Of a stretch of 64,000 nt of DNA, positions 1-64,000 are shown in pieces (the stretch's first letter is position 1; the number at the start of each line of letters is the position of its first letter). Below the pieces are notes generated by a model. The model was not told the origin of the DNA. It made no database searches and worked only from the letters and a program-made list of their open reading frames with translations. The DNA comes from Candidatus Nitronauta litoralis (GTDB taxonomy: Bacteria > Nitrospinota > Nitrospinia > Nitrospinales > Nitrospinaceae): assembly GCA_015698285.1 (NCBI GenBank), contig CP048685.1, forward strand, positions 2,976,001 through 3,040,000, given 5' to 3'. The position numbers were made by a program, and so were the translations under genes.

Positions 1-767
1 CCGCCGCCACTCCCGCCGCCAGGGGTCTTATTGAACGCCCCGCCAAGTTCATCCATCATCATTGCAAACGGGTCTGTACTGGTTACATCCGTCGCGTGGG
101 TTTCAAATTCACGATCCCGCATATCAAAGACTAGAAGCCCATCATCCCTCTTATCCTGTAAAAAATTTTTAACAGTAGTCGGATCATCCGAACCCATTTC
201 GATATACGTCTCATATTGTTGACTCTCGGAATCCTGACCGACACACTTAATATAAGAGGGGTTGTAGTTCACCTGATTACACCCGCTCATGGTCAGTGGA
301 AGGTTTTCACCAGGTGGAGGGGTGAAGGGAACACCCCCCTCATTATTTCCTTCTCCATTGGTTATAAAGTCTTCCAGTTCTTCACCCGGGTCAGGTGGAG
401 CTTCATTGAAAGTCCCGTCATCAAATAGCTTATTGCCATGTTCATCCTGAATATAGGCACCGCCCTGAGTGTGTCCGCCTGTCAATTTTCCCATGTAAGC
501 CGGTGCCGCAGGACAACCGGAACACAAAATCCTCCTCACTGTTGTAGTGGGTACATGAAAATAACTTGCTGGACTCCCATATGGGCCGCTATTCAAGTTG
601 TCACATGATCTACCAGGATCGGAATTAACAACAGCATTCCCAAATGCCGCCCAGGACCCATAAGTGTGTTCATTCCATCCGCTAGTCGAGGTTGAACAAA
701 TGAGAGCAAAAGAAAACTGAGGAACCATCAAAAAAAGAAGGAACATTATTAATCTAGCGATTGCCAT
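1..767 (-). CDS. Secreted Cys/Gly-rich phage protein, gIII (adsorption) position, partial
   Basis: An open frame starts at ATG 767-765 and runs off the left edge (255 codons visible). The N-terminus is a clear signal peptide (MAIARLIMFLLFLMVPQFSFA), followed by a secreted region with several Cys residues, an acidic and Pro-rich middle, and a Gly-rich run (GGGSGGG) at the window edge. Secretion, paired Cys and Gly linkers are the architecture of filamentous-phage adsorption proteins such as M13 g3p. The gene also sits in the gIII position, after the major-coat gene and its terminator. The start overlaps the preceding 41-aa gene by 14 nt, and a G-rich stretch just upstream could serve as ribosome binding site. 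No sequence homology is claimed. A generic secreted phage protein is the alternative. Confidence 0.6.
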   Translation of the reverse strand, partial: MAIARLIMFLLFLMVPQFSFALICSTSTSGWNEHTYGSWAAFGNAVVNSDPGRSCDNLNSGPYGSPASYFHVPTTTVRRILCSGCPAAPAYMGKLTGGHTQGGAYIQDEHGNKLFDDGTFNEAPPDPGEELEDFITNGEGNNEGGVPFTPPPGENLPLTMSGCNQVNYNPSYIKCVGQDSESQQYETYIEMGSDDPTTVKNFLQDKRDDGLLVFDMRDREFETHATDVTSTDPFAMMMDELGGAFNKTPGGGSGG

Positions 768-879
768 GGCCTACCCCCATAACAAATAGAAAGAAGAAAA
801 GAACAGAAACGAATTCCTCTCCCCTAAGAAAATTTGAAAATTCATTGATGGCTTGCGTTAATAATTCGGTTTCGGACAT
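754..879 (-). CDS. 41-aa membrane protein between major coat and gIII-like genes
   Basis: This ATG-to-TAG frame of 41 residues begins MSETELLTQ, has a Phe-rich hydrophobic helix (VSVLFFFLFVMGVG) and ends HGNR. Its 3' end overlaps the start of the gIII-like gene by 14 nt, as expected for translational coupling. An AAGAG stretch lies about 8 nt before the ATG. The size and one-helix layout match tiny filamentous-phage virion proteins (g6p, g7p and g9p classes). It could be a minor coat or assembly protein; the exact role is inference. Confidence 0.5.
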   Translation of the reverse strand: MSETELLTQAINEFSNFLRGEEFVSVLFFFLFVMGVGHGNR

Positions 880-894
880 AATTTTCTCTTAAAA

Positions 895-946
895 GGGAAG
901 AGGGGAGCCATGGCCCGGATCAACCAGGACCAAGGCCCCCTCTTTT
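895..946 (-). terminator. Intrinsic terminator after major-coat-like gene
   Basis: Directly after the coat-gene stop codon (947-949), bases 934-944 (GGCCCCCTCTT on the + strand) pair with 898-909 (AAGAGGGGAGCC) with one bulge, followed on the minus strand by CCCTTTT. M13 also carries a strong terminator straight after gene VIII, so the position fits the phage interpretation. Confidence 0.6.
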
Positions 947-1141
947 TTACGCCTTAAGCATTTGGCGAATTTTAGACAGACCAAACATCAGCGCAGAAAC
1001 GGTTAGAACTGCAATACCGCCAGCCGTCACGTCTTCAGTCGCCTGGGTGGTGTCCACAGAAAACACAGGAACGGCCCAAGCTGGCAGGGATACTGAAATC
1101 ATGACAAATGCCAACGTCAAAACACTTAAAAATTTTTTCAT
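947..1141 (-). CDS. Filamentous-phage major coat protein-like (gVIII position)
   Basis: The product is 64 aa. A signal peptide (residues 1-23, ending LPAWA) precedes a predicted mature chain of 41 residues. The mature chain has an acidic amphipathic start (Asp, Glu, Asp), a central membrane helix (GGIAVLTVSALMFGL) and a basic end (KIRQMLK). That charge layout is diagnostic of the class I inovirus major coat protein, where the basic tail contacts the packaged ssDNA. A near-perfect Shine-Dalgarno (AGGAGGT) lies 9 nt upstream, and a terminator follows immediately, consistent with high expression. Position between the tiny-protein genes and the gIII-like gene also matches M13 gene VIII. The call rests on architecture and synteny, since the family has little primary sequence conservation. 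Confidence 0.75.
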   Translation of the reverse strand: MKKFLSVLTLAFVMISVSLPAWAVPVFSVDTTQATEDVTAGGIAVLTVSALMFGLSKIRQMLKA

Positions 1142-1192
1142 CGGTGTTTACCTCCTTTCTTGATAGATTTCCCAAATGGGATTAAGTGAATA

Positions 1193-1318
1193 CTACCTTC
1201 CCAAGGTATTCCGGACCTTGAGGAAGGCAAAGAGAACTAGTTGAACAGTTATTAATGCAATTCCCAGTTCAGTATGATCCTCCAGGGCTTGAGGCAAATC
1301 GAAAGTAAAAGTAGGCAT
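1193..1318 (-). CDS. 41-aa membrane protein, gVII/gIX-like minor coat candidate
   Basis: The frame ATG 1318-1316 to TAG 1195-1193 gives 41 residues: a short polar/acidic N-terminus (MPTFTFDLPQALEDH), a hydrophobic helix (GIALITVQLVLFAFL) and a basic end (KVRNTLGR). The ATG overlaps the stop of the upstream 27-aa gene by one base (TAATG), a sign of translational coupling. The location just before the major-coat gene is where filamentous phages keep the minor coat genes VII and IX. Its charge pattern resembles an uncleaved mini coat protein. Confidence 0.55.
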   Translation of the reverse strand: MPTFTFDLPQALEDHTELGIALITVQLVLFAFLKVRNTLGR

Positions 1319-1401
1319 TATTTCCCCAACATTTTAAGAATGGTCCCGACCGTAAAGCCGAGAAAATAAATTGAAAATAAAGCAAAGGAAAAATCAGTCA
1401 T
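1318..1401 (-). CDS. 27-aa membrane protein, gVII/gIX-like minor coat candidate
   Basis: A 27-residue frame starts at ATG 1401-1399 and ends at TAA 1320-1318. It is almost entirely one hydrophobic helix (FALFSIYFLGFTVGTIL) ending KMLGK. A strong Shine-Dalgarno (AGGTGAGG) lies 3-4 nt upstream, which argues that this very short frame is translated. M13 g7p and g9p are 33 and 32 aa, also single helices made without signal peptides. The downstream 41-aa gene starts on the last base of this stop codon. Confidence 0.55.
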   Translation of the reverse strand: MTDFSFALFSIYFLGFTVGTILKMLGK

Positions 1402-1405
1402 AACC

Positions 1406-1483
1406 TCACCTGGAAAACCAATCCAAATAACTAAATATGCCAATAAGCAGAGGCACAATTGCCAACGGATTGCTATTTTTCAA
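1406..1483 (-). CDS. Possible 25-aa membrane peptide with TTG start
   Basis: Starting at TTG 1483-1481, the frame reads 25 residues (KNSNPLAIVPLLIGIFSYLDW core) and stops at TGA 1408-1406, five bases before the 27-aa gene. It has the polar head plus one helix layout of its neighbours. There is no ATG and no obvious ribosome binding site, because two AT-rich palindromes occupy that position. It may be real or chance. Confidence 0.3.
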   Translation of the reverse strand: MKNSNPLAIVPLLIGIFSYLDWFSR

Positions 1484-1506
1484 AATTCGAATTAAAAATT
1501 CGAATT
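1484..1506. repeat. Two identical 10-bp palindromes, possible operator or hairpin
   Basis: AATTCGAATT occurs at 1484-1493 and 1497-1506, 13 bp centre to centre. Each copy is self-complementary, and together they can fold as one hairpin. They separate the replication genes (initiator, ssDNA-binding) from the morphogenesis genes of the phage, where a regulatory site would be useful. A near copy (AATTCGAATA) occurs at 4591-4600, outside the phage. Confidence 0.5.
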
Positions 1507-1509
1507 GTT

Positions 1510-1566
1510 AAAAAACAGCTGAAAAAACAAAAAACAAAAAACAAAAAACAAAAAGACAAAAAAAAC
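1510..1566. repeat. A-rich tandem heptamers (AAAAAAC)
   Basis: Four exact tandem copies of AAAAAAC lie at 1522-1549, with a further copy at 1510-1516 and degenerate A-runs to 1566. On the coding strand of the phage this is GTTTTTT repeats. The flanking 1567-1666 stretch is AT-rich with no convincing gene. Possible roles are DNA curvature, rho-independent attenuation after the ssDNA-binding gene, or slippage. Confidence 0.6.
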
Positions 1567-1666
1567 TTAAGGGAAAAGTCCAAATTCAAAAATAAAAAAA
1601 TTAAAACAAATTTTAAAAATTAAGAATCCCTTTCAAAATTAGACCCTTCAATTCTTTAAACCCAAG

Positions 1667-1999
1667 CTATGCAGCTTTTTGTTCACCTGGCTTTTTTGTT
1701 TCTTTAACTTCGAGAATTTCTTCTTTTCCCCTACAAGACAAATAGCAGAAATATTTCTGCCTTTCTTTTTTAATGCCGGTGACCGGAAAAATAAATTTCT
1801 TCCCAACCATTTCATTGAGTAAACCCCATTCAATAGGCGCCCGTAAATCCACCAGTTGAAGCCTACTCTCCCCACTCGGTTGTTTTTCTTCAGCCATTAC
1901 CTGGATAAGATTAGAAGCTTCCCAAGAATCACCAGTTGTTGGGTTTTTACCAGCAGGATTCTGAGAAACAGCAAGAACTTGTCCTTGAAAATTAAACAT
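1667..1999 (-). CDS. Candidate phage ssDNA-binding protein (gV position)
   Basis: A 110-aa soluble protein, MFNFQGQVLAV... with an alternating beta-type pattern and a charged, Lys-rich C-terminal tail. No membrane segment is visible. It follows the replication initiator by 26 nt and has an AGGA Shine-Dalgarno 8-11 nt upstream. The gene right after the initiator in filamentous phages encodes the ssDNA-binding protein (g5p), a small OB-fold protein that coats the single strand and regulates translation. Length and position fit; no OB-fold motif can be proven by eye. Another small replication accessory is possible. Confidence 0.5.
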   Translation of the reverse strand: MFNFQGQVLAVSQNPAGKNPTTGDSWEASNLIQVMAEEKQPSGESRLQLVDLRAPIEWGLLNEMVGKKFIFPVTGIKKERQKYFCYLSCRGKEEILEVKETKKPGEQKAA

Positions 2000-2025
2000 A
2001 GTTAATTCCTTTCGTTGTTTTTGGT

Positions 2026-2991
2026 TTAATTATTAACTTCTGAAACAAATTGATGCTCGATAAGAAATTCTAGAAACTTTAAATTGTCTACGTTGGGATT
2101 TTCATATGTGTGTTTGGCGAAAGTCTCTGGCGTACCAATCCTTTCGATTAAACCTGCTTTTTCCCCTTCTGAATCATAAACAAAAGTCTTTTTAAACTTC
2201 CTAAACCGACCACCAAAAGAAAATTTATTAACACCTAAAGTTTGTTCCCATAAATCTATTAAATCCTGTCCTTCGAGATGAACGTTTTTCGTGATGTATT
2301 TAGTTAATTCCTTTTTGCATTTTTCATGATCCCCTTTCGATAAAGGCTCCCGAATCCAAGTGATCTGACCAAACCCAAAAAATTTAAGAATAAGTGAAAA
2401 AGTTTTGACGTAATAAAAGCCCTGGGAAAGAAAAAAATAATGGAGATTCCAATCACGTGGCGAAAAAGTAGTAAAGTCGATTTCTTTTTCCATCCGATTA
2501 ATAAACCGCTTATTTAAAGTCAAATCCATAACCGGATGGGAAACCAAAACATGAAAATGAGGGTTAACGGTTGAAAACTTTTTTTCAAACTCAAGCTTTT
2601 TGTAGAACCCATTAATGTGTTTGAAATATTTTGAACCGGAAAACTTCTTCCAGGACAAAGCCATAGAATTAAGTGTTTTTTTCATTTCTTTAATTTCTAC
2701 CCTCGGAACGGTTACAGAAAAGGACCGATAGCAATTTCCGTCCTGAAAGTCGATCTGTTCTAATCTTTCGGAAACCCCAAGGAACTGAATGGAATTACAA
2801 AACCCACAAAAGAAGGAACCACACCTTCGGGCATGGATTTTTGGCTTTCCGTCGTAGAGATTGACCTCCAAAGAGGCCCCACACTCAATTATTCTTTTTC
2901 CCAATTTTTCCAATCTAGGTATCCCCGATAGAATGAATTCAGCCCCAATATCAGAATTGCGGCGGAGTCTTTTACCTGCCCGAAACTTCAC
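2026..2991 (-). CDS. Rolling-circle replication initiator (HUH endonuclease, Rep_1-like)
   Basis: This 321-aa protein nicks the origin and starts rolling-circle replication. It carries an HUH motif (HFHVLV, His145 and His147) for metal binding and a downstream catalytic-type motif (ELTKYITKN, Tyr232 with Lys235), the order and spacing of Rep_1/plasmid-type initiators with a single Tyr. A Cys cluster at residues 57-65 (CGSFFCGFC) may bind zinc. The start is GTG 2991-2989: no in-frame ATG exists between it and the upstream stop. It heads the minus-strand phage gene set, and G+C-rich hairpins lie just upstream. A rolling-circle plasmid origin for the gene is the alternative, but the coat-like genes downstream favour an inovirus. 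Confidence 0.8.
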   Translation of the reverse strand: MKFRAGKRLRRNSDIGAEFILSGIPRLEKLGKRIIECGASLEVNLYDGKPKIHARRCGSFFCGFCNSIQFLGVSERLEQIDFQDGNCYRSFSVTVPRVEIKEMKKTLNSMALSWKKFSGSKYFKHINGFYKKLEFEKKFSTVNPHFHVLVSHPVMDLTLNKRFINRMEKEIDFTTFSPRDWNLHYFFLSQGFYYVKTFSLILKFFGFGQITWIREPLSKGDHEKCKKELTKYITKNVHLEGQDLIDLWEQTLGVNKFSFGGRFRKFKKTFVYDSEGEKAGLIERIGTPETFAKHTYENPNVDNLKFLEFLIEHQFVSEVNN

Positions 2992-3033
2992 TGAACTCGG
3001 AAAATGTTTGTCTATGTATCAAGTAAAGGCGAA

Positions 3034-3077
3034 CCCCGACCAGGCGCGCTACGCGCGCCAAGATCGGGGCGCGCCCC
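3034..3077. other. G+C-rich nested hairpins, candidate phage origin or packaging signal
   Basis: GGCGCGC/GCGCGCC (3043-3059) forms a 7-bp stem with a TAC loop, enclosed by CCCCGA (3034-3039) pairing with TCGGGG (3064-3069). A 12-bp perfect palindrome, GGGGCGCGCCCC, overlaps at 3066-3077. This is far more G+C-rich than the surrounding phage DNA and lies about 45 bp upstream of the initiator start. Filamentous phages keep origin and packaging hairpins in the intergenic region upstream of gene II. Confidence 0.5.
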
Positions 3078-3138
3078 TTGGCCCCTCTTTTCCCCATGGA
3101 ATTGGCTTTCGGGTAGCTCTGGTCCGAGGGAAAAGAAG

Positions 3139-3181
3139 AAAAAAAGCCGCTTAACGGCGAGGGAGAAATCCGTAAGCGGCT
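3139..3181 (-). terminator. Intrinsic terminator downstream of tRNA-Glu
   Basis: AGCCGCTTA (3145-3153) pairs with TAAGCGGCT (3173-3181), extended by CGG/CCG across one bulged A, with a 12-nt loop. On the minus strand it is followed by TTTTTTT. It lies about 105 bp beyond the tRNA-Glu 3' end and probably ends that transcript before the phage origin region. Confidence 0.75.
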
Positions 3182-3284
3182 ATTGCACGAGGCAACACTT
3201 TGGCAACTGCTATTTTGCTTTTTGAGAATTGAATTTTGATTTACTGCGGTAGGTAACTCTAAACAAAACAAGAAGAAGGAGAAA

Positions 3285-3356
3285 TGACCCCAGGGGGAAT
3301 TGAACCCCCGTTCCCGGCGTGAGAGGCCGGTGTCCTAACCGCTAGACGATGGGGCC
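3285..3356 (-). tRNA. tRNA-Glu (CTC)
   Basis: The minus strand folds into a full cloverleaf: acceptor GGCCCCA with TGGGGTC (one G-U pair), the D-arm, an anticodon stem CCGGC/GCCGG with loop CTCTCAC giving anticodon CTC, and a T-arm GGGGG/CCCCC with loop TTCAATT. The 3' CCA is not encoded (genomic TTT follows the discriminator A), unlike the tRNA-Gln at 7927. Its 3' end points at the inovirus-like region, the usual geometry for an element integrated at a tRNA gene. Confidence 0.92.
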
Positions 3357-3375
3357 TTGAGTCGTAGGTTCAGAA

Positions 3376-3384
3376 ATAATATCA
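3376..3384 (-). promoter_or_regulatory. Possible extended -10 promoter of tRNA-Glu
   Basis: The minus strand reads TGATATTAT about 20 nt before the tRNA 5' end, an extended -10 pattern (TG-N-TATTAT). No good -35 box is visible 17-18 nt further up. Confidence 0.35.
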
Positions 3385-3579
3385 CATTAAAAGAAAATCG
3401 TTTCAGTCTCATTTTGAGAATTGCCGAAAAACCCGGTGATGAGAAGGTGACAGTAACCAAGGTCGTTCACGACACCTTACGGGTTGAAGTGAGGCGGTCT
3501 TTTTTTGTTCAATTAACGGACAGGGGTTGAGTGATGGAGGTTGAGCGCACTGAATTTTTTAAAAAATCAGAACGCTTGC

Positions 3580-4095
3580 CTAAAAACCGTCTTTCTCCAT
3601 AATAGGCGGGCCGCCTTTTTTTCTGTTCTTGCGTTTTTCTTCCCGCTCCCGGTTTTCCGCTTCAAGGTCCCGTTTATTTACGGATGAGATTCGCCACACG
3701 CAGACTATATAGCCGGGGATGGCTGTTACTGCCCATGTAATGGCTAAATAATTTGCACCCGAAAGGGTTCCACCAGTATCCGTTCCTTCGTCAATCCCCA
3801 TCATGGCGCGGATACCAATCCCGATTAAAAAACCGAAGACGATACCGAGCAATGAAGACACGGCGACTTTATGAATCACTTCATTGGCATAGAGACCGGG
3901 CAGGATTTTAAATTCGGACACGTAGGCAAATAAAAGCCCAAGTGTCATGATGAGAAACAGGACCACCCAAAGCATGTCCGTTGCGGTACAGATGGCAAAC
4001 CCAAGTAAATATAGTGGGCACCACAGGGCAATCAAAAATGGGTTTCTAATGGCAGGTTTGTTGCTTTCACTATCAGAGGTTTCAGTATCGCTCAT
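3580..4095 (-). CDS. Hypothetical four-helix membrane protein
   Basis: A 171-aa protein with an acidic, Ser/Thr-rich cytoplasmic-like N-terminus (about 20 residues), four predicted membrane helices (about residues 23-42, 44-64, 77-97 and 116-136) and a strongly charged tail rich in Arg, Glu and Lys (RDLEAENREREEKRKNRKK). I do not recognise the family. It is a single gene on the minus strand, followed by the tRNA-Glu promoter region and preceded by a long empty intergenic stretch. Function is unknown. Confidence 0.65.
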   Translation of the reverse strand: MSDTETSDSESNKPAIRNPFLIALWCPLYLLGFAICTATDMLWVVLFLIMTLGLLFAYVSEFKILPGLYANEVIHKVAVSSLLGIVFGFLIGIGIRAMMGIDEGTDTGGTLSGANYLAITWAVTAIPGYIVCVWRISSVNKRDLEAENREREEKRKNRKKGGPPIMEKDGF

Positions 4096-4772
4096 CCGGA
4101 AAAATTCCTGAGAAAGTTGTTCTTTGATGGAGAAGAATTATCAAAATTTGCTCTGGCTCAATGGCCTGAATATAGTCGAGCAATAGGTCTAAAGAGCAGG
4201 GAGCCGCGAGCTTTTGACTTACGTAATGAAAAAAGGTTTTCTATTTCCCATAACTTTAATATTTCATAATTATTACTCAATTATATAAAAACTCAACCCT
4301 TAATTTAATGCCAGGAATTTGTAGAAAAAACCGATAACAATTTGAATATCATTCTTCCAAAGGTTTATTTTCCCCTCATTTTGGGAGACTAATACTTAGA
4401 GGAATATTAACCAGCTATTTTGTTTTAGAAATTAATGAAGTCAAGGCAGGTTAAAATGTTCACCTATATTTTTATAATTGAATAAAATTTCAAAGGTTTT
4501 TCCAGGGCAAGTGCGAGGTTTTCCAATTGAGGGCATGGTCCTTATGGAGGAATTTGGTTTTCCAGCCTGGCTATGGTTGAGTTGTCTAATAAATTCGAAT
4601 AATTAGACTGTTTTAGTCAAAATATCAGCCTGGTCGAAAGGTGCATTCCAAATTTGTATCGTTATTCAATAATTGCTTGTTTTCAATAGCTAAATGGTTA
4701 ATCTCATTAATATCGGGTATGCAAATAACCTGGATGATTACTTGATTATTATATCTGGCCCAAAATAAACAT
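4096..4772. other. 677-bp AT-rich intergenic region
   Basis: I see no convincing gene on either strand. The only structure noted is an inverted repeat at 4583-4607 (listed separately). It should contain the promoters of the flanking divergent genes (membrane protein to the left, sensor kinase to the right). Confidence 0.6.
4583..4607. promoter_or_regulatory. Inverted repeat upstream of sensor kinase, possible operator
   Basis: GTCTAAT (4583-4589) and ATTAGAC (4601-4607) are perfect inverted half-sites spaced by 11 nt. The spacer contains the palindrome AATTCGAAT, nearly the same 10-mer found twice at 1484-1506. It lies 166 bp before the kinase start. Confidence 0.35.
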
Positions 4773-7316
4773 ATGACCTTTGTCAAATCACGCTATTCCG
4801 TATCCTGTGGGATTATTGCTATTGTTTTAGCCGTTGCCGTTTTGCTCGGTTGGTATCTAAAAATTCCTCTCCTTATTCAAGTCCTTCCTACTTTTGTTCC
4901 AATGCAATACAACACGGCTCTTGGGTTTTTATTCTGCGGAGCCGGGTTATTGATGTTGAACCTGAACCGAAGGGTTCCTGCATCCATATTTGGATTTCTG
5001 GCTTTTACTGTGGGAGATCTTACCCTTTTGGAATATGTTTTTGAATGGAACCTGGGCATTGATGAGCTGTTTATGGAGCATTACATTACTGTCAAAACGG
5101 CGTATCCCGGCAGAATGGCTCCCAATACAGCGCTATGTTTTTCCCTGATAGGGATCAGCTTGTTTCTGGGAGGCATGCTTAGAAAACGACCTATTTCCAT
5201 TATGTCTTTTGTCGTTCTTGGTGGATTTGTAGTTGTGCTAAGTTCAGTCGCTACCCTGGGCTATCTTATGAAAGTCGAAACGGCTTATGGCTGGGGTCAG
5301 CTCACCCGAATGGCCTTGCACACATCGGTTGGATTCCTGATAGCTGGTTCAGGGACTGTTTTCCTGGGCTGGAACAACTTTGCCGAGCGATTTAATTCGT
5401 TGAGATGGGTTCCCCTTTTATGGAGCACCAGTTTGTTATTTATTTCTATGATTTTGTTTTATGCGAATTCAATTCATGAGAAAAAATTAATTAGAAATGA
5501 AATGAACTCAAAAATAGATGCCTTGAAGATTAATTTTGTTGAAAAGCTGGATTCAAGAATTAGAAGCCTTGCTCGCATGGCCAATCGTTGGAAAAGGAAT
5601 GAAAGTTTTTCGCATAAAGGATGGGAGTTCGATGCTCTTGCATATTTAAATGACTATTCGGAGTATCGAGCCATTTCATGGGTTGATACAGACTATAAAG
5701 TGAGGCGGATCGTTCCATTGGGAGGAAATGAGGGAATTGTCGGGCTGGATAATAAAAAATATAAAAATCGTTTAGATACTTTTAAAAAATCGCAATTTCT
5801 AAATCTACCTTTAATAACTCCGGTTATGGCGCTTAAACAAAAAGAAAAAGGGTTTTTAATGGTATTCCCCCTGGTCGGAAATGAAAGGTTTGGTGGTTTT
5901 ATTGTTGCAGCGATTTCATTGAAAGCATTTCTGGATCAGATATTTGATCCGACGTTCCAAAAGAATTTCTCGTTCAAAATTAATGAAATGGACGACCTGA
6001 TCCATATTAGTGGAGAGGAAGGTTTTTATTACGAACCCTTCTGGCGTACAAGCAGATCGCTTGAAATGGCTGGTCTTTCCTGGGATGTCGAGTTTTGGCC
6101 GAAAAAACATTTTATAGATAAAACATCATCTCCAGTGTCAATTTATCTATTGTTGTTTGGAGCCTTGACCTCCTTTGCAGTAGGGGCCATATGGTTTTTG
6201 ATTCTTAAGGAGCGTCTTCGTGTAAATGAACTGAAAAACCTCACGAAGGATCTCGAGGTGACCACAGCAAAAAACAATCTGATTTTAGAGTCCGTAGGTG
6301 ATGGGATATTTGGTTTGGATAAGGAAGGTAAAACTACTTTCATGAATTCAGTCGCAGGCAAAATGTTGGGATTCAAAGCTGAGGATTTGATTGGAGTTCC
6401 ACAGCACAAAATGATTCATTACAAAAAGCCAGATGGCAGCCCATACCCGGTGACGGAATGCAATATTTATAAGGTTTTGAAAGAAGGAAACACTCAATTG
6501 ATTTCGGATGAATATTTCTGGAAAAAGGATGGCTCTGGTTTTCCCGTAGAGTATATAACCACCCCCATTATGCGCAATGGAAACATTTTAGGTGCCGTTG
6601 TTACCTTCAGGGACATTACCGAGAGAAAACGTAAGGAAGAAGAACTTAATCAGTTTGCTTACATCGTTTCGCATGATTTAAAGGCGCCACTTCGTGGAAT
6701 ACACAGTTTGTCTGAAATAATTTTAGAAGACATTAAAGATAATGATACCGAAAGCGTCGAAAGCAACTTCCAATTATTAAAAGACCGTATCAAGAGAATG
6801 GAAGTGATGATAACCGGATTGCTGGCCTATTCCCGTGCCGGACGGAACCAAAACAAAATTGAAACGGTGGATGTGAAAAACCTGATCGAAGAAATTGTGG
6901 ATTTACTTGAATTTCCTGAAGGGTTTCAGGTTTTTTGCCGAGGGGACTTCCCTGTGCTGGCAACGGATAAAATTCGAATGAGCCAGGTTTTTCAAAACCT
7001 GATTGATAACGCTAAAAAGCACAATACAGGCCAGAAAGATGGAAAAATTGACATTACCTGTGTTGAAAAAGAAGAATATTTCGAGTTTTCTGTTAGTGAC
7101 AACGGGCCAGGGATAAAAGAAGAATATTTTAATAAAATATTTATGATGTTTCAAACCCTGGAGCCTTGGGATAAAACAAGGAATACCGGGCTGGGTTTGG
7201 CTCTTATAAAAAAGATTGTGGAGCATTATGGCGGAAATATCAGTGTCAACTCTATAATGGGAGAGGGAAGCCAGTTTTCTTTCACATGGCCCAAGGTGAC
7301 TCCTTATTATGACTGA
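4773..7316 (+). CDS. Membrane-bound PAS sensor histidine kinase
   Basis: An 847-aa kinase. About seven hydrophobic segments occupy residues 8-232. A predicted periplasmic or extracytoplasmic sensor region (about 233-452) follows, then another helix (about 455-478), a PAS domain (about 500-620), a HisKA domain with phosphoacceptor His634 (SHDLKAPLRG), and an ATPase domain with N-box (NLIDNAKKH), G1 (DNGPGI) and G2 (GLGLALIKK). The kinase core belongs to the group close to bacteriophytochrome kinases. The next gene, 82 nt downstream, is a single-domain receiver and its likely partner. The signal sensed is unknown. Confidence 0.88.
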   Translation: MTFVKSRYSVSCGIIAIVLAVAVLLGWYLKIPLLIQVLPTFVPMQYNTALGFLFCGAGLLMLNLNRRVPASIFGFLAFTVGDLTLLEYVFEWNLGIDELFMEHYITVKTAYPGRMAPNTALCFSLIGISLFLGGMLRKRPISIMSFVVLGGFVVVLSSVATLGYLMKVETAYGWGQLTRMALHTSVGFLIAGSGTVFLGWNNFAERFNSLRWVPLLWSTSLLFISMILFYANSIHEKKLIRNEMNSKIDALKINFVEKLDSRIRSLARMANRWKRNESFSHKGWEFDALAYLNDYSEYRAISWVDTDYKVRRIVPLGGNEGIVGLDNKKYKNRLDTFKKSQFLNLPLITPVMALKQKEKGFLMVFPLVGNERFGGFIVAAISLKAFLDQIFDPTFQKNFSFKINEMDDLIHISGEEGFYYEPFWRTSRSLEMAGLSWDVEFWPKKHFIDKTSSPVSIYLLLFGALTSFAVGAIWFLILKERLRVNELKNLTKDLEVTTAKNNLILESVGDGIFGLDKEGKTTFMNSVAGKMLGFKAEDLIGVPQHKMIHYKKPDGSPYPVTECNIYKVLKEGNTQLISDEYFWKKDGSGFPVEYITTPIMRNGNILGAVVTFRDITERKRKEEELNQFAYIVSHDLKAPLRGIHSLSEIILEDIKDNDTESVESNFQLLKDRIKRMEVMITGLLAYSRAGRNQNKIETVDVKNLIEEIVDLLEFPEGFQVFCRGDFPVLATDKIRMSQVFQNLIDNAKKHNTGQKDGKIDITCVEKEEYFEFSVSDNGPGIKEEYFNKIFMMFQTLEPWDKTRNTGLGLALIKKIVEHYGGNISVNSIMGEGSQFSFTWPKVTPYYD

Positions 7317-7398
7317 TTTGAAGAGTTTGCACTTTAGAAACAGACAGGTTAATTTAATAGAATAAGAGAATTCACTGAAGGTATGTAAGGGTGAAAGT

Positions 7399-7824
7399 AT
7401 GGAAGGCAAGCCAATTAACGTTCTACTGGTTGAGGATGATGGGATTGATGTCCTCAATTTAAAGAGGGCTTTAAAAAAAAATAATATAACAAACCCTCTC
7501 TTTGTGGCTGGAAACGGGTTGGAGGCACTGGATATGTTAAGAGGGGAAAACGGGGCAAAAAAAATAGATTTGCCGCGCATTATTCTCCTTGATTTAAATA
7601 TGCCAAAAATGGATGGTTTTGAATTTCTTGAGCAGGTTCGTAAAGACCCGGAACTGCACACCAGTATAATTTATGTAATGACGACTTCAAGTGACCAAAA
7701 AGATATTCTTAAAGCGCATGAATTTAATATTGCGGGCTATATTGTTAAGCCATTAGAGTTCGAGGTCTTTAGGGGAATTATTAAAACCTTGCATGAGAGC
7801 TGGGGCATCAATGAATACCCTTGA
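7399..7824 (+). CDS. Single-domain (CheY/Rcp1-like) response regulator
   Basis: The 141-aa protein is one receiver domain and nothing else. It shows the acidic pocket (VEDD, residues 11-14), phosphoacceptor Asp65 (LLDLNMP), the conserved Thr region (MTTSS) and the Lys-Pro switch (IVKPL). The long loop after helix 2 and the KR-ALKK start resemble Rcp1-type regulators that pair with phytochrome-like kinases. It should take phosphate from the upstream kinase and act through protein contacts, since it has no DNA-binding output. AAGGGTG upstream may serve as ribosome binding site. Confidence 0.85.
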   Translation: MEGKPINVLLVEDDGIDVLNLKRALKKNNITNPLFVAGNGLEALDMLRGENGAKKIDLPRIILLDLNMPKMDGFEFLEQVRKDPELHTSIIYVMTTSSDQKDILKAHEFNIAGYIVKPLEFEVFRGIIKTLHESWGINEYP

Positions 7825-7873
7825 AAATGATTTAGGTTCGGGTGCTTTCATTTCACACATTCAGAATAATTAC

Positions 7874-7915
7874 AAAAAAAACTCCCCTTTGAAGGAAATG
7901 ATCCTGAAAGGGGAG
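7874..7915 (-). terminator. Intrinsic terminator of tRNA-Gln
   Basis: CTCCCCTTT (7882-7890) pairs with AAAGGGGAG (7907-7915). On the minus strand the stem is followed by a run of Ts (7874-7881). It lies 12 nt past the tRNA-Gln CCA end. Confidence 0.85.
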
Positions 7916-7926
7916 GGTATTGAAGC

Positions 7927-8000
7927 TGGCTCGGGAACAGGGATTCGAACCCCAACATTCAGGTCCAGAACCTGACGTCCTACCGTTAGACGATTCCCGA
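7927..8000 (-). tRNA. tRNA-Gln (CTG)
   Basis: The minus strand gives acceptor TCGGGAA/TTCCCGA, anticodon stem TCAGG/CCTGA with loop TTCTGGA (anticodon CTG), a T-arm with GTTCGAATC, discriminator G and an encoded CCA. A consensus promoter lies upstream and a strong terminator downstream, so it is a stand-alone transcription unit. Confidence 0.95.
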
Positions 8001-8051
8001 GCGCTTTATTTTATTTTGACGATGACTGCAAGACACACTAAACTCTACTAA

Positions 8052-8081
8052 ATTTTAGGGTTTACAGACCGGCATTGTCAA
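8052..8081 (-). promoter_or_regulatory. Sigma70-type promoter of tRNA-Gln
   Basis: The minus strand carries a perfect -35 box TTGACA (8076-8081), an 18-nt spacer and -10 box TAAAAT (8052-8057). The predicted start is about 45 nt before the tRNA 5' end. Confidence 0.75.
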
Positions 8082-8121
8082 GGTCAAAGTCCGAAAACGA
8101 CCCTTCCTATTTCCCTAATTT

Positions 8122-8676
8122 ATGCGCATAATCTCTGGAAAAGCAAAAGGGACCCGCCTTGCCTCATTAGGAAAGGCTGAGCTTCGACCAACCCTTGACC
8201 GGGTACGTGAGTCGGTATTCAACATTTTGAGTCCGCGTATCCAGGGTTCGTTCTGGCTGGATCTTTTTGCTGGTACAGGAGCTGTTTCCCTGGAAGCTGT
8301 CAGTCGCGGTGCGACCCTTGCCATGTTGGTGGAGCCTGGCAAGGCGGCCCTTGAAATTATTTCTAAAAACCTGGCCCGCTGCAAATTTAAAGACCAATCG
8401 GTACAAGTATTCAGGCTGGAAGCCCTGCAGGCTCTTAAAAAGTTGGAGGCGGGAAAGGTCCAATTCGATTTTGTTTACATCGACCCACCCTTTAATGAAA
8501 AGCATTATGACCCGATTTTAAGTACGGTCGGTGAAGGTAGTCTGTTGAAAACCGATAGTTGGATCCTGGTAGAGCATTTCCATAAGGAAGAGCTTGCAGA
8601 CTGTTATGGTAAACTTAACCGGTTTGATCAGAGGCGTATGGGTGATACAACCGTTTCATTTTATGCGTTCGAATAA
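8122..8676 (+). CDS. rsmD: 16S rRNA (guanine-N2)-methyltransferase RsmD
   Basis: The 184-aa enzyme methylates the N2 of G966 (E. coli numbering) of 16S rRNA in the assembled small subunit, using SAM. It starts MRIISGKAKG, typical of the family. It has the SAM-binding motif (LDLFAGTGA, about residues 47-55) and the catalytic DPPF tetrad (YIDPPF, about 122-127). Length matches the family (about 180-200). It begins a plus-strand set with mnmA 28 nt downstream, so it is probably co-transcribed with it. Confidence 0.92.
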   Translation: MRIISGKAKGTRLASLGKAELRPTLDRVRESVFNILSPRIQGSFWLDLFAGTGAVSLEAVSRGATLAMLVEPGKAALEIISKNLARCKFKDQSVQVFRLEALQALKKLEAGKVQFDFVYIDPPFNEKHYDPILSTVGEGSLLKTDSWILVEHFHKEELADCYGKLNRFDQRRMGDTTVSFYAFE

Positions 8677-8704
8677 ATCTATTAATAAGTCCTGAAAAAT
8701 TAAA

Positions 8705-9787
8705 ATGTCCTCAGTAGAAACCAGCAAAATTGTAGTCGCAATGAGCGGCGGTGTCGACAGTTCAGTCGCCGCTGCAATGCTTAAAAACGAAGGGCATGAG
8801 GTCATCGGTATTTCGCTACAGCTTTGGAATTACAGTTTCGATACCGACCAGCGGTTTGGAACCTGTTGCTCACTCGATGATCTGGCGGATGCCCGCCGGG
8901 TTGCCGACCGTATCAACATTCCCTTTTATATCCTCAATATGGAGCAGCAGTTCAAGGAAAAGGTGGTGGATTACTTTGTCGGCGAATACCTGGATGGACG
9001 GACCCCAATCCCTTGTACGGCCTGCAACAAAAAACTGAAATTCGATGAACTGATGAATCGGGCTGAGGAGTATGGTTACGATTATATTGCAACCGGCCAT
9101 TACGCCACTATCGTTCAGGATGATTCCGGCCGCTATACGGTCAAGCGCGGACAGGACCGATGGAAAGACCAGAGCTATTTTTTGTTCGACCTTTCGCAGG
9201 AACAACTGGCGCGCATCCGGTTTCCATTGGGTGATATGGAAAAGGGTGAAGTTCGCCAGTTGGCGGAAACCTTAAAGTTAAATGTGGCGGGAAAAAAAGA
9301 ATCGCATGAAATCTGTTTTATTCCAGACAACAACTATGCCGGATTCATTGAAGGGTATGTTGAGGAGACGGTTTTCCAGACGGGCGAAATTGTAAACGGG
9401 AATGGAAAGGTGTTAGGAGAACACCGAGGTTACCCCGCCTACACAATAGGACAACGCAAGGGACTCAACCTGGGGGGTCTGAGTGAACCTCATTATGTAA
9501 CCGGGATAGATCCGGGCGCAAACAAGGTGGTGGTTGGACCCAAAAGCGAATTGTTTCGTGATGAGTTCACTGTCGATAACGTCACCTGGAGTCTGGATTT
9601 CTGCGAGCCGTTTGAAGCGGAGGTACAAATCCGTTATCGGCACCAGGCGGTTCCCGGCTGGGTAACGCCACTGCCGCGGGGACGCGCCAGCGTTGCCCTG
9701 GAATACCCGCAACCCGCCATCACGCCGGGGCAGTCCGCAGTGTTTTACCGCGATGACTGCATTGCTGGTGGGGGCTGGATTGAATGA
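8705..9787 (+). CDS. mnmA: tRNA-specific 2-thiouridylase MnmA
   Basis: The 360-aa enzyme adenylates and thiolates U34 of tRNA-Glu, tRNA-Gln and tRNA-Lys. It carries the PP-loop (MSGGVDSS, residues 14-21), the first catalytic Cys (PCTACN) and the second (SHEICFIPD), followed by the usual beta-barrel C-terminal domain (GEHRGYPAYTIGQRKGL). Length is normal. Its stop overlaps the start of the next gene (ATGA), indicating an operon. It is incidental but fitting that tRNA-Glu and tRNA-Gln, its substrates by type, are encoded nearby. Confidence 0.95.
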   Translation: MSSVETSKIVVAMSGGVDSSVAAAMLKNEGHEVIGISLQLWNYSFDTDQRFGTCCSLDDLADARRVADRINIPFYILNMEQQFKEKVVDYFVGEYLDGRTPIPCTACNKKLKFDELMNRAEEYGYDYIATGHYATIVQDDSGRYTVKRGQDRWKDQSYFLFDLSQEQLARIRFPLGDMEKGEVRQLAETLKLNVAGKKESHEICFIPDNNYAGFIEGYVEETVFQTGEIVNGNGKVLGEHRGYPAYTIGQRKGLNLGGLSEPHYVTGIDPGANKVVVGPKSELFRDEFTVDNVTWSLDFCEPFEAEVQIRYRHQAVPGWVTPLPRGRASVALEYPQPAITPGQSAVFYRDDCIAGGGWIE

Positions 9788-10569
9788 CCGAAGCCCTGCA
9801 AGTTGCAATTGAAGCCGCTCAGGTAGCAGGCCAAATCCAGAAAGATCATGCCAACCGGATTTCCCGAATTGAATACAAGGGTGACATCAATCCCGTAACA
9901 GAGGTTGATCTTCTGTGCGAAAAGGAAATCATCTCCCGTATACGGGGCAATTTTCCAGACCACGAAATTCTTGCAGAAGAATCCGGTCAGTCTGATGAAC
10001 GGAATACCTGGCGCTGGGTGATCGACCCACTGGATGGAACGGTCAATTATGCTCATGGTTACCCTTGTTACTGCGTATCCATTGCGCTGGAGCAGGCGGG
10101 ACAGGTTGAGCTGGGTGTGATTTACAACCCCAATCTGGATGAGTTGTTTGTGGCACAGCGCGGGAAAGGGGCCACACTGAATGGCGACACGATCAAGGTC
10201 TCTTCAACGGATAACCTTCTTCGCAGTATGCTGGTGACCGGCTTTGCCTATAATGTCGCCGAAACCGATCACAACAATCTGGATCATTTTGGTAATTTTG
10301 CAATGGAATGCCAGGCGGTGCGAAGACCCGGGTCGGCTGCTATGGACCTGGCCTATGTCGCTTGTGGACGCTTCGATGGATTCTGGGAGTTAAACCTTCA
10401 TCCCTGGGATTACGGATCCGGTTGGCTTTTGGTGACTGAAGCGGGAGGGCAGGTGACCCGGTTTGATGACGAGCCGTTTAAAATGGGTGACCGGGAGATT
10501 CTCGCTTCAAATAAATTGATCCATCAACTCATGGTTGATGTCCTTATGCGCGGGCACAGTCGGGGGTAA
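9784..10569 (+). CDS. suhB: Inositol monophosphatase family protein (SuhB-like)
   Basis: A 261-aa Mg2+-dependent, Li+-sensitive-type sugar phosphatase. Metal-binding motifs are in order: EE in LAEESG (about residues 66-71), the signature WVIDPLDGTVNY (about 78-89) and WDYGSGWLLVTEAGG near residue 210. Family members dephosphorylate inositol-1-phosphate or related phosphates; E. coli SuhB also works with the transcription antitermination machinery on rRNA. The start overlaps the mnmA stop by 4 nt. It ends convergently with speA. Confidence 0.88.
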   Translation: MTEALQVAIEAAQVAGQIQKDHANRISRIEYKGDINPVTEVDLLCEKEIISRIRGNFPDHEILAEESGQSDERNTWRWVIDPLDGTVNYAHGYPCYCVSIALEQAGQVELGVIYNPNLDELFVAQRGKGATLNGDTIKVSSTDNLLRSMLVTGFAYNVAETDHNNLDHFGNFAMECQAVRRPGSAAMDLAYVACGRFDGFWELNLHPWDYGSGWLLVTEAGGQVTRFDDEPFKMGDREILASNKLIHQLMVDVLMRGHSRG

Positions 10570-10618
10570 GAATATATTTCCCCAACTGTGTAGGGTGAGT
10601 CACTCTTTTTGCACTGAT

Positions 10619-12544
10619 TTAAATTTTTGTTCCGCTTGATTGGGAAGGTTTGATCAGATAGGTGTAGCCGGACAGGGAGTCACGATAAAATTTTAAGAAC
10701 CAGTCAGATTCTTTTTGTGTGATCGATCCCTTTTGAACAGCATGGATGAGGAAGCCGGCCATGCGGCCTGCCAGTTCATCTGAACGAAATGAAACGTAAT
10801 TTAAAACGTCTGCGACATCCTCGCCCTCGATGATTTGTTCGTAATTCCATGTTCCATCCTTATTCAATGAGACATGAAATGCATGGGTATCTCCAAACAG
10901 GTTGTGCAGGTCACCCAGAATTTCCTGATAAGCTCCGGTTAGAAAAATACCGATTCTATAGGGTTCACCTGGGTTGATAGGATGAACGGGCATCGTGCGT
11001 GCAGTTTTATGGTCTCCAATGAACTCGTCGATGATTCCATCCGAATCGCAAGTGAGGTCCATCAACTGAGCGTCTCGTGTCGGTTTTTCGTTTAACCGTT
11101 GCAGGGGAATAATGGGGAAAACCTGGTCGATTGCCCAGGAATCCGGAACTGACTGAAATACGGAAAAGTTGCAGAAATATTTATCGGCCAGGTTTTGATG
11201 CAAATCCTTAAGTTCTTCCGGCAAGAATTTTAGACGATCGGCCAGTTCCTGGACTTTTCGGCTGATGCCCCAGAAAATGCGGTCGCAAAGAGCCTTGTCT
11301 GACAGACAAATAAGGCCCATCAAGAACTGGTTCTGTGCCTGTTCCTTAAGGTCGAGAGCATCGTGCCAGGATTCTGTCAATGTCTTGTTTGAGGTCTGTT
11401 CGAGGACATAATGCAGTTCTTGAACTACTGATGGGGAATCGTCTTTAACTTCAATATCTCCATCCCATTCGGGGAAGGAGGATACGTCCAGCACGTTGAA
11501 CACCAGAATCGCGTGATGAGCAGTGATTGCGCGGCCTGATTCTGAAATCAGGTTGGGGTGTGGCAGGTTTTCTTCCTTACAAATTTCCCAGAGGTGGTAA
11601 ACCACGTCGTTGGCATATTCCTGGACCGAATAATTGGTGCTTGAGGCAAATGTCGACTTTGTTCCATCGTAGTCCACACCAAGTCCTCCACCAACATCTA
11701 TATATTGGATTGAGCAGCCCATTTTGTGCAGTTCCGAATAAAACCGCCCGATTTCGCTCAAGCTCCTTTTGATTTGCCGAATGTTGGTGATCTGGCTGCC
11801 AAGATGAAAATGAATGAGTTGGATGCAGTCGAGTAGGCCCTCTCTTTTGGCGATTTCTATAGCCTGGACAAGTTCCAATGGACCCAGCCCGAATTTCGAA
11901 TGTTCACCTCCGGAAGCGGCCCAGCGGCCTGAACCCGGAGAGACCAGCTTGATTCGCAGGCCAATATTGGGTCGCACATTCAACTCTTGAGCCACTTGAG
12001 CAATGATGTTCAGTTCATCGAGACGTTCTACAACGATAAATACTTTTTTCCCCAGTTTTTGCCCCATGAGGGCCATTCTTATAAAAGTCTGGTCCTTATA
12101 TCCATTACATATCAACAGGGCTTCCGGGTTATCCATGATGGCCAGGATGGTCTGGAGCTCTGGTTTGGATCCGGCTTCCAGGCCAAAATTATGCTCACGT
12201 CCAAAACGGACAATTTCTTCGACCACCTGCCTCTGTTGGTTGACTTTGATCGGGTAAACACCGTGATAGCTTCCGGTATAGTTATGCTCGGCAATAGCTT
12301 TTTCAAAAGCCTGAGACAACTGGGCAATGCTGGATTTTAAAATGTCTGAAAACCGAATCAAGGCTGGCAGTTCGTAGCCTTTGGACTGGATATCGTCTGC
12401 CAGCGATTTCAGGTCGATGGTATCGGCCCGGGTTTTGTCGGGCTTCACATATACGTGACCTTGGTTGTTGATACCAAAATACCCTGCACTCCATCCATTG
12501 ATGTTATAGAGTTCTCGCGAGTTTTCTATAGTCCATTTGTCCAT
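10619..12544 (-). CDS. speA: Biosynthetic arginine decarboxylase SpeA
   Basis: A 641-aa PLP enzyme converting arginine to agmatine, the first step of the agmatine route to putrescine and spermidine. The fold-III decarboxylase barrel carries the PLP lysine (GVYPIKVNQ, near residue 102), the glycine-rich phosphate-binding GGGLGVDYDG (about residue 284) and the C-terminal helical and active-site region (LTGAYQEILGDLHNLFGD). Length matches bacterial SpeA (630-660). No strong Shine-Dalgarno is seen. It is divergent from lysA, which has the same fold-III ancestry but is clearly distinct. Confidence 0.95.
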   Translation of the reverse strand: MDKWTIENSRELYNINGWSAGYFGINNQGHVYVKPDKTRADTIDLKSLADDIQSKGYELPALIRFSDILKSSIAQLSQAFEKAIAEHNYTGSYHGVYPIKVNQQRQVVEEIVRFGREHNFGLEAGSKPELQTILAIMDNPEALLICNGYKDQTFIRMALMGQKLGKKVFIVVERLDELNIIAQVAQELNVRPNIGLRIKLVSPGSGRWAASGGEHSKFGLGPLELVQAIEIAKREGLLDCIQLIHFHLGSQITNIRQIKRSLSEIGRFYSELHKMGCSIQYIDVGGGLGVDYDGTKSTFASSTNYSVQEYANDVVYHLWEICKEENLPHPNLISESGRAITAHHAILVFNVLDVSSFPEWDGDIEVKDDSPSVVQELHYVLEQTSNKTLTESWHDALDLKEQAQNQFLMGLICLSDKALCDRIFWGISRKVQELADRLKFLPEELKDLHQNLADKYFCNFSVFQSVPDSWAIDQVFPIIPLQRLNEKPTRDAQLMDLTCDSDGIIDEFIGDHKTARTMPVHPINPGEPYRIGIFLTGAYQEILGDLHNLFGDTHAFHVSLNKDGTWNYEQIIEGEDVADVLNYVSFRSDELAGRMAGFLIHAVQKGSITQKESDWFLKFYRDSLSGYTYLIKPSQSSGTKI

Positions 12545-12734
12545 GGGTAAATGAATAGCTGGAAAACGTTTTTAATATGGAGATAATATTCCGGGTCAAG
12601 TTTAGTGGATAAATAGAATTAAATAAAGAACTGCTTGAAATGTCAAACTAAAACCGAGACAATTCAACGGCCCGATCTGGTTTTTCCCGTCGGGAGGCCC
12701 TGGAAAAATAGAACGCATTTACATTGGAGAAAAA

Positions 12735-13976
12735 ATGAAAATAGAACAGGTTGATGTCCGGGAAATTGCCCTTGAATACGGCACGCCGGTGTATGTATAC
12801 AGTCTTGAAACCCTGCGGAAATTTATTGACGAAATCAAACCCCTTGCACCGGTTGTCCGTTATGCCATGAAAGCATGTTCGAATATTCGGGTGCTCAAGG
12901 AAATGCTTGCCAAAGGGATCAAGATTGACGCGGTGAGCGTGCTGGAGGTGAAGCGCGCATTGCGAGCCGGTTTTTCCGTTGACGATGTGTGCTTTACCAG
13001 TGATGTGTTTTTTCATGGAGAAGAAGCGGAGTATTGTCTTGAAAAGGGGATTTACACCAATTGTGGAACACTTGGCATGCTTGAAGAATATGGAAAAACT
13101 TTAAAACAGCTGGGACGAGGCCGCGAGGGTGTTTCTATCCGCATCAACCCCGGGGAAGGGGCCGGGCACTCCAAGAAAACGAATACAGGAGGCCCCTATA
13201 GCAAACATGGAATCTGGTATGAAAACCTGGATGATGTCAGGAAAATTTGCAAAGAATACGGAATGAAAATAACCGGGGTTCATATTCATATTGGCTCCGG
13301 GGGGGATATGGAACACCTCAAACGCATCACAGGAAAGCTTGTTGAGTATGCGAAAGAATTTCCGGATGTGGAGATAATCAATTTTGGGGGTGGTTTGCCT
13401 TATCAATACCGTACTGATACCCCCCAGACGGATGTGACTGAATACCAGCCTATTTTGGCTGAACGGGTGAAGGTACTGGAAGAACATTTTGGGCGACCGA
13501 TTACCTGTGAGATCGAACCGGGCAGGCGCTTTGTTGCCGGTTGTGGTTATCTCATTGGTGAAGTAAGGGCCCTCAATCATACCTTCGATGAATCCGGGAA
13601 GCGTCTGGATTACGTTCTGACTAATATTGGTTTCTGCCATTTACTCCGGCCAATGGCTTATGGTTCCTATCACCCCATCTGGTTTGCGGGTGATAATTTA
13701 GGTGATGAGCAGGATTTGATTATTGCCGGGCCGGTTTGTGAATCGGGAGATGTGTTGACCCAGGAAAATGAGGAACCGGTGCCACGGAGACTTCCCATGC
13801 CGGAGCCGGGGGATATTATTGTCGTGGGTGGTGCAGGTGCATATGGACATGTCATGTCTTCCAACTACAACACTCAGCCCCTGCTGCCTGAAGTGGTCGT
13901 CGATGGAGATCAGGCTTTGCTCACACGAAGAAGGCAAACTCTGGATGATATTTTGCAGGAAGAGTGCAATTCCTAG
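12735..13976 (+). CDS. lysA: Diaminopimelate decarboxylase-type PLP enzyme (LysA)
   Basis: A 413-aa fold-III PLP decarboxylase; LysA converts meso-diaminopimelate to lysine. It has the PLP lysine motif (RYAMKAC, Lys47 region), the substrate-side HIHIGSGG, the glycine motif INFGGGLP (about residue 218), EPGRRFVAG and the catalytic Cys motif (GPVCESGDVL). The sequence also has features shared with carboxynorspermidine and ornithine-type decarboxylases, so specificity is likely but not proven. A GGAG ribosome binding site lies 9 nt upstream. It is transcribed away from speA across a 190-bp intergenic region. Confidence 0.85.
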   Translation: MKIEQVDVREIALEYGTPVYVYSLETLRKFIDEIKPLAPVVRYAMKACSNIRVLKEMLAKGIKIDAVSVLEVKRALRAGFSVDDVCFTSDVFFHGEEAEYCLEKGIYTNCGTLGMLEEYGKTLKQLGRGREGVSIRINPGEGAGHSKKTNTGGPYSKHGIWYENLDDVRKICKEYGMKITGVHIHIGSGGDMEHLKRITGKLVEYAKEFPDVEIINFGGGLPYQYRTDTPQTDVTEYQPILAERVKVLEEHFGRPITCEIEPGRRFVAGCGYLIGEVRALNHTFDESGKRLDYVLTNIGFCHLLRPMAYGSYHPIWFAGDNLGDEQDLIIAGPVCESGDVLTQENEEPVPRRLPMPEPGDIIVVGGAGAYGHVMSSNYNTQPLLPEVVVDGDQALLTRRRQTLDDILQEECNS

Positions 13977-14102
13977 TCAGGACCGACCTGTTATTTCGGT
14001 ACCATTTTCCCAGATCAAATCACAAGTCAGGTGTTTAGTGGAATTAGGTCAGGCCAGGTTTGATATATTTAAAGGCAAGGTTTAAACCGGAGGCTTAGTG
14101 AC

Positions 14103-14780
14103 TTATGTTGACCTGCGAGGTGATGGGTCTTCCGGTAAAATTCCATTATTTAAAGCGTAGCGAATCAGTTCTGCATTGTTATTCAGTTCCATCTTTTCCA
14201 GAATGTTTGCCCGATGGGTGCTGACTGTCGTAATACTAACGGAAAGCTCTTCAGCGATTTTCTTCATTCTTCTTCCAGTTGCAATCAGGCAAAACACCTG
14301 AAATTCTCGCTCGGAAAGGCGCTCGTGAGGTGATTTGTCCATGTCATGGTCCATAACCTCAATTAGTTTTTCGGCAAGCGATGGACTGATGAACTTCCCT
14401 CCTGAGGCTACTTTTCGGATGGCTCGAATCAATTGATCCGGTGCGCTGGATTTTGTTAAATATCCGGAGGCGCCTGCTTTGATCAGGCGCAGCCCATAGT
14501 GGTCTTCTGAAAAAATACTGAGGATCAAAACCTTCAATTCCGGGCGGGTGGCTTTTAACTGCAACATGACATCCCACCCGCTTTTGTCGGGCATTTCAAT
14601 ATCCATCAATATGACATCCGCTGTCATATCCTTAAGCTTATCCAGGACCTGATTGCCATTCTCGGCCTCCCCCACAACTTCTATATCCGGATTCTGATGG
14701 AGAATATGTTTCAGCCCCTGCCGCACGACAAAGTGATCGTCTGCTATGAAAACCTGTATCTTATTTTTGGATCGAGCCAT
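14103..14780 (-). CDS. NarL/FixJ-type response regulator
   Basis: A 225-aa regulator: a receiver domain (DDH at 14-16, phosphoacceptor Asp60 in LMDIEMP, Lys in YLTKSS) followed by a LuxR-type helix-turn-helix (LSEREFQVFCLIATG through ISTTVSTHRANILEKM, about residues 153-205). It should bind DNA after phosphorylation by the kinase encoded immediately upstream, with which it overlaps by 20 nt. The operon pairing is strong evidence of a cognate two-component system; the target genes are unknown. Confidence 0.92.
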   Translation of the reverse strand: MARSKNKIQVFIADDHFVVRQGLKHILHQNPDIEVVGEAENGNQVLDKLKDMTADVILMDIEMPDKSGWDVMLQLKATRPELKVLILSIFSEDHYGLRLIKAGASGYLTKSSAPDQLIRAIRKVASGGKFISPSLAEKLIEVMDHDMDKSPHERLSEREFQVFCLIATGRRMKKIAEELSVSITTVSTHRANILEKMELNNNAELIRYALNNGILPEDPSPRRST

Positions 14781-16134
14781 TTAGTTCCAGAGGAATCGAC
14801 ACCCGAACTCGGGTGCCTTCAGTTGGTTTTCCATAAATATTAAAACAACCGTTCAGAAAATGTGCGCGTTCGTGCATCCCCAAAAGCCCAAGTGAATTTC
14901 TATTTATTATCTCATCAGAGTTAATTCCTTTTCCATTGTCCAAAATATCGAGAGTGACCTGTTGTGCATCAATTTCCAAAGCGATCTTGACCACTTTCGC
15001 TTTGGAATGGCGGGCAATATTGGTCATGGCTTCCTGAAAAATGCGAAAGACCGCGGTGGTGATGTCTCGGTTCAAATCAAATTGGAGTTGTGGTAAATCG
15101 AGGTGGCATTGAATTGCAGTCCGTTTTTGAAACTCAGATGTTTCCCAGCGTACGGCTTCCGCCAGCCCCAGGACATCCAGGATTTGTGGACGCAATTCCG
15201 TGGCTATCCTCTGAACAGACTGGATGGTATTGTCAATTAACTTGCTCATTGTTCCGATCCGGTTCCGGGCCTCTCTCGAACCGGCCTTCAGGTCGTGGTG
15301 AAAACAGCTTAATTCCATCTTCAATGCCGTGAGGGTTTGCCCCAATTCATCATGCACTTCCCTGGCAATGTGGGTTTTTTCTTCTTCCCGCACTATTTGT
15401 AACTGATTGCTGAGTCGCCTTAGTTGTTCCTTCGATTCAATTAACTTGTTCTCTGCAAGAATTCGTTCTTCAATTTCATTTTCCAGATTTTCGTTGCTGG
15501 TATGGAGCGCCTTAATCAAACGGTCACGGAATCGTTCAAAGCGAAAAAGGGCAATACCCGTGACCAGGCTAATTAAAAAACACACCGTCATTAAGGTGAA
15601 TTGGGTTATTTTAAAGTACTGCAAATCCGTTGCAATGAGCTGCTGAAAACGAAGCTTGATTTGATCCGCATTTCTTGTGAAGTCTGAGTATACCTCATCA
15701 AAATGATGGTCTATTGATGAGCCGGTTAAGGAGGTTGCGCGATGAGTAAAACGGCGTTGTGCAATTTCGCGAAACTCTTTTAGTTCCTGGATCACGTTTT
15801 TTACAATACGGCGCATTTCCTTATCTTTTACGCCTTCCAGCAAGGTTTGAGCATGCCCGTCTGCCTGGTCGAGATATTTTGAGACGGTCTTTGTGTTTTT
15901 GGTTGTGTCTCCAGCCAATATCTCCTCTACCCACATATGCGCGACCGCAACATTGAGTTTGATCTCGGTATCCGCGTTGATTAGGGGGGCATACACTGTA
16001 ATCATGTCGAGGCCTTTTTGAAAACTGAATCCAACCATACCGATAACCAAAAGAGCTAGAATCCCCAGTGAGACCGGAATCCATTTCGGGGTAATTCCTG
16101 ATTTTCCATGTGGGTAAGAAAGGAGTGTTTTCAT
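14761..16134 (-). CDS. NarX-type sensor histidine kinase (HisKA_3)
   Basis: A 457-aa kinase with a membrane helix at residues 20-40, a helical periplasmic sensor region of about 135 residues, a second helix at 178-198, a coiled linker (205-255), a HisKA_3 domain with phosphoacceptor His261 (REVHDELGQT) and a compact ATPase domain (EAMTNIARHSKA, DNGKGI, LGLLGMHERA). HisKA_3 kinases partner with NarL-class regulators, as here. The four-helix-like periplasmic domain resembles sensors of small ligands; the signal is unknown. Confidence 0.9.
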   Translation of the reverse strand: MKTLLSYPHGKSGITPKWIPVSLGILALLVIGMVGFSFQKGLDMITVYAPLINADTEIKLNVAVAHMWVEEILAGDTTKNTKTVSKYLDQADGHAQTLLEGVKDKEMRRIVKNVIQELKEFREIAQRRFTHRATSLTGSSIDHHFDEVYSDFTRNADQIKLRFQQLIATDLQYFKITQFTLMTVCFLISLVTGIALFRFERFRDRLIKALHTSNENLENEIEERILAENKLIESKEQLRRLSNQLQIVREEEKTHIAREVHDELGQTLTALKMELSCFHHDLKAGSREARNRIGTMSKLIDNTIQSVQRIATELRPQILDVLGLAEAVRWETSEFQKRTAIQCHLDLPQLQFDLNRDITTAVFRIFQEAMTNIARHSKAKVVKIALEIDAQQVTLDILDNGKGINSDEIINRNSLGLLGMHERAHFLNGCFNIYGKPTEGTRVRVSIPLELNGSIQK

Positions 16135-16380
16135 GGGTTGGGCTGGTGTTTCGAATGAAATATTAATGCGGGACTTAGTCGTGCTTGATTTTTTAAGAAT
16201 AAACTACTTTAGCAACCAAGAGCAATCGAACTTCTTCGATTCAAATTTATACATATTTAAATAATCAAGTCCAAATTTCTGTAATGTTTTGCCGTCATGC
16301 ATTCAGATAAATTCATTGGTGACCCGCCATCCGAAGCCTGGATGTCCGTGGAAAGCTTTGGACATGATTAAATTTTAACT

Positions 16381-17709
16381 ATGATGACCTCAATCACTTT
16401 TTCCTGGGCCGGGTCTCTGGCGGTGGCAATATTTTTGTTGGCTTATGCATTGGTGATTTTGGAGGAAAAGACTGATCTGAAAAAATCAAAACCTGTATTA
16501 ATGGGCGGTTGTCTCATGTGGTTTGTTATCGGGGTATATGAAGCGAGTCAAGGGGGTTCTCATGCGCATGACTTTTTAGAAAACCTGATCGCTGAAATTG
16601 GGGGATTGTTCTTTTTTCTACTAGTTGCAATGACATTTATCAATAGCCTGGATGAGCGCAATGTATTTCAGGTCCTCCGTGTCTGGTTGGTGAAACGTGG
16701 ATTTGGTTTTCGTAAGGTTTTCTGGGCTACCGGGGGTATTTCTTTTGTATAGTCCCCTCTGGCTGACAATATGACCACCGCCCTGCTTATGGCCTCTGTG
16801 GCCTTGGCAATAAATGACGGAAACAGAAAATTCATTGTTCCAGCATTCGTAAATATTGTGGTTGCGTCCAATGCAGGTGGCGCCTGAAGTCCATTTGGAG
16901 ATATCACCACTTTAATGGTGTGGGTGGATGGAAAAGTCAAAACGCATCAATTTGTCTATCTTATGGGGCCGTCGTTGATTAACTGGCTGGTGCCAGCACT
17001 GATAATGTTTCCTTTTGTCCCTGACCAAAAGCCAAAACCTGGTCAGGAGAGTATTTCACTAAAACCAGGAGCCCGATGGATCGCTATATTATTCGCATTC
17101 ACTATTGCGACTGCGGTGTCCTTTCATCAGTTCCTCCATATGCCTCCATTCCTGGGAATGATGATGGGATTGGCTGGTTTGATGCTGACTTCGTATTACC
17201 TGAGTCGAATGGAGAGCAAGACTGCTTTAAAAAGTTGTGGGTCCGATGTCGTGATCACCCCTCGTAAAGGATTCGATATTTTCCACCAGATAGAGCGAGT
17301 TGAATTCGATACTCTCCTGTTTTTTTTCGGTGTCCTGGTGTCCGTCGGAGCTATGCAGTATTTGGGATTCCTTGTGCTGGTCAGCCATCAATTGTACGGA
17401 ACCCTGGGTTTTACTGCTTCCAACATCCTAATGGGTGTGCTTTCAGCAGTGGTTGATAACATTCCTCTCATGTTTGCTGTTCTCAAAATGGAGCCCGCCA
17501 TGGGGTTAAATCAGTGGCTGTTGATTACCTTGACAGCAGGGGTGGGCGGTAGCCTGTTGTCCATTGGTTCGGCCGCCGGTGTCGCGGTTATGGGGGTAGA
17601 TCGAAAAGACTATTCGTTCTTCAGTCATTTGAAATGGGCTCCGGCTATTCTTGCCGGATACGCTTCCAGCATCGGTTGCTGGTGGCTAATATGCGGAGGA
17701 ATGTCCTGA
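16381..17709 (+). pseudogene. nhaD: nhaD-type Na+/H+ antiporter broken by two in-frame stops
   Basis: One continuous reading frame of 442 codons encodes an NhaD-family sodium/proton antiporter, interrupted at TAG 16750-16752 and TGA 16885-16887. Between the stops lie the conserved SPLADNMTTALLM and NIVVASNAGGA segments, and immediately after the TGA comes SPFGDITTLMVW, so no residues are missing. The TGA sits where family members usually carry an aromatic residue, often Trp, and TGG to TGA is one transition. About 11-12 hydrophobic helices remain recognisable to the normal C-terminal end. No frameshift is seen. A recently inactivated gene is most likely; sequencing error or stop-codon readthrough are alternatives. 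Confidence 0.8.
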
Positions 17710-17890
17710 AAATCACATATCTAGGAAATTTCCTACAAGAGTTTCGAAAAAATTTGACTCTCAGTATCCAATTTACGCTAGTGGTTATTCGTTAATCTCA
17801 GGGTTCTTTAAAAAGAGGCTTATAGGTATCTTGCAAATACGAATTAAGAGGAGAACAAGATAAGTTACCAGGTATTTTTGGAGGACCGCA

Positions 17891-19531
17891 ATGAAAACCA
17901 GATTTGATTTTTCGAATTGGAGAGGGGATTTTTCGGGTGGTTTGACAGCCGGAATTGTCGCATTACCTCTTGCTCTTGCTTTTGGTGTGCAATCCGGCCT
18001 CGGAGCTGTGGCCGGGGTATACGGTGCGATTACATTAGGTGTTTTTTCTTCACTTTTTGGCGGCACTAAGACTCAAATCAGTGGTCCAACCGGTCCTATG
18101 ACCGTTGTTGCCATAATGGTCGTGCTGCATTCGGTTGAACGTACCGGGAGTCTGGAAGCGGCGCTACCCCTTGTCCTGGCTACTTTCATGTTGGCCGGTG
18201 CCCTGCAAGTGGTTTTTGGATTGGTCCGTTTTGGGAATGCAGTAAAGTTTATCCCCTATCCGGTTATTTCCGGGTTCATGACCGGAATTGCCATCATTAC
18301 CGTTTTGATTCAGTTGTTTCCTGCAATGGGATTGACAGGACCCAAGATGTTTATAGACATTATCATGGAGTTTCCCGCAGCAATATCACAAGCAAACCTC
18401 ACTGCTGTGTGGATGACATTGGTAACTGTGGGGATAGTCTATCTTGTTCCAAAGTTTAGCAAGAAGGTTCCAAGTTCCTTATTTGCTCTGATTGTCCTTA
18501 CAATGCTGGCTCATATTATGGATTTGAATATTCCGGTTATCGGAGATATCCCGCAAGGCTTGCCGGATTTTCACCTGGGAGCGATTCTGGGAATTTCTCT
18601 AAAGGATATTATTTTCATCCTGGTTCCGGCAATCACACTGGCTCTTCTGGGGTGTGTCGACTCCCTGCTCACATCCGTAATTGTGGATAACATCAGTAAA
18701 ACGCGGCATGACAGTAATCAGGAACTGGTCGGACAAGGAATCGGGAATATGATGTCTGCCATTATCGGGGGCTTGCCAGGTGCTGGAACAACAATGACCT
18801 CCGTCATTAACACTACAACAGGGGCTCGTACTCGATTGGGAGGGGCGGTACACGGGGTGTTCCTGTTAGCCGTTCTGTTGGGAGTCGGCCAATACGCAGA
18901 ACATATTCCGCTTGCAGTTCTGGCGGGTATTTTGATCACGATTGGTTTCAACATTGTGGACTACAAGGGGTTAAAGGACCTGTTTAAAATCCCCAGGAGT
19001 GAGGCTATGGTCCTGGTTACGGTGATGTTGATGACGGTTTTTGTGGACCTGATAAAGGCAGTCGCAGTGGGTATGGTGCTTGCCACTTTCATTTTTATGA
19101 AGAAGATTGCTGAAGTGGGGGAAAGAGAAACGAAAATGTCTCCTTTGGCTGAATTCGCATCAAACCAGGGAGAGAAACCGTTTGGTGCTACGTTCAATAT
19201 TCCGGAAGAAATGACTGGAAAAGTTTACGTCGAAAGCGTGAAAGGTCCGCTGTTTTTTGGGTTGGCCGGCAAATTACTGGAAAGAATAGATTCGTTGGGC
19301 GATGTGAAACTTTTAATTTTTGATCTGGGTCGAGTTCACTACATTGACCAGACGGGGGTCTATGCCCTTGAAGAAATCATCACAAGGCTTCGAGAAAAAG
19401 GTATTGATGTGATGTTTATCAATGTGCACAACGAACCTCTGGGCTTATTCAAGAAACTTCATGTGGTGCCGCAACTGGTTCCGGAGCAAAGATGCTTTTT
19501 GCAGAATCAACCAGTGGCTATGGCATCCTGA
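17891..19531 (+). CDS. SulP-family anion (bicarbonate/sulfate) transporter with STAS domain
   Basis: A 546-aa SLC26/SulP transporter. The N-terminal membrane region (about residues 1-400, 12-14 helices) opens with the family signature region (GGLTAGIVALPLALAFG) and contains QISGPTGPMTVV. The C-terminal STAS domain (about 430-540) has LLIFDLGRVHYIDQTGVYAL. SulP members such as cyanobacterial BicA are Na+-dependent bicarbonate importers; others move sulfate. Being sandwiched between an nhaD gene and a porin-carbonic anhydrase pair favours bicarbonate, but substrate is inference. A strong TTTTGGAGGA ribosome binding site is present. Confidence 0.88.
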   Translation: MKTRFDFSNWRGDFSGGLTAGIVALPLALAFGVQSGLGAVAGVYGAITLGVFSSLFGGTKTQISGPTGPMTVVAIMVVLHSVERTGSLEAALPLVLATFMLAGALQVVFGLVRFGNAVKFIPYPVISGFMTGIAIITVLIQLFPAMGLTGPKMFIDIIMEFPAAISQANLTAVWMTLVTVGIVYLVPKFSKKVPSSLFALIVLTMLAHIMDLNIPVIGDIPQGLPDFHLGAILGISLKDIIFILVPAITLALLGCVDSLLTSVIVDNISKTRHDSNQELVGQGIGNMMSAIIGGLPGAGTTMTSVINTTTGARTRLGGAVHGVFLLAVLLGVGQYAEHIPLAVLAGILITIGFNIVDYKGLKDLFKIPRSEAMVLVTVMLMTVFVDLIKAVAVGMVLATFIFMKKIAEVGERETKMSPLAEFASNQGEKPFGATFNIPEEMTGKVYVESVKGPLFFGLAGKLLERIDSLGDVKLLIFDLGRVHYIDQTGVYALEEIITRLREKGIDVMFINVHNEPLGLFKKLHVVPQLVPEQRCFLQNQPVAMAS

Positions 19532-19692
19532 AAATATTTTGCAATAGGGTGGGATTGTATCTATAGAATGGAATCATCCCGTCCCAGCCCCGGTTCTCTC
19601 TCACGTCCCTGGAGGTTTGTCAAATCTGGTCCTCCGCAACCACCAGAGGCCTTTTCGCGTATTGGCACGAATTTATGAGCAAGCGAAAATAA

Positions 19693-21129
19693 ATGGGAAC
19701 ATCGGAGACTAAGAATATTCATTTCCGGCTTTATTGCCTGGTGTGGGTCCAGCTCTTTTTTCTGACTGGCGGTTGTGTCGCAAACTTTGCCCGGGCGGCC
19801 GACAAACGCCCAGCTTTTTCCTCTTCCCGTTATCAAGAAGATTACCGGTTTCTTCGTGATCCCTCCAGGCGTACAGATATATTTGATCCTCTCAAATATT
19901 TCCCGCTCAATGATTCTGAATCAATCGTTTTAACCTTGGGTGGTGAAACCCGGCAGCATTTCGAATTCATAGAAAATAACAATTGGGGTGCAGGTGCTCA
20001 GGATAATAACGGTTATTATCTGCAACGTTATTTGGGCCACGCTGATCTTCATCTTGGCAAAAGACTGCGGCTTTTTGGGCAAGTAATGAGTGGCATTTTG
20101 TCGGGGCGGAGGGGAGGTCCCCGCGGTGTAGATAAAGATCCTTTTGATCTCAATCAAGGATTTGTCGATCTCGATTTGTTGTCGGATACTCAACAGGCCT
20201 TAACAGTACGCGCCGGACGGCAGGAAATTATTTTCGGTAGCCGCCGTTTTTTTAACTATCGTGAACGACCGAACATGCGCCTCAGCCACGATGCTGTGAT
20301 GGGTATTTTTAATAGTGGCAAGTGGGATATACGAGCCTTTGGGGCCCGTCCGGTAAATCTTTCGCCGGATTACTTTGATAACCAGTCGAGCAATAACAAT
20401 ACAGTCTGGGGGTTATATGCAGTGCGTGACAAATTACCATTGTCCATCCCAGTCAGCATGGATGTTTATTATCTGGGTTTGAATGGTTTCTCTACTTACG
20501 ATCAGGGCACAGCAGAGGAATTAAGGCATGTCATTGGAACCCGGCTGTGGGGGCAGTGGAAAGCAATCGATTACAATTTCGAGTTCATGTACCAGTTTGG
20601 TACTTTCGGTGCCCGCGATATCCAGGCTTACGTTCTTGCCTCGGATACGGGGTATACGGTGCGTTTTAACGGGTCGCGCAAAGTACGTTTGAGCCTTCGA
20701 GCCGATTTGTATTCGGGAGATAAAAATCCGGCAGACGGTACTTTGAATTCATTCAATCCTTTCTTTCCCAAGGGCAAGCACATCAGTCAGCTTGCTGCTA
20801 CCGGCCTAATCAATCAACGTGACCTGCATCCCCGCATTACCATGACGCTAACCGAGCATTGGTCATTCACCACCAGCGCCGAATTCATCTGGCGCGATAG
20901 TCTCAACGATGGCATTTATTCCATCGGAAACGGGTTGTTGGTTTCGGGCCGAACCAGTCGCGCCCGTTACGTTGGGACCCAGCCAGAGATGGAGGTCAAA
21001 TACACTTTTAATCGACATGTCGATCTGAAAGGAATCTTTGTTCACTTTATAGCGGGAGAGTTCTTGAAACAAACCACTCCAGGTAAAAACATAACTTACC
21101 TGGGTTCCATGCTCACCTTTCGCTTTTAA
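19693..21129 (+). CDS. Alginate-export/porin-family outer-membrane beta-barrel
   Basis: A 478-aa protein with an N-terminal hydrophobic signal region (about residues 12-36; the start ATG may be slightly upstream of the true one) and a body of alternating strands ending in an aromatic-terminated strand (ITYLGSMLTFRF), the mark of an outer-membrane barrel. The N-terminal block (DPLKYFPLN, LTLGGETRQHFE, RYLGHADLHLG) matches the alginate-export domain family, which in environmental bacteria covers many general porins. Location between SulP and carbonic anhydrase suggests it lets bicarbonate or another anion across the outer membrane. Confidence 0.75.
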   Translation: MGTSETKNIHFRLYCLVWVQLFFLTGGCVANFARAADKRPAFSSSRYQEDYRFLRDPSRRTDIFDPLKYFPLNDSESIVLTLGGETRQHFEFIENNNWGAGAQDNNGYYLQRYLGHADLHLGKRLRLFGQVMSGILSGRRGGPRGVDKDPFDLNQGFVDLDLLSDTQQALTVRAGRQEIIFGSRRFFNYRERPNMRLSHDAVMGIFNSGKWDIRAFGARPVNLSPDYFDNQSSNNNTVWGLYAVRDKLPLSIPVSMDVYYLGLNGFSTYDQGTAEELRHVIGTRLWGQWKAIDYNFEFMYQFGTFGARDIQAYVLASDTGYTVRFNGSRKVRLSLRADLYSGDKNPADGTLNSFNPFFPKGKHISQLAATGLINQRDLHPRITMTLTEHWSFTTSAEFIWRDSLNDGIYSIGNGLLVSGRTSRARYVGTQPEMEVKYTFNRHVDLKGIFVHFIAGEFLKQTTPGKNITYLGSMLTFRF

Positions 21130-21253
21130 ATTTAAGCCGGGGCTGGGAGACGGGTTTTCTGGAAGAGTGGGGCACTGCATAAAGTTCAATGAGTTTTTGG
21201 AAAGAAAAACCGGGCTAATCAGCTCATCATTATTTTTGAGAAGGAGGACGACA

Positions 21254-21835
21254 ATGAATCCAAATGAGGCGCTTGACATTCTGCGGGAAGGGAACGAGCG
21301 TTACTTGAATGGCAATACTCATAAACACGATTTTCAGGCAAGTCGGATTAAGCTGAATAAGCAACGGCCAATCGCCGCAGTGCTTAGCTGCTCGGATTCC
21401 CGGGTCGTACCACAGTTTGTATTTGATCAGGACTCTGGCAAACTATTTGTCGTGCGCGTTGCGGGTAATATTGCTACGGCTTACGGGATCGCGTCACTTG
21501 AGTATGCTGTCGAATATCTCAGCACTCCTCTGATCTATGTTCTCGGGCACACTTACTGTGGCGCAGTGGATGCGGCGATTAAAGTGGTGAAGAATGATGC
21601 GAAATTTCCGGGGGAACTGCCAGGGTTGTTCACACCCATGGTTCGTGCAGTGCATATCACTGAATCTAAAACCGGCAACTTGCTGACGAACGCTGTGCAA
21701 GAAAACGTGCGTTTGACCATCGATCACCTGATGAAATCCAGTGAAATCATTCGGACACGAGCGCAATCGGGCAAGCTCCAGATCGTTGGTGGGCTTTACG
21801 AACTTTCCAGCGGTAAGATTTCTCTGGTGTCGTGA
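21254..21835 (+). CDS. Beta-class carbonic anhydrase
   Basis: The start at ATG 21254 is chosen because a strong AAGGAGG lies 6 nt before it and the protein then begins MNPNEALDILREGNERYLNG, as usual in the family (193 aa). Zinc ligands and catalytic pair are all visible: Cys46, Asp48, Arg50 (SCSDSR), His99 and Cys102 (HTYCGA). The enzyme interconverts CO2 and bicarbonate in the cytoplasm; no signal peptide is present. It follows the porin and SulP genes in the same direction and probably couples bicarbonate import to carbon fixation or carboxylation. Confidence 0.93.
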   Translation: MNPNEALDILREGNERYLNGNTHKHDFQASRIKLNKQRPIAAVLSCSDSRVVPQFVFDQDSGKLFVVRVAGNIATAYGIASLEYAVEYLSTPLIYVLGHTYCGAVDAAIKVVKNDAKFPGELPGLFTPMVRAVHITESKTGNLLTNAVQENVRLTIDHLMKSSEIIRTRAQSGKLQIVGGLYELSSGKISLVS

Positions 21836-22063
21836 ATGACCGCTTCTGCATTGTAGGCAAACTTTCCGGATTAACTCATCTTTTTAAAGTCGACGATGAT
21901 CTGTTTCGTACTTTAATGCTTTAACGCCTTGATGCTCACTTTATAAGAAGTAAATAGTTATTTCCAGATTGCTTGGAATCGATGCCAAACCTGTTCCAGT
22001 ACTCTTTGTTCATCCAGAATAAATTGCTGATCTTCTTATTGAACATCTTCAATCTTGCAAGAG

Positions 22064-23314
22064 TCATTTGCTTTCCGATTGCAAATTTATCATTTTTCGA
22101 ATTGTTCTTTCCAGGAAGTCTACAGAGTGTTCTGCTAGTAGACGTTGCCCATCCTCATTGAAATGAATGTCCTGGGGCACGTAGTGAGAATGTAATTCCT
22201 CTCGAGACATTCTAAAAAATATCGGGTTGGGGTCGATCACTCCAATCTTGTTTGCCTCTAAAAACTCATTAAATTCTTTGACAGGAAGGTCGTGACGCTC
22301 CATATATTGGGTCTCTCCCAAAAAGTGCATGACGATTAATTTACCCTCATCTTCCTCCACCTCCTGTTTGATTTTAAGGATTAGTTTTTTGACGAGATTC
22401 CAGGCATCAGAATCAAAAAACCAGGGGTCGTCTAGAGAAGTTGGCTCGTTTATCAGCGGAGTGGACCGTGGTGTGATACCGTCGAGTGCCGGATACTTTT
22501 TTAATAATTGATTGTTGATTCTGGGGTTTTCAACTGATTGAGATAGGGCCGGTGTCTCTGTTTCATTTTTTTGGGTCGGTCGTTGTCGCCATTCAGGTCC
22601 AAACCACTGGTGAAAACGGCGCTCCAGCAGGTGGTAACGGGTGTGGGTGAACTGATAAAGGGCCACATTATTCCAGAGCCATTGGTTGAACCTTTTTCTT
22701 AAGACCTGGACTTTCTCCTTAAACGACTGCGTCGGGTATTCCTCCTTTAAAGGATTGGGGCCCCCACGTTTTAATTCAGAAAAAGAGTTGTCGAGGTCGT
22801 TTCCCCAGTAAAAAACAAGCAGGGTAAGGTCTGGCTTATAGTGACGTGCTCTTAAGTGATAGGTTTGAAGTTCTTTCCAGGTGCCGATCCCATTGACTCC
22901 AAAGTTTATAAATTCAATTGGTTGATTCAGTCGTTGAGTCAATTTATTTTCCAGGACGGCGTGAAATTCAAAACCATCTTTTACTATTTCACCCGCTACA
23001 AATGAATCGCCAAGAACCGCTACCCGGAATGTATTGGGTGGAGGGGGTTTTTCATATTCCTTGTCCAATAGTCCATCAGAATTGGACCTGATAGTTTCGC
23101 CATTTTTGTCCTTGATCGCGACAATATTGGGACAATACTGGTTGTCTAACACAGGGTAGTGACATTTGTAACGAATTTGTCTGAGTCCAACGGTTAGTCG
23201 GAGAATACCCTCAAGCCCTGCAAGAAAAAACAAAATAGGGATCAGGATGAAAACAGTTTTTTTCTTTAGGGACAGGGGCTTGCTTTTTTCAGAGCTAGGT
23301 TTTGGAGTGGGCAT
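22064..23314 (-). CDS. Membrane-anchored SGNH/GDSL-like hydrolase
   Basis: A 416-aa protein with one N-terminal membrane helix (about residues 20-38) and a predicted periplasmic body. The SGNH block I (VLGDSFVAGE, about 98-107), block II Gly (NFGVNG) and block III Asn (YWGNDLDNS) are visible, as is a candidate catalytic DIHFNEDGQ near the C-terminus (Asp and His, block V). Such proteins remove or transfer acyl groups on polysaccharides or lipids. It stands alone on the minus strand; the substrate is unknown. Confidence 0.75.
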   Translation of the reverse strand: MPTPKPSSEKSKPLSLKKKTVFILIPILFFLAGLEGILRLTVGLRQIRYKCHYPVLDNQYCPNIVAIKDKNGETIRSNSDGLLDKEYEKPPPPNTFRVAVLGDSFVAGEIVKDGFEFHAVLENKLTQRLNQPIEFINFGVNGIGTWKELQTYHLRARHYKPDLTLLVFYWGNDLDNSFSELKRGGPNPLKEEYPTQSFKEKVQVLRKRFNQWLWNNVALYQFTHTRYHLLERRFHQWFGPEWRQRPTQKNETETPALSQSVENPRINNQLLKKYPALDGITPRSTPLINEPTSLDDPWFFDSDAWNLVKKLILKIKQEVEEDEGKLIVMHFLGETQYMERHDLPVKEFNEFLEANKIGVIDPNPIFFRMSREELHSHYVPQDIHFNEDGQRLLAEHSVDFLERTIRKMINLQSESK

Positions 23315-23358
23315 ATTCGGGGCAGGTTGGGGAGGGAAACTGGGATTGTGGCTGTATT

Positions 23359-23664
23359 TTAAAAAACCGAATCGATTTTTTGAGCCATCTGCACATCAGC
23401 GAGTGTTACTCCGGCCACAGTATGTGTCCAGTAGCGAACGGTGATGCGTTTATAATTAATCAAAATATCCGGATGGTGATTGTTGTCTTCAGCCAAACGC
23501 GCGACCTTCCCAACAAAATCGATTCCTTCCATAAAAGAAGGCGCGTGATGGACCCTGTAAATAAATGGAATCCCTTTCTCGTTATTATCCCGCTTCCATT
23601 CCGGAGCCATTTCCTTGAGGCATGATTCCAGTTCCTCGTCAGTTAGTGCTTTTTTTTCCACCAT
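23359..23664 (-). CDS. phhB: Pterin-4a-carbinolamine dehydratase (PCD/DCoH)
   Basis: A 101-aa protein matching the whole family length (about 95-115). The active-site motif is present: NNHHPDILINYKRITVRYWTH, with the paired His and the later Trp-Thr-His. The enzyme recycles pterin cofactor for aromatic amino acid hydroxylases. No hydroxylase gene is visible in the window, so here it may serve a moonlighting or pterin-homeostasis role, as in many bacteria that lack phhA. Confidence 0.9.
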   Translation of the reverse strand: MVEKKALTDEELESCLKEMAPEWKRDNNEKGIPFIYRVHHAPSFMEGIDFVGKVARLAEDNNHHPDILINYKRITVRYWTHTVAGVTLADVQMAQKIDSVF

Positions 23665-23744
23665 TTTATTATTTTATCCTTCTCTTTATGGTTTATTATA
23701 TTTTTCGAAACGGGTGGTAGTTCAAAAACTTATTATAAAAGATT

Positions 23745-24194
23745 ATGGCGGAAAAACTCACCTCACAAGAAGTTTCTTTTTTGATGCAGGCCTTGAAAGA
23801 GGTCGAGATGTTTACTTTTTTAACCGTTGCCGAAATGGATACGCTGATTGGTCAAATGCATAAGGTGGTTATTCCTAAAGGGAAAGTGATATTTAGTGAA
23901 GGTGACGAGGGCACAGCCATGTTTATTGTTTTTAAAGGACGAGTGCAGATTGCGCTAAAAAAATGGTTTGGACGGAAACATGAGATCACTCAGCTTAAAC
24001 CGGGGGAGATTTTCGGGGAAATGTCGCTTGCTACTTTTCGACCCAGGATGGCCTCCGCCGTGGCCCTGGAAAAGTCGGAATGTTTTGTTTTGTTTAAATC
24101 CAGCTTTCAGTTTGCAATTGCCAATAATCCGGCTTTTATCGTGCACTTGAAGGAATTGATAGACCGTCGCGGTCTTGAAAACCGAAAAATCTAG
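23745..24194 (+). CDS. Cyclic-nucleotide-binding domain protein
   Basis: A 149-aa stand-alone CNB domain. It contains the beta-roll motif VIFSEGDEGTAMFIVFKGRV (about residues 49-68) and the phosphate-binding cassette region GEIFGEMSL (about 87-95), but the typical Arg-Ala for cAMP is replaced by RPRMASAVA a few residues on. No DNA-binding helix-turn-helix follows, so it is not a CRP-type transcription factor. It probably acts as a small sensor or adaptor. It ends 2 bp from the convergent glutaredoxin-like gene. Confidence 0.8.
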   Translation: MAEKLTSQEVSFLMQALKEVEMFTFLTVAEMDTLIGQMHKVVIPKGKVIFSEGDEGTAMFIVFKGRVQIALKKWFGRKHEITQLKPGEIFGEMSLATFRPRMASAVALEKSECFVLFKSSFQFAIANNPAFIVHLKELIDRRGLENRKI

Positions 24195-24196
24195 TT

Positions 24197-24454
24197 TTAT
24201 CCCTCCTTATCTCTCAAAGCTCGGTCCAGTTTCCGTCTCAAGGTAATTTCATGGACCTTGTAGACAAAACTTTCCTTCCCCTCAATTAACAGAACCGGGA
24301 TGCGCTCGCTGTATTTTTCCATAAGCTCAGGACTTTTCTCTATATCTGATAATTTCAATTCAGCGGGATAATTTTTTATGACCTGATCAATCACTTTCTT
24401 TGCAATATCGCAAAGAGGGCAGTCACCTTTGGTCATTAGTTCAAGAGAAAGCAT
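24197..24454 (-). CDS. Glutaredoxin-like thiol-disulfide protein
   Basis: An 85-aa protein with a thioredoxin-fold start (LELMTKGDCPLCDIAKKVI) and a CPLC redox motif at residues 14-17, followed by the cis-Pro region (ERIPVLLIEG). This short form (DUF836/glutaredoxin-like) is common next to respiratory genes. It is last in the minus-strand redox operon, 4 nt after the cytochrome b stop, and may reduce disulfides or assist assembly of cytochrome b or its partners. Confidence 0.8.
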   Translation of the reverse strand: MLSLELMTKGDCPLCDIAKKVIDQVIKNYPAELKLSDIEKSPELMEKYSERIPVLLIEGKESFVYKVHEITLRRKLDRALRDKEG

Positions 24455-24458
24455 AAGA

Positions 24459-25475
24459 CTACATGCTGTGAGTCATGGTGGTGACGGAACCCCAGATGAT
24501 GAGTCCGATAAAAAATAAGACCGTAAAAATTAGCAGGGAGGTAGCAATGGGGCGTTTTTTCCAATGAGTTTCCGGAGATCGATCAACAAATGGAACAGCC
24601 GCTAGTATTAAAAGGAACACGGGTGGGGCCACAATCAAAAAGGGAACCCAAAGGTTTTCCAAAGCATAGATCCAGACAAATTGCCAGGGAGGTTTGGTCA
24701 CTTCCATGCCCATGACAGGCTCTTCACCCAGAGGCGGCATGAACAGGAGTGCCAGCAGGCAGATAAGAGTAAATGCTCCCACTCCAGAGCGTTTCAGGTA
24801 GGCAAGGTGTTTGTAAAACGGAATAGTTTTTCCCTCACCTTCTTTTTGGCCGGGTTTAGGAGACAGCTTGTGATGTTTGATGTAAAAAATATGGAGACCG
24901 ATAAACGCTCCACTGATGAGAGGCAAAAGCGAAATATGCCACATGTAGATGCGCGAGAGGAGTGGAACACCCTGCGCAAACCCTTCTGTCAAAGGCGTTC
25001 CCAATGGGCCAAACTTGTCAATTGTCCACAGGAAATGAGCCAATGCTTCATAAGCTTCCTGATCCCACTTGAGCACGGTTCCGGTGAACAGAAGACCAGA
25101 CATTAAGATCAATAAAACAACACCGATCAGCCAGTTGATCTCCCGTGGTTTTTTGTATCCCGCCGTGAGGAACACCCGAATCATGTGGAGCACCATGGTG
25201 ACAGACAGTAAATCCGCCGCCCAGAAATGGACCCCGCGCAGGAACCAGCCGAGGTATACCTGATCGACCAGATAATGGACACTGGCGTTAGCGCGCTCAG
25301 GTGTTGGAACAAAAAACTGGGACAGGAGGAAACCGCTGAGAACTAATACAACAAAGGCACCCAGCGTGATCCCGCCAAGAGAATAAAGCAGAGTGTTGGA
25401 ATGGTCCGGTACTTCGTATTCGATAGCATCGAAGCCGAGGCGATCTTTAATAGTCTGAATGAGGCCGTTGGCCAT
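24459..25475 (-). CDS. b6-type cytochrome b, fused b6/subunit IV form
   Basis: A 338-aa membrane protein with about eight helices. Heme ligand pairs are His83/His97 (HX13H) and His180/His195 (HX14H); the 14-residue spacing in the second pair is the cytochrome b6 signature. The C-terminal half resembles subunit IV, but the quinol-site PEWY motif reads PPWQ (KPPWQFVW). It should move electrons from quinol across the membrane. No Rieske gene is adjacent. Instead it lies between a His-rich anchored protein and a glutaredoxin-like gene, so it may work in an alternative quinone-interacting complex. Confidence 0.88.
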
Positions 25476-25499
25476 AATTACCCTGCCTGCAGAGGTGCG

Positions 25500-26048
25500 T
25501 TATTTTTCAAAGGGGCGTATCAGGGTCAGCAATCCGAACGTGAGGCCCACAAAGACAGTCAGCCCAACTGCCACGCCGTGCCCCGGTGCATCGGATGAAA
25601 CACTTTCAAAAGATGTCGGTTCAACGTGCTGTTCATGAGATGCCATTGAGTGGCTTTCATCATGTCGGGTTGAGGAATCTACTGGTTCCATTTCGACCAG
25701 AGGGTCTTCAAATAATCCAGGTTCAGTGGAAGACAACATGTCTTCATGACCAGAGTGGTCCTCCGCAGCATGATCAGTTTCAATGCCGTAGGTTCCTTGG
25801 CCTTCCATTTCTTCTGGATCAATTTCCATGTTGCCATAAGTGGAGGGCTCTTCGAGACCAGCTTCTACTGAAGCCTCAGGAGAATGCCCGTCGTGGTTCC
25901 TATCAGTGTTTTCCTGAGTGACCTCTGGCATTGAAGGAGAGGAAGTAGCCGGTCCATGTCCGCCACCGTGTGACCAGGCACTTCCGGACATTAATAAAAA
26001 AGCCAGGAGAGTGGCGATGATCATTGCCTGTAATCTAGATTTCTTCAT
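25500..26048 (-). CDS. His/acidic-rich periplasmic protein with C-terminal membrane anchor
   Basis: A 182-aa protein with a signal peptide (residues 1-26, ending GSAWS), a low-complexity periplasmic region rich in His, Glu, Asp, Ser and Met (HGGGHGP, HAAEDHSGHEDM, HDESHSMASHEQH) and a single C-terminal helix (about 158-177) with a short basic tail. It looks like a metal-binding (Cu, Zn or Ni) or heme-handling protein. Its start overlaps the stop of the TlpA-like gene by 14 nt, and cytochrome b follows 24 nt later, so it belongs to this operon. No family is recognised. Confidence 0.65.
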   Translation of the reverse strand: MKKSRLQAMIIATLLAFLLMSGSAWSHGGGHGPATSSPSMPEVTQENTDRNHDGHSPEASVEAGLEEPSTYGNMEIDPEEMEGQGTYGIETDHAAEDHSGHEDMLSSTEPGLFEDPLVEMEPVDSSTRHDESHSMASHEQHVEPTSFESVSSDAPGHGVAVGLTVFVGLTFGLLTLIRPFEK

Positions 26049-26601
26049 TGATCAACATTTCAAAAGACTGGATTATTTCATCCGTTGCCCAGTCACGGGG
26101 ACCCACCGCCTTATGGCGGATGATTCCCTGCTGGTCCACGATAAAGGTTTCAGGAACGCCGGTTGTTTTATAACTTTTTTTAGCGACCTCTTCCTTCGGG
26201 TCAAGCAGGACCGGGAAATTCAGGTTGTATTTTTCCATAAACGCTGGGATTTTTTCAGGATCCTTGTCCACGCTGATGGTCAACATTTCGAACCCTTTGC
26301 CCTTAAACTTGTCGTAAAGTTTCTGCATGGAGGGCATCTCAACCTCGCAGGTGGCACACCAGGTGGCCCAGAAATTGATGAACACCACCTTTCCCCGATA
26401 GTCAGATAACTTCACTTTACTACCATGCAATGTGGATAGTTCAAATGACGGAGAGATAAAGGCTTCTTCCGGAAACTCCGTCATTCCAGGTTCGGGGTCA
26501 ACCCGCTGGACAAACTGAACGAACACCCACATCATGGAAATTGCCAGCAGGGCGTAGGGAATAAAAATCGAAACAGGTTTTTCTTCTATTGCGTAATCCA
26601 T
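26035..26601 (-). CDS. TlpA/ResA-like membrane-anchored thioredoxin
   Basis: An extracytoplasmic thiol-disulfide oxidoreductase of the TlpA family. The start is set at ATG 26601, 7 nt after the upstream stop, which gives MDYAIEEKP and one N-terminal anchor helix (about residues 11-31); a longer form from ATG 26649 would overlap the upstream gene. The active site is FWATWCATCEVEMPS with Cys82 and Cys85, and the cis-Pro region is TGVPETFIVD. In other bacteria ResA/TlpA proteins reduce apocytochrome c or CuA sites; here the neighbours are a PCYCGC protein and a cytochrome b. Confidence 0.85.
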   Translation of the reverse strand: MDYAIEEKPVSIFIPYALLAISMMWVFVQFVQRVDPEPGMTEFPEEAFISPSFELSTLHGSKVKLSDYRGKVVFINFWATWCATCEVEMPSMQKLYDKFKGKGFEMLTISVDKDPEKIPAFMEKYNLNFPVLLDPKEEVAKKSYKTTGVPETFIVDQQGIIRHKAVGPRDWATDEIIQSFEMLINEEI

Positions 26602-26608
26602 AGTCAAA

Positions 26609-27091
26609 TCAGGTTTTGTGACCCCGGTAAGGACGATAGAACTTTTCATCCATCTCCGCGACGATGTCGTCCAGGCTCAATTTCTCCTTGTAAAGTTCAT
26701 AAGCGTAGATCACTTCACCCATGCAGATTCCGCATTTGGAACCGTGTGTGTTGGTGAAGCAGGTCAACAGTGTTTTGTGTCCGTGGTCGCGTTTACAGTA
26801 GCAGTAACAGAACTGGCTGTCGATCACTTTCGGGATTTCGGCGGCCATTTTATAGGCTATGGCCGCTTTGCCACTGAACATTTTGTGGCTGAGAATCGGT
26901 CGGGTTTCCAACAGTTTTCCAGTTGCCGGTGCAGGTGGACCCCCGGATCTCTTTCTTCTCTTTCCAGAAAGGAGAGTGAATCCCGCCACCGCCAGAGCAA
27001 CAGCACCCAGTGAAACCGAAGCGGTTTTAATTTTTTTACTTTTTGCCGAAGCCTTACCGGTCTCGGATTTTTTGGATTTCTTTTTGGCCAT
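26609..27091 (-). CDS. PCYCGC-like Cys-cluster membrane-anchored protein
   Basis: The start is taken at ATG 27091 (MAKKKSKK), giving 160 aa; an ATG at 27175 would add 28 residues not typical of a leader. A Lys-rich N-terminus precedes one helix (about residues 25-42), then a Cys-rich domain: CYCYCKRDHGH, LLTCF, SKCGIC. This pattern resembles the PCYCGC-motif family (PF13798-like), probable metal or heme carriers on the outside of the membrane. It heads the redox operon with TlpA-like, His-rich and cytochrome b genes downstream. The exact role is unknown. Confidence 0.7.
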   Translation of the reverse strand: MAKKKSKKSETGKASAKSKKIKTASVSLGAVALAVAGFTLLSGKRRKRSGGPPAPATGKLLETRPILSHKMFSGKAAIAYKMAAEIPKVIDSQFCYCYCKRDHGHKTLLTCFTNTHGSKCGICMGEVIYAYELYKEKLSLDDIVAEMDEKFYRPYRGHKT

Positions 27092-27195
27092 GGTTGTGTT
27101 TTTTGGCAGGTTTGATATGTCCAGGCGAAATGCCTGCTTAAAGTTATTATATCTGGCGCTTGAAGGCCATTGCAAGGAGGGAAACTATCAACCTG

Positions 27196-27933
27196 TCATC
27201 GCCTGGACGGGTACCACCGGCTCAGAATGCGAGGAGAACATCCCAGAAGGAAAGCTCCTGCAATGAGTGTGTTGCGCAGGGTGCAGAAAAAGACACCGTC
27301 ATAATCCCAGCGTCGGGAGGAAGTGTTGGCTTTGTGTCGGAGTATGGAGACTTTTCCCTGAGATTTCAGCCTCTTGTAGAAATCGAGGTCCTCGCAGATT
27401 GGAAGCGGCTGAAATCCGTTCAACTTGTTAAAAGTTTCAACGGTCACAAAAATAGCCTGGTCGCCATAGGCCATATTGAAAGTTCTGGCACGGAAATTGG
27501 CAAAATGGGAAATAAGCCGAAGGGACTTTTGCGGGGACGAAATATTGAGGCTGTATGCTCCCCCTACCAGTGTTCCTTCACTCATTATAGACTTCATCTT
27601 ACAATAACCAGCCCGGTCGAGAATAGTGTCTGCGTGCAGAAACAGGAGGATATCCCCTTGGGCCTTTTGGGCTCCGCTGTTCATCTGACACCCGCGCCCT
27701 GGAGGACCTTCAACCCAATGGATTGGGTACCGGTGGGCTATTTTCCGTGTATTGTCGGTACTGCCTCCGTCTGAAATAATAATTTCATCCGGTTCAAGTG
27801 AAACCAGGTGGTCCAGTGTGCTGGACAGGCTGCTTTCTTCATTCAACGTGGGAATGATGACCGATACTTTCAAGGATTTGATCCGGTAACGCCCTTTTGG
27901 GGGGAGTGGAAGGTCGCTGCAAAAGTTAAGCAT
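27196..27933 (-). CDS. Glycosyltransferase family 2 (TIGR04283-like)
   Basis: A 245-aa GT-A fold enzyme. It shows the nucleotide-sugar start VSVIIPTLNEESSL (about residues 23-36), SDGGSTDNT (about 55-63), the DXD-like FLHADT (about 98-103) and a ED(D) acceptor-side motif (PICEDLDFYKR). Length and the HADTIL motif match the TIGR04283 group, found in carotenoid and lipid glycosylation and in unassigned clusters. It stands on the minus strand, upstream of the redox operon; a functional link is not evident. Confidence 0.82.
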   Translation of the reverse strand: MLNFCSDLPLPPKGRYRIKSLKVSVIIPTLNEESSLSSTLDHLVSLEPDEIIISDGGSTDNTRKIAHRYPIHWVEGPPGRGCQMNSGAQKAQGDILLFLHADTILDRAGYCKMKSIMSEGTLVGGAYSLNISSPQKSLRLISHFANFRARTFNMAYGDQAIFVTVETFNKLNGFQPLPICEDLDFYKRLKSQGKVSILRHKANTSSRRWDYDGVFFCTLRNTLIAGAFLLGCSPRILSRWYPSRR

Positions 27934-28067
27934 AAATTGGCAAATCGATCAAATTATTAAAGTAGATTATTATGTATGGTGGTAATTTGATTTTGGTAGA
28001 TAAAAATGGTTTATAATAAGCCGTACCCCTGCCCACAGTTTCGTGGCTTTTTTCAAAATTACATACA

Positions 28068-28847
28068 ATGCTAGCTCACTTCATCGACTCAAAACCTTTT
28101 CAGTGTGGTTATTTTAATGACCGCTATTCCGTCTTCGAGGAATATTTACTTGAAGATCTGTCCGAGGTGGAGTTTGAATACCTTCTGGTTCACGGGATGA
28201 GGCATTTTGGGGAATATTTTTTTCGACCGAATTGTGGGGCCTGCCATGCGTGTGTTCCCATCCGGGTTCGGACTTATGACTACAAAATAAACCGGAGTCA
28301 GAAAAGGGCAGTTGCGGCTTGTAAAGATGTCCAAATCAGAATTGGAGCCCCTCGATTCACACCTGAAAAATTCGACTTGTATCTTGCCCACAAAACACGT
28401 TTTAAATCCCTTCAGGATGATGTCGAGGATTTACAAAATTTTAAGTTGTCATTTTATGGAAAGGGTTCTTTCGGGGTGGAATTCGAATATTATCTGGACG
28501 GCAAACTCATCGGTGCGGCTCTGGGTGATGTGACCCGTAAAACATTTTCTTGTATCTATACATTTTACCAGCCGGATCTTGAAAAGCTGCCTATCGGTAC
28601 GTTTAGTGTGGTCAAGCAGATCGAGTATTCGCTTGGGCGTGGAATTCCTTATACTTATCTCGGTTATTATATTGCCCAGAATCAATCGCTATCCTATAAA
28701 GCCAACTTTCGACCCAGCGAACTATACATCGACCATGAGTGGCGACCGTTCAGGAATGCTGCCGGAGATTTCCTGGTCCCCGAAGACAAGATTGCCTGGA
28801 AAAATACGGATACATTGGTAAAGGCTACTTCCCGCCGAAGTATTTAA
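28068..28847 (+). CDS. bpt: Aspartate/glutamate leucyltransferase (Bpt)
   Basis: A 259-aa aminoacyl-tRNA-protein transferase of the N-degron pathway. Bpt moves leucine from Leu-tRNA to N-terminal Asp or Glu of target proteins, marking them for ClpS/ClpAP. The N-terminal Cys region (FRPNCGACHACVPIRV, about residues 52-67) and the GNAT-like C-terminal half (LGYYIAQNQSLSYKANFRPSELY) are both present. Length matches bacterial Bpt (about 240-260). It is monocistronic on the plus strand. Confidence 0.9.
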   Translation: MLAHFIDSKPFQCGYFNDRYSVFEEYLLEDLSEVEFEYLLVHGMRHFGEYFFRPNCGACHACVPIRVRTYDYKINRSQKRAVAACKDVQIRIGAPRFTPEKFDLYLAHKTRFKSLQDDVEDLQNFKLSFYGKGSFGVEFEYYLDGKLIGAALGDVTRKTFSCIYTFYQPDLEKLPIGTFSVVKQIEYSLGRGIPYTYLGYYIAQNQSLSYKANFRPSELYIDHEWRPFRNAAGDFLVPEDKIAWKNTDTLVKATSRRSI

Positions 28848-28877
28848 ACGCCTTCCGTCCGGAATAACTGGCAGGTA

Positions 28878-29006
28878 TCAGATAACTTCAAAGAAGAACA
28901 GAAAAATCCAGATCACAAGGCAGACGTTGAAGATAACCCCTGCGTGGAACAGGACGTTAAACAGTTTCCCATATCCATATTTATATGTTTCCTTGCCATC
29001 ATCCAT
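28878..29006 (-). CDS. 42-aa single-helix membrane protein
   Basis: A short frame, ATG 29006-29004 to TGA 28880-28878, encodes a charged N-terminus (MDDGKETYKYGYGKLFN) and one helix (GVIFNVCLVIWIFLFFFEVI). A GGAG ribosome binding site lies 8-11 nt before the ATG and overlaps the stop codon of the leucine-rich-repeat gene, so translation is likely coupled. No family recognised; small membrane partners of this kind often stabilise larger complexes. Confidence 0.6.
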   Translation of the reverse strand: MDDGKETYKYGYGKLFNVLFHAGVIFNVCLVIWIFLFFFEVI

Positions 29007-29017
29007 GGCGTTTTCTC

Positions 29018-29824
29018 CTAATCCATTACCAGCGTTTTGAGCCGTTTGGCGAGATCTGACCCTCTGATTTTTTTTCTAACTGGACGTTCAATTAAATTGA
29101 GGCTCATATAGAGTCGCTCCAGATTGTCGAAGGTCGATGAGGCGATCATGGCCTCACCTGCCTCATCCCGTATTTCATTGCGCCAGATGCTAAGAACCCG
29201 CAATGTTTTCAGACTGTCAGATTTGGCGAGTGCCAGTGCGCCAACATTTCCTATGTGGTTGGAGCATAAATAGAGACGCTCAAGTCCTAAAAGTGTTTTG
29301 GTGTTTGACAGGGCTATCACCCCTCCATCTCCCATTCCCGTACTATCAAGGTGGAGGGCCTTCAGGTTGGGGAAATTGTTCGACTGAGACAATGTGAGAA
29401 CTCCATCTGCCCCAATGGGGTTGGAATCCAGAAACAATTCTTCCAGTTTTTGAAAATACGGGGAGTTTGCCAGCGCTTTGGCTCCCTTGGGGCCAATGCT
29501 ATTACCTTCAAGCATTAAACACCTGATAGAACCCATCAGAGGAGAATTGGCTAATGTTTCTGCACCGGCATCTCCTATGAGGTTGTTGTTCAAATACAAA
29601 GAATGCAGATTCCCTCCCAGTTTTTCGAGAGGAATGAGGGTGTCATCGGTTAGCTCATTATTGCCAAGGTAAAGCTTTTGCACCTGCGTGAAACATTCTA
29701 TTTCACGCAATTGCTCAAGCTCCTTAACACCTATCGCCTGGTTTTCGAGGTCCAGGAGAGTCTGGCCGTTGGCCAGTTGGTCTTGTACGCGTTGCTCAAA
29801 TGTTGTATCGGTAGCGTTTTCCAC
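29018..29824 (-). CDS. Leucine-rich-repeat (RNI-like) protein
   Basis: A 268-aa cytosolic-type protein with about seven tandem LRR units of 24-27 residues running from residue 45 to the end (pattern LxxLxLxxNxIGdxGAxxLA, e.g. LHSLYLNNNLIGDAGAETLA). No signal peptide. It is of the ribonuclease-inhibitor type, in which the repeats form a curved protein-binding surface. Bacterial versions are usually adaptors of unknown partner. The stop overlaps the ribosome binding site of the 42-aa gene downstream. Confidence 0.85.
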   Translation of the reverse strand: MENATDTTFEQRVQDQLANGQTLLDLENQAIGVKELEQLREIECFTQVQKLYLGNNELTDDTLIPLEKLGGNLHSLYLNNNLIGDAGAETLANSPLMGSIRCLMLEGNSIGPKGAKALANSPYFQKLEELFLDSNPIGADGVLTLSQSNNFPNLKALHLDSTGMGDGGVIALSNTKTLLGLERLYLCSNHIGNVGALALAKSDSLKTLRVLSIWRNEIRDEAGEAMIASSTFDNLERLYMSLNLIERPVRKKIRGSDLAKRLKTLVMD

Positions 29825-29895
29825 AGTTTATTTTTTGAAGTTGAATTAGGGCCAATGTATCGGATTTACAGCCGAAGATCAATGCGAGTGTTGGA

Positions 29896-30276
29896 TTACG
29901 CAGGGTCGCGGGATAAACCTCGGATATACTGTACCAGCGAATTGACCTGAGAGCCCGTAAGGCGCGGATAAGCGGGCATGACTTTGCCTTTTCCGTTCCG
30001 GATTGCCTGAGCAATAGCCTGGTCACTCTTTGAGTTCATAATCGACGGATTTGTGAAATCGGGTGGCGAAGCCGCCAATCCCTCTGCCAGAAACCCATTC
30101 CCAGCCCCCTGATGCCCATGACATACCGTGCATTGTACATCGACAAACAGGAGTTCGCCTTCGGTGTCAGGCAAAGCCTCAGGTAAATTTCCATAACTTT
30201 TTACTGATGCCGTATTAGGAACTGCGCAACCTGACATGATGGCGAAAACAATCAAAAAGGAAAATGAACGAAACAT
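29896..30276 (-). CDS. Mono-heme cytochrome c lipoprotein
   Basis: A 126-aa protein with a lipoprotein signal peptide ending IMSGC (lipid-attached Cys17) and one heme-binding CTVCH motif (residues 49-53) followed by GHQGAGNG. A distal Met is likely in GKGKVMPAYP. This is a class I small cytochrome c tethered to a membrane facing the periplasm, acting as an electron shuttle. It is upstream of the LRR gene on the same strand, about 70 bp apart. Partners are not fixed by context. Confidence 0.88.
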   Translation of the reverse strand: MFRSFSFLIVFAIMSGCAVPNTASVKSYGNLPEALPDTEGELLFVDVQCTVCHGHQGAGNGFLAEGLAASPPDFTNPSIMNSKSDQAIAQAIRNGKGKVMPAYPRLTGSQVNSLVQYIRGLSRDPA

Positions 30277-30399
30277 ATGAGTTCCCCCAACAATTGATAA
30301 ACGGAATATGTGACTTTCCTACAATTGATTATATGACGGTTAATCAAGACTTGCAGATAATTTTGAGGTCTAAAGGTGTATTTGTATGCAATTCAATAA

Positions 30400-31521
30400 T
30401 CAGTGAAAAGTAAAAGCGTTAAGGGTTTTGGAATCTACATGGATCCCCAGCCCGGGCTTTTGGCCTGCTTTTGATGCATTCAGATTTCCCTTGGTACCAA
30501 ACATGAGGGGGGAGGGGGTGATGTCGTATTCCAGAAGGTGGGTCCCAAAGGCCCCTTCCTGTGCAACGATATTATCCCGAAAGGCACTGCAAAGGGTAAG
30601 CGCTGCCCGGGTCAGTAAACTGGTTTCCCCCACCTGGGCTCCAACAATCACAGGAATATTTAAACGTTTAGCTTCCTGGATGATTTCCAGAGAACGCAGG
30701 ATTCCTCCCATTTTAGAAACCCGAATGTTGAGGATAAATTTTACTGGAACCTCTTGTAGTTCATCGAATTGAGATAACCTGCAAAAACTTTCATCCAGAA
30801 TTATTGGCAGTTTCAATGCCGCAAAGATATTTTTGTGACCCTTAAAATCATTTTTTGAAATGGGTTCTTCAATGGCAAAAAAGGAAGGTTCCAAACTTTC
30901 CATGTATTGAATGCAATCCTCTGGCTGGTCCCATACATTATTGGCATCCAGACGGATTTTTGATGGATCATTGATAAAAGAAGTTGAAAGTTCAATTCGT
31001 TCCTTGTCTTCCTCAAGTTTTCCCGAGATTTTTATTTTGAAATCAGTAAATCCGATTTCCAGATACCGCTGCAGTTGTTTTTTAAAGGACGGCAGGCTGT
31101 TCAAACCCATCACCGCTGTGTATTTGAATGAACCGCAGATTTCAGGCAGCGATAGCAAGTCCTCAACAGAAACATTTCTTTCTCTTGCAATAAGATCGAG
31201 TATGGCCATTTCTATTGAGCACCATGCGGCTGGGTTTGAATCGATGGTTGATCGGTTTTGCGCAACCCATTCCCGCAGTTGATTGAGGCCATGGAGTTGT
31301 GGAAAATCAGGCTTATGTTTTTCAAAGAATTGGAGGCAGCTTTCCTGGGATTCACCTGTGACATAGGAGCGGGGACAGCCTTCTCCGTAACCCATTTTTC
31401 CTGATTCTGATTCCGCTATTGCGATCACCGATTCTGTTTCCAGTCTTGTGGCCGAGGCGTGCTTGAATGCTGTTCTAAAGGGGATAGAAAGTTTTCTTAA
31501 AGTGAGGTCTTTGATCTTCAT
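30400..31521 (-). CDS. Enolase-superfamily enzyme, dipeptide epimerase/MLE type
   Basis: A 373-aa enzyme. Catalytic elements of the muconate-lactonizing subgroup are in order: KxK on strand 2 (DFKIKISG), metal ligands Asp (RLDANNVW), Glu (IEEP) and Asp (ILDES), and the second base Lys (RVSKMGG). The family includes L-Ala-D/L-Glu and other dipeptide epimerases, o-succinylbenzoate synthase and N-acyl-amino-acid racemases. Its start overlaps the GH3 stop by 4 nt (ATGA), so it is the last gene of a four-gene operon. An amino-acid-conjugate substrate would fit the GH3 neighbour. Confidence 0.82.
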   Translation of the reverse strand: MKIKDLTLRKLSIPFRTAFKHASATRLETESVIAIAESESGKMGYGEGCPRSYVTGESQESCLQFFEKHKPDFPQLHGLNQLREWVAQNRSTIDSNPAAWCSIEMAILDLIARERNVSVEDLLSLPEICGSFKYTAVMGLNSLPSFKKQLQRYLEIGFTDFKIKISGKLEEDKERIELSTSFINDPSKIRLDANNVWDQPEDCIQYMESLEPSFFAIEEPISKNDFKGHKNIFAALKLPIILDESFCRLSQFDELQEVPVKFILNIRVSKMGGILRSLEIIQEAKRLNIPVIVGAQVGETSLLTRAALTLCSAFRDNIVAQEGAFGTHLLEYDITPSPLMFGTKGNLNASKAGQKPGLGIHVDSKTLNAFTFH

Positions 31522-33176
31522 GTGGAAGAAATAATGTAGGGCTCGAAATCAAAGTTACAATCCGTCAGGTATTGGAGATAAATAGTTTTGTATTGAGACT
31601 CCCTCTGTCCTCCGGCGATGGCTTGTTGCTTGTAAGCTTCCCCGCAACCCGGTGTTAAGAAGAAAACTTTCGTGGGTAAAAGGCGGCCACTTTTTTGCTT
31701 TGAAGCAAATTCGATATTCAGGTTTGATAATTCCTGGTCGAGGTTTTTTGAGATATCTGGTCTGGGTGGTATCTCAATATAGAGCCTATATTGCAAGGTG
31801 CCCGGGTCTCCTATCAATAAAAAGAAATATTCATCTAATTTAGTCATGCATGGGATGGATTCCATGGCTTTTAAAACCTGAAACTCGGTCAATTTCTCTC
31901 CGGTCAGGTTTGTGATCCCTTTGCCTTTTTGAACAAACTTAATAGTGGGAGTCTGATTGAACTTCCCAGTGATCTCAACAATATCATTTATGAAGTATCG
32001 GTAAAGTCCGCTCCTGGTGGTGACGATGACGTAGTATTGTTTCCCAACCTCAACCTGATCCAGAGTCATAGTCTCCACACTGCCAGAATTCCATCTGTCG
32101 GGTTCTATGAATTCGTAAAAATTTTCAGTAATCGCTGGAACACAGGTGTTATTTTTAGTGTCTACCAACACGCTGCCTCTGAACTCGGTTGCTATATAAC
32201 CCAGCTCGGTAATCCGTGTTTCGCGGGCGAGAAGATTTTCAAGTCTTGTGAGAAGGAGTCCGCAATTCCCGCCAGTCCAGGTAGTCACTGCCTTCAGGTT
32301 TGGCCAGATCCTGCTGAAACTGAGGGGGCTGCTTCTGGATAAGGTTTTCAGTTCCTGAACCCGATCCTTTTTTGCTCTAAAACGGCGAGTCGAAATTTGC
32401 TTGAATCCTGCTGGCAGGTTTGTAGTATCCCCGGTATCAAGCAATTTAATCAAGGAATCCAGGTTGTTCTCCATGACTTCAAGAATTTTAAAAAAAGTGG
32501 AAGGATTGGCACTGACCATCCAGGTGATATCGCGTTCCTTTAAACCAAGGGCTGCGATCATGAGGTATTTGAGCTGGTAATCAGAAACTCTTAAAACCGC
32601 ATTGGGAACAACATATTTCGACTTTAAAATAAATGGCATGGAATGACTGATCATCCCTGACATAGAACCGTAAGCTTTGCCATTTTCCAACTTTCCTTCC
32701 ACACGCATCCCTGAAATTGTCAGAAGCTTTCCTTTGTAAATACCTTGAATACCCTGGTGGTGTGCAAATGCGAAAAGGGTCTGACTGTTCTTTAGTTCTT
32801 CGGCAGCCGAATTTGTCAGGGGAATGTTTTTGGGCCGGTCGGTTGTTCCGCTGGTTTGCAGATATAGGGAAGGACGCTCCTGGGTCAGACCTGTCTCTGT
32901 CCTTGATTCGTTTTGATCAAAATACGGTTCCAGGTCTTCATACTGGTTGATGGGAACATTTTTTTTGAACTCTTCTATAGTACGTATTTTAGAAAAATGG
33001 TGCTCCTTCCCATATCGGGTCGTCTGGTTTTGATCGAGCTGTTTGAAGAGCAAACGTTTTTGAATCTTTAAAGGAGTTTTTGTTTGTTCAAGAAATTCGC
33101 CCCACAACCCATGTTTCACAAGCGCCATCTGGGTTTTTAAAAGAATATTGGTGATGCCATCAGAAATGAGGCTCAA
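31518..33176 (-). CDS. GH3-family acyl-amido synthetase
   Basis: A 552-aa protein of the GH3 (auxin-responsive promoter) family, adenylating enzymes that join carboxylic acids to amino acids. The ATP-binding P-loop-like motif LYLQTSGTTDRPKNIPLT (about residues 103-120) and the later YRYFINDIVEITG (about 389-401) are the family hallmarks. In plants GH3 enzymes conjugate auxin or jasmonate; bacterial roles are largely unknown. The gene lies between a fatty-acid-hydroxylase-family gene and an enolase-superfamily epimerase with near-zero spacing, suggesting one pathway making an N-acyl amino acid. Confidence 0.85.
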   Translation of the reverse strand: MSLISDGITNILLKTQMALVKHGLWGEFLEQTKTPLKIQKRLLFKQLDQNQTTRYGKEHHFSKIRTIEEFKKNVPINQYEDLEPYFDQNESRTETGLTQERPSLYLQTSGTTDRPKNIPLTNSAAEELKNSQTLFAFAHHQGIQGIYKGKLLTISGMRVEGKLENGKAYGSMSGMISHSMPFILKSKYVVPNAVLRVSDYQLKYLMIAALGLKERDITWMVSANPSTFFKILEVMENNLDSLIKLLDTGDTTNLPAGFKQISTRRFRAKKDRVQELKTLSRSSPLSFSRIWPNLKAVTTWTGGNCGLLLTRLENLLARETRITELGYIATEFRGSVLVDTKNNTCVPAITENFYEFIEPDRWNSGSVETMTLDQVEVGKQYYVIVTTRSGLYRYFINDIVEITGKFNQTPTIKFVQKGKGITNLTGEKLTEFQVLKAMESIPCMTKLDEYFFLLIGDPGTLQYRLYIEIPPRPDISKNLDQELSNLNIEFASKQKSGRLLPTKVFFLTPGCGEAYKQQAIAGGQRESQYKTIYLQYLTDCNFDFEPYIISST

Positions 33177-33180
33177 AATT

Positions 33181-34062
33181 TTAATCCTTATCCAGACCTT
33201 TAATAAAAGGAGCCTTTAGCTGATCCAGGAATCTCATGGGATAGCTTCTGTTTGTCAGCCCCAATTCACCTACCTGTCGGGTTTCAGGCAGGAACCAGGT
33301 GCCAAACAGCAAATCCCAGAGGATCAAATTGTTCCCATAGTTTTGATTAGACTCTTCAGGGAGACGGGAATGGTGCCAGCGGTGCAATTCCGGTCCGCTG
33401 ATGAGGTAGTTTAATGGTCCAAGTTTTAATTCAATATTGCAATGCTGAAAAAATCCATTGATGGAATAGAAAACGAGATACAGAGCAAAGACCTGCTCTC
33501 CGACTCCAAGCAAAACAAATGGAATAGTGTCAAAGAGCATCTGCAGGCATTTTTCGATGGGGTGGAACCGACCCACATTAAACCAGTAGAGCTTATGTGG
33601 AGAATGATGTACAGCATGCAGCCTCCAGAGATAAGCCCATTCATGGCTCGCCCGGTGCAGCCAGTATCTGAAAAAGTCGGCTGACAAAAGCATGAGGATA
33701 ACCTGCGAGCCTGTATTCCAGTCATGAGGCCAGAATTTTAGAGAAATCGTCTCACTTTCTCTCAAAATCTCCAGTAAATAAAGGGAAAAGCCTGCCATTA
33801 TTATTCTAGGCAATGCTATTTGAATCAGAGCCATATAAATTCCATCTTCTATTACATCTTTTTTTCTTCCCGTCCATTGTCCTCTGTAGACGAGTTTGTG
33901 CTCCGTCAGGGTTATTAGAGCGGCACCGGCCAGGATGGGCAGGTAAGTGGAAAGCATTACATTCAATCCCCATCCCATAAAAACAATATGAGCAGTAATC
34001 CCTGCTGTCATTACTGCGGGATAGGTAATATGAGTTAACAATGTTTTATTTGCCGGATTCAT
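33181..34062 (-). CDS. Fatty-acid hydroxylase/sterol desaturase family protein
   Basis: A 293-aa integral membrane di-iron enzyme. The His-box set is present: HRASH (about residues 138-142), HAVHH (about 151-155) and HRWHH (about 231-235), with about five or six helices around them. The family inserts oxygen or double bonds into lipids, sterols, carotenoids or ether-lipid alkyl chains. The ATG follows the upstream stop directly and GH3 begins 4 nt after its stop, so it is tightly co-transcribed. The lipid substrate is unknown. Confidence 0.85.
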   Translation of the reverse strand: MNPANKTLLTHITYPAVMTAGITAHIVFMGWGLNVMLSTYLPILAGAALITLTEHKLVYRGQWTGRKKDVIEDGIYMALIQIALPRIIMAGFSLYLLEILRESETISLKFWPHDWNTGSQVILMLLSADFFRYWLHRASHEWAYLWRLHAVHHSPHKLYWFNVGRFHPIEKCLQMLFDTIPFVLLGVGEQVFALYLVFYSINGFFQHCNIELKLGPLNYLISGPELHRWHHSRLPEESNQNYGNNLILWDLLFGTWFLPETRQVGELGLTNRSYPMRFLDQLKAPFIKGLDKD

Positions 34063-34497
34063 TTATTTCGCGATCTTTGAATTATATAAATGGAAGTGCC
34101 CATATAGCAGAATAAAGGATGCGAGCACCAGGTGGAAAATAGTTGGGATTCTAACGTTGAACCAATGAATTGAAGAGGCAAAGGTGTAACCCCCTGCCAG
34201 ACGAACAACCATAATTACAAAATAAAAACACCCAATGGTCAGCAAATATTTGCCCTTTTCCCTGTCTGGTTTGGGGATGGGGTTGCTCACGTCCTGAATG
34301 GCTAAAAGGCAGAGGACGATAATAACAATTTGAAACCCTACCAGAATCCCATAGGGAAGTGCACCGCTGTGCCAGTCATCAAATGGAGGCAAAAATGAAA
34401 CAGGATAAAAATTCTGCAGGAGCTGGGCTGAGACCCGGAAGCAAAACAATCCGAAAAGTATCCAGAGCCCAATTTTATGAGGCTTTAAATTAATCAT
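34063..34497 (-). CDS. Hypothetical four-helix membrane protein
   Basis: A 144-aa protein with four predicted helices (about residues 10-28, 46-66, 86-106 and 115-137) and little else. Conserved-looking features are YGILVGFQ and FHLYNS. It is first in a four-gene operon and its stop touches the start of the hydroxylase-family gene. It could be a partner or electron-donor subunit for the hydroxylase. Family not recognised. Confidence 0.65.
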   Translation of the reverse strand: MINLKPHKIGLWILFGLFCFRVSAQLLQNFYPVSFLPPFDDWHSGALPYGILVGFQIVIIVLCLLAIQDVSNPIPKPDREKGKYLLTIGCFYFVIMVVRLAGGYTFASSIHWFNVRIPTIFHLVLASFILLYGHFHLYNSKIAK

Positions 34498-34696
34498 CTT
34501 GAGTTTAGCCCTGTTAATGTGTTTTTAAAGCAATATAAGCAAAATCAAAAGTTTAAAGTGGGCCATTCAATATTTTTCAACCTGAAAGCGAAGGTTGCAA
34601 AAATTTGGGTTTTCCCTGAGGGTGTAAAGTCGGTAATATGATCACCACATCAAGTTAATCTATTCATCAACCTTCAGCGACTTACCAATAACTCTT

Positions 34697-35809
34697 ATGA
34701 TCGTCGGCATTCCTAAAGAAATCAAACTGGATGAATACCGGGTTTCCCTGACCCCTGCCGGGGCTGCGGAGCTGGTGCAGGATGGGAACACGGTCCTGGT
34801 CGAAGACGGGGCCGGGATTGGCAGCGGGATCGAGAATCAGGACTATGAAAAGGTGGGTGCGATTATTGCGAGCCAGGATGATGTGTTTCAAAAAGCTGAA
34901 ATGATCATCAAGGTGAAGGAGCCGATCCCGGAAGAATATGACCGTCTTCGGGAAAATCTGTTGCTTTATACCTATCTCCACCTGGCCCCAGCCCCGGATT
35001 TGACCAACGCCCTTTTACAGCGCAAAGTTTCTGGTCTGGCCTATGAAACAGTACAGTCAGCCAATGGAGGCTTGCCACTTCTGGTCCCCATGAGCGAAGT
35101 TGCAGGTCGGATGTCGGTCAATGAAGGTGGCAAATACCTTGAACGCGAAACCGGTGGACGAGGGATCCTGCTGGGTGGAGTGCCGGGGGTCGATCCAGGC
35201 CATATTGTCATCATAGGTGGCGGTGTTGTTGGCGTGAACGCTGCAAAAATGGCTGTGGGTACTGGTGCTTACGTTACTTTGCTGGACATCAACCTTGATC
35301 GACTGCGCTATATAGACGATATCTTTGGTGGACGGGTCAAAACGATAATGTCTACCAAGCTCAACCTGATGGAGTTCCTTGAACTGGCTGACTTGGTTAT
35401 AGGTGCCGTTCTTGTCCCTGGAGCCCGTGCTCCCCGCCTGATCCAGAGGGAAATGCTGGGACATATGAAACCAGGCTCAGTCATCGTCGACGTGGGTATC
35501 GACCAGGGCGGTATCATGGAGACTTCGAAACCCACAACCCATAGCGATCCGATATATGTGGTGGATGGGGTGGTTCATTATTGTGTAGCTAATATGCCCG
35601 GAGCGGTAGCCCGTACCTCAACTTATGCCTTGACCAATGCGACGCTCCACTATGCCCGGGAACTTGCCGGAAAAGGACTCAATAAGGCATTAAGAGACAG
35701 CCAGGAGCTGAGACACGGACTCAACACCTTCGGAGGTCATATCACGCATCCCGCAGTAGCCGAAGCGATGCAAAGGGAATATCTTCCCGTAGAAAAAGCC
35801 CTTTTTTAA
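34697..35809 (+). CDS. ald: Alanine dehydrogenase
   Basis: A 370-aa NAD-dependent enzyme interconverting L-alanine and pyruvate plus ammonia. The N-terminal MIVGIPKEIKLDEYRVSLTP is typical, as are LFTYLHLAP-type residues (YTYLHLAPAP, active-site Lys and His nearby), the NAD-binding glycine motif GGGVVGVNAAKMA (about residues 174-186) and the end sequence TFGGHITHPAVAEA. Length matches bacterial Ald (about 370). It is on the plus strand just before dnaE. Confidence 0.95.
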   Translation: MIVGIPKEIKLDEYRVSLTPAGAAELVQDGNTVLVEDGAGIGSGIENQDYEKVGAIIASQDDVFQKAEMIIKVKEPIPEEYDRLRENLLLYTYLHLAPAPDLTNALLQRKVSGLAYETVQSANGGLPLLVPMSEVAGRMSVNEGGKYLERETGGRGILLGGVPGVDPGHIVIIGGGVVGVNAAKMAVGTGAYVTLLDINLDRLRYIDDIFGGRVKTIMSTKLNLMEFLELADLVIGAVLVPGARAPRLIQREMLGHMKPGSVIVDVGIDQGGIMETSKPTTHSDPIYVVDGVVHYCVANMPGAVARTSTYALTNATLHYARELAGKGLNKALRDSQELRHGLNTFGGHITHPAVAEAMQREYLPVEKALF

Positions 35810-35860
35810 TTCCTCAAACCCCCGCCCAAAGCAAAATGGAAATTTTAGGGGAGGCCCTTC

Positions 35861-38800
35861 TTGAAACATTCGGATTTCGTCCATCTCCACGTACATACCC
35901 ACTTCAGCCTGCTTGACTCCTCCTTGCGGCATGAAGACCTGTTCAAGCGTGCCGCAGAATTCAAAATGCCTGCGGTGGCGATGACGGACCACTCCAACCT
36001 TTTCGGGGCTCTTGAGTTTTTTCAGGGAGCCAAAAAACATGGCCTCAAACCGATCATTGGCTGTGAAGTTTACGTGGCGCCGGAGAGCCGATTGAAAAAG
36101 GAGAAGGATGCAAACCATCAACTGCGAGACGCTTCCTACCATCTCCTCCTGCTCGCAAAAAATGACAGGGGATACAAAAACCTGTTGGAATTAGTTACTC
36201 GTGCTTACCTTGAGGGTTTTTACTATAAACCTAGAATAGATAAGGAGCTTTTGGCTTCGAATGCGGACGGTCTCATTGCCCTGAGTTGCTGCAATCGAGG
36301 TGAGATAGCTCACAACCTTGGCAAGGAAAACCTGCCACGGGCTACCAAGGTGGCTCAGCAATATATGGAAATCATGGGCCCGGATAACTTTTACCTTGAG
36401 TTGCAGGACCATGGACAGGACTGGCAGAAGAAAATAAACCGCGAGTTAATCACCCTCGGAAAAAATCTCAATTTACCCCTGGTTGCGACCAACAATTGCC
36501 ATTATCTCGAAAAGTCAGATTTTCGAGCGCATGAAATCCTGCTTTGTCTGCAGACGGGTAAAACCATGGATGACCAATACCGCATGCGGTATCCGTCGGA
36601 CGAGTATTACTTTAAATCCCCTGAAGAAATGAAGGAGGTGTTTAAGGATGTTCCGGAGGCAATTGAAAACACCATCAAAATTGCCGAACGCTGCAATGTG
36701 GAAATCGAAACTGGAATCGACAACCTGCCCGAGTACCCGGTTCCGGAAGGGTACACCCTCCATACTTATTTGATTGAGATTTCTCGGAAGGGACTTGAAG
36801 AGCGATTCTCTGAATTTAAGGCTCTGGGGCTGGAGTTTGATAAAAAGCCTTATGAAGAGCGACTCGAAGAAGAGTTACATATTATTGAGAAGATGGGGTA
36901 CCCCGGCTATTTCCTGATAGTCTGGGATTTTATCCATTATGCCAAGGTGAATGACATCCCGGTGGGGCCAGGGCGCGGGTCTGCTGCGGGCAGTCTTGTG
37001 GCTTATTGTCTCCGTATTACGGATCTGGATCCCATGCAATATGACCTGTTGTTTGAGCGCTTCCTGAACCCTGAGCGTGTCAGCATGCCTGATATCGATA
37101 TCGACTTTTGTATCCATGGGCGTGAAAAGGTTATCGAGTACGTTTCGAAAAAATACGGTGGGAATCAGTTTGTTACCCAGATCATCACCTTCGGCAGTAT
37201 GAATGCCAAAGGGGTTCTCCGGGATGTCGGCCGGGTATTGGGAATGCCTTATGGAGATGTCGATAAAATCGCCAAACTTGTGCCCAATAAGCTGAATATC
37301 ACCCTGGCGGAGGCTTTCAAGGAAGAATCCAAATTTAAATCCATGCGCAAGGAGAACAAGCAGGTCGATGAGTTGTTGGACATCGCTGTGAGCCTTGAAG
37401 GATTGCCTCGGCATTGTTCCACGCATGCTGCAGGGGTCGTGATTTCTCCCAAGCCTCTGACTGAATTCTGTGCCCTGTACAAGGGAGGCAACGACGAAAT
37501 CACAACCCAGTTTTCGATGAACAATATCGAAAAGCTGGGATTGTTGAAGATGGATTTCCTGGGTTTGCGAACTTTGACGGTGATCGACAATGCCCTCAAG
37601 CTCCTTAAAAGCTCCACTGGGCTGGACCTCGATATCAATGCCATTAGGAAAGATGACGCTGAGACGTTCAAGTTGCTTGGGGAAGGGCGGACACTAGGGG
37701 TGTTTCAACTTGAAAGCTCCGGTATGCGTGACCTTCTGGTAAAAATGAAACCGGATTGTTTTGAAGACATCATCGCCTTGCTAGCATTGTATCGCCCTGG
37801 GCCGCTTGAGAGCGGGATGATTGATGACTACGTCAAACGCAAACACGGCACCATGGAGGAGAAATACGATCTGCCCCAATTAGAAGCTATTTTGAAAGAG
37901 ACGCATGGGGTTATTTTGTATCAGGAGCAGGTGATGAAGATCGCAAACGTGCTCGCTGGGTTTACTCTGGGTGATGCGGATCTTTTGCGCCGGGCAATGG
38001 GAAAAAAGAAACCGGAAGAAATGGCCCGCCAGCGTGAAAAATTCATGGAAGGAAGCCACTCCAACAAAGTACCTGAGAAAAAAGCGAAAAAGATATTCGA
38101 CCTGATGGAAAAGTTCGCGGGCTACGGCTTCAATAAATCACACAGTGCTGCCTATGCGTTGATTTCTTACCAGACAGCTTATCTAAAAGCCCATCATCCC
38201 TTGCCGTTTTTTGGAGCACTGATCACCAGTGAAATGGACAATACGGATAAAGTGATTCGCTATTTTAATGATTGCCGTGAATCGGATATCAATATCCTGC
38301 CGCCCGATGTAAATGAAGGGCAATGTGACTTCTCCATCTCTGGAGATAAATTGTTGTTTGGCCTTGGTGCGATCAAAAATGTGGGAGCCAAGGCAATTGA
38401 TTCTATCATTGAAACCCGGGAGGAATTGGGACGTTTCAATTCCATTAAACAGTTTTGCGAAAATGTGGACCTTGGGCAGGTGAATAGAAGAGTGATTGAA
38501 AGCCTGATAAAAAGTGGAGCCTGTGATTCTTTCGAAGAAAGCCGTGCCGTGATGGTTAAAAACCTCCAGGTGTATATGGATCTTGGGCAGGCTCGGCAAC
38601 GGGATCGGGAGATGGGGCAAAGCAGTTTGTTTGATGGAATTCAGGAATCTGAATCGGACTTGATGTCCGCGAGCATTAAAAAAGTTGAAGACTGGTCCGA
38701 GCGTGATCGGTTGAAATATGAAAAGGAAACTTTGGGGTTTTATGTTTCAGGACACCCCTTGAATCGTTTCCAACGCGATATGGCCTGGTTTTCGAATGCC

Positions 38801-39334
38801 ACCACAGCATCAATTGCCGAAAGCAGCAATGGAGCAAAAGTTACGTTGGCCGGAATTCCCGCCAGAGTGATCACCAAGGTGACGCGCAAGGGAGATAAAA
38901 TGGGGCTGGTCACCCTTGAGGATTTACAGGGGACTGTGGAGCTCACCGTTTGGCCGGATATATATGAACGCTGTGCGACCTTGCTGGAAGACGATCAGCC
39001 AATTCTGGTCAAAGGAAAAGTGGAATCCGGGGATGTTCAGGGTACGAAAGTGATCGTCGACGAAATATTTTTACTGGAGGACTATAAGAATCACTTCCAG
39101 GGAAAAGTAAGCATCGATATCCGGACCCTCGGCCTGGAATCCAGTACGTTAAAATCCCTGCATGAAGTTCTGGCTCATCATCGAGGGCAAAACCAGGTGA
39201 AAGTACGATTTATTTTTCCAGACCAGGACCAGCACACACGCACCCTGCTGATGGACCTCACGGTTAACCCGACGGATGATCTGATTGCCCAGGTGGAAGA
39301 GGTCGTGGGAAAAGGAGCAATTCGTTTTGAATGA
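35861..39334 (+). CDS. dnaE: DNA polymerase III alpha subunit
   Basis: The 1157-aa replicative polymerase. An N-terminal PHP domain (HLHVHTHFSLLDSS, MTDHSNLFG), the polymerase core with the catalytic Asp set (MPDIDIDFC, near residue 409, preceded by VGPGRGSAAGSLVAY), a tandem helix-hairpin-helix region and a C-terminal OB-fold domain (VTLAGIPARVITKVTRKGDKMG) appear in order. The start is TTG 35861, preceded by GGGGAGG; the nearest ATG is out of frame. Length matches DnaE1-type enzymes. Confidence 0.97.
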   Translation: MKHSDFVHLHVHTHFSLLDSSLRHEDLFKRAAEFKMPAVAMTDHSNLFGALEFFQGAKKHGLKPIIGCEVYVAPESRLKKEKDANHQLRDASYHLLLLAKNDRGYKNLLELVTRAYLEGFYYKPRIDKELLASNADGLIALSCCNRGEIAHNLGKENLPRATKVAQQYMEIMGPDNFYLELQDHGQDWQKKINRELITLGKNLNLPLVATNNCHYLEKSDFRAHEILLCLQTGKTMDDQYRMRYPSDEYYFKSPEEMKEVFKDVPEAIENTIKIAERCNVEIETGIDNLPEYPVPEGYTLHTYLIEISRKGLEERFSEFKALGLEFDKKPYEERLEEELHIIEKMGYPGYFLIVWDFIHYAKVNDIPVGPGRGSAAGSLVAYCLRITDLDPMQYDLLFERFLNPERVSMPDIDIDFCIHGREKVIEYVSKKYGGNQFVTQIITFGSMNAKGVLRDVGRVLGMPYGDVDKIAKLVPNKLNITLAEAFKEESKFKSMRKENKQVDELLDIAVSLEGLPRHCSTHAAGVVISPKPLTEFCALYKGGNDEITTQFSMNNIEKLGLLKMDFLGLRTLTVIDNALKLLKSSTGLDLDINAIRKDDAETFKLLGEGRTLGVFQLESSGMRDLLVKMKPDCFEDIIALLALYRPGPLESGMIDDYVKRKHGTMEEKYDLPQLEAILKETHGVILYQEQVMKIANVLAGFTLGDADLLRRAMGKKKPEEMARQREKFMEGSHSNKVPEKKAKKIFDLMEKFAGYGFNKSHSAAYALISYQTAYLKAHHPLPFFGALITSEMDNTDKVIRYFNDCRESDINILPPDVNEGQCDFSISGDKLLFGLGAIKNVGAKAIDSIIETREELGRFNSIKQFCENVDLGQVNRRVIESLIKSGACDSFEESRAVMVKNLQVYMDLGQARQRDREMGQSSLFDGIQESESDLMSASIKKVEDWSERDRLKYEKETLGFYVSGHPLNRFQRDMAWFSNATTASIAESSNGAKVTLAGIPARVITKVTRKGDKMGLVTLEDLQGTVELTVWPDIYERCATLLEDDQPILVKGKVESGDVQGTKVIVDEIFLLEDYKNHFQGKVSIDIRTLGLESSTLKSLHEVLAHHRGQNQVKVRFIFPDQDQHTRTLLMDLTVNPTDDLIAQVEEVVGKGAIRFE

Positions 39335-39337
39335 TAT

Positions 39338-40000
39338 TTAACGCTGTGAAGAATTTAATAGATTTTGCAAGCGAGACAGACCATTCTGGGAATAAGGGGC
39401 CGGCAGGATAACGGAAGTACCCTCCTTTGATTTTGCGCTAACAGCAGAAAGCATTGGTTTAAAAATTAATATTCCAGGAAGAAAAAATATTTTTGTTAAT
39501 TCAAAATGTTCCATATTTTTCCAAAGAAGTTCCTGTCTGGGGTTACAGAAAGGAATCTGAAGGCGGCTAAAATGCATGGACAGTCCTTGTGGCCCAATTG
39601 TAGAAAAATATTGTCGGGGAAAAGTTTCCCGTTGTCCCACAACCAGTCTGATTGCCCTGAATAATCCCAGGATCATGATGGCGCAACCAAATGTGATTGA
39701 AATAGTGGTCAGGGAGATTTCCCAATTTCCGGAAAATCCAAATATCGGAACCAGAATAGCGCAAACTATAAACAAGGGGAGAGGAGCCAGCATAATCAAT
39801 CCATGCAAACGAAACCCCAATCCAGGGACCTCCAGAGGTAAAATGGCAGTCACTCCCTGCCCGCAATCTAACAAAGGGTTTTTCGAAGCCAGCTCTTCAT
39901 GATCTTCTATAAACGCTCGGGCAATTTCATAATCTTTCTGAGCCCAGTCGGAATGTTTCATATCAGCTTGTGAGAATGAGTCGGTTGATTTAAAATCCAC
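39338..40000 (-). CDS. Hypothetical two-helix membrane protein
   Basis: A 220-aa protein with a polar N-terminus (residues 1-55), two adjacent helices (about 66-88 and 94-113), then a soluble domain of about 105 residues (FPRQYFSTIGPQGLSMHFSR onward). I do not recognise the family. It ends 3 bp from dnaE, convergently, and starts 44 bp from the divergent M16 peptidase. It may be a membrane protein with a PH-like cytoplasmic domain, judging by the pattern only. Confidence 0.6.
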   Translation of the reverse strand: MDFKSTDSFSQADMKHSDWAQKDYEIARAFIEDHEELASKNPLLDCGQGVTAILPLEVPGLGFRLHGLIMLAPLPLFIVCAILVPIFGFSGNWEISLTTISITFGCAIMILGLFRAIRLVVGQRETFPRQYFSTIGPQGLSMHFSRLQIPFCNPRQELLWKNMEHFELTKIFFLPGILIFKPMLSAVSAKSKEGTSVILPAPYSQNGLSRLQNLLNSSQR

Positions 40001-40043
40001 GAATTATACCCCGTCCGGCTACTCAGTTGGCAGGAGAAATTTT

Positions 40044-41363
40044 TTGAATAAAATAAAAACGGGTCCTCCCATTTCAAACATCCGGCCCCAAAAGGTAATT
40101 CTCGAAAATGGTTTGACCGTGGTGACAGTGGAAATGCCCCATTTGCATACGGTGGAAATTTCGCTCATGGTGCGTGCAGGGCTTCGTATGGAAACAAAGG
40201 AAAATAATGGTATTTCTCATTTCCTCGAGCACATGCTGTTTAGAGGAAATTCAAGGTTTCCGGATTCCCTTTCCCTCAATCGTGAATTTGAAACGATTGG
40301 AAGAGATCTGAGAGCGGCAACACACAGTGAATACACATCATTTGGATTTAGTCCACATCTGTCGTTTCTGGACCGGGCCGTGGAATTGCTCGCAGAATTT
40401 TTTGATGAGCCCACGTTTCCCGGATTGGAACTGGAAAGGGAGATTATTCTGGAAGAGTGCCTTGAAGATCTGAACGACAAGGGCGAGAACATCAATATCA
40501 ACAATCTGGCATGCCAACTGTTGTACGAGGGTGACCCTTTGTCCTGGCCTACCATTGGGACTGAAAAAACTATCCAGGCCATTGATACGGAGATGTTGAA
40601 AGGTTATTTTGAGAAGTTTTACAATCCCGGGAATTCTGTTCTGGTTGGAGCGGGAGCACTTCAGCATGATAGTTTCATGGAGCTCGTCCACAGGCATTTT
40701 GGAGGTTGGGGGCGAAAGGGAACAGTTGTTACGAATGAGTTTTTTGACTTAAAAGAAAAACAGGAAAAATCCGCCGTACTTTTTCAGGAAGATCAAGACA
40801 GCCAGGTTCAATTGCAGTTTTGTTTTCGATCACGGTCGTATAATCACCCGGATTATTTCACTCTTTGCCTGATAGGCCGTATTTTTGATGACGGTGTTTG
40901 CTCACGGTTGCAGCGTTCACTCCGGGAAGATCGCGGTCTGGTGTATTCAGTAGAATGTCGGGCAACCAGTTGGTCCGATACCGGTACATTTGATTTCGAT
41001 GTTCAGGTCAGTCCCGAAAAAGCCCGGCAGGTCCTCGAAATCCTCTATAAGGAAATTAAATTGTTCGTTGACGAGGGGCCGACAGAGGAAGAGCTGGCGC
41101 ATGTGAAAAATCGGTATGATTTCGATCTGGAACTGGACATTGATGATCCGTATAAGCAAATAGATCGCTATGGTTTTCCACAATTGTATTCCAGTGTAAT
41201 GTCTGTGGAAGAGGAGCAGAAATGTATGAGAGCCGTGACACTCGATGATTGCAAACGTGTTGCAGGTGAAATTTTAATTCCTGAGTCCTTAAATATTGTA
41301 GTGGTGGGCCCAATCTCTAAAGAATTGAAACAGGAGGTAAAGAAAATAGCCGATGCGTTTTAA
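40044..41363 (+). CDS. M16-family zinc metallopeptidase
   Basis: A 439-aa protein with the inverted zinc motif HFLEH (residues 59-63) and a downstream Glu zinc ligand (ILEECLED region). The C-terminal half has the usual second M16 fold with RxxxY-type residues (SRLQRSLREDRGLVYSVE). The start is TTG with a GGAG site. No signal peptide, so it may act in the cytoplasm or process peptides, as with PQQ- or processing-type homologues. It overlaps the next gene by 11 nt, which implies coupling with the heme lipoprotein. Confidence 0.9.
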   Translation: MNKIKTGPPISNIRPQKVILENGLTVVTVEMPHLHTVEISLMVRAGLRMETKENNGISHFLEHMLFRGNSRFPDSLSLNREFETIGRDLRAATHSEYTSFGFSPHLSFLDRAVELLAEFFDEPTFPGLELEREIILEECLEDLNDKGENININNLACQLLYEGDPLSWPTIGTEKTIQAIDTEMLKGYFEKFYNPGNSVLVGAGALQHDSFMELVHRHFGGWGRKGTVVTNEFFDLKEKQEKSAVLFQEDQDSQVQLQFCFRSRSYNHPDYFTLCLIGRIFDDGVCSRLQRSLREDRGLVYSVECRATSWSDTGTFDFDVQVSPEKARQVLEILYKEIKLFVDEGPTEEELAHVKNRYDFDLELDIDDPYKQIDRYGFPQLYSSVMSVEEEQKCMRAVTLDDCKRVAGEILIPESLNIVVVGPISKELKQEVKKIADAF

Positions 41364-42138
41364 GAAACTGGAAATATCATGGAAATTTAAAATCATCTCC
41401 CTGGTCCTGATTGTTTTCGGACTGTCTGCGTGTGGTAATCATTCTGTATTCACCAATTGCGATGAGGAGGGCATCTGTTCCTCTACCATTGAAGTCAAGC
41501 GTTACTCGGGAGAATTACCTTTGTCTCCCCGGTCAGGGTTCTGGAAATCTGCCGAAGGCCCGAAAAAGGTCACCATTGAACTGGGTCCCCAATTAATCAC
41601 GAACCCCCAATGGCCAAACCCCTCTGTAAAAGAGGTGAGAGTGAGCGCCGCGCGAAATGAAAAGGAAATCGCTTTGCATATTGAATGGGATGACAAGGAT
41701 GTGGATTCCGGGCAGGGCCAGACACGTATGTACACTGACCAGGCCGCCGCTTTGTTTCCTTTGAACCGAAATAAGGAATTACCCTCCATCACCATGGGGA
41801 GTGAAGGGGAGACAGTAAATATCTGGATCTGGAAAGCTAGCCGGGATCTGTCATTGCGAGGGCGAGCGCCCGACAACGTGCCCAGCCCTGTTGAGGACCT
41901 CAACGCTGAGGGATACAGCACCCTGACACGGCAGGATCAGCAGGATGTGTCAGGGCAGGGATATCATGATGGCAAACACTGGCAGGTGGTATTGAAAAGA
42001 AAACTGGTCGATGATCAGGAAGAAGATGCACAGTTTGTCGGTTCGACACCTATGGCAATAGCTGTCTGGAATGGCGGTAATCGGGAAACTAATGGCCAAA
42101 AAGGATTGTCAGATTGGATATTTCTAAAGTTTGTTTAG
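41353..42138 (+). CDS. Ethylbenzene-dehydrogenase-type heme b lipoprotein (NxrC/DMSO-reductase gamma-like)
   Basis: A 261-aa lipoprotein: a signal peptide ending FGLSAC (lipid-attached Cys27) and a beta-rich domain of the EB_dh family that binds one heme b. Family blocks are visible: IELGPQLITNP, VRVSAARNEKEIALHIEW, AAALFP, ITMGSEGETVNIWIWKA and GKHWQVVLKRKL. In EB_dh relatives the heme is held by Met and Lys; the Met of ITMG and a Lys of LKRK are candidates. Such subunits accept electrons from molybdenum enzymes of the DMSO reductase group, including the gamma subunit of nitrite oxidoreductase. No catalytic subunit is adjacent. Confidence 0.75.
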   Translation: MRFKKLEISWKFKIISLVLIVFGLSACGNHSVFTNCDEEGICSSTIEVKRYSGELPLSPRSGFWKSAEGPKKVTIELGPQLITNPQWPNPSVKEVRVSAARNEKEIALHIEWDDKDVDSGQGQTRMYTDQAAALFPLNRNKELPSITMGSEGETVNIWIWKASRDLSLRGRAPDNVPSPVEDLNAEGYSTLTRQDQQDVSGQGYHDGKHWQVVLKRKLVDDQEEDAQFVGSTPMAIAVWNGGNRETNGQKGLSDWIFLKFV

Positions 42139-42170
42139 GAAAAAATATTCTTTTCTGAGAAGGATTGAGG

Positions 42171-43097
42171 TTATTTCGAAGAGTTCAGGTTTTTCCGAAA
42201 CCAGCGGAATTTGGCTTCCAGAGCCGGTGCCAGAATTGTCTTTATGGAATCTGGAACATAGTTGATTTTTTCGGCCGGCCAGTCTTCTATGCGGTGGATA
42301 TTGAGCCCTTCTTCCTTGTATGCGGGGGCCAGCGCTTCCTCGTAGCCGTAAACAAGAGCGTTGGAGTACACTTGCATAAACTGAGCTTTTACAAGTTCGG
42401 GATCATGCATTCCATTTATGAAATGATTGAACAACTCGGTAATGGTGGGCTCAGCGTGCTCGACAAAATCGGGAGTTAATATTGGGCGCAAAGTAAAATA
42501 GATGATGAGGACATCCTGCAGTAAAAATTTCAGCTCCTGTACTTCTTTCACAGGAGGTCTGGAATCGATATTGAGTAATTCCTTGATGACCTTAATATTT
42601 CGAATGGTGTCATAAATAATCGAATCGGCCCACGTCGCTTCATTCCAGACAAAAAAAACACGAACGAAAGAAACCCGTTTCGTTGCATCCCACAGTTGCA
42701 TGGCGGTGGTGGGCCGTGCGCGATTGGTATAAGGAATGGGTTCTCCCCATTTTGGATCGACCAGTTCAAGTGAGTATTGTTTGAAGTTTTCCTGCAGTCG
42801 CTTCCGGTAAATGTCCATGAAGCTGTCGAGGTTTTCTTTTTTATCCAGGATGCTGTTGTTTGGAACAGAGGTGATGCAATACAAACGGACGACATTGGTT
42901 TTTGAGACACCCGTGTCATCAGCCACCAGATAGGAGCCCCCCCACATCCCGGCATTCAAGGCAATGTCCTCACCCAATTCCTGTTTGACCTCCGACCGGA
43001 CCATGGTGGCGGAATGGCGAAACAGCTCATGCAGGTAATATAAATTGATTCTTTTCGGTCCGGCAAAAAGCCCATCCGGCATCCGGGTGTCTTTCAA
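42171..43097 (-). CDS. Hypothetical protein, 308 aa
   Basis: A soluble, mostly helical 308-aa protein (start MKDTRMPDGLFAG). It has no signal peptide or membrane helix and shows no motif I can assign. Aromatic and charged residues are evenly spread. It is convergent with the heme lipoprotein gene and lies 63 bp downstream of ilvD on the same strand, so it may share that transcript. Function unknown. Confidence 0.65.
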   Translation of the reverse strand: MKDTRMPDGLFAGPKRINLYYLHELFRHSATMVRSEVKQELGEDIALNAGMWGGSYLVADDTGVSKTNVVRLYCITSVPNNSILDKKENLDSFMDIYRKRLQENFKQYSLELVDPKWGEPIPYTNRARPTTAMQLWDATKRVSFVRVFFVWNEATWADSIIYDTIRNIKVIKELLNIDSRPPVKEVQELKFLLQDVLIIYFTLRPILTPDFVEHAEPTITELFNHFINGMHDPELVKAQFMQVYSNALVYGYEEALAPAYKEEGLNIHRIEDWPAEKINYVPDSIKTILAPALEAKFRWFRKNLNSSK

Positions 43098-43160
43098 GGA
43101 ACTTACCTGCCAAGTGAGAGTGGGATTGCGAAGGTTCAGGAACTTTTTATAAAAAGGTAT

Positions 43161-44849
43161 CTATATCTTCGAGTCAGTTACCGCCCCAAGCGATGCAGAT
43201 GAGACCAGTTTGGCGTATTTGGCCAGGACTCCTGAATCGTATTTGATAGGAGGCGCGGTCCAACCGGCCTTTCTTTTCTGCAATTCTTCATCAGAGATTT
43301 CTACCTGGATCAGGTTGTGTTCTGCATCAATCGTGACCTGGTCACCTTCATTGACGAATGCAATGGTTCCACCGACCTGGGCTTCTGGCGCAACATGACC
43401 GACAACCAGCCCAAACGTACCCCCCGAAAAGCGCCCGTCCGTAATGAGTCCGACCTGATCACCCAGGCCCTTGCCCACAATGGCTGCCGTTGGTGCGAGC
43501 ATTTCACGCATACCGGGGCCGCCTTGTGGCCCTTCATAGCGGATAACAACAACATCACCTGCTTTGATCTTGTCCTGCAGAATAGCGTTCAGGCAGTCTT
43601 CTTCAGATTCAAAAACACGGGCCGGTCCAACAATACGTTTGGTTTTGATCCCGGAAATCTTGGCAACGGAACCTTCTTCTGCAAGATTCCCTTTGAGTAT
43701 GGCGAGATGTCCCTGAACAGATTTAGGCTTGTCTACCGGCAGAATAACTTTCTGATTTGTCGGCGGAGAATCAGGAATATCCTTCAGGTTTTCAGCGACA
43801 GTCTTGCCCGTACAGGTTATACAGTCGCCATGCAAAAGTCCTGCGTTCAGGAGTTGCTTCATGACCTGGGGTATTCCGCCCTGCTGATGCAGATCAACTG
43901 TTACATATCGACCAGAAGGTTTTAAGTCGCAGAACACCGGAACCTTTCGTCGTACCATTTCAAAATCATCGATAGTGAGCGGGACTCCCATTGAGTGTGC
44001 GATGGCTAGAAAGTGCAGGACAGCATTGGTCGATCCGCCAACGGCCATGATAACGGCAAGTGCATTTTCAAGAGACTTGCGCGTGATGATGTCACTGGGC
44101 CGGATATTATTTTCGAGCATATTGAGCAATGCATCCGCTGCTTCCCTGGTGTTGGTTTCTTTTTCCTTGTCCTCATTGGCCATGGTAGAGCTGTACGGCA
44201 GGCTCATGCCGATTGCTTCGAAGGCGGCGGACATGGTGTTGGCGGTAAACATGCCACCACAGGACCCCATTCCAGGACAGGCGTTTTTTTCTATTGCGGT
44301 CAACTCATCATGATCTATTTTGCCCCCGCTGAATTGGCCAACCGCTTCGAAGGATGAAACGACCGTAAGGTCGCGATCTTCAAGGTGCCCAGGTTTGATA
44401 GTTCCCCCATAGACAAAAATACTGGGTATATTGAGTCTTGCCATGGCGATCATCGCACCGGGCATATTTTTATCGCAGCCACCAATGGCGATGACACCAT
44501 CCATACTGGCTCCGCGACAAACGGTTTCGATTGAATCAGCAATGACTTCCCGGCTGACGAGAGAGCATTTCATTCCTTCCGTTCCCATAGAAATGCCGTC
44601 ACTCACGGTGATAGTCCCGAACATCTGGGGCATTCCCCCTAAACGCGAGATTTCTTCAGAAGCGACATCCGCCAGGCGGCCGAGGCCGGCATTACAGGGC
44701 GTGATATTACTTTGACCATTCGCGACTCCCAAAATGGGTTTTTCAAAGTCGTCATCTTTAAACCCCACAGCGCGGAGCATGGCGCGGTTTGGAGAACGTT
44801 TATCGCCTCCCGTTACAATACGGCTTTTCCAATTCAATCCTTTTTTCAT
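43161..44849 (-). CDS. ilvD: Dihydroxy-acid dehydratase
   Basis: A 562-aa iron-sulfur enzyme of branched-chain amino acid synthesis, making 2-keto acids from dihydroxy-isovalerate and -methylvalerate. The family signature [11 protein letters not shown] (with cluster Cys, near residue 123), [12 protein letters not shown] (about 193) and the C-terminal [20 protein letters not shown] (about 475) are present. Length is typical (about 555-565). Confidence 0.96.
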
Positions 44850-44958
44850 GGCATCTTTTCTGGTGACAGGTGAAATGTGAGCAAAAATACACTATATAAC
44901 GTTCAGATCGGAATTTGAACTCGTTTTTTAGGTGCTGAAAGTGAGGAGAAAGATGGGG

Positions 44959-46593
44959 TCAGATACGGTGAAGGGTGGGGTGGGTAAAATAACCTGAATC
45001 GCATTCGGGGTGCACGAGGGCATAGAAAACAGGATCTTCAGAGCTTTTCAACCGAACTCCTGCTTCATCCTGATGGAGGGTATGCATAAAAGTGTGGATG
45101 GGAGTTTTTCGATCGCCCTCCCATGAGGTCCGTTTATTTCGGGGAAGATGCCAGACTCCTTCACGCATGAAGGCCGGCAATCGGAATTGTTTCCGATGGT
45201 ATAGAAAATCAAGTTTTAATAGGTCGCGAGTGAACGCTGATTGATGAAGTTCAAAAGTATCCGACAAAAGCCTGAACTGGCTGTCCAGTGACAAATGCTC
45301 ATCCATGGAATACCTTTTTTGTCTTTGATCCAGTAATTTAGAAAAAAGATCGACGGGTTTTATGGTCTGAAACAAGTGCTCAATTGTGAACCGGAAGCGC
45401 TTGGAGTTATAAAACTGATCAAAAATTTCATCAAAGTTTTTTAGAAAAATAATATCATTTGATGGCATGTCGCGATTTGCGATCACTTCATAAGGTGGAG
45501 TTGAAAGATATCGATAATCAAATTCCTTGATCAGGTTTTTAATCGGGGCTCCTGGTAGAAATTTAAGAAAACCCAACTGCAGCTCATGTGGCTTGAGTTG
45601 AAGAACCTCCTCAAAGGAGTTCAAGGCATCTTTAAGGCCTTCTCCCGGTAACCCGAATATGAGATCACAATGGATATGGATTCTATCTTCTCGAACGAGA
45701 CGTTTAATTGCTGAAAATAGTCTGGCGTTGTCCTGCCGTCGATCCATTCTTGAATTGACGTCTTCGTTTAAAGTTTGAACCCCTATTTCAAACTGGAATA
45801 CTCCTTTTGGAACACTGGACAGGAAATCCAGCATGTCGTCGCTTAAAATATCGCCAACCACCTCGAAGTGAAATTCACGATCCTCATAATGGGATAGCCA
45901 CTTTATAAGCCTTTTCATTCGTTTGGGATTCAAATTGAAAGTCCGATCGACGAATTTGAATTTACGGACCCCGGCCTCGATCAGCATTGCCAACTGCTCG
46001 CGAATCAGGTCTTCGTCAAAATACCGAACTTTTTCATCAAGCGCAGAAAGACAGAATGAGCAAAGGTAAGGGCATCCCCGTGAGGTTTCAATATAGGCGT
46101 AACGGTTTCTTAAATCTGGTAAATCCTCTTCCAGGTAGGGTGCTGCCAAGGAAGGTAAATCGGTTCCAAATGTCTTAAAACGTTCCAGGACATTGGCAGG
46201 TGGCAGGTTCCCTTCACACGCAAAACCAAGATACTCAACCCACTTGGCCTCGCCTTCACCTGCTATTAGTGTGCAGCCTGCCGGAGGTTCGTCATCAAAA
46301 GAGACCTCAGGGCCACCGACAACAATTTTAATTTCCGGTTTTTGTTTTTGCAGCATTTCAATGAGTTCCAGGCTCTTCTGCCTGTTCCATATATAAATGC
46401 TGATTCCTAATATGTCCGGGTTTTGCTTTTGAACCTCAGCGGCAATTTTCCAGATGGGCTGGTTTATGGTGAACTCACGAATCCAGGCAGAATGATATCC
46501 CGCATTTCGAGCTGCATTGCGCAAACTGCGCAGACTGAGCGATGAATGGATGAACTTTGCGTTCAGTGTGATCAGGCCGATTGAAGGTTGCAT
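44959..46593 (-). CDS. B12-binding radical SAM protein (DUF4080-type)
   Basis: A 544-aa enzyme with an N-terminal B12-binding Rossmann-like domain (residues 1-125, ILGISIYIWN and VVGGPEVSF), a radical SAM core with the cluster motif CPYLCSFC (Cys174, Cys178, Cys181) and a C-terminal DUF4080 region. It uses a 4Fe-4S cluster and SAM to make radicals; substrates of this subgroup are unknown. It lies alone on the minus strand, near mutM. Confidence 0.85.
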   Translation of the reverse strand: MQPSIGLITLNAKFIHSSLSLRSLRNAARNAGYHSAWIREFTINQPIWKIAAEVQKQNPDILGISIYIWNRQKSLELIEMLQKQKPEIKIVVGGPEVSFDDEPPAGCTLIAGEGEAKWVEYLGFACEGNLPPANVLERFKTFGTDLPSLAAPYLEEDLPDLRNRYAYIETSRGCPYLCSFCLSALDEKVRYFDEDLIREQLAMLIEAGVRKFKFVDRTFNLNPKRMKRLIKWLSHYEDREFHFEVVGDILSDDMLDFLSSVPKGVFQFEIGVQTLNEDVNSRMDRRQDNARLFSAIKRLVREDRIHIHCDLIFGLPGEGLKDALNSFEEVLQLKPHELQLGFLKFLPGAPIKNLIKEFDYRYLSTPPYEVIANRDMPSNDIIFLKNFDEIFDQFYNSKRFRFTIEHLFQTIKPVDLFSKLLDQRQKRYSMDEHLSLDSQFRLLSDTFELHQSAFTRDLLKLDFLYHRKQFRLPAFMREGVWHLPRNKRTSWEGDRKTPIHTFMHTLHQDEAGVRLKSSEDPVFYALVHPECDSGYFTHPTLHRI

Positions 46594-46629
46594 GAGCCCA
46601 TTTTATGGAAGTTTGACGATTTATCGAAA

Positions 46630-47448
46630 CTATTTTTTCTGGCAGGTCTTGCAAAAGAAGGTGGACCGCCCGGTTTGAACGATTCTTGCAATTTCAGAAC
46701 CACAGCGCTTGCATGGTTCACCTTCTTTTCCATAGACAGCCAGATCTAATACAAAATATCCAGGTTGACCATTGGCATCGAAAAAGTCCCTTAAGGTTGT
46801 GCCTCCTGCCGCAATACTTTTTTCCAGGACAGTGCGGAGACTTATGAGGAGAAGGTTCCAATCCTTTTTAGATAACCTATGAGCACCTTTACGCGGGCTG
46901 ATCCTGGCTTTAAACAAAGCCTCGCAGGCGTAAATATTGCCCACCCCCGACAATCGTTGTGAGTTCATCAGAAAGTTTTTTACAGGACCTTTGCAGGTTT
47001 TCGCCCGGTCAAACAGAACGTCTCCTGTTGTGGATAGTTCCAGAGGATCAGGTCCTAAAGAATCGAGAAGTTTATGTCCGGAGCCTCTGGGTATCCAGAG
47101 AATTGCACCGAACCGGCGCGGGTCTATAAAGTGAAGGTGAAGGTCTGTTGAGAAGCTGAACACGGCGTGCGTGTGCTTTTCCTGAGGCTGGTTGGTGGGG
47201 TACTGTGTCACCCGCCCGCTCATCCCCAGATGCCAGAGCATGGCACCGCTTCCGGTTTCCAGAAGCAGGTATTTAGCTTTTCGGCAAATTGAGTTTAGAG
47301 TTCGACCCGGGAGTTCGGCCTGGAGAGTGTCAATTGGGATGGGAAAACGTAAATCCTGTCTAAAAAATACAGGACGTTTAAACTTCTTGTCCAGTATCAG
47401 AGGTTCGAGAGCGCGCTTGAGAGTCTCTACTTCAGGAAGTTCGGGCAT
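46630..47448 (-). CDS. mutM: Formamidopyrimidine-DNA glycosylase (MutM/Fpg)
   Basis: A 272-aa base-excision repair glycosylase that removes 8-oxoguanine and formamidopyrimidines and cuts the backbone. Catalytic Pro2 and Glu3 start it (MPELPEVETL), the helix-two-turn-helix carries GVGNIYACEALF, and the C-terminal zinc finger is CKRCGSEIARIVQTGRSTFFCKTCQ in pattern (four Cys). Length is normal. It is at the 3' end of the grpE-hrcA minus-strand run. Confidence 0.95.
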   Translation of the reverse strand: MPELPEVETLKRALEPLILDKKFKRPVFFRQDLRFPIPIDTLQAELPGRTLNSICRKAKYLLLETGSGAMLWHLGMSGRVTQYPTNQPQEKHTHAVFSFSTDLHLHFIDPRRFGAILWIPRGSGHKLLDSLGPDPLELSTTGDVLFDRAKTCKGPVKNFLMNSQRLSGVGNIYACEALFKARISPRKGAHRLSKKDWNLLLISLRTVLEKSIAAGGTTLRDFFDANGQPGYFVLDLAVYGKEGEPCKRCGSEIARIVQTGRSTFFCKTCQKK

Positions 47449-47465
47449 GGCCGGGTATATCCGGC

Positions 47466-48074
47466 TTAGCCAGCGGTCTCTTCAGATGAGGCGTTTTCCT
47501 CGCTGGAGGAACCTTGAGGCTTTTTGGATGTTACAACTTTTGAGGGCATCAACACCCGGTCATGGATGTAGTACCCTTTGCCAAATTCATCAATGACGAC
47601 ATCTTCTTCATGCTCTTCTGATTCAATCTGACTCAACACCTCGTGGAGGTTTGGATCGAAAGTTTCACCAAGCGCTTCTATGGGTTTGACATGGTGTTTT
47701 TCAAGGAAGGTTAAAAACTGTTTGCCGATCATGTCGACACCTTCCTTGAGGCTTTTGACATTAACGTCTGGAGCTTCAAGGGCACGCTTCAAGTTGTCAT
47801 AAATCGGGACTAGGTCCTTGAACAACTTTTCATTCGCATAGCGCACGGAATCTTCTTTTTCCTTGCTCAACCGCTTTCGGAAATTGTCCGTTTCCGCTCG
47901 GAGCCTCATCATTTCCTCTTTCAAGTCACTCAGTTCGTTCTCTTTCTGCTCCAACGGGTCAAGAGGTTCTTCCACAATCTCTATTTCTTCTTCCTCTGAT
48001 GAAAATGAGTCTTCGGAATGCTCTTTAGATTCATTTGAATCGTCAATATCGTCCAATGGTTGTTCCTTGTTCAT
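47466..48074 (-). CDS. grpE: GrpE nucleotide exchange factor
   Basis: A 202-aa cochaperone of DnaK. A long acidic N-terminal tail (residues 1-45) precedes the coiled-coil dimerisation helix (RLRAETDNFRKRLSKEKED) and the beta-domain with the family signature VDMIGKQFLTFLEKHHVKPI and GYYIHDRVLMPSKVV. It follows hrcA by 6 nt, the classic hrcA-grpE arrangement; dnaK and dnaJ are not in the window. Confidence 0.94.
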   Translation of the reverse strand: MNKEQPLDDIDDSNESKEHSEDSFSSEEEEIEIVEEPLDPLEQKENELSDLKEEMMRLRAETDNFRKRLSKEKEDSVRYANEKLFKDLVPIYDNLKRALEAPDVNVKSLKEGVDMIGKQFLTFLEKHHVKPIEALGETFDPNLHEVLSQIESEEHEEDVVIDEFGKGYYIHDRVLMPSKVVTSKKPQGSSSEENASSEETAG

Positions 48075-48080
48075 AGTTCC

Positions 48081-49151
48081 TTAAATTCCCTGGTCAGGGT
48101 TTCTGGATAAGAAATCGGAAACATTTGCTGCCGATGTGTTCACAATCTCAATCATTTTGGGGTAGTCCATCCGCTTCGGCCCTACAATGGCTACCGTACC
48201 GACGGTAGCATTATCCATCTTGTAGTTCTTGGCAATAAGGCTACAGCCCTGCATTTCTTCTAACTGATGCTCCTCTCCAATAATGACACTCGGACCGTCC
48301 TGCTGCATACACAAATCCAGTAATTCGATCAAACGTTGTTTCTCCTCGACTGTCTTGAGAAGGGCCTTGATGCGTTTCAAGTCTCCCTGAAATTCGGGTT
48401 GGTCCAGTAAATGATTGATCCCTTCGATTAACAACTCGGCATGGTCTTCTGTGGTGAAAACCTGAGCCCATAGATCAAATGCCCGCTTTTTAAGTTTGTC
48501 GCACCGCTGCTGTTCTTTTTCCACCCGAAACTGGAGTTCTCGGCGAATGGATACCAGGGGATGTCCACCGTATTCGGTGTTGAGGTAGTTGGCGGTCGAA
48601 ATCAGCCGATCCTGCGAAATATCTTCCGTGAGGCGGAGCATTTTATTTTGTGCCGGACCAAGACTTGATACGAGGACTGCCAGGACCTGCTTTTCTTCCA
48701 GACGAATGAATTCGATTCTTTTTAAGTGGAGATTGCCAATAGCTGGCGCCATCACCAGACTGGTTTGATGCGAGTCTGCTGATAATAAGTGGCACACTGA
48801 GCCCAGGACATCCTGAAGATTTTTGTCATAGGATGACTTTACAAGAGACGCAGGCAAAGGAGTTGTTAAAGCCACCCTTTCCTGGTTAAGGAGCAGTTCG
48901 TTGACAAAATACCGATATCCCCGATCAGTTGGCACACGCCCTGCGGAGGTGTGCGGTTGAGCCAGGAAATCGAGTTCTTCAAGGTCAGCCATCACGTTTC
49001 TTACCGTTGCCGGACTCAGTTTTTCACTGAGTTTGCGGGAGATGCTGCGTGAACTCACAGGCTCCGCGGTTAAGACATATTCGTTGATCGTCTCCAGAAG
49101 AATAGAGCGGCTTCTTCGGTCGAGGTTCGGCTGTTTGAATTGCTGCTTCAA
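48081..49151 (-). CDS. hrcA: Heat-shock repressor HrcA
   Basis: The start is placed at TTG 49151 because an AGAGGA Shine-Dalgarno precedes it and the protein then begins close to the DNA-binding helix (RRSRSILLETINEYV), giving 356 aa. The upstream ATG at 49256 would add 35 residues not seen in the family. The winged helix is at about residues 10-75 (SARTVRNVMADLEELDFL-type, here SPATVRNVMADLEEL), followed by the GAF-like dimer domain (NYLNTEYGG) and the inserted region. It represses chaperone genes by binding CIRCE, but I see no CIRCE in the 110 bp upstream. Confidence 0.92.
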   Translation of the reverse strand: MKQQFKQPNLDRRSRSILLETINEYVLTAEPVSSRSISRKLSEKLSPATVRNVMADLEELDFLAQPHTSAGRVPTDRGYRYFVNELLLNQERVALTTPLPASLVKSSYDKNLQDVLGSVCHLLSADSHQTSLVMAPAIGNLHLKRIEFIRLEEKQVLAVLVSSLGPAQNKMLRLTEDISQDRLISTANYLNTEYGGHPLVSIRRELQFRVEKEQQRCDKLKKRAFDLWAQVFTTEDHAELLIEGINHLLDQPEFQGDLKRIKALLKTVEEKQRLIELLDLCMQQDGPSVIIGEEHQLEEMQGCSLIAKNYKMDNATVGTVAIVGPKRMDYPKMIEIVNTSAANVSDFLSRNPDQGI

Positions 49152-49262
49152 GGATACTGTTCCTCTTATAAAGTTTACTTCTAAACCATAACCTAGCAGT
49201 ACGGGAAGGGCAATGTCAATATCCTGAACTACTGATAAAAAAGGTGCCGAGAGCAAGCAAGG

Positions 49263-50147
49263 TCAGTCCGGAGTTATCTCAGTACCGATGCCTTCTTTGG
49301 TAAGAATTTCAAGGAGGAGAGCATGTTTTACCCGTCCATCAATGATGTGGGTTTTATGAACACCCACTTTCAACGCGTCCAGACAACAGTTTACTTTGGG
49401 GAGCATTCCATCCCGGATGACCTTGGATTTGATCATCTGCTGGACTTTTTTTCTGGAAAGAGTGGATTGAAGTTCACCCTTTTTATTTTTAACCCCTTCG
49501 ACATCCGTCATCAGGACCAGCTTTTCAGCTTTTAATGCCTGGGCGACAGATGATGCAACAAAATCTGCATTAATGTTGAGTGTTTCGCCTTCGTTTCCCC
49601 TTCCAATGGGAGCGATCACAGGAATAAATTCTGCCTCGTCCAGTGTTTCAAGAACGCGAACGTTTACTTTCTGGATTTCTCCAACGAGGCCCAGGTCGAT
49701 GATTTCCGGGCGGTCCGTTTCGGGGGATTCCCTGATCCGCCTGAACCTCTTGGCCTGAATCAGATCCCCATCCTTTCCAGTGATGCCTACAGCGTTCCCG
49801 CCATGCCGGTTTATAAGGGAAACAATATCCTGGTTTACCTTTCCACCCAGAACCATTTCGACAACATCGATCATTTCCTTGCTGGTGACTCTTTGACCGT
49901 CAATGAATTCTGACTTGATTCCGAATAACTCCAGGGTTTTTCCAATTTGTGGGCCGCCACCATGAACGATAACCGGATTGATACCGATGTATTTCATCAA
50001 AACCACGTCTTCAGCAAAACTGTCTTTAAGTGTTTCGTTGACCATGGCGTTGCCGCCGTATTTGATCACGATGGTTTTGTTATAAAAAGTTTTGATGAAG
50101 GGGAGCGCTTCAATGAGTGTCTCCGCCTTGCTGATGAGTTTTTTCAT
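49263..50147 (-). CDS. argB: Acetylglutamate kinase
   Basis: A 294-aa enzyme of arginine biosynthesis. Typical ATP and substrate motifs: KYGGNAM (about residues 29-35), VHGGGPQIG (about 62-70), NADFVASSVAQALKA (about 195-209) and LTDVEGV. The C-terminal GRVKHALLLEILTKEGIGTEI is the usual family end and the N-terminal extension of arginine-sensitive forms is short but present. It lies between hslU and hrcA in one run, an unusual neighbour for a heat-shock set. Confidence 0.95.
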   Translation of the reverse strand: MKKLISKAETLIEALPFIKTFYNKTIVIKYGGNAMVNETLKDSFAEDVVLMKYIGINPVIVHGGGPQIGKTLELFGIKSEFIDGQRVTSKEMIDVVEMVLGGKVNQDIVSLINRHGGNAVGITGKDGDLIQAKRFRRIRESPETDRPEIIDLGLVGEIQKVNVRVLETLDEAEFIPVIAPIGRGNEGETLNINADFVASSVAQALKAEKLVLMTDVEGVKNKKGELQSTLSRKKVQQMIKSKVIRDGMLPKVNCCLDALKVGVHKTHIIDGRVKHALLLEILTKEGIGTEITPD

Positions 50148-50153
50148 AATTAT

Positions 50154-51578
50154 TTATAGGATGTAACGGCTGAGATCTTCGTTTTCGATAATGTCGTTAA
50201 GCCGCTCGTTTACATAAGCCGGATCAATGACAATATTTTTGTTTTCCAAGTCCGGTGCTTCAAAGGAAATTTCCTCCAGCATTTTTTCCAATACCGTTTG
50301 CAGACGACGTGCGCCGATGTTTTCCGTACGCTCATTTACTTTTGCAGACATTCTGGCAATTTCACGGATCGCTTCTTCCCGAAACTCGATTTCAACGCCT
50401 TCGGTTTTTAGAAGCTCCACGTATTGCTTGACCAGTGCATTGTCGGGTTCCGTTAAAATACGGAAAAAATCATTTTCATCGAGGGATTCCAGTTCCACCC
50501 GGATGGGAAAGCGGCCTTGAAATTCCGGAATCAGATCGGAGGGTTTTGCTGAATGAAAGGCCCCGGCGGCGATGAACAGAATATGGTCCGTTTTTACAAT
50601 ACCGTGTTTGGTGTTTACGGACGATCCTTCAACGATTGGCAGCAAGTCTCTCTGAACACCTTCGCGGGAAACATCGGGGCCTTGCATGCCGTCTCGACCT
50701 GTGATCTTGTCGATTTCATCAATAAAAATAATCCCGTTTTGCTGGGCACGTTCGAGAGCTTCCTGGCTGACCTTTTCCTGATCGACCAGTTTTTCCGCTT
50801 CCTGCCTGCAAAGTACACGGAAAGCGTCCGGCACTTTCATTTTCTTTTTGCTGGTTTTTTTTGGCATGAAGTTGTTCAGCATGTCTTTCAGGTTGTTATC
50901 CATGTCGTCCATGCCCTGTGGGGTCATGATGTCAATGGAAGGTCCTGACCGCTCTGAAACTTCAATTTCCACATCACGGTTGTCAAACTTGCCTTCGCGA
51001 ATGTACCCGCGAAATTTTTCCCGCGTTTCCAGGTATTGTTTTTTGCCAAGACTGTCGGCTCCGAAATCCTTGTTTTCCCCTGTTACATGGCTTGGATGAG
51101 GAGGAAGCAGTATGTCGAGGAGGCGCTCTTCAGCATAGCCACGCGCAAGATCCCGCATCTCTGCTTCCATTTCTTCCTTGACCATGGTCCGTGTCAGTTC
51201 AATAAGGTCGCGTATCATCGATTCAACATCGCGACCGACGTAACCCACTTCCGTGTATTTGGATGCTTCCACTTTTATGAACGGGGATTTCGCCAGCTTT
51301 GCCAGTCGGCGTGCGATTTCAGTTTTACCCACACCGGTGGGGCCGATCATCAGGATATTTTTGGGGGCAACTTCATCCTTTAGGCTGTCAGGAAGTTTTT
51401 GCCGACGCCACCGGTTTCGCAGAGCGATGGCGACAGCTTTCTTAGCTTTTTCCTGTCCTACAATATAACTGTCGAGTTGTTGGACAATGGCCCGTGGGGT
51501 CATAGATGCCATGAAATCGACAGGTTGTTTTTTATCTTCAGACACTGTTTCAGTTTCCATTGATGTATTGGGTTCCAT
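50154..51578 (-). CDS. hslU: ATP-dependent protease ATPase subunit HslU
   Basis: An AAA+ unfoldase that feeds substrates to HslV. The start is set at ATG 51578 (474 aa); the upstream 29 residues would overlap hslV and are not family-like. A second ATG six residues on is possible. Motifs: the N-terminal [31 protein letters not shown] pattern, Walker [19 protein letters not shown], Walker [11 protein letters not shown] and the C-terminal [20 protein letters not shown] with sensor 2 Arg. An acidic ~170-residue I-domain is intact. Co-transcribed with hslV. Confidence 0.95.
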
Positions 51579-51609
51579 TTTAAAACGTAAATGTATTAAA
51601 AATATTTTG

Positions 51610-52149
51610 CTAAAGCTCTTCAATCGTGAAGTGATCGTTGGTGTAAATACAAATTGATTGCGCAACCTTTAACCCTTCTTCAACAATCTGACGGGCTTCC
51701 AGTGGTGAATGCGCTGCCAACGCAATGGCTGCGGCCTGGGCGAAGGCTCCGCCGGAACCGATGCCGACAATTCCGTCATCTGGTTCGACCACATCCCCGT
51801 TTCCGGAGATAAGAAAAGTATTGCCGCTGTCGGCAACAAGTAACATGGCTTCGAGTTTGCGTAGTAATTTGTCGGTCCGCCAATCCTTGGCCAGCTCAAC
51901 AGCCGAGCGAGGCAGGTTCCCATTATATTTTTCCAACTTCTCCTCGAACCTGGAAAATAAAGAAAAAGCATCTGCCGTTCCTCCGGCAAATCCGGTCAGA
52001 ACCTTATCTTCGTACATCCTGCGGACTTTCTGTGCAGAATGTTTGACTACAGTATTGCCCAGGGTGACTTGTCCGTCTCCCCCCAGAGCGACCTTCCCTT
52101 TGTGACGGACGGAAAGGATTGTTGTGCCGTGCATGCCGTTTTCAGCCAT
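51610..52149 (-). CDS. hslV: HslV peptidase subunit
   Basis: A 179-aa threonine peptidase. After removal of an 8-residue leader (MAENGMHG) the active-site Thr is exposed ([23 protein letters not shown]). Conserved KVRR and [10 protein letters not shown] segments follow, and the C-terminal sodium-site region [13 protein letters not shown]-type reads [16 protein letters not shown]. It is upstream of hslU in the same run, with xerC 29 nt upstream. Confidence 0.96.
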
Positions 52150-52178
52150 TGTGTGATTTGTCCATTCTATTAAAGGAG

Positions 52179-53123
52179 TCAGGATTTCTTTGCGCGTGGA
52201 TGTGCCTTGTCATAAGTTTCCATCAGTTTGTCGACAGTCAGGTGCGTGTATTTCTGTGTAGTCGAAAGACTTGAATGTCCCAGCATTTCCTGAATCGTTC
52301 TCAGGTCGGCTCCTGCTTCCAGCATATGAGTCGCAAAGCTGTGCCGAATCGAGTGAGGCGATATGGTTCCAAAAAGAGGCGTTCCTTTCAAGTGTTTTTC
52401 CAATATTTTTCTGACTCCCCGAGTTGTGAGCCCGGCACCCCTGAAATTCACAAAAACCTGATCTGTTGTCTCGGCCAGTTTTTTTTGTTCCAGAAACTTC
52501 CTGCGTAGGGGCAAATAGCGGTCTAAAGTACCCAGAATCTTTTTCCCAAGGGGCAGCAAGCGTTCTTTTTTCCCCTTTCCCAACACCTTGACCAGTCTTT
52601 GATCCAATCGAATGTGGTCCAGGTTGATAGAAACCAGTTCGCTGATTCTCATGCCGGTGGTGTAAAACATTTCCAGTATAGCGCGGTCCCGCACCATGAG
52701 AAACGACTCACCCTTCGGTTTTTCCAGCAACCGGAACATTTCGTCTACTGAGAGAAAGGAGGGAAGGCCCTCCTCCATCGCTGGGGAGGGGATGGACTGA
52801 ACTACATTGGATGACAAATAACCTTCCCGGCATAAAAATTTAAAAAAGGAACTCAGGGAAGCTCTTTTGCGGTTCATAGTCCTTCCTGAACAGCCTTTTT
52901 CATACAAATGACTCATGAAGGCACGTACAGCCAGGCGATCAACCCTCTTCAAATCGACCTGTCCCTCCCGGGTGGCGTGACCCGTGGACTCCAGAAATGC
53001 CCTGAATTGAGACAGGTCCGTCAGGTAATTTGAGAGCGTGTGCTCAGAAGCATTTTTTTCTGCTTCCAGATATAATTGGAACTGGTCGATTTGTTGTTGC
53101 ACCCGGGTGGCTCCTTCCATCAT
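52179..53123 (-). CDS. xerC: Tyrosine recombinase XerC/CodV-type
   Basis: A 314-aa site-specific recombinase. The N-terminal core-binding domain (residues 1-110) and the catalytic domain (about 130-305) are complete; catalytic residues lie in TTGMRISEL (Arg), [11 protein letters not shown] (Lys), [12 protein letters not shown] (His-Ile-Arg-His, with Arg and His) and [13 protein letters not shown] (Tyr). Genomic order xerC-hslV-hslU is as in Bacillus (codV-clpQ-clpY), pointing to a housekeeping XerC and not a phage integrase. Inoviruses often use XerC/D to integrate. Confidence 0.92.
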
Positions 53124-53290
53124 CCCGAATTTAGCTAAATTACTGTATTATAAAAGGTTATATTAGCAAATATGGGGCTGGAACCAAAGGTCGTTTTTGA
53201 TGTTTTTCCACGCAAGGTAACAGTTTTTAGAATCCGGGACGGTCTTTAGCATCTAATAGACAGGCATTCACATTTTTCGAGGTTGAGTTA

Positions 53291-53845
53291 ATGGAACATT
53301 TATCACCGGATGACGAGCAGCAGGCCCGAGAATTGCTCAAGAATCTTTCTGACATCAAGACAAAAGCCGAGGTGCTTTGTGAGCACGTAGAAAACCGTAA
53401 GGGTGCATTGGAGGAAGAAATTGAGGAGCACCTTCATGAAGCCATCGCAAATGCACAGGACAGTCTGGAAAAGGTTTATGAAAACATCGAACCCAAGCTT
53501 GAGAAAACTGTTCGAGAAAAGCTGGATGAGATCCGGACACAAATGGATGTATGGAAACAGGACGCTAAAAGGATCGTGGCCCAGGAGATTGATGCCAAGT
53601 CGGATGAAATGGGGCAGATATTATTGAACGGACTGGATGCGCGAATTCAAGAGCGTACCGATGGGTTTACGCAACAAATGAAACAATATGTTGAGGATCA
53701 GGTTGGAGAACAAATCGAGAAACATTTAAAGGCGGTAAAAGAAAAGAACGACTTGGAAATGGAGAAAGTGAGGGGACTCGCCATAGCCGGTATCTCAATT
53801 GGCGTACTGGGAGTGATTGCGGCAGTGGTCGCGATGTTTTTTTAA
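53291..53845 (+). CDS. Coiled-coil protein with C-terminal membrane anchor
   Basis: A 184-aa protein: charged, mostly helical residues 1-160 with long coiled-coil character (Glu, Lys, Gln and Asp-rich) and a single C-terminal helix (GLAIAGISIGVLGVIAAVVAMFF). No signal peptide, so it is a tail-anchored type with the coil in the cytoplasm. Family not recognised. It stands alone on the plus strand. Confidence 0.7.
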   Translation: MEHLSPDDEQQARELLKNLSDIKTKAEVLCEHVENRKGALEEEIEEHLHEAIANAQDSLEKVYENIEPKLEKTVREKLDEIRTQMDVWKQDAKRIVAQEIDAKSDEMGQILLNGLDARIQERTDGFTQQMKQYVEDQVGEQIEKHLKAVKEKNDLEMEKVRGLAIAGISIGVLGVIAAVVAMFF

Positions 53846-53866
53846 GGATGGTTTTTTGATATCTAT

Positions 53867-54004
53867 ATTAAAGTTTTTTCTGGAAAATAAACTCCATGGC
53901 CAATTGACCGAGGATATAGGTTTCGCTTCCTTCCATCGCCCTGTTTTCAATTTCTGTGTTCACATTGATCCGATCCGTAAGGGCCAGATCAATTGATAAG
54001 ACAA
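53867..54004 (-). pseudogene. Possible outer-membrane barrel remnant
   Basis: A minus-strand frame without a start codon encodes about 46 residues with amphipathic strand pattern ending at TAA 53869-53867 (NSIVLSIDLALTDRINVNTE, then YILGQLAMEFIFQKKL). Alternation and the aromatic near-end are beta-barrel-like. The open frame extends only slightly further upstream to a stop. It could be a degraded outer-membrane gene or chance. Confidence 0.3.
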
Positions 54005-54074
54005 TAGAATTACCTGCCTTCTTCCGAAATGAATGGGGGCGAGAAGTTTTGTTTTGGAAAAGGGGAGGGGATAC

Positions 54075-54242
54075 TCAGGTGATCAACCAGAAAAGAAAAA
54101 TAAGCAGGATGAAGGTCAGGACGACCTGAAGAGCAAAATTAAATGTGGGACCTGTGAACAGGATACCAAAGGTGCACAGGGTGAGAACACCAAATGCGAT
54201 CTTGAGGCGGGTGCCTTGGCTTAATTTGTTTTTTACTGACAT
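54075..54242 (-). CDS. 55-aa two-helix membrane protein
   Basis: Frame ATG 54242-54240 to TGA 54077-54075. It has a basic N-terminus (MSVKNKLSQGTRLK) and two helices (IAFGVLTLCTFGILF and FALQVVLTFILLIFLFWLI). The ATG lies 5 nt after the upstream gene's stop, so translation is probably coupled. The opposite-strand frame here is its shadow. Family not recognised. Confidence 0.6.
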   Translation of the reverse strand: MSVKNKLSQGTRLKIAFGVLTLCTFGILFTGPTFNFALQVVLTFILLIFLFWLIT

Positions 54243-54247
54243 TCAGG

Positions 54248-54778
54248 CTACCGTGCCTGCCATTTGTTTTGCAGCAACTTCCTGATTTCTTCGGCCAGGT
54301 AGATATCTTCGACTTCAGCCATCAGGTCTTTGGTGGTGAACTGATCTGAATCTGTACCCCCAAGAGTTTCAAAGCTCATAGTCAGATCGTCCTGCGGGGA
54401 GTCAAGGCGCGGATAGTTTTCAAGAAATTCCAACACATCCTGTTCCTCGAAAGCATCCCGGATTTCTTCCATAAAATCCCCGGTCAACCGCTCAAGGTGT
54501 TTGATGGCTTCGAGTTGTTCCCTGTAATTGTTCTCAAGGGTCATCATGTAGCCCAACCGGAAATCCTGGTCTTTCTTGGCGAGGGGTTCAACCATAGACC
54601 GATCCTTTTCGCTGTAAAGGAATTGAACCTGACGGCGTGCTTTCTTGAGCTCGCGTAGCAGAGGAGCAAACTTTTCACCCAGAAGATAGGATAAAGCTTC
54701 TTCTATCCCGTACTCGTCGGCGATCTCCTGGGATTCCTTGCACCAGGCTCTGATTTCATGATATTCCGGTGTGCTCAC
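54248..54778 (-). CDS. Hypothetical acidic helical protein, 176 aa
   Basis: A soluble, acidic, largely helical protein (MSTPEYHEIRAW start, residues 20-130 rich in Glu, Arg and Leu heptads). No motif recognised and no signal peptide. It is followed by the 55-aa two-helix gene with five bases between, so the two probably form an operon and may interact at the membrane. Confidence 0.65.
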   Translation of the reverse strand: MSTPEYHEIRAWCKESQEIADEYGIEEALSYLLGEKFAPLLRELKKARRQVQFLYSEKDRSMVEPLAKKDQDFRLGYMMTLENNYREQLEAIKHLERLTGDFMEEIRDAFEEQDVLEFLENYPRLDSPQDDLTMSFETLGGTDSDQFTTKDLMAEVEDIYLAEEIRKLLQNKWQAR

Positions 54779-55237
54779 GTGTCCCCCTACAATTTGAAAA
54801 TCCTTGAAAGTGTTTCTACCTACATTCTCCTGAACCCAAACGAAAAAAGCAATCGAATAATGCGGTTAAACCTATTGAGAAAAGAGGAATTCCAAAAATT
54901 TTTATCTCTTCTGTGGAATCTTTATCGCATTCGACCAAAAAAACCTTGAAAACTGGGTGGATAAATAAATATTAGTTTGAAACTGAATGTTTATTTATTC
55001 CACCGCTCATCAAATTAAAACTCTTCAAGTATTTTTTTAAAAGAAGGATCGTTATAACCAAGACTCTCCGGCTTTCTAAATCATTCCATTCTCAAAGAAC
55101 TCGGTAGCTCTCTTCCGCGCCAGGGGCAAGTCTGGCTGGATTGCTTCGTCGTTAGAGTTTATCTTGAGCTTGGCGAAGGGCTCCTCGTAATGACGCACAC
55201 TTTATTACAAAATAATCCACTTATGCAAAACTCTTTT
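54779..55237. other. 459-bp intergenic region with dispersed repeat
   Basis: No convincing gene. It holds a copy of a dispersed intergenic repeat (55136-55195, listed separately) and the probable promoter of the hypothetical gene to the left. The short plus-strand frame at 54758-54949 has no supporting features. Confidence 0.55.
55136..55195. repeat. Dispersed intergenic repeat, copy A
   Basis: CTGGATTGCTTCGTCG at 55136-55151 and GGCTCCTCGTAATGACG at 55179-55195 match the right arm of copy B (63644-63681) with few differences. This type of CGTCATTGCGAGGAGC-type element is common and degenerate in many bacterial genomes. Confidence 0.6.
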
Positions 55238-56770
55238 TCAAAGAAGCGTCTCTCGGTCCAGTGAACGGTATTGGATTGCTTCGGCAACGTGCATGGATTG
55301 AATGTCTTTTTCACCAGCCAGGTCGGCGATGGTGCGAGCGACTTTTAAAATACGATCGTGCGCACGGGCGCTCAGGCCCAGGCGATCGATAGCGGTCTCC
55401 ATCAGTTTTTTGGATGCGGCATCCAACGCGCACATAGTCTGGAGCTGTTTTGTTGACATATTGGCGTTGCAGAATATTTTTGAATTTCTGAACCGTTCCT
55501 CCTGTACCTGTCGCGCAGTTTCAACACGGGACCGCACGATCTCTGAAGGTTCTCCTGCTTCCTTTGTCGATAGCTCTTTGTAGTTCAGCGTCGGTACTTC
55601 GACATGCAAATCGATACGGTCAAGTAGCGGGCCGGAAATTTTCGACAGATATTTTTTTATCTCCATTAAAGAGCAATGGCATTCCCGTTTGGGATCGGAC
55701 CGGTATCCGCACGGGCAGGGATTCATCGCCGCCACCAGCATGAAGCGTGTTGGGTAGGTGGTCGAGCCGGTCGCCCGCGAGATACAAACCTCCCCGTCTT
55801 CCAGCGGTTGTCTCAGCACTTCCAATACATTGCGTTTGAATTCCGGCAGTTCATCAAGAAATAAAACACCGTTGTGCGCCATGGACACTTCACCCGGAAG
55901 CGGTATCCGTCCACCACCGATCAACCCGGCATCGGAGATCGTGTGATGCGGGGAACGAAACGCACGTTGTGTCAGCAGGCCCACGCCGTTTTTCTGCAAA
56001 CCAAGAATGCTGTAGATTTTGGTGGACTCAATCGCTTCCCCCAGGTTGAGCCGCGGCAGAATGCTGGGCAGGCGTTTGGCCAGCATGGACTTGCCACTAC
56101 CAGGCGGCCCGATGAGTAAAATGTTGTGGCCACCTGCAGCGGCTACTTCCAGTGATCGTTTGACGTGTTGCTGGCCTTTTACATCCGTGAAGTCACAGTC
56201 GTGTGACACATTACGGATGAATTCGTCCGGAGAATGCGGGGGGAAGGGAGGGAAATCTGCCTCTTCATTGATGAAGGCAACTGCTTGAGGAAGAGTGTCC
56301 ATGGCGTAAATGGGGAGATCCTCAACCCAGGCACCTTCGGGTGCATTTTCGCGGGGGAGGATGAGTCCCTCAAGCTTTTCCTTCCGGGCGCAGGTGGCCA
56401 GGCAAAGCGTTCCCTTGATCGGCTTAATCCTTCCATCCAGCGACAGTTCACCGAAAATCATGAACTTGTCCAGGCGTTCCTTGTTGAGCAGCCCTGCGGC
56501 CCCCAGGATGCCGAGGGCAATCGGAAGGTCGTAAGAGGACCCTTCCTTGCGGATATCCGCCGGGGCCAGGTTGACGGTGATCTTTTTCAGCGGGAGATCG
56601 AGGTTGGTATTTTTAAATGCAGCCTGTATCCGGTTGCCGCTTTCCTTGACGGCAGCGTCCGGGAGACCGACAATAGTCATACCGGGAATCCCCGGAGCCA
56701 GGTGGACTTCCACCTCGACCGGGTAACCTTCAATGCCGGAAACGGCTCCACTTTGAATTCGGGCAATCAT
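55238..56770 (-). CDS. ComM/YifB-family Mg-chelatase-like AAA+ ATPase
   Basis: A 510-aa protein. The N-terminal half is the Lon-protease-like domain of the family (GIPGMTIVGLPDAAVKE), followed by the AAA+ core with Walker A (GPPGSGKSMLAKRL, about residues 218-231), Walker B (VLFLDELPEF) and HTISDAGLIGGG. ComM helicases extend recombination branches during natural transformation. Length matches (about 500-515). Confidence 0.92.
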   Translation of the reverse strand: MIARIQSGAVSGIEGYPVEVEVHLAPGIPGMTIVGLPDAAVKESGNRIQAAFKNTNLDLPLKKITVNLAPADIRKEGSSYDLPIALGILGAAGLLNKERLDKFMIFGELSLDGRIKPIKGTLCLATCARKEKLEGLILPRENAPEGAWVEDLPIYAMDTLPQAVAFINEEADFPPFPPHSPDEFIRNVSHDCDFTDVKGQQHVKRSLEVAAAGGHNILLIGPPGSGKSMLAKRLPSILPRLNLGEAIESTKIYSILGLQKNGVGLLTQRAFRSPHHTISDAGLIGGGRIPLPGEVSMAHNGVLFLDELPEFKRNVLEVLRQPLEDGEVCISRATGSTTYPTRFMLVAAMNPCPCGYRSDPKRECHCSLMEIKKYLSKISGPLLDRIDLHVEVPTLNYKELSTKEAGEPSEIVRSRVETARQVQEERFRNSKIFCNANMSTKQLQTMCALDAASKKLMETAIDRLGLSARAHDRILKVARTIADLAGEKDIQSMHVAEAIQYRSLDRETLL

Positions 56771-56868
56771 ATTTGGGTCCGAGATGACAAAAAGGGGATT
56801 ATATCACCTGGATTCGGTATGCCAAAGGAAAGGTGAAGGTCTGTTATTTCTAAATTTCGGGGGGCAAA

Positions 56869-57153
56869 ATGAATAAAACAAATGATTTTGTTGGCCTCAA
56901 TGAATTTGATGATTACGCGAAAAAATTTGGGTGGCTTTACGATAACAGTTGGCCTTTTAAAAACCAAAACTGGGAGTCCTATTTTGGTCCGGGTGAATTC
57001 AGTGGGTACCAGATGCTTCGTCAAACCTCCGGAAAAATGGTGTTAATAAAAATAGCAAAACCTGAGCCTATTGCGGTTTGGTCGGGCCAGGTTTTGACTT
57101 ATTCTGATTTTGACAAAATGATCAGAGAGATAAAATATTTTGCAGAATCTTGA
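56869..57153 (+). CDS. Hypothetical small protein, 94 aa
   Basis: A soluble 94-aa protein, Phe- and Trp-rich (MNKTNDFVGLNEFDDYAKKFGWLYDNSW), with no signal peptide. A G-rich ribosome binding site (GGGGGG) lies just before the ATG. It is a plausible single-domain protein; I do not recognise it. Confidence 0.6.
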   Translation: MNKTNDFVGLNEFDDYAKKFGWLYDNSWPFKNQNWESYFGPGEFSGYQMLRQTSGKMVLIKIAKPEPIAVWSGQVLTYSDFDKMIREIKYFAES

Positions 57154-57257
57154 GCATTAAAAGGCCATCAGGCCCGCATTAAAACCGGTAAGACTATTGA
57201 ATAAATTTCATTTTTTGCCGTTAAGTTACCGATAAACCTTTTTCCTCTCAATATTTA

Positions 57258-58022
57258 ATGAAGGTTTGCACTCAAATTTTATTACTTGGTTTAATGCTCT
57301 TCCCTCCTCAGTACGCATTGGGGAAGTCCATGCATTCCGGTGAGAATAAAAAATATTTTAAACTGAGTGGTCTTGGTTATTCCAAGATGGATTCGGATAT
57401 CGGGCTGGAGCCTCTACCCAACGCCGCGACAGTGATTGCCCTCCCCAACCGGGATCTTTCTTTTGAAACCGGAACAGGATTCACTGCCGCTTTTGGATTT
57501 CAGACCGACAAACACCTCAATACCGAAATTGAGTTCACGGGTCGTTGGGAAAGCCTCGATCAGTTGCACACACCGGCGGGTGATTTTTCGGCTGTTGGGG
57601 ATCTGAGTGCGTTCTCCTTTATGCTGAATATCCCCTGGATGTTTCATAACAGGACACGCTGGACTCCGTATGTCGGTGGGGGACTCGGGATGAACTGGCA
57701 GCGCGGAGAGTTTGGTCCCTTGGCGGATGGCAGTTTGCCGGCTTCCGAGGGAGAGGAGTTGACGGTTGCGTATCAGGTAATCGCCGGGGTGGGTTATGCC
57801 ATTAACCGAAGCTGGGAACTGGTGCTGGGTTATCGCTTTTTCGGGACCATCGACGCCCAACTCGGATTGCTGCAATTGCAGAACAAGAGCCACAATATCG
57901 AATTTGGGGTGCGCTGGTACCTGCCGGAGAAAAGAAAAAAATCTCCCAAGGTAAAGAAGAAACGCAGGCGAAAATCAGTCAGGTCATCCAAGGTAAACAG
58001 GGTGAGAAAAGAGAGGCGTTAG
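57258..58022 (+). CDS. OmpA-like outer-membrane barrel with basic C-terminal tail
   Basis: A 254-aa protein with a signal peptide (MKVCTQILLLGLMLFPPQYALG), then an eight-strand-like barrel (KYFKLSGLGYSKMDSDIG, FGFQTDKHLNTEIEFTGRW, TPYVGGGLGMNW, GVGYAINRSWELVLGYRFFG), typical of porin families. Unusually, the last 30 residues after NIEFGVRWYLPEK are almost all Lys, Arg and Ser. A C-terminal aromatic strand (VRWYL) lies before this tail. The tail is likely periplasmic and may bind peptidoglycan or nucleic acid; it could also be a mis-extension. Confidence 0.75.
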   Translation: MKVCTQILLLGLMLFPPQYALGKSMHSGENKKYFKLSGLGYSKMDSDIGLEPLPNAATVIALPNRDLSFETGTGFTAAFGFQTDKHLNTEIEFTGRWESLDQLHTPAGDFSAVGDLSAFSFMLNIPWMFHNRTRWTPYVGGGLGMNWQRGEFGPLADGSLPASEGEELTVAYQVIAGVGYAINRSWELVLGYRFFGTIDAQLGLLQLQNKSHNIEFGVRWYLPEKRKKSPKVKKKRRRKSVRSSKVNRVRKERR

Positions 58023-58070
58023 TTAATTGAGAGCTAAAAGCCTCCATTGGAAACATGAAAACCACAGTAA

Positions 58071-58100
58071 GTCATTCTGAGCGAAGCGAAGAATCTCGCC
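58071..58100. repeat. Dispersed intergenic repeat, copy C (short)
   Basis: GTCATTCTGAGCGAAGCGAAGAATCTCGCC is a short copy of the widespread GTCATTCTGAGCGAAGCGAAGAATCT-type element. It is intergenic and has no coding potential. Confidence 0.55.
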
Positions 58101-58168
58101 TTGGACCTTAGTTTTTTGGGTTATGCAAACCCCTCTTCTCTAAGGGACGAAGCAGACGGTTTCCAGTT

Positions 58169-58606
58169 CTAATAATAACCGGGCAACCCCATCCCAAATC
58201 TCCCTAAATACTCTCCGGTATAAGCATCTATGAAAATGCATACACCTCCATCGAGGACTAATCGATTTTTGGGAGAATAAGAAATTGCCCAATAAGTCCT
58301 GTTAGATAGATGATTTAAAAAATCAAAGAACTCACTCAATGCTTTTTTCTCATTTTCAGTAGTTTTTTCATTGTTTAGTAGATTTATTTCTTGTTTCGAG
58401 GGAAGGCAATCACACCATGGGTCAGAAGCAATTTGAGTTTTGATGGTTTTGTCCTTGTGATTCCAGTTTTCTTTTTCCAAAAATTTGTTTGATAAATTGA
58501 TTGCTCTTTTTTCAGAAATTATTGTTTGAAGGGATTCAGTATGGACGATGTCAGGAAGGAAAATTAAAAGGAATAAGAAAAGTGCAAACTCTAAATTTGG
58601 AAATTT
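58169..58606 (-). CDS. Hypothetical secreted protein, start uncertain
   Basis: The well-supported part starts at TTG 58480 (103 aa). The open frame continues upstream to a stop at 58609-58607 and there encodes a signal-like helix (LEFALFLFLLIFLPDIVHT) but contains no ATG, GTG or TTG. The C-terminal part is DGGVCIFIDAYTGEYLGRF, which looks like a PepSY-like or lipocalin-like end. Either the gene starts at an unusual codon, or it has lost its start by mutation. Function unknown. Confidence 0.45.
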   Translation of the reverse strand, partial: KFPNLEFALFLFLLIFLPDIVHTESLQTIISEKRAINLSNKFLEKENWNHKDKTIKTQIASDPWCDCLPSKQEINLLNNEKTTENEKKALSEFFDFLNHLSNRTYWAISYSPKNRLVLDGGVCIFIDAYTGEYLGRFGMGLPGYY

Positions 58607-58637
58607 TTATTTGATTGTAAATTTCACTGGTCAGTTG

Positions 58638-59474
58638 TCAAAAATTAAATAGATCTTTTTTCTTCTCATCGGCAGTTGTTTCGTCTTCACTTGCATCGGT
58701 TTTGTCTGCGGGAGTCTCGATGTCTCCGATCACTTCTTCTTTGTCAGGTTTTCTCAGGCTTCTTTCAAACTTGCGTTCCTGTTTGCGTGCTTTCCGCTCG
58801 TCCTTTTTGATTGCTCTTAAGTTCGTTTTTGCCAGTTTGATCCTGGGGTCCAGCTTCAGGACTTTCTTATATTCTTTTTTTGCGGCCGGAAAATTCTTGA
58901 AGACATAAAAATAGAGATGCCCCAGGCTGATATGAGCTTTCAGGTCTTCCGGCTCTAACCCAATGGCCGTTTTAAAATTTTCAGTCGCCGCTTGATACTC
59001 TTTCTGAATCAGATTAACCGTGCCCAGGTTGGTATGGGCTCCGTGAAGTGTGGGGTCCAGCCGGATGGCTTCGTTGTATTCTGCTTTTGCTGCATCGAGT
59101 TTTTTTTGTTCGTTGTAAAGTAACCCAAGATTGAAATGACCGAGAGCGTGATCCGGGTCGAGTTCAAGTGTTTTTACAAACTGATTTTCAGCCAGCTCTT
59201 TCTGTCCCTGCTCAAATAAAAAGACACCCAGATAAAAGTGGGCTTGTGTTTCGTTCTGGTTTAGAAGTCTCCAGGTGGCTGCAGCAGTTCCTGTAGAAAC
59301 GGAACTATGTACAAAGGAAAGATGTTCCAGGTACTTGTGCTCATCAAAGTCGATGAGGGCTTGGGTGATTTCCCATTTTGGATCGGACTCGGCCAGGGCA
59401 GGGTGAGGTGTGAGAACGGGAGAGAGCAGAGCCGCGGACAAAACAATGCCTATTGTTACCTGTTTTCGATTCAT
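58638..59474 (-). CDS. Secreted TPR protein
   Basis: The start is set at ATG 59474, preceded by GGGAGGGG (278 aa). A signal peptide (MNRKQVTIGIVLSAALLSPVLTPHPALA) is followed by about four tetratricopeptide repeats (residues 70-210; ALGHFNLGLLYNEQKKLDAA, AHTNLGTVNLIQKEYQAA, AHISLGHLYFYVFKNFPAA) and a charged Lys/Arg/Glu-rich tail. TPR arrays mediate protein contacts; here in the periplasm. No further role visible. Confidence 0.85.
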   Translation of the reverse strand: MNRKQVTIGIVLSAALLSPVLTPHPALAESDPKWEITQALIDFDEHKYLEHLSFVHSSVSTGTAAATWRLLNQNETQAHFYLGVFLFEQGQKELAENQFVKTLELDPDHALGHFNLGLLYNEQKKLDAAKAEYNEAIRLDPTLHGAHTNLGTVNLIQKEYQAATENFKTAIGLEPEDLKAHISLGHLYFYVFKNFPAAKKEYKKVLKLDPRIKLAKTNLRAIKKDERKARKQERKFERSLRKPDKEEVIGDIETPADKTDASEDETTADEKKKDLFNF

Positions 59475-59575
59475 TTCCCCTCCCAAGGAAAAAATGAAAC
59501 TCCCTTGAGTTTACCTCAAAAATTGTGGCCAGGAAAACAGGTAAAATGAAATAAAATCAGGGTCCGCAGTTGCAA

Positions 59576-59606
59576 GTGAAACTCCTTATGGAATAATGAG
59601 TTTCAC
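59576..59606. promoter_or_regulatory. Perfect inverted repeat, possible operator
   Basis: GTGAAACTC (59576-59584) and GAGTTTCAC (59598-59606) are perfect 9-bp inverted half-sites with a 13-nt spacer. They lie between the divergent TPR gene and the aldo/keto reductase gene, so one regulator could act on both. A hairpin in the transcript is the alternative. Confidence 0.4.
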
Positions 59607-59651
59607 GCGGATTTCCTTGAATTTTGAAGTAAATGTACAGGAGTTGGGCTT

Positions 59652-60635
59652 TTGAATAGACGCAAGTTTGGAAGCGATGGCCCCGAGGTCGGCGAGGTCG
59701 GATTGGGGGCCTGGCAGTTGGGTGGTGACTGGAAAAAGGTTGACGACCCGACTGCTGAATCCATTTTGAAAACTGCCATGGCTGAAGGTGTCAACTTTAT
59801 CGATACCGCGGATGTTTATGGTCAGGGGTTGAGTGAAGAACGGATTGGAAGGTTTCTAAAGAAACAAAAAGTCTTACCGTTTGTTGCTACCAAGCTGGGG
59901 CGCTTTCCTGATCCAGGTGGTGATGCCAACTACACACGTGAAAATTTCAGAAAATTCACCGAAGCCTCGCTTTCAAGACTTGGTATTGAAGCGCTCGATC
60001 TCACTCAACTACATTGCCTTCCATTTGAGACTTTGAAAGAAGGCGGAGTGTTTGAGTGGCTGCGTGAGTTAAAGAAGGAAGGTAAAATAAAACGTTTTGG
60101 TGCCAGTGTGGAGTCCGTGGAAGAAGCGTTGTTTTGCCTTGAGCAGGAGGGGGTGGAATCGCTTCAAATCATTTTTAATCTATTCAGGCAGAAACCGGTT
60201 ACGGAATTGTTTGAGCAGGCCCTTGAAAAAAAGGTCGCGATCATTGTCAGGCTCCCACTTGCTTCCGGCGTATTGTCGGGAAAGATGAAAGCGGATCAGA
60301 GTTTTGCAGAAGAAGATCACCGCAATTACAATGCGAACGGTGAGTGTTTTAATGTTGGGGAGACCTTCGCCGGAATTCCATTTGAAAAAGCGGTTGAGCT
60401 TGCAGATGGCCTGAAAAAAATTGTTCCAGACGGAATGTCTCTTTCCCAGATGGCGCAACGCTATATACTGGACTTCGACGCAGTTTCCGTGATCATCCCT
60501 GGTGCCCGCAGACCGGAACAGGTGCAGGAAAACGTTTCGGCCTCAAGAATGCCAAAACTTGGAACACGAATGCACCTGGATCTTCACAAATATTATTTGA
60601 GGGAAGTTGCGGATCATATTCGAGGCCCGTATTAG
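59652..60635 (+). CDS. Aldo/keto reductase
   Basis: A 327-aa TIM-barrel oxidoreductase, NADPH-linked. Catalytic tetrad: Asp and Tyr in DTADVYGQGLSEERIG (about residues 52-59), Lys in VATKLGRF and His in TQLHCLPF. Cofactor-binding end SVIIPGARRPEQVQENVSA is typical. It starts at TTG with an AGGAG site and is followed by a pentapeptide gene 8 nt later, so they share an operon. Substrate unknown. Confidence 0.9.
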   Translation: MNRRKFGSDGPEVGEVGLGAWQLGGDWKKVDDPTAESILKTAMAEGVNFIDTADVYGQGLSEERIGRFLKKQKVLPFVATKLGRFPDPGGDANYTRENFRKFTEASLSRLGIEALDLTQLHCLPFETLKEGGVFEWLRELKKEGKIKRFGASVESVEEALFCLEQEGVESLQIIFNLFRQKPVTELFEQALEKKVAIIVRLPLASGVLSGKMKADQSFAEEDHRNYNANGECFNVGETFAGIPFEKAVELADGLKKIVPDGMSLSQMAQRYILDFDAVSVIIPGARRPEQVQENVSASRMPKLGTRMHLDLHKYYLREVADHIRGPY

Positions 60636-60643
60636 GAGGAAGT

Positions 60644-61063
60644 GTGCTTGAAAAAGCTCTTGAAGATCATGCTCTGTGGTTTAAGACCAAGGGCCGTGAA
60701 GGCAAACGCGCTGTGCTTCGTGGAGTCGATTTATCCTGTGCTGTATTGACCGGGGCTACCCTGGTTGAAGCAGATTTAATCGGTGCCATTTTTGATGAAG
60801 CCAATCTTGAGAAGGCTGATTTTCGCGGTGCTTTTCTGAACGAGGCTTCTTTCAAAAATGCACGTATGAAAGGCGCTAACCTGGAAGAGGCCGATCTCAA
60901 CTGGGGCAGCCTGAATGGGGCCGACCTCACTGATGCCTTGATGGGAGGTACCTATCTTCAGGGCAGTGACCTTCGGGATGTCACTGGACTCACCCGCTCA
61001 CAGTTGGAAGAAGCCTACACCGACGACCAGACCCGTCTTCCGGAATCCATTTCAGAGTCGTGA
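60644..61063 (+). CDS. Pentapeptide-repeat protein
   Basis: A 139-aa protein with about 17 tandem A(D/N)LXX repeats (residues 25-115) forming a right-handed quadrilateral helix. The start is GTG with AGGAGGA before it. Such proteins can mimic DNA and protect gyrase, or have unknown structural roles. It lies 8 nt after the aldo/keto reductase. Confidence 0.85.
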   Translation: MLEKALEDHALWFKTKGREGKRAVLRGVDLSCAVLTGATLVEADLIGAIFDEANLEKADFRGAFLNEASFKNARMKGANLEEADLNWGSLNGADLTDALMGGTYLQGSDLRDVTGLTRSQLEEAYTDDQTRLPESISES

Positions 61064-61096
61064 ACGAGGCCCCCAACGGTGCCAATCTGAATCCTT

Positions 61097-61125
61097 TTGT
61101 GGAGATGCCGCTAAATTAGTATAGA
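61097..61125 (+). promoter_or_regulatory. Possible promoter of the ATP-grasp/FMN fusion gene
   Basis: TTGTGG (61097-61102) and TATAGA (61120-61125) are spaced 17 nt apart, about 125 bp upstream of the gene. The -35 match is weak. Confidence 0.3.
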
Positions 61126-61249
61126 ATAAGGCTTTGAAGCTTTTCGCCTGCGCCTCTTGCGCTCAAGGTATTCCCCGGATCCGCCGATAATAGTAGGAAC
61201 AGGCGTTGTCCTAATCCCGCCGTAAATTTCAATCTCTTGCGGAGAGCCT

Positions 61250-63499
61250 ATGCCCGCCCGGAAAAAACAACATCTCCTGATCATAGGAGGAGGTGTGTTT
61301 CAGGTCCCAGCTATCAAGACGGCCCAGGATATGGGGCTCAAGGTGGTGGTCACCGATTACAATCCCGATGCTGAAGGCATGAAGCTGGCCGACTTTCCTA
61401 TCGTGGTCAGCACCCGCAATATAAATCTGACAGTCAATGCCGCCCGACAGTTTCACAGGTCGATACCGATTGATGGCGCTATGACAGTAGGTACCGATGC
61501 ATCGCTCACCGTAGCGGCAGTAGCCAACGCGCTCAATCTGCCAGGCATTCCGACCGAGGTGGCCGAACGTTCCACCGACAAAATCAAGATGCGGCGTTGT
61601 CTCAAAAGTGCAGGTGTTCCCGTTCCGGGGTTCACAGCTGTGACGACCCTGGATGAAGCGCGCCGGATTGTCGATGCCACAACACTGCCGCTGGTCATCA
61701 AGCCTTGCGACAACATGGGAGCACGTGGCGTAAAAAAAATAAATCAGCCCGACGATTTGCCCTCAGCTTTTCAGGAAGCTAAAGAATCATCCATCAGCGG
61801 CAATCTCATTCTAGAAGAATATATGGAAGGGCCGGAGTTCAGTCTGGATGCCATCATCTACGATGGGGAGATTACGATCACCGGTGTTGCAGACCGGCAC
61901 ATCACGCGTGAGCCCTGGTTCGTGGAAGAAGGGCACACCATGCCCTCCAACGCACCCCGCAATATTCTGGACGAAGTGGAGCAGACGTTTCTTGCAGCGA
62001 TCCGGGCTCTGGGAATTAATCATGGTGCTGCCAAAGGCGATATCAAAATGACAGCCGAAGGGGCCAAAATAGTCGAAGTGGCATCCCGACTCAGTGGTGG
62101 CTGGATGTCGGCTCACACGTACCCGCTTTCCAGCGGAGTCAACCTGATACGTGCTGGTATTGAAGTGGCGCTGGGGCAGGCTCCTTCTGACCTGAAACCA
62201 AAACATGAAATGGTGGCGGTGGAGCGATCCATCATTCCACCGGCGGGGAAAATTTTATCAATACGCGGTGTGGACGAGGCCATGAAAATTCGCGGTGTGC
62301 GCGAGATCATCCTCATGAAAGAACCGGGAGATTCCGTCGGCGACCTGCGCAGCAACATGGGAAAAACCGGGTATGTCATCACGACGGCGAAAACCCGCGA
62401 AGAAGCCATACGCATTAACGAACTGGCTCGACAGACTCTGAAAGTTGAAACGGGCAACGAGCAAACCATCACCTGGGACATCATTCGTAACAACGCACGC
62501 AGAAAATTTTATGTCGCCTGTAAAGCCTGCGTTGTGTGCGATGGCGTGGAGTGTTCGGGCAAGGTGCCCGGCATTGGTGGCATCGGAACGGGAGGATCCT
62601 TTCACGAAAACCTGAAAGCACTGGCCCGGTACAAACTCAACTTACGCACCATCCACAATGTACGTAACCCGGATATATCCGTCGAGCTTTTTGGACAGAA
62701 ACTTGCCTCCCCGGTGCTGGCCGCACCGATCACCGGAATGGAAACCAATCTGGGTGGTGGCATGAGCGAAGAGGAATACGCCGCTGCCGTGCTCGACGGT
62801 TGCCTGAGTTGCGGCACGCTCGGAATGGTAGGTGACGGTGCGAGTCCAACAAAATACCGTATTGGCCTGGAAGCAATCAAGAAACGTGGTGGACTCGGTA
62901 TCCCTGTTTTCAAACCACGTGCGTCCAACCTCGACATCCTGCACCGCTTTCATGCGGCGACTGAAGCCGGAGCGATTGCTGTGGGTATCGACATCGATGC
63001 GGCTTCTTTTAAAACCATGTCGCTCAAAGGGCAGAGTGTTGGTCCTAAAAGTATCGAAGATTTGCAGGATTTAAAAAAGCATTTAAAGGTTCCTTTCATT
63101 CTTAAAGGGATCATGAACCCCGAGTCGGCATTGGCTGCAATGGAAGCGGGAGCTGATGCGATTGTGGTGTCGAACCACGGCGGCCGGGTGATGGATTACA
63201 TGCCTGGCACCGCAGAAGTGCTGCCCGAGATTGCGGCGGCGGTGAACGGTCGCATAAAAGTTCTGGTGGATGGCGGCATTCGCGATGGATCGGATATTTT
63301 AAAAGTGCTGGCACTGGGAGCCGATGCTGTGCTGATCGGTCGACCCATCTGCATTGCTGCGTTCGGGGCAGGGCAGGAGGGTGTGTCGTTTTACCTGGAA
63401 GAAAAAGAAAATGAATTGAAGAAAGCGATGATCCTGACCGGTTGCCCGAGTGTCGATCGCATCGACCCTTCTGTGATTGTCCGGGAACGAAAAGGGTAA
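61250..63499 (+). CDS. Fusion of ATP-grasp ligase and FMN-dependent alpha-hydroxy-acid oxidase-like domain
   Basis: A 749-aa two-module protein. Residues 1-400 form a carbamoyl-phosphate-synthase-like ATP-grasp enzyme (IIGGGVFQVPAIKTAQ, GARGVKKI, ILEEYMEGPEFSLDAI, KIVEVASRLSGGWMS). Residues 435-749 form an FMN-dependent TIM barrel of the lactate/alpha-hydroxy-acid oxidase and type 2 isopentenyl isomerase clan (SPVLAAPITGME, ILKGIMNPESALAAMEAGADAIVVSNHGGR, VDGGIRDGSDILKVLALGADAVLIGRP). Between them is a ferredoxin-like Cys cluster CKACVVCDGVEC (Cys424, 427, 430, 435), then GIGGIGTGGSF. No stop or frameshift separates the modules. The combined reaction is unknown. Confidence 0.82.
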   Translation: MPARKKQHLLIIGGGVFQVPAIKTAQDMGLKVVVTDYNPDAEGMKLADFPIVVSTRNINLTVNAARQFHRSIPIDGAMTVGTDASLTVAAVANALNLPGIPTEVAERSTDKIKMRRCLKSAGVPVPGFTAVTTLDEARRIVDATTLPLVIKPCDNMGARGVKKINQPDDLPSAFQEAKESSISGNLILEEYMEGPEFSLDAIIYDGEITITGVADRHITREPWFVEEGHTMPSNAPRNILDEVEQTFLAAIRALGINHGAAKGDIKMTAEGAKIVEVASRLSGGWMSAHTYPLSSGVNLIRAGIEVALGQAPSDLKPKHEMVAVERSIIPPAGKILSIRGVDEAMKIRGVREIILMKEPGDSVGDLRSNMGKTGYVITTAKTREEAIRINELARQTLKVETGNEQTITWDIIRNNARRKFYVACKACVVCDGVECSGKVPGIGGIGTGGSFHENLKALARYKLNLRTIHNVRNPDISVELFGQKLASPVLAAPITGMETNLGGGMSEEEYAAAVLDGCLSCGTLGMVGDGASPTKYRIGLEAIKKRGGLGIPVFKPRASNLDILHRFHAATEAGAIAVGIDIDAASFKTMSLKGQSVGPKSIEDLQDLKKHLKVPFILKGIMNPESALAAMEAGADAIVVSNHGGRVMDYMPGTAEVLPEIAAAVNGRIKVLVDGGIRDGSDILKVLALGADAVLIGRPICIAAFGAGQEGVSFYLEEKENELKKAMILTGCPSVDRIDPSVIVRERKG

Positions 63500-63524
63500 G
63501 TATTATTTAAAAAAGCAAATGCGA

Positions 63525-63681
63525 GATGCTTCGACAAGCTCAGCATGACATTGCAATACTTCCTGCTATTCTGAGGACCAAAGGGACGAAGAATCGTAGG
63601 TCGTCATCGCGAGCGACTGAAAGGAGCGTGGCGATCCAGAATTCTGGATTACTTCGTCGCTAGCGCTCCTCGCAATGACGG
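63525..63681. repeat. Palindromic dispersed repeat, copy B
   Basis: Bases 63602-63680 form a near-palindrome: left arm CGTCATCGCGAGCGACTGAA, right arm ending GCTCCTCGCAATGACG, centred on CCAGAATTCTGG. A second common motif, GCTTCGACAAGCTCAGCATGAC, lies at 63530-63551. The right arm matches copy A. It fills the 63500-63733 gap. Confidence 0.65.
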
Positions 63682-63733
63682 TTAGATTGAACACTTTTTT
63701 CAAGGATTGGCCAATATACCAGGAAATTAGTTT

Positions 63734-64000
63734 ATGAAAACACGAAGAGCACAAATTCAGGTTTTGCCATCCGCCAAAGACGACCCGGTATTGGAATTGT
63801 TGTCGCGTCTGGTAGAAGATCACGGCGCGTCCGCGTTGAAACTGTCAACCGAAGATGCAGCGATGGGTTTCGACCAGGTCGGTTTCTGGGTGCGGCGCTG
63901 CAAAGGGTTGATGCCGGTGGTCGTGAAAATTGGCGGACCCAACGCACGCAACGATATTCGGGAACTGGTGTGCCGGGGAGTGGATGGGTTGATTGCGCCG
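63734..64000 (+). CDS. HpcH/HpaI-type aldolase/citrate-lyase-like protein, partial
   Basis: A frame from ATG 63734 runs off the right edge (89 codons). It begins MKTRRAQIQVLPSA and then shows a TIM-barrel pattern of the HpcH/HpaI aldolase group (VVVKIGGPNARNDIRELVCRGVDGLIAP, residues about 62-89). AGGA 11 nt upstream serves as ribosome binding site. It lies 234 bp after the ATP-grasp/FMN fusion gene and could be in the same pathway. Confidence 0.6.
   Translation, partial: MKTRRAQIQVLPSAKDDPVLELLSRLVEDHGASALKLSTEDAAMGFDQVGFWVRRCKGLMPVVVKIGGPNARNDIRELVCRGVDGLIAP

Follow-up and report, generated by a model that had tools for sequence, protein, structure and literature searches.

The window analysed is a stretch of 64,000 bp (G000:C1:2976001-3040000) from the closed 3,921,641-bp chromosome of 'Candidatus Nitronauta litoralis'. 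It starts within a prophage, and positions 1-3181 cover just the right ~40% of it. The remainder lies to the left in the neighbouring stretch L002 (window position = L002 position - 14000). A repeat comparison in the closed host genome gave a size of ~7.8 kb, with 7,795 bp separating the att copies. On the minus strand, the element encodes a Rep_1 HUH initiator, a candidate ssDNA-binding protein, two tiny one-helix proteins, a coat protein followed by a terminator, a small protein, a pIII-like protein, a DUF2523 (pVI-like) protein and Zot/pI. Beyond Zot/pI, a divergent HTH repressor and then a tyrosine integrase are encoded. The main reading frames are all intact. The features listed by the initial annotation for positions 1-3181 are all present on the minus strand. 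The proposed order gII-gV-gVII/gIX-gVIII-terminator-gIII matches the annotation of IKe, with V, VII and IX placed by position only.

The integration site is a tRNA-Glu gene (CTC; 3285-3356, minus strand). A 47-nt repeat of its 3' half is present at L002:9490-9536, left of the window, and within the tRNA at L002:17285-17331 (window 3285-3331). The former is the displaced host att copy and the latter the phage-supplied one. A second attachment site had been predicted to the left; the displaced copy is this site, in agreement with an empty site in the same-genus genome G011. There, the left host flank continues straight into an intact tRNA-Glu, followed by the right flank. The displaced copy is identical to the G011 tRNA in 41 of 41 positions, the copy now completing the tRNA in 39 of 41. 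The element thus integrated at the 3' half of the tRNA and itself supplied the sequence that replaces the displaced end. It shows all features expected of tRNA-integrating temperate elements: an integrase next to att, the tRNA 3' end as a direct repeat and an empty site in a relative. The tyrosine integrase (L002:9591-10793) matches PF00589 (4.9e-7). The repressor (L002:10843-11280; HTH_3, 7e-8) is encoded on the strand opposite to Zot. Between repressor and Zot, a plus-strand gene convergent with Zot (L002:11339-11746) codes for a 135-aa protein without a known family, perhaps with a regulatory or accessory role. Zot is separated from the convergent genes by a bidirectional hairpin terminator (L002:11759-11783).

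The annotated HUH initiator, the gII equivalent, is a Rep_1 family protein (2026-2991, minus strand; PF01446, 2e-11) with HFH and YITK motifs and a cysteine cluster. Upstream of rep, the intergenic strand folds much better than shuffled sequences (z -3.1 over 2985-3285). It contains GC-rich nested palindromes (3029-3110, minus strand), a candidate replication origin or packaging region. Terminator and folding scans detected a strong hairpin followed by a T run in the region between tRNA and rep (3145-3181, minus strand). A candidate rolling-circle nick site, ACTTGATAC (3016-3024, minus strand), is located 25-33 bp upstream of the rep start; we take it to resemble the phiX174/pC194 nick site. 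The same 9-mer occurs within the first codons of rep in a distant inovirus of another Nitrospinota genome, G073 (L022:12996-12988, minus strand), whose initiator is also a Rep_1 protein (1.2e-14). The core CTTGATA has one further occurrence in the element, against roughly one by chance; it is therefore the position and the shared 9-mer that carry weight. Judged from these sequences, a nick site shared by the two elements is possible. A sigma-70 promoter scan of the element performed no better than on shuffles.

For the ~110-aa ssDNA-binding candidate, the annotated ORF (1667-1999, minus strand) and its gV position stand. Support by family match or structure was not obtained: the 110-aa protein has no Pfam, PHROG or PDB match, and the AlphaFold model has a pLDDT of 41. 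The tiny one-helix proteins annotated next to it are also present. A 27-aa protein in the gVII/gIX position (1318-1401, minus strand) starts from an ATG with a good RBS, and a 41-aa protein in the gIX position (1193-1318, minus strand) is encoded directly upstream of the coat gene. The 64-aa major coat protein (gVIII; 947-1141, minus strand) has a strong RBS and a signal peptide ending in AWA. The structure prediction consists of a signal helix (2-18) and a single long helix (34-63), as anticipated for a class I coat protein; a PHROG major head match is weak (0.022). The expected terminator downstream of the coat gene is a hairpin of -34.7 kcal/mol (z -3.2) at about 896-944 on the minus strand.

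The 41-aa protein upstream of the coat gene is a paralogue of the mature coat protein. In a gapless alignment, 17 of 39 residues are identical (44%; BLASTP 1e-10). The alignment begins at the predicted signal-peptidase cut, the first residue of the mature coat, and the paralogue is without a signal peptide. Its score of 82 was reached by none of 5000 shuffled sequences with the hydrophobic pattern preserved (mean 20, maximum 57). At this place f1/M13 encode pVII and pIX, single helices without a leader, located at the virion tip that recognises the packaging signal (PMC10175506, PMC10480500). The sequence data would most simply be read as a coat-gene derivative that became a tip-type protein. 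We tentatively propose a leading-tip (pVII/pIX-type) protein that arose when the major coat gene was duplicated and the copy lost its signal peptide. The paralogue may instead be a second, alternative coat inserted without a signal peptide, as is the coat protein of Pf3. This is rather unlikely: the gapless match over the whole length of the mature coat is in its favour, but the paralogue sits in the gVII/gIX place, is leaderless as are pVII and pIX, and the neighbouring gene already provides a coat protein with a leader. If the assignment as a tip protein is true, the paralogue connects the tip-cap proteins of filamentous phages directly, at the level of sequence, with their tube proteins, in a lineage whose hosts are marine nitrite oxidisers. 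The gene renders testable an old idea on the origin of filamentous-phage tip proteins, which reportedly goes back to Makowski in 1992 (a work cited in PMC10175506).

In 11 reference inovirus records surveyed for coat paralogues, one clear duplicated pair of small proteins appeared, in Stenotrophomonas phage SMA7, besides weak ones in Pf1 and blackswan219. Among 81 IMG/VR loci, many of them near-identical and nearly all retrieved with a Vibrio/Alteromonas Zot query, no pair exceeded a score of 60 apart from low-complexity ones. Coat duplication is thus uncommon, not unique. The two similar coat-like small proteins of SMA7 (L062:2774-2908 and 3103-3375) align with a score of 112. The first copy is unannotated in the record and represents another coat-type duplication in an inovirus.

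Behind the coat terminator, the further tiny protein of the initial annotation is a 41-aa one-helix protein (754-879, minus strand), whose ORF overlaps the pIII start. The secreted Cys/Gly-rich protein in the gIII position extends from 767 leftwards (window 1-767; L002:13235-14767 as a whole; minus strand). This pIII-like adsorption protein has 510 aa, a signal peptide, Gly-rich linkers and a C-terminal helix, and its C-terminus matches phrog_4544 (6.6e-5). The DUF2523 protein (L002:12903-13235; 110 aa) has matches to DUF2523 (7e-6) and to a PHROG minor head protein (5e-12). The Zot-like (gI) ATPase predicted to the left was found at L002:11805-12899 (PF05707, 3.6e-29; PHROG Zot-like, 8e-45). 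It has the Walker A motif GLMGAGKT and a membrane segment behind the ATPase domain. A secretin or a gVI-like protein had also been sought there: DUF2523 is the gVI-like protein, and no secretin (gIV) gene is located within the element, in which Zot is followed by the terminator and the convergent genes. Strong secretin matches, at least five in number, lie elsewhere in the host genome, all outside the element. Two host secretin domains lie ~1 kb apart (G000:C1:2029939-2031904, frames of 643 and 509 aa) and are possible virion exit channels.

The order II-V-VII-IX-VIII-terminator-III-VI-I, as annotated in IKe (NC_002014), is common to Ff/IKe (Inoviridae) and the element, as are a leadered coat, leaderless small proteins and intergenic hairpins before gII. 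Ff/IKe have a gIV secretin after gI, which the element lacks. In contrast to Ff/IKe, it has a Rep_1-type initiator and is temperate, with its own tyrosine integrase and repressor. Similarity between its coat and the Ff/IKe coat was not detectable. Among temperate marine-type inoviruses, Vibrio fs1, Vf33 and VALG_phi8 and Alteromonas phiAFP1 have Zot proteins 28-32% identical to that of the element over half its length. They encode a DUF2523-type minor protein at the same place and likewise have no annotated secretin gene. They differ in initiator, coat and pIII, and no large tyrosine integrase is annotated in their records.

Inoviruses (Tubulavirales sensu Roux 2019, PMC6813254) are characterised by short one-helix structural proteins, a genome of ~5-15 kb, a rolling-circle initiator, circular ssDNA, a filamentous virion and chronic release. 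The element has 7,795 bp, within the range of about 5-15 kb, a rolling-circle initiator of the Rep_1 family and short structural proteins (30-90 aa) with one membrane helix, encoded by the 64-, 41- and 41-aa ORFs, plus the 27-aa one. The tyrosine-integrase gene, the att core with the empty site, the HTH repressor and the filamentous-phage families in canonical order support a complete integrated inovirus (order Tubulavirales) in a Nitrospinota host, which the sequence makes very probable. A defective or domesticated remnant, unable to make virions and kept by chance or, for example, for superinfection immunity, is improbable. The missing secretin and the gV candidate, unsupported by family match or model, would suit a remnant. 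Against it, the gene set is complete with no broken frame, both att cores are preserved (39/41) and the coat gene retains RBS and terminator; the phages phiAFP1 and VALG_phi8 are also without an annotated secretin gene. Contamination or mis-assembly, with a co-cultured heterotroph as one conceivable source, can practically be dismissed, even with a probable source culture described as not axenic (PMC8026999), as the element lies within a host tRNA of a closed chromosome, with host flanks that match the same-genus genome G011 and are contiguous there.

As a complete inovirus, the element would have the following life cycle. The integrase would insert the circular double-stranded form into tRNA-Glu, with the phage-borne end restoring the tRNA. 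After induction, Rep would nick the coding-sense strand at ACTTGATAC, ahead of its own gene, and drive rolling-circle replication. The 110-aa protein would coat the phage single strand. Zot/pI would thread the ssDNA across the inner membrane, where the coat protein, cut after AWA, would replace the ssDNA-binding protein. The leading tip would be capped by the 27- and 41-aa one-helix proteins, both leaderless, and pIII/pVI would close the opposite end. Given that a phage-encoded secretin is absent, the virion would exit non-lytically via a host secretin.

The element adds a new and distant member to a well-known group of viruses, the M13-like, filamentous, non-lytic kind. The claim that its proteins share no obvious sequence identity with known phages has to be corrected: Zot, DUF2523, Rep_1 and integrase belong to known families. 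An unreported lineage had been suggested. This holds for the distant member itself, of which the open papers searched contain no report; the kind is known (Roux 2019). A filamentous phage had also been considered new for the host group. In the open literature searched, no report of an inovirus or filamentous phage with Nitrospina or Nitrospinota was found, but the finding is less surprising than claimed, since inoviruses are known from nearly all bacterial phyla. Roux 2019 (PMC6813254) reported inovirus-like sequences in 22 additional phyla; its main text does not name Nitrospinota. Many strain-specific proteins in PMC8026999 were described as phage-related, and main-text passages of that paper make no mention of a filamentous phage. 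The element is a known kind of phage, but with an unusual second, shortened copy of the coat gene. Among known marine nitrite oxidisers, Nitrospinota rank as the most abundant (PMC8026999); a phage that is secreted while its host survives would have another effect on them than lytic phages. Should the cultured 'Ca. Nitronauta litoralis' EB be the host, release of virions and excision are open to direct testing.

Convincing Zot proteins were present in 4 of 77 Nitrospinota genomes: this one (G000), G006, G073 and G023. Marginal Zot-model matches to long proteins in G071, G075, G039 and G062, probably other ATPases, were not counted. The elements in G006 (JACRGP010000112.1), G073 and G023 have Zot, DUF2523 and pIII-like proteins as here, with Zot identities to the present element of 33%, 20% and 18%, respectively. 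A coat paralogue comparable to the 41-aa protein was found in neither G073 nor G023; the G006 contig begins at pIII. One same-order Nitrospinota genome has its inovirus on an 11,659-bp contig. Single-sequence Zot scans of IMG/VR and GTDB contigs and IMG/VR scans with a pVI alignment or the coat protein gave no match. A two-sequence Zot alignment retrieved one weak IMG/VR contig (L025, 26%) and a Nitrospinota contig, evidently the 11,659-bp one. The whole-element DNA search of the phylum yielded almost only tRNA-like matches and no DNA-level sister phage.

The G023 inovirus contig (L054, G023:C13; 5656 bp), from a high-completeness Nitrospinota assembly, has a 141-bp exact terminal repeat and is thus circular. 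It encodes its own Rep of another kind, a recognisable Phage_DNA_bind protein, coat, pIII, DUF2523/pVI-like protein and Zot; the assignment to a Nitrospinota host rests on binning. As in the present element, a tyrosine integrase lies beside tRNA-Glu in G006. This integrase (L021:3313-4512, G006:C41) is 26% identical to the one described here, and its gene ends at a distance of 43 bp from tRNA-Glu (TTC); tRNA-Glu may therefore serve as an integration site more than once.
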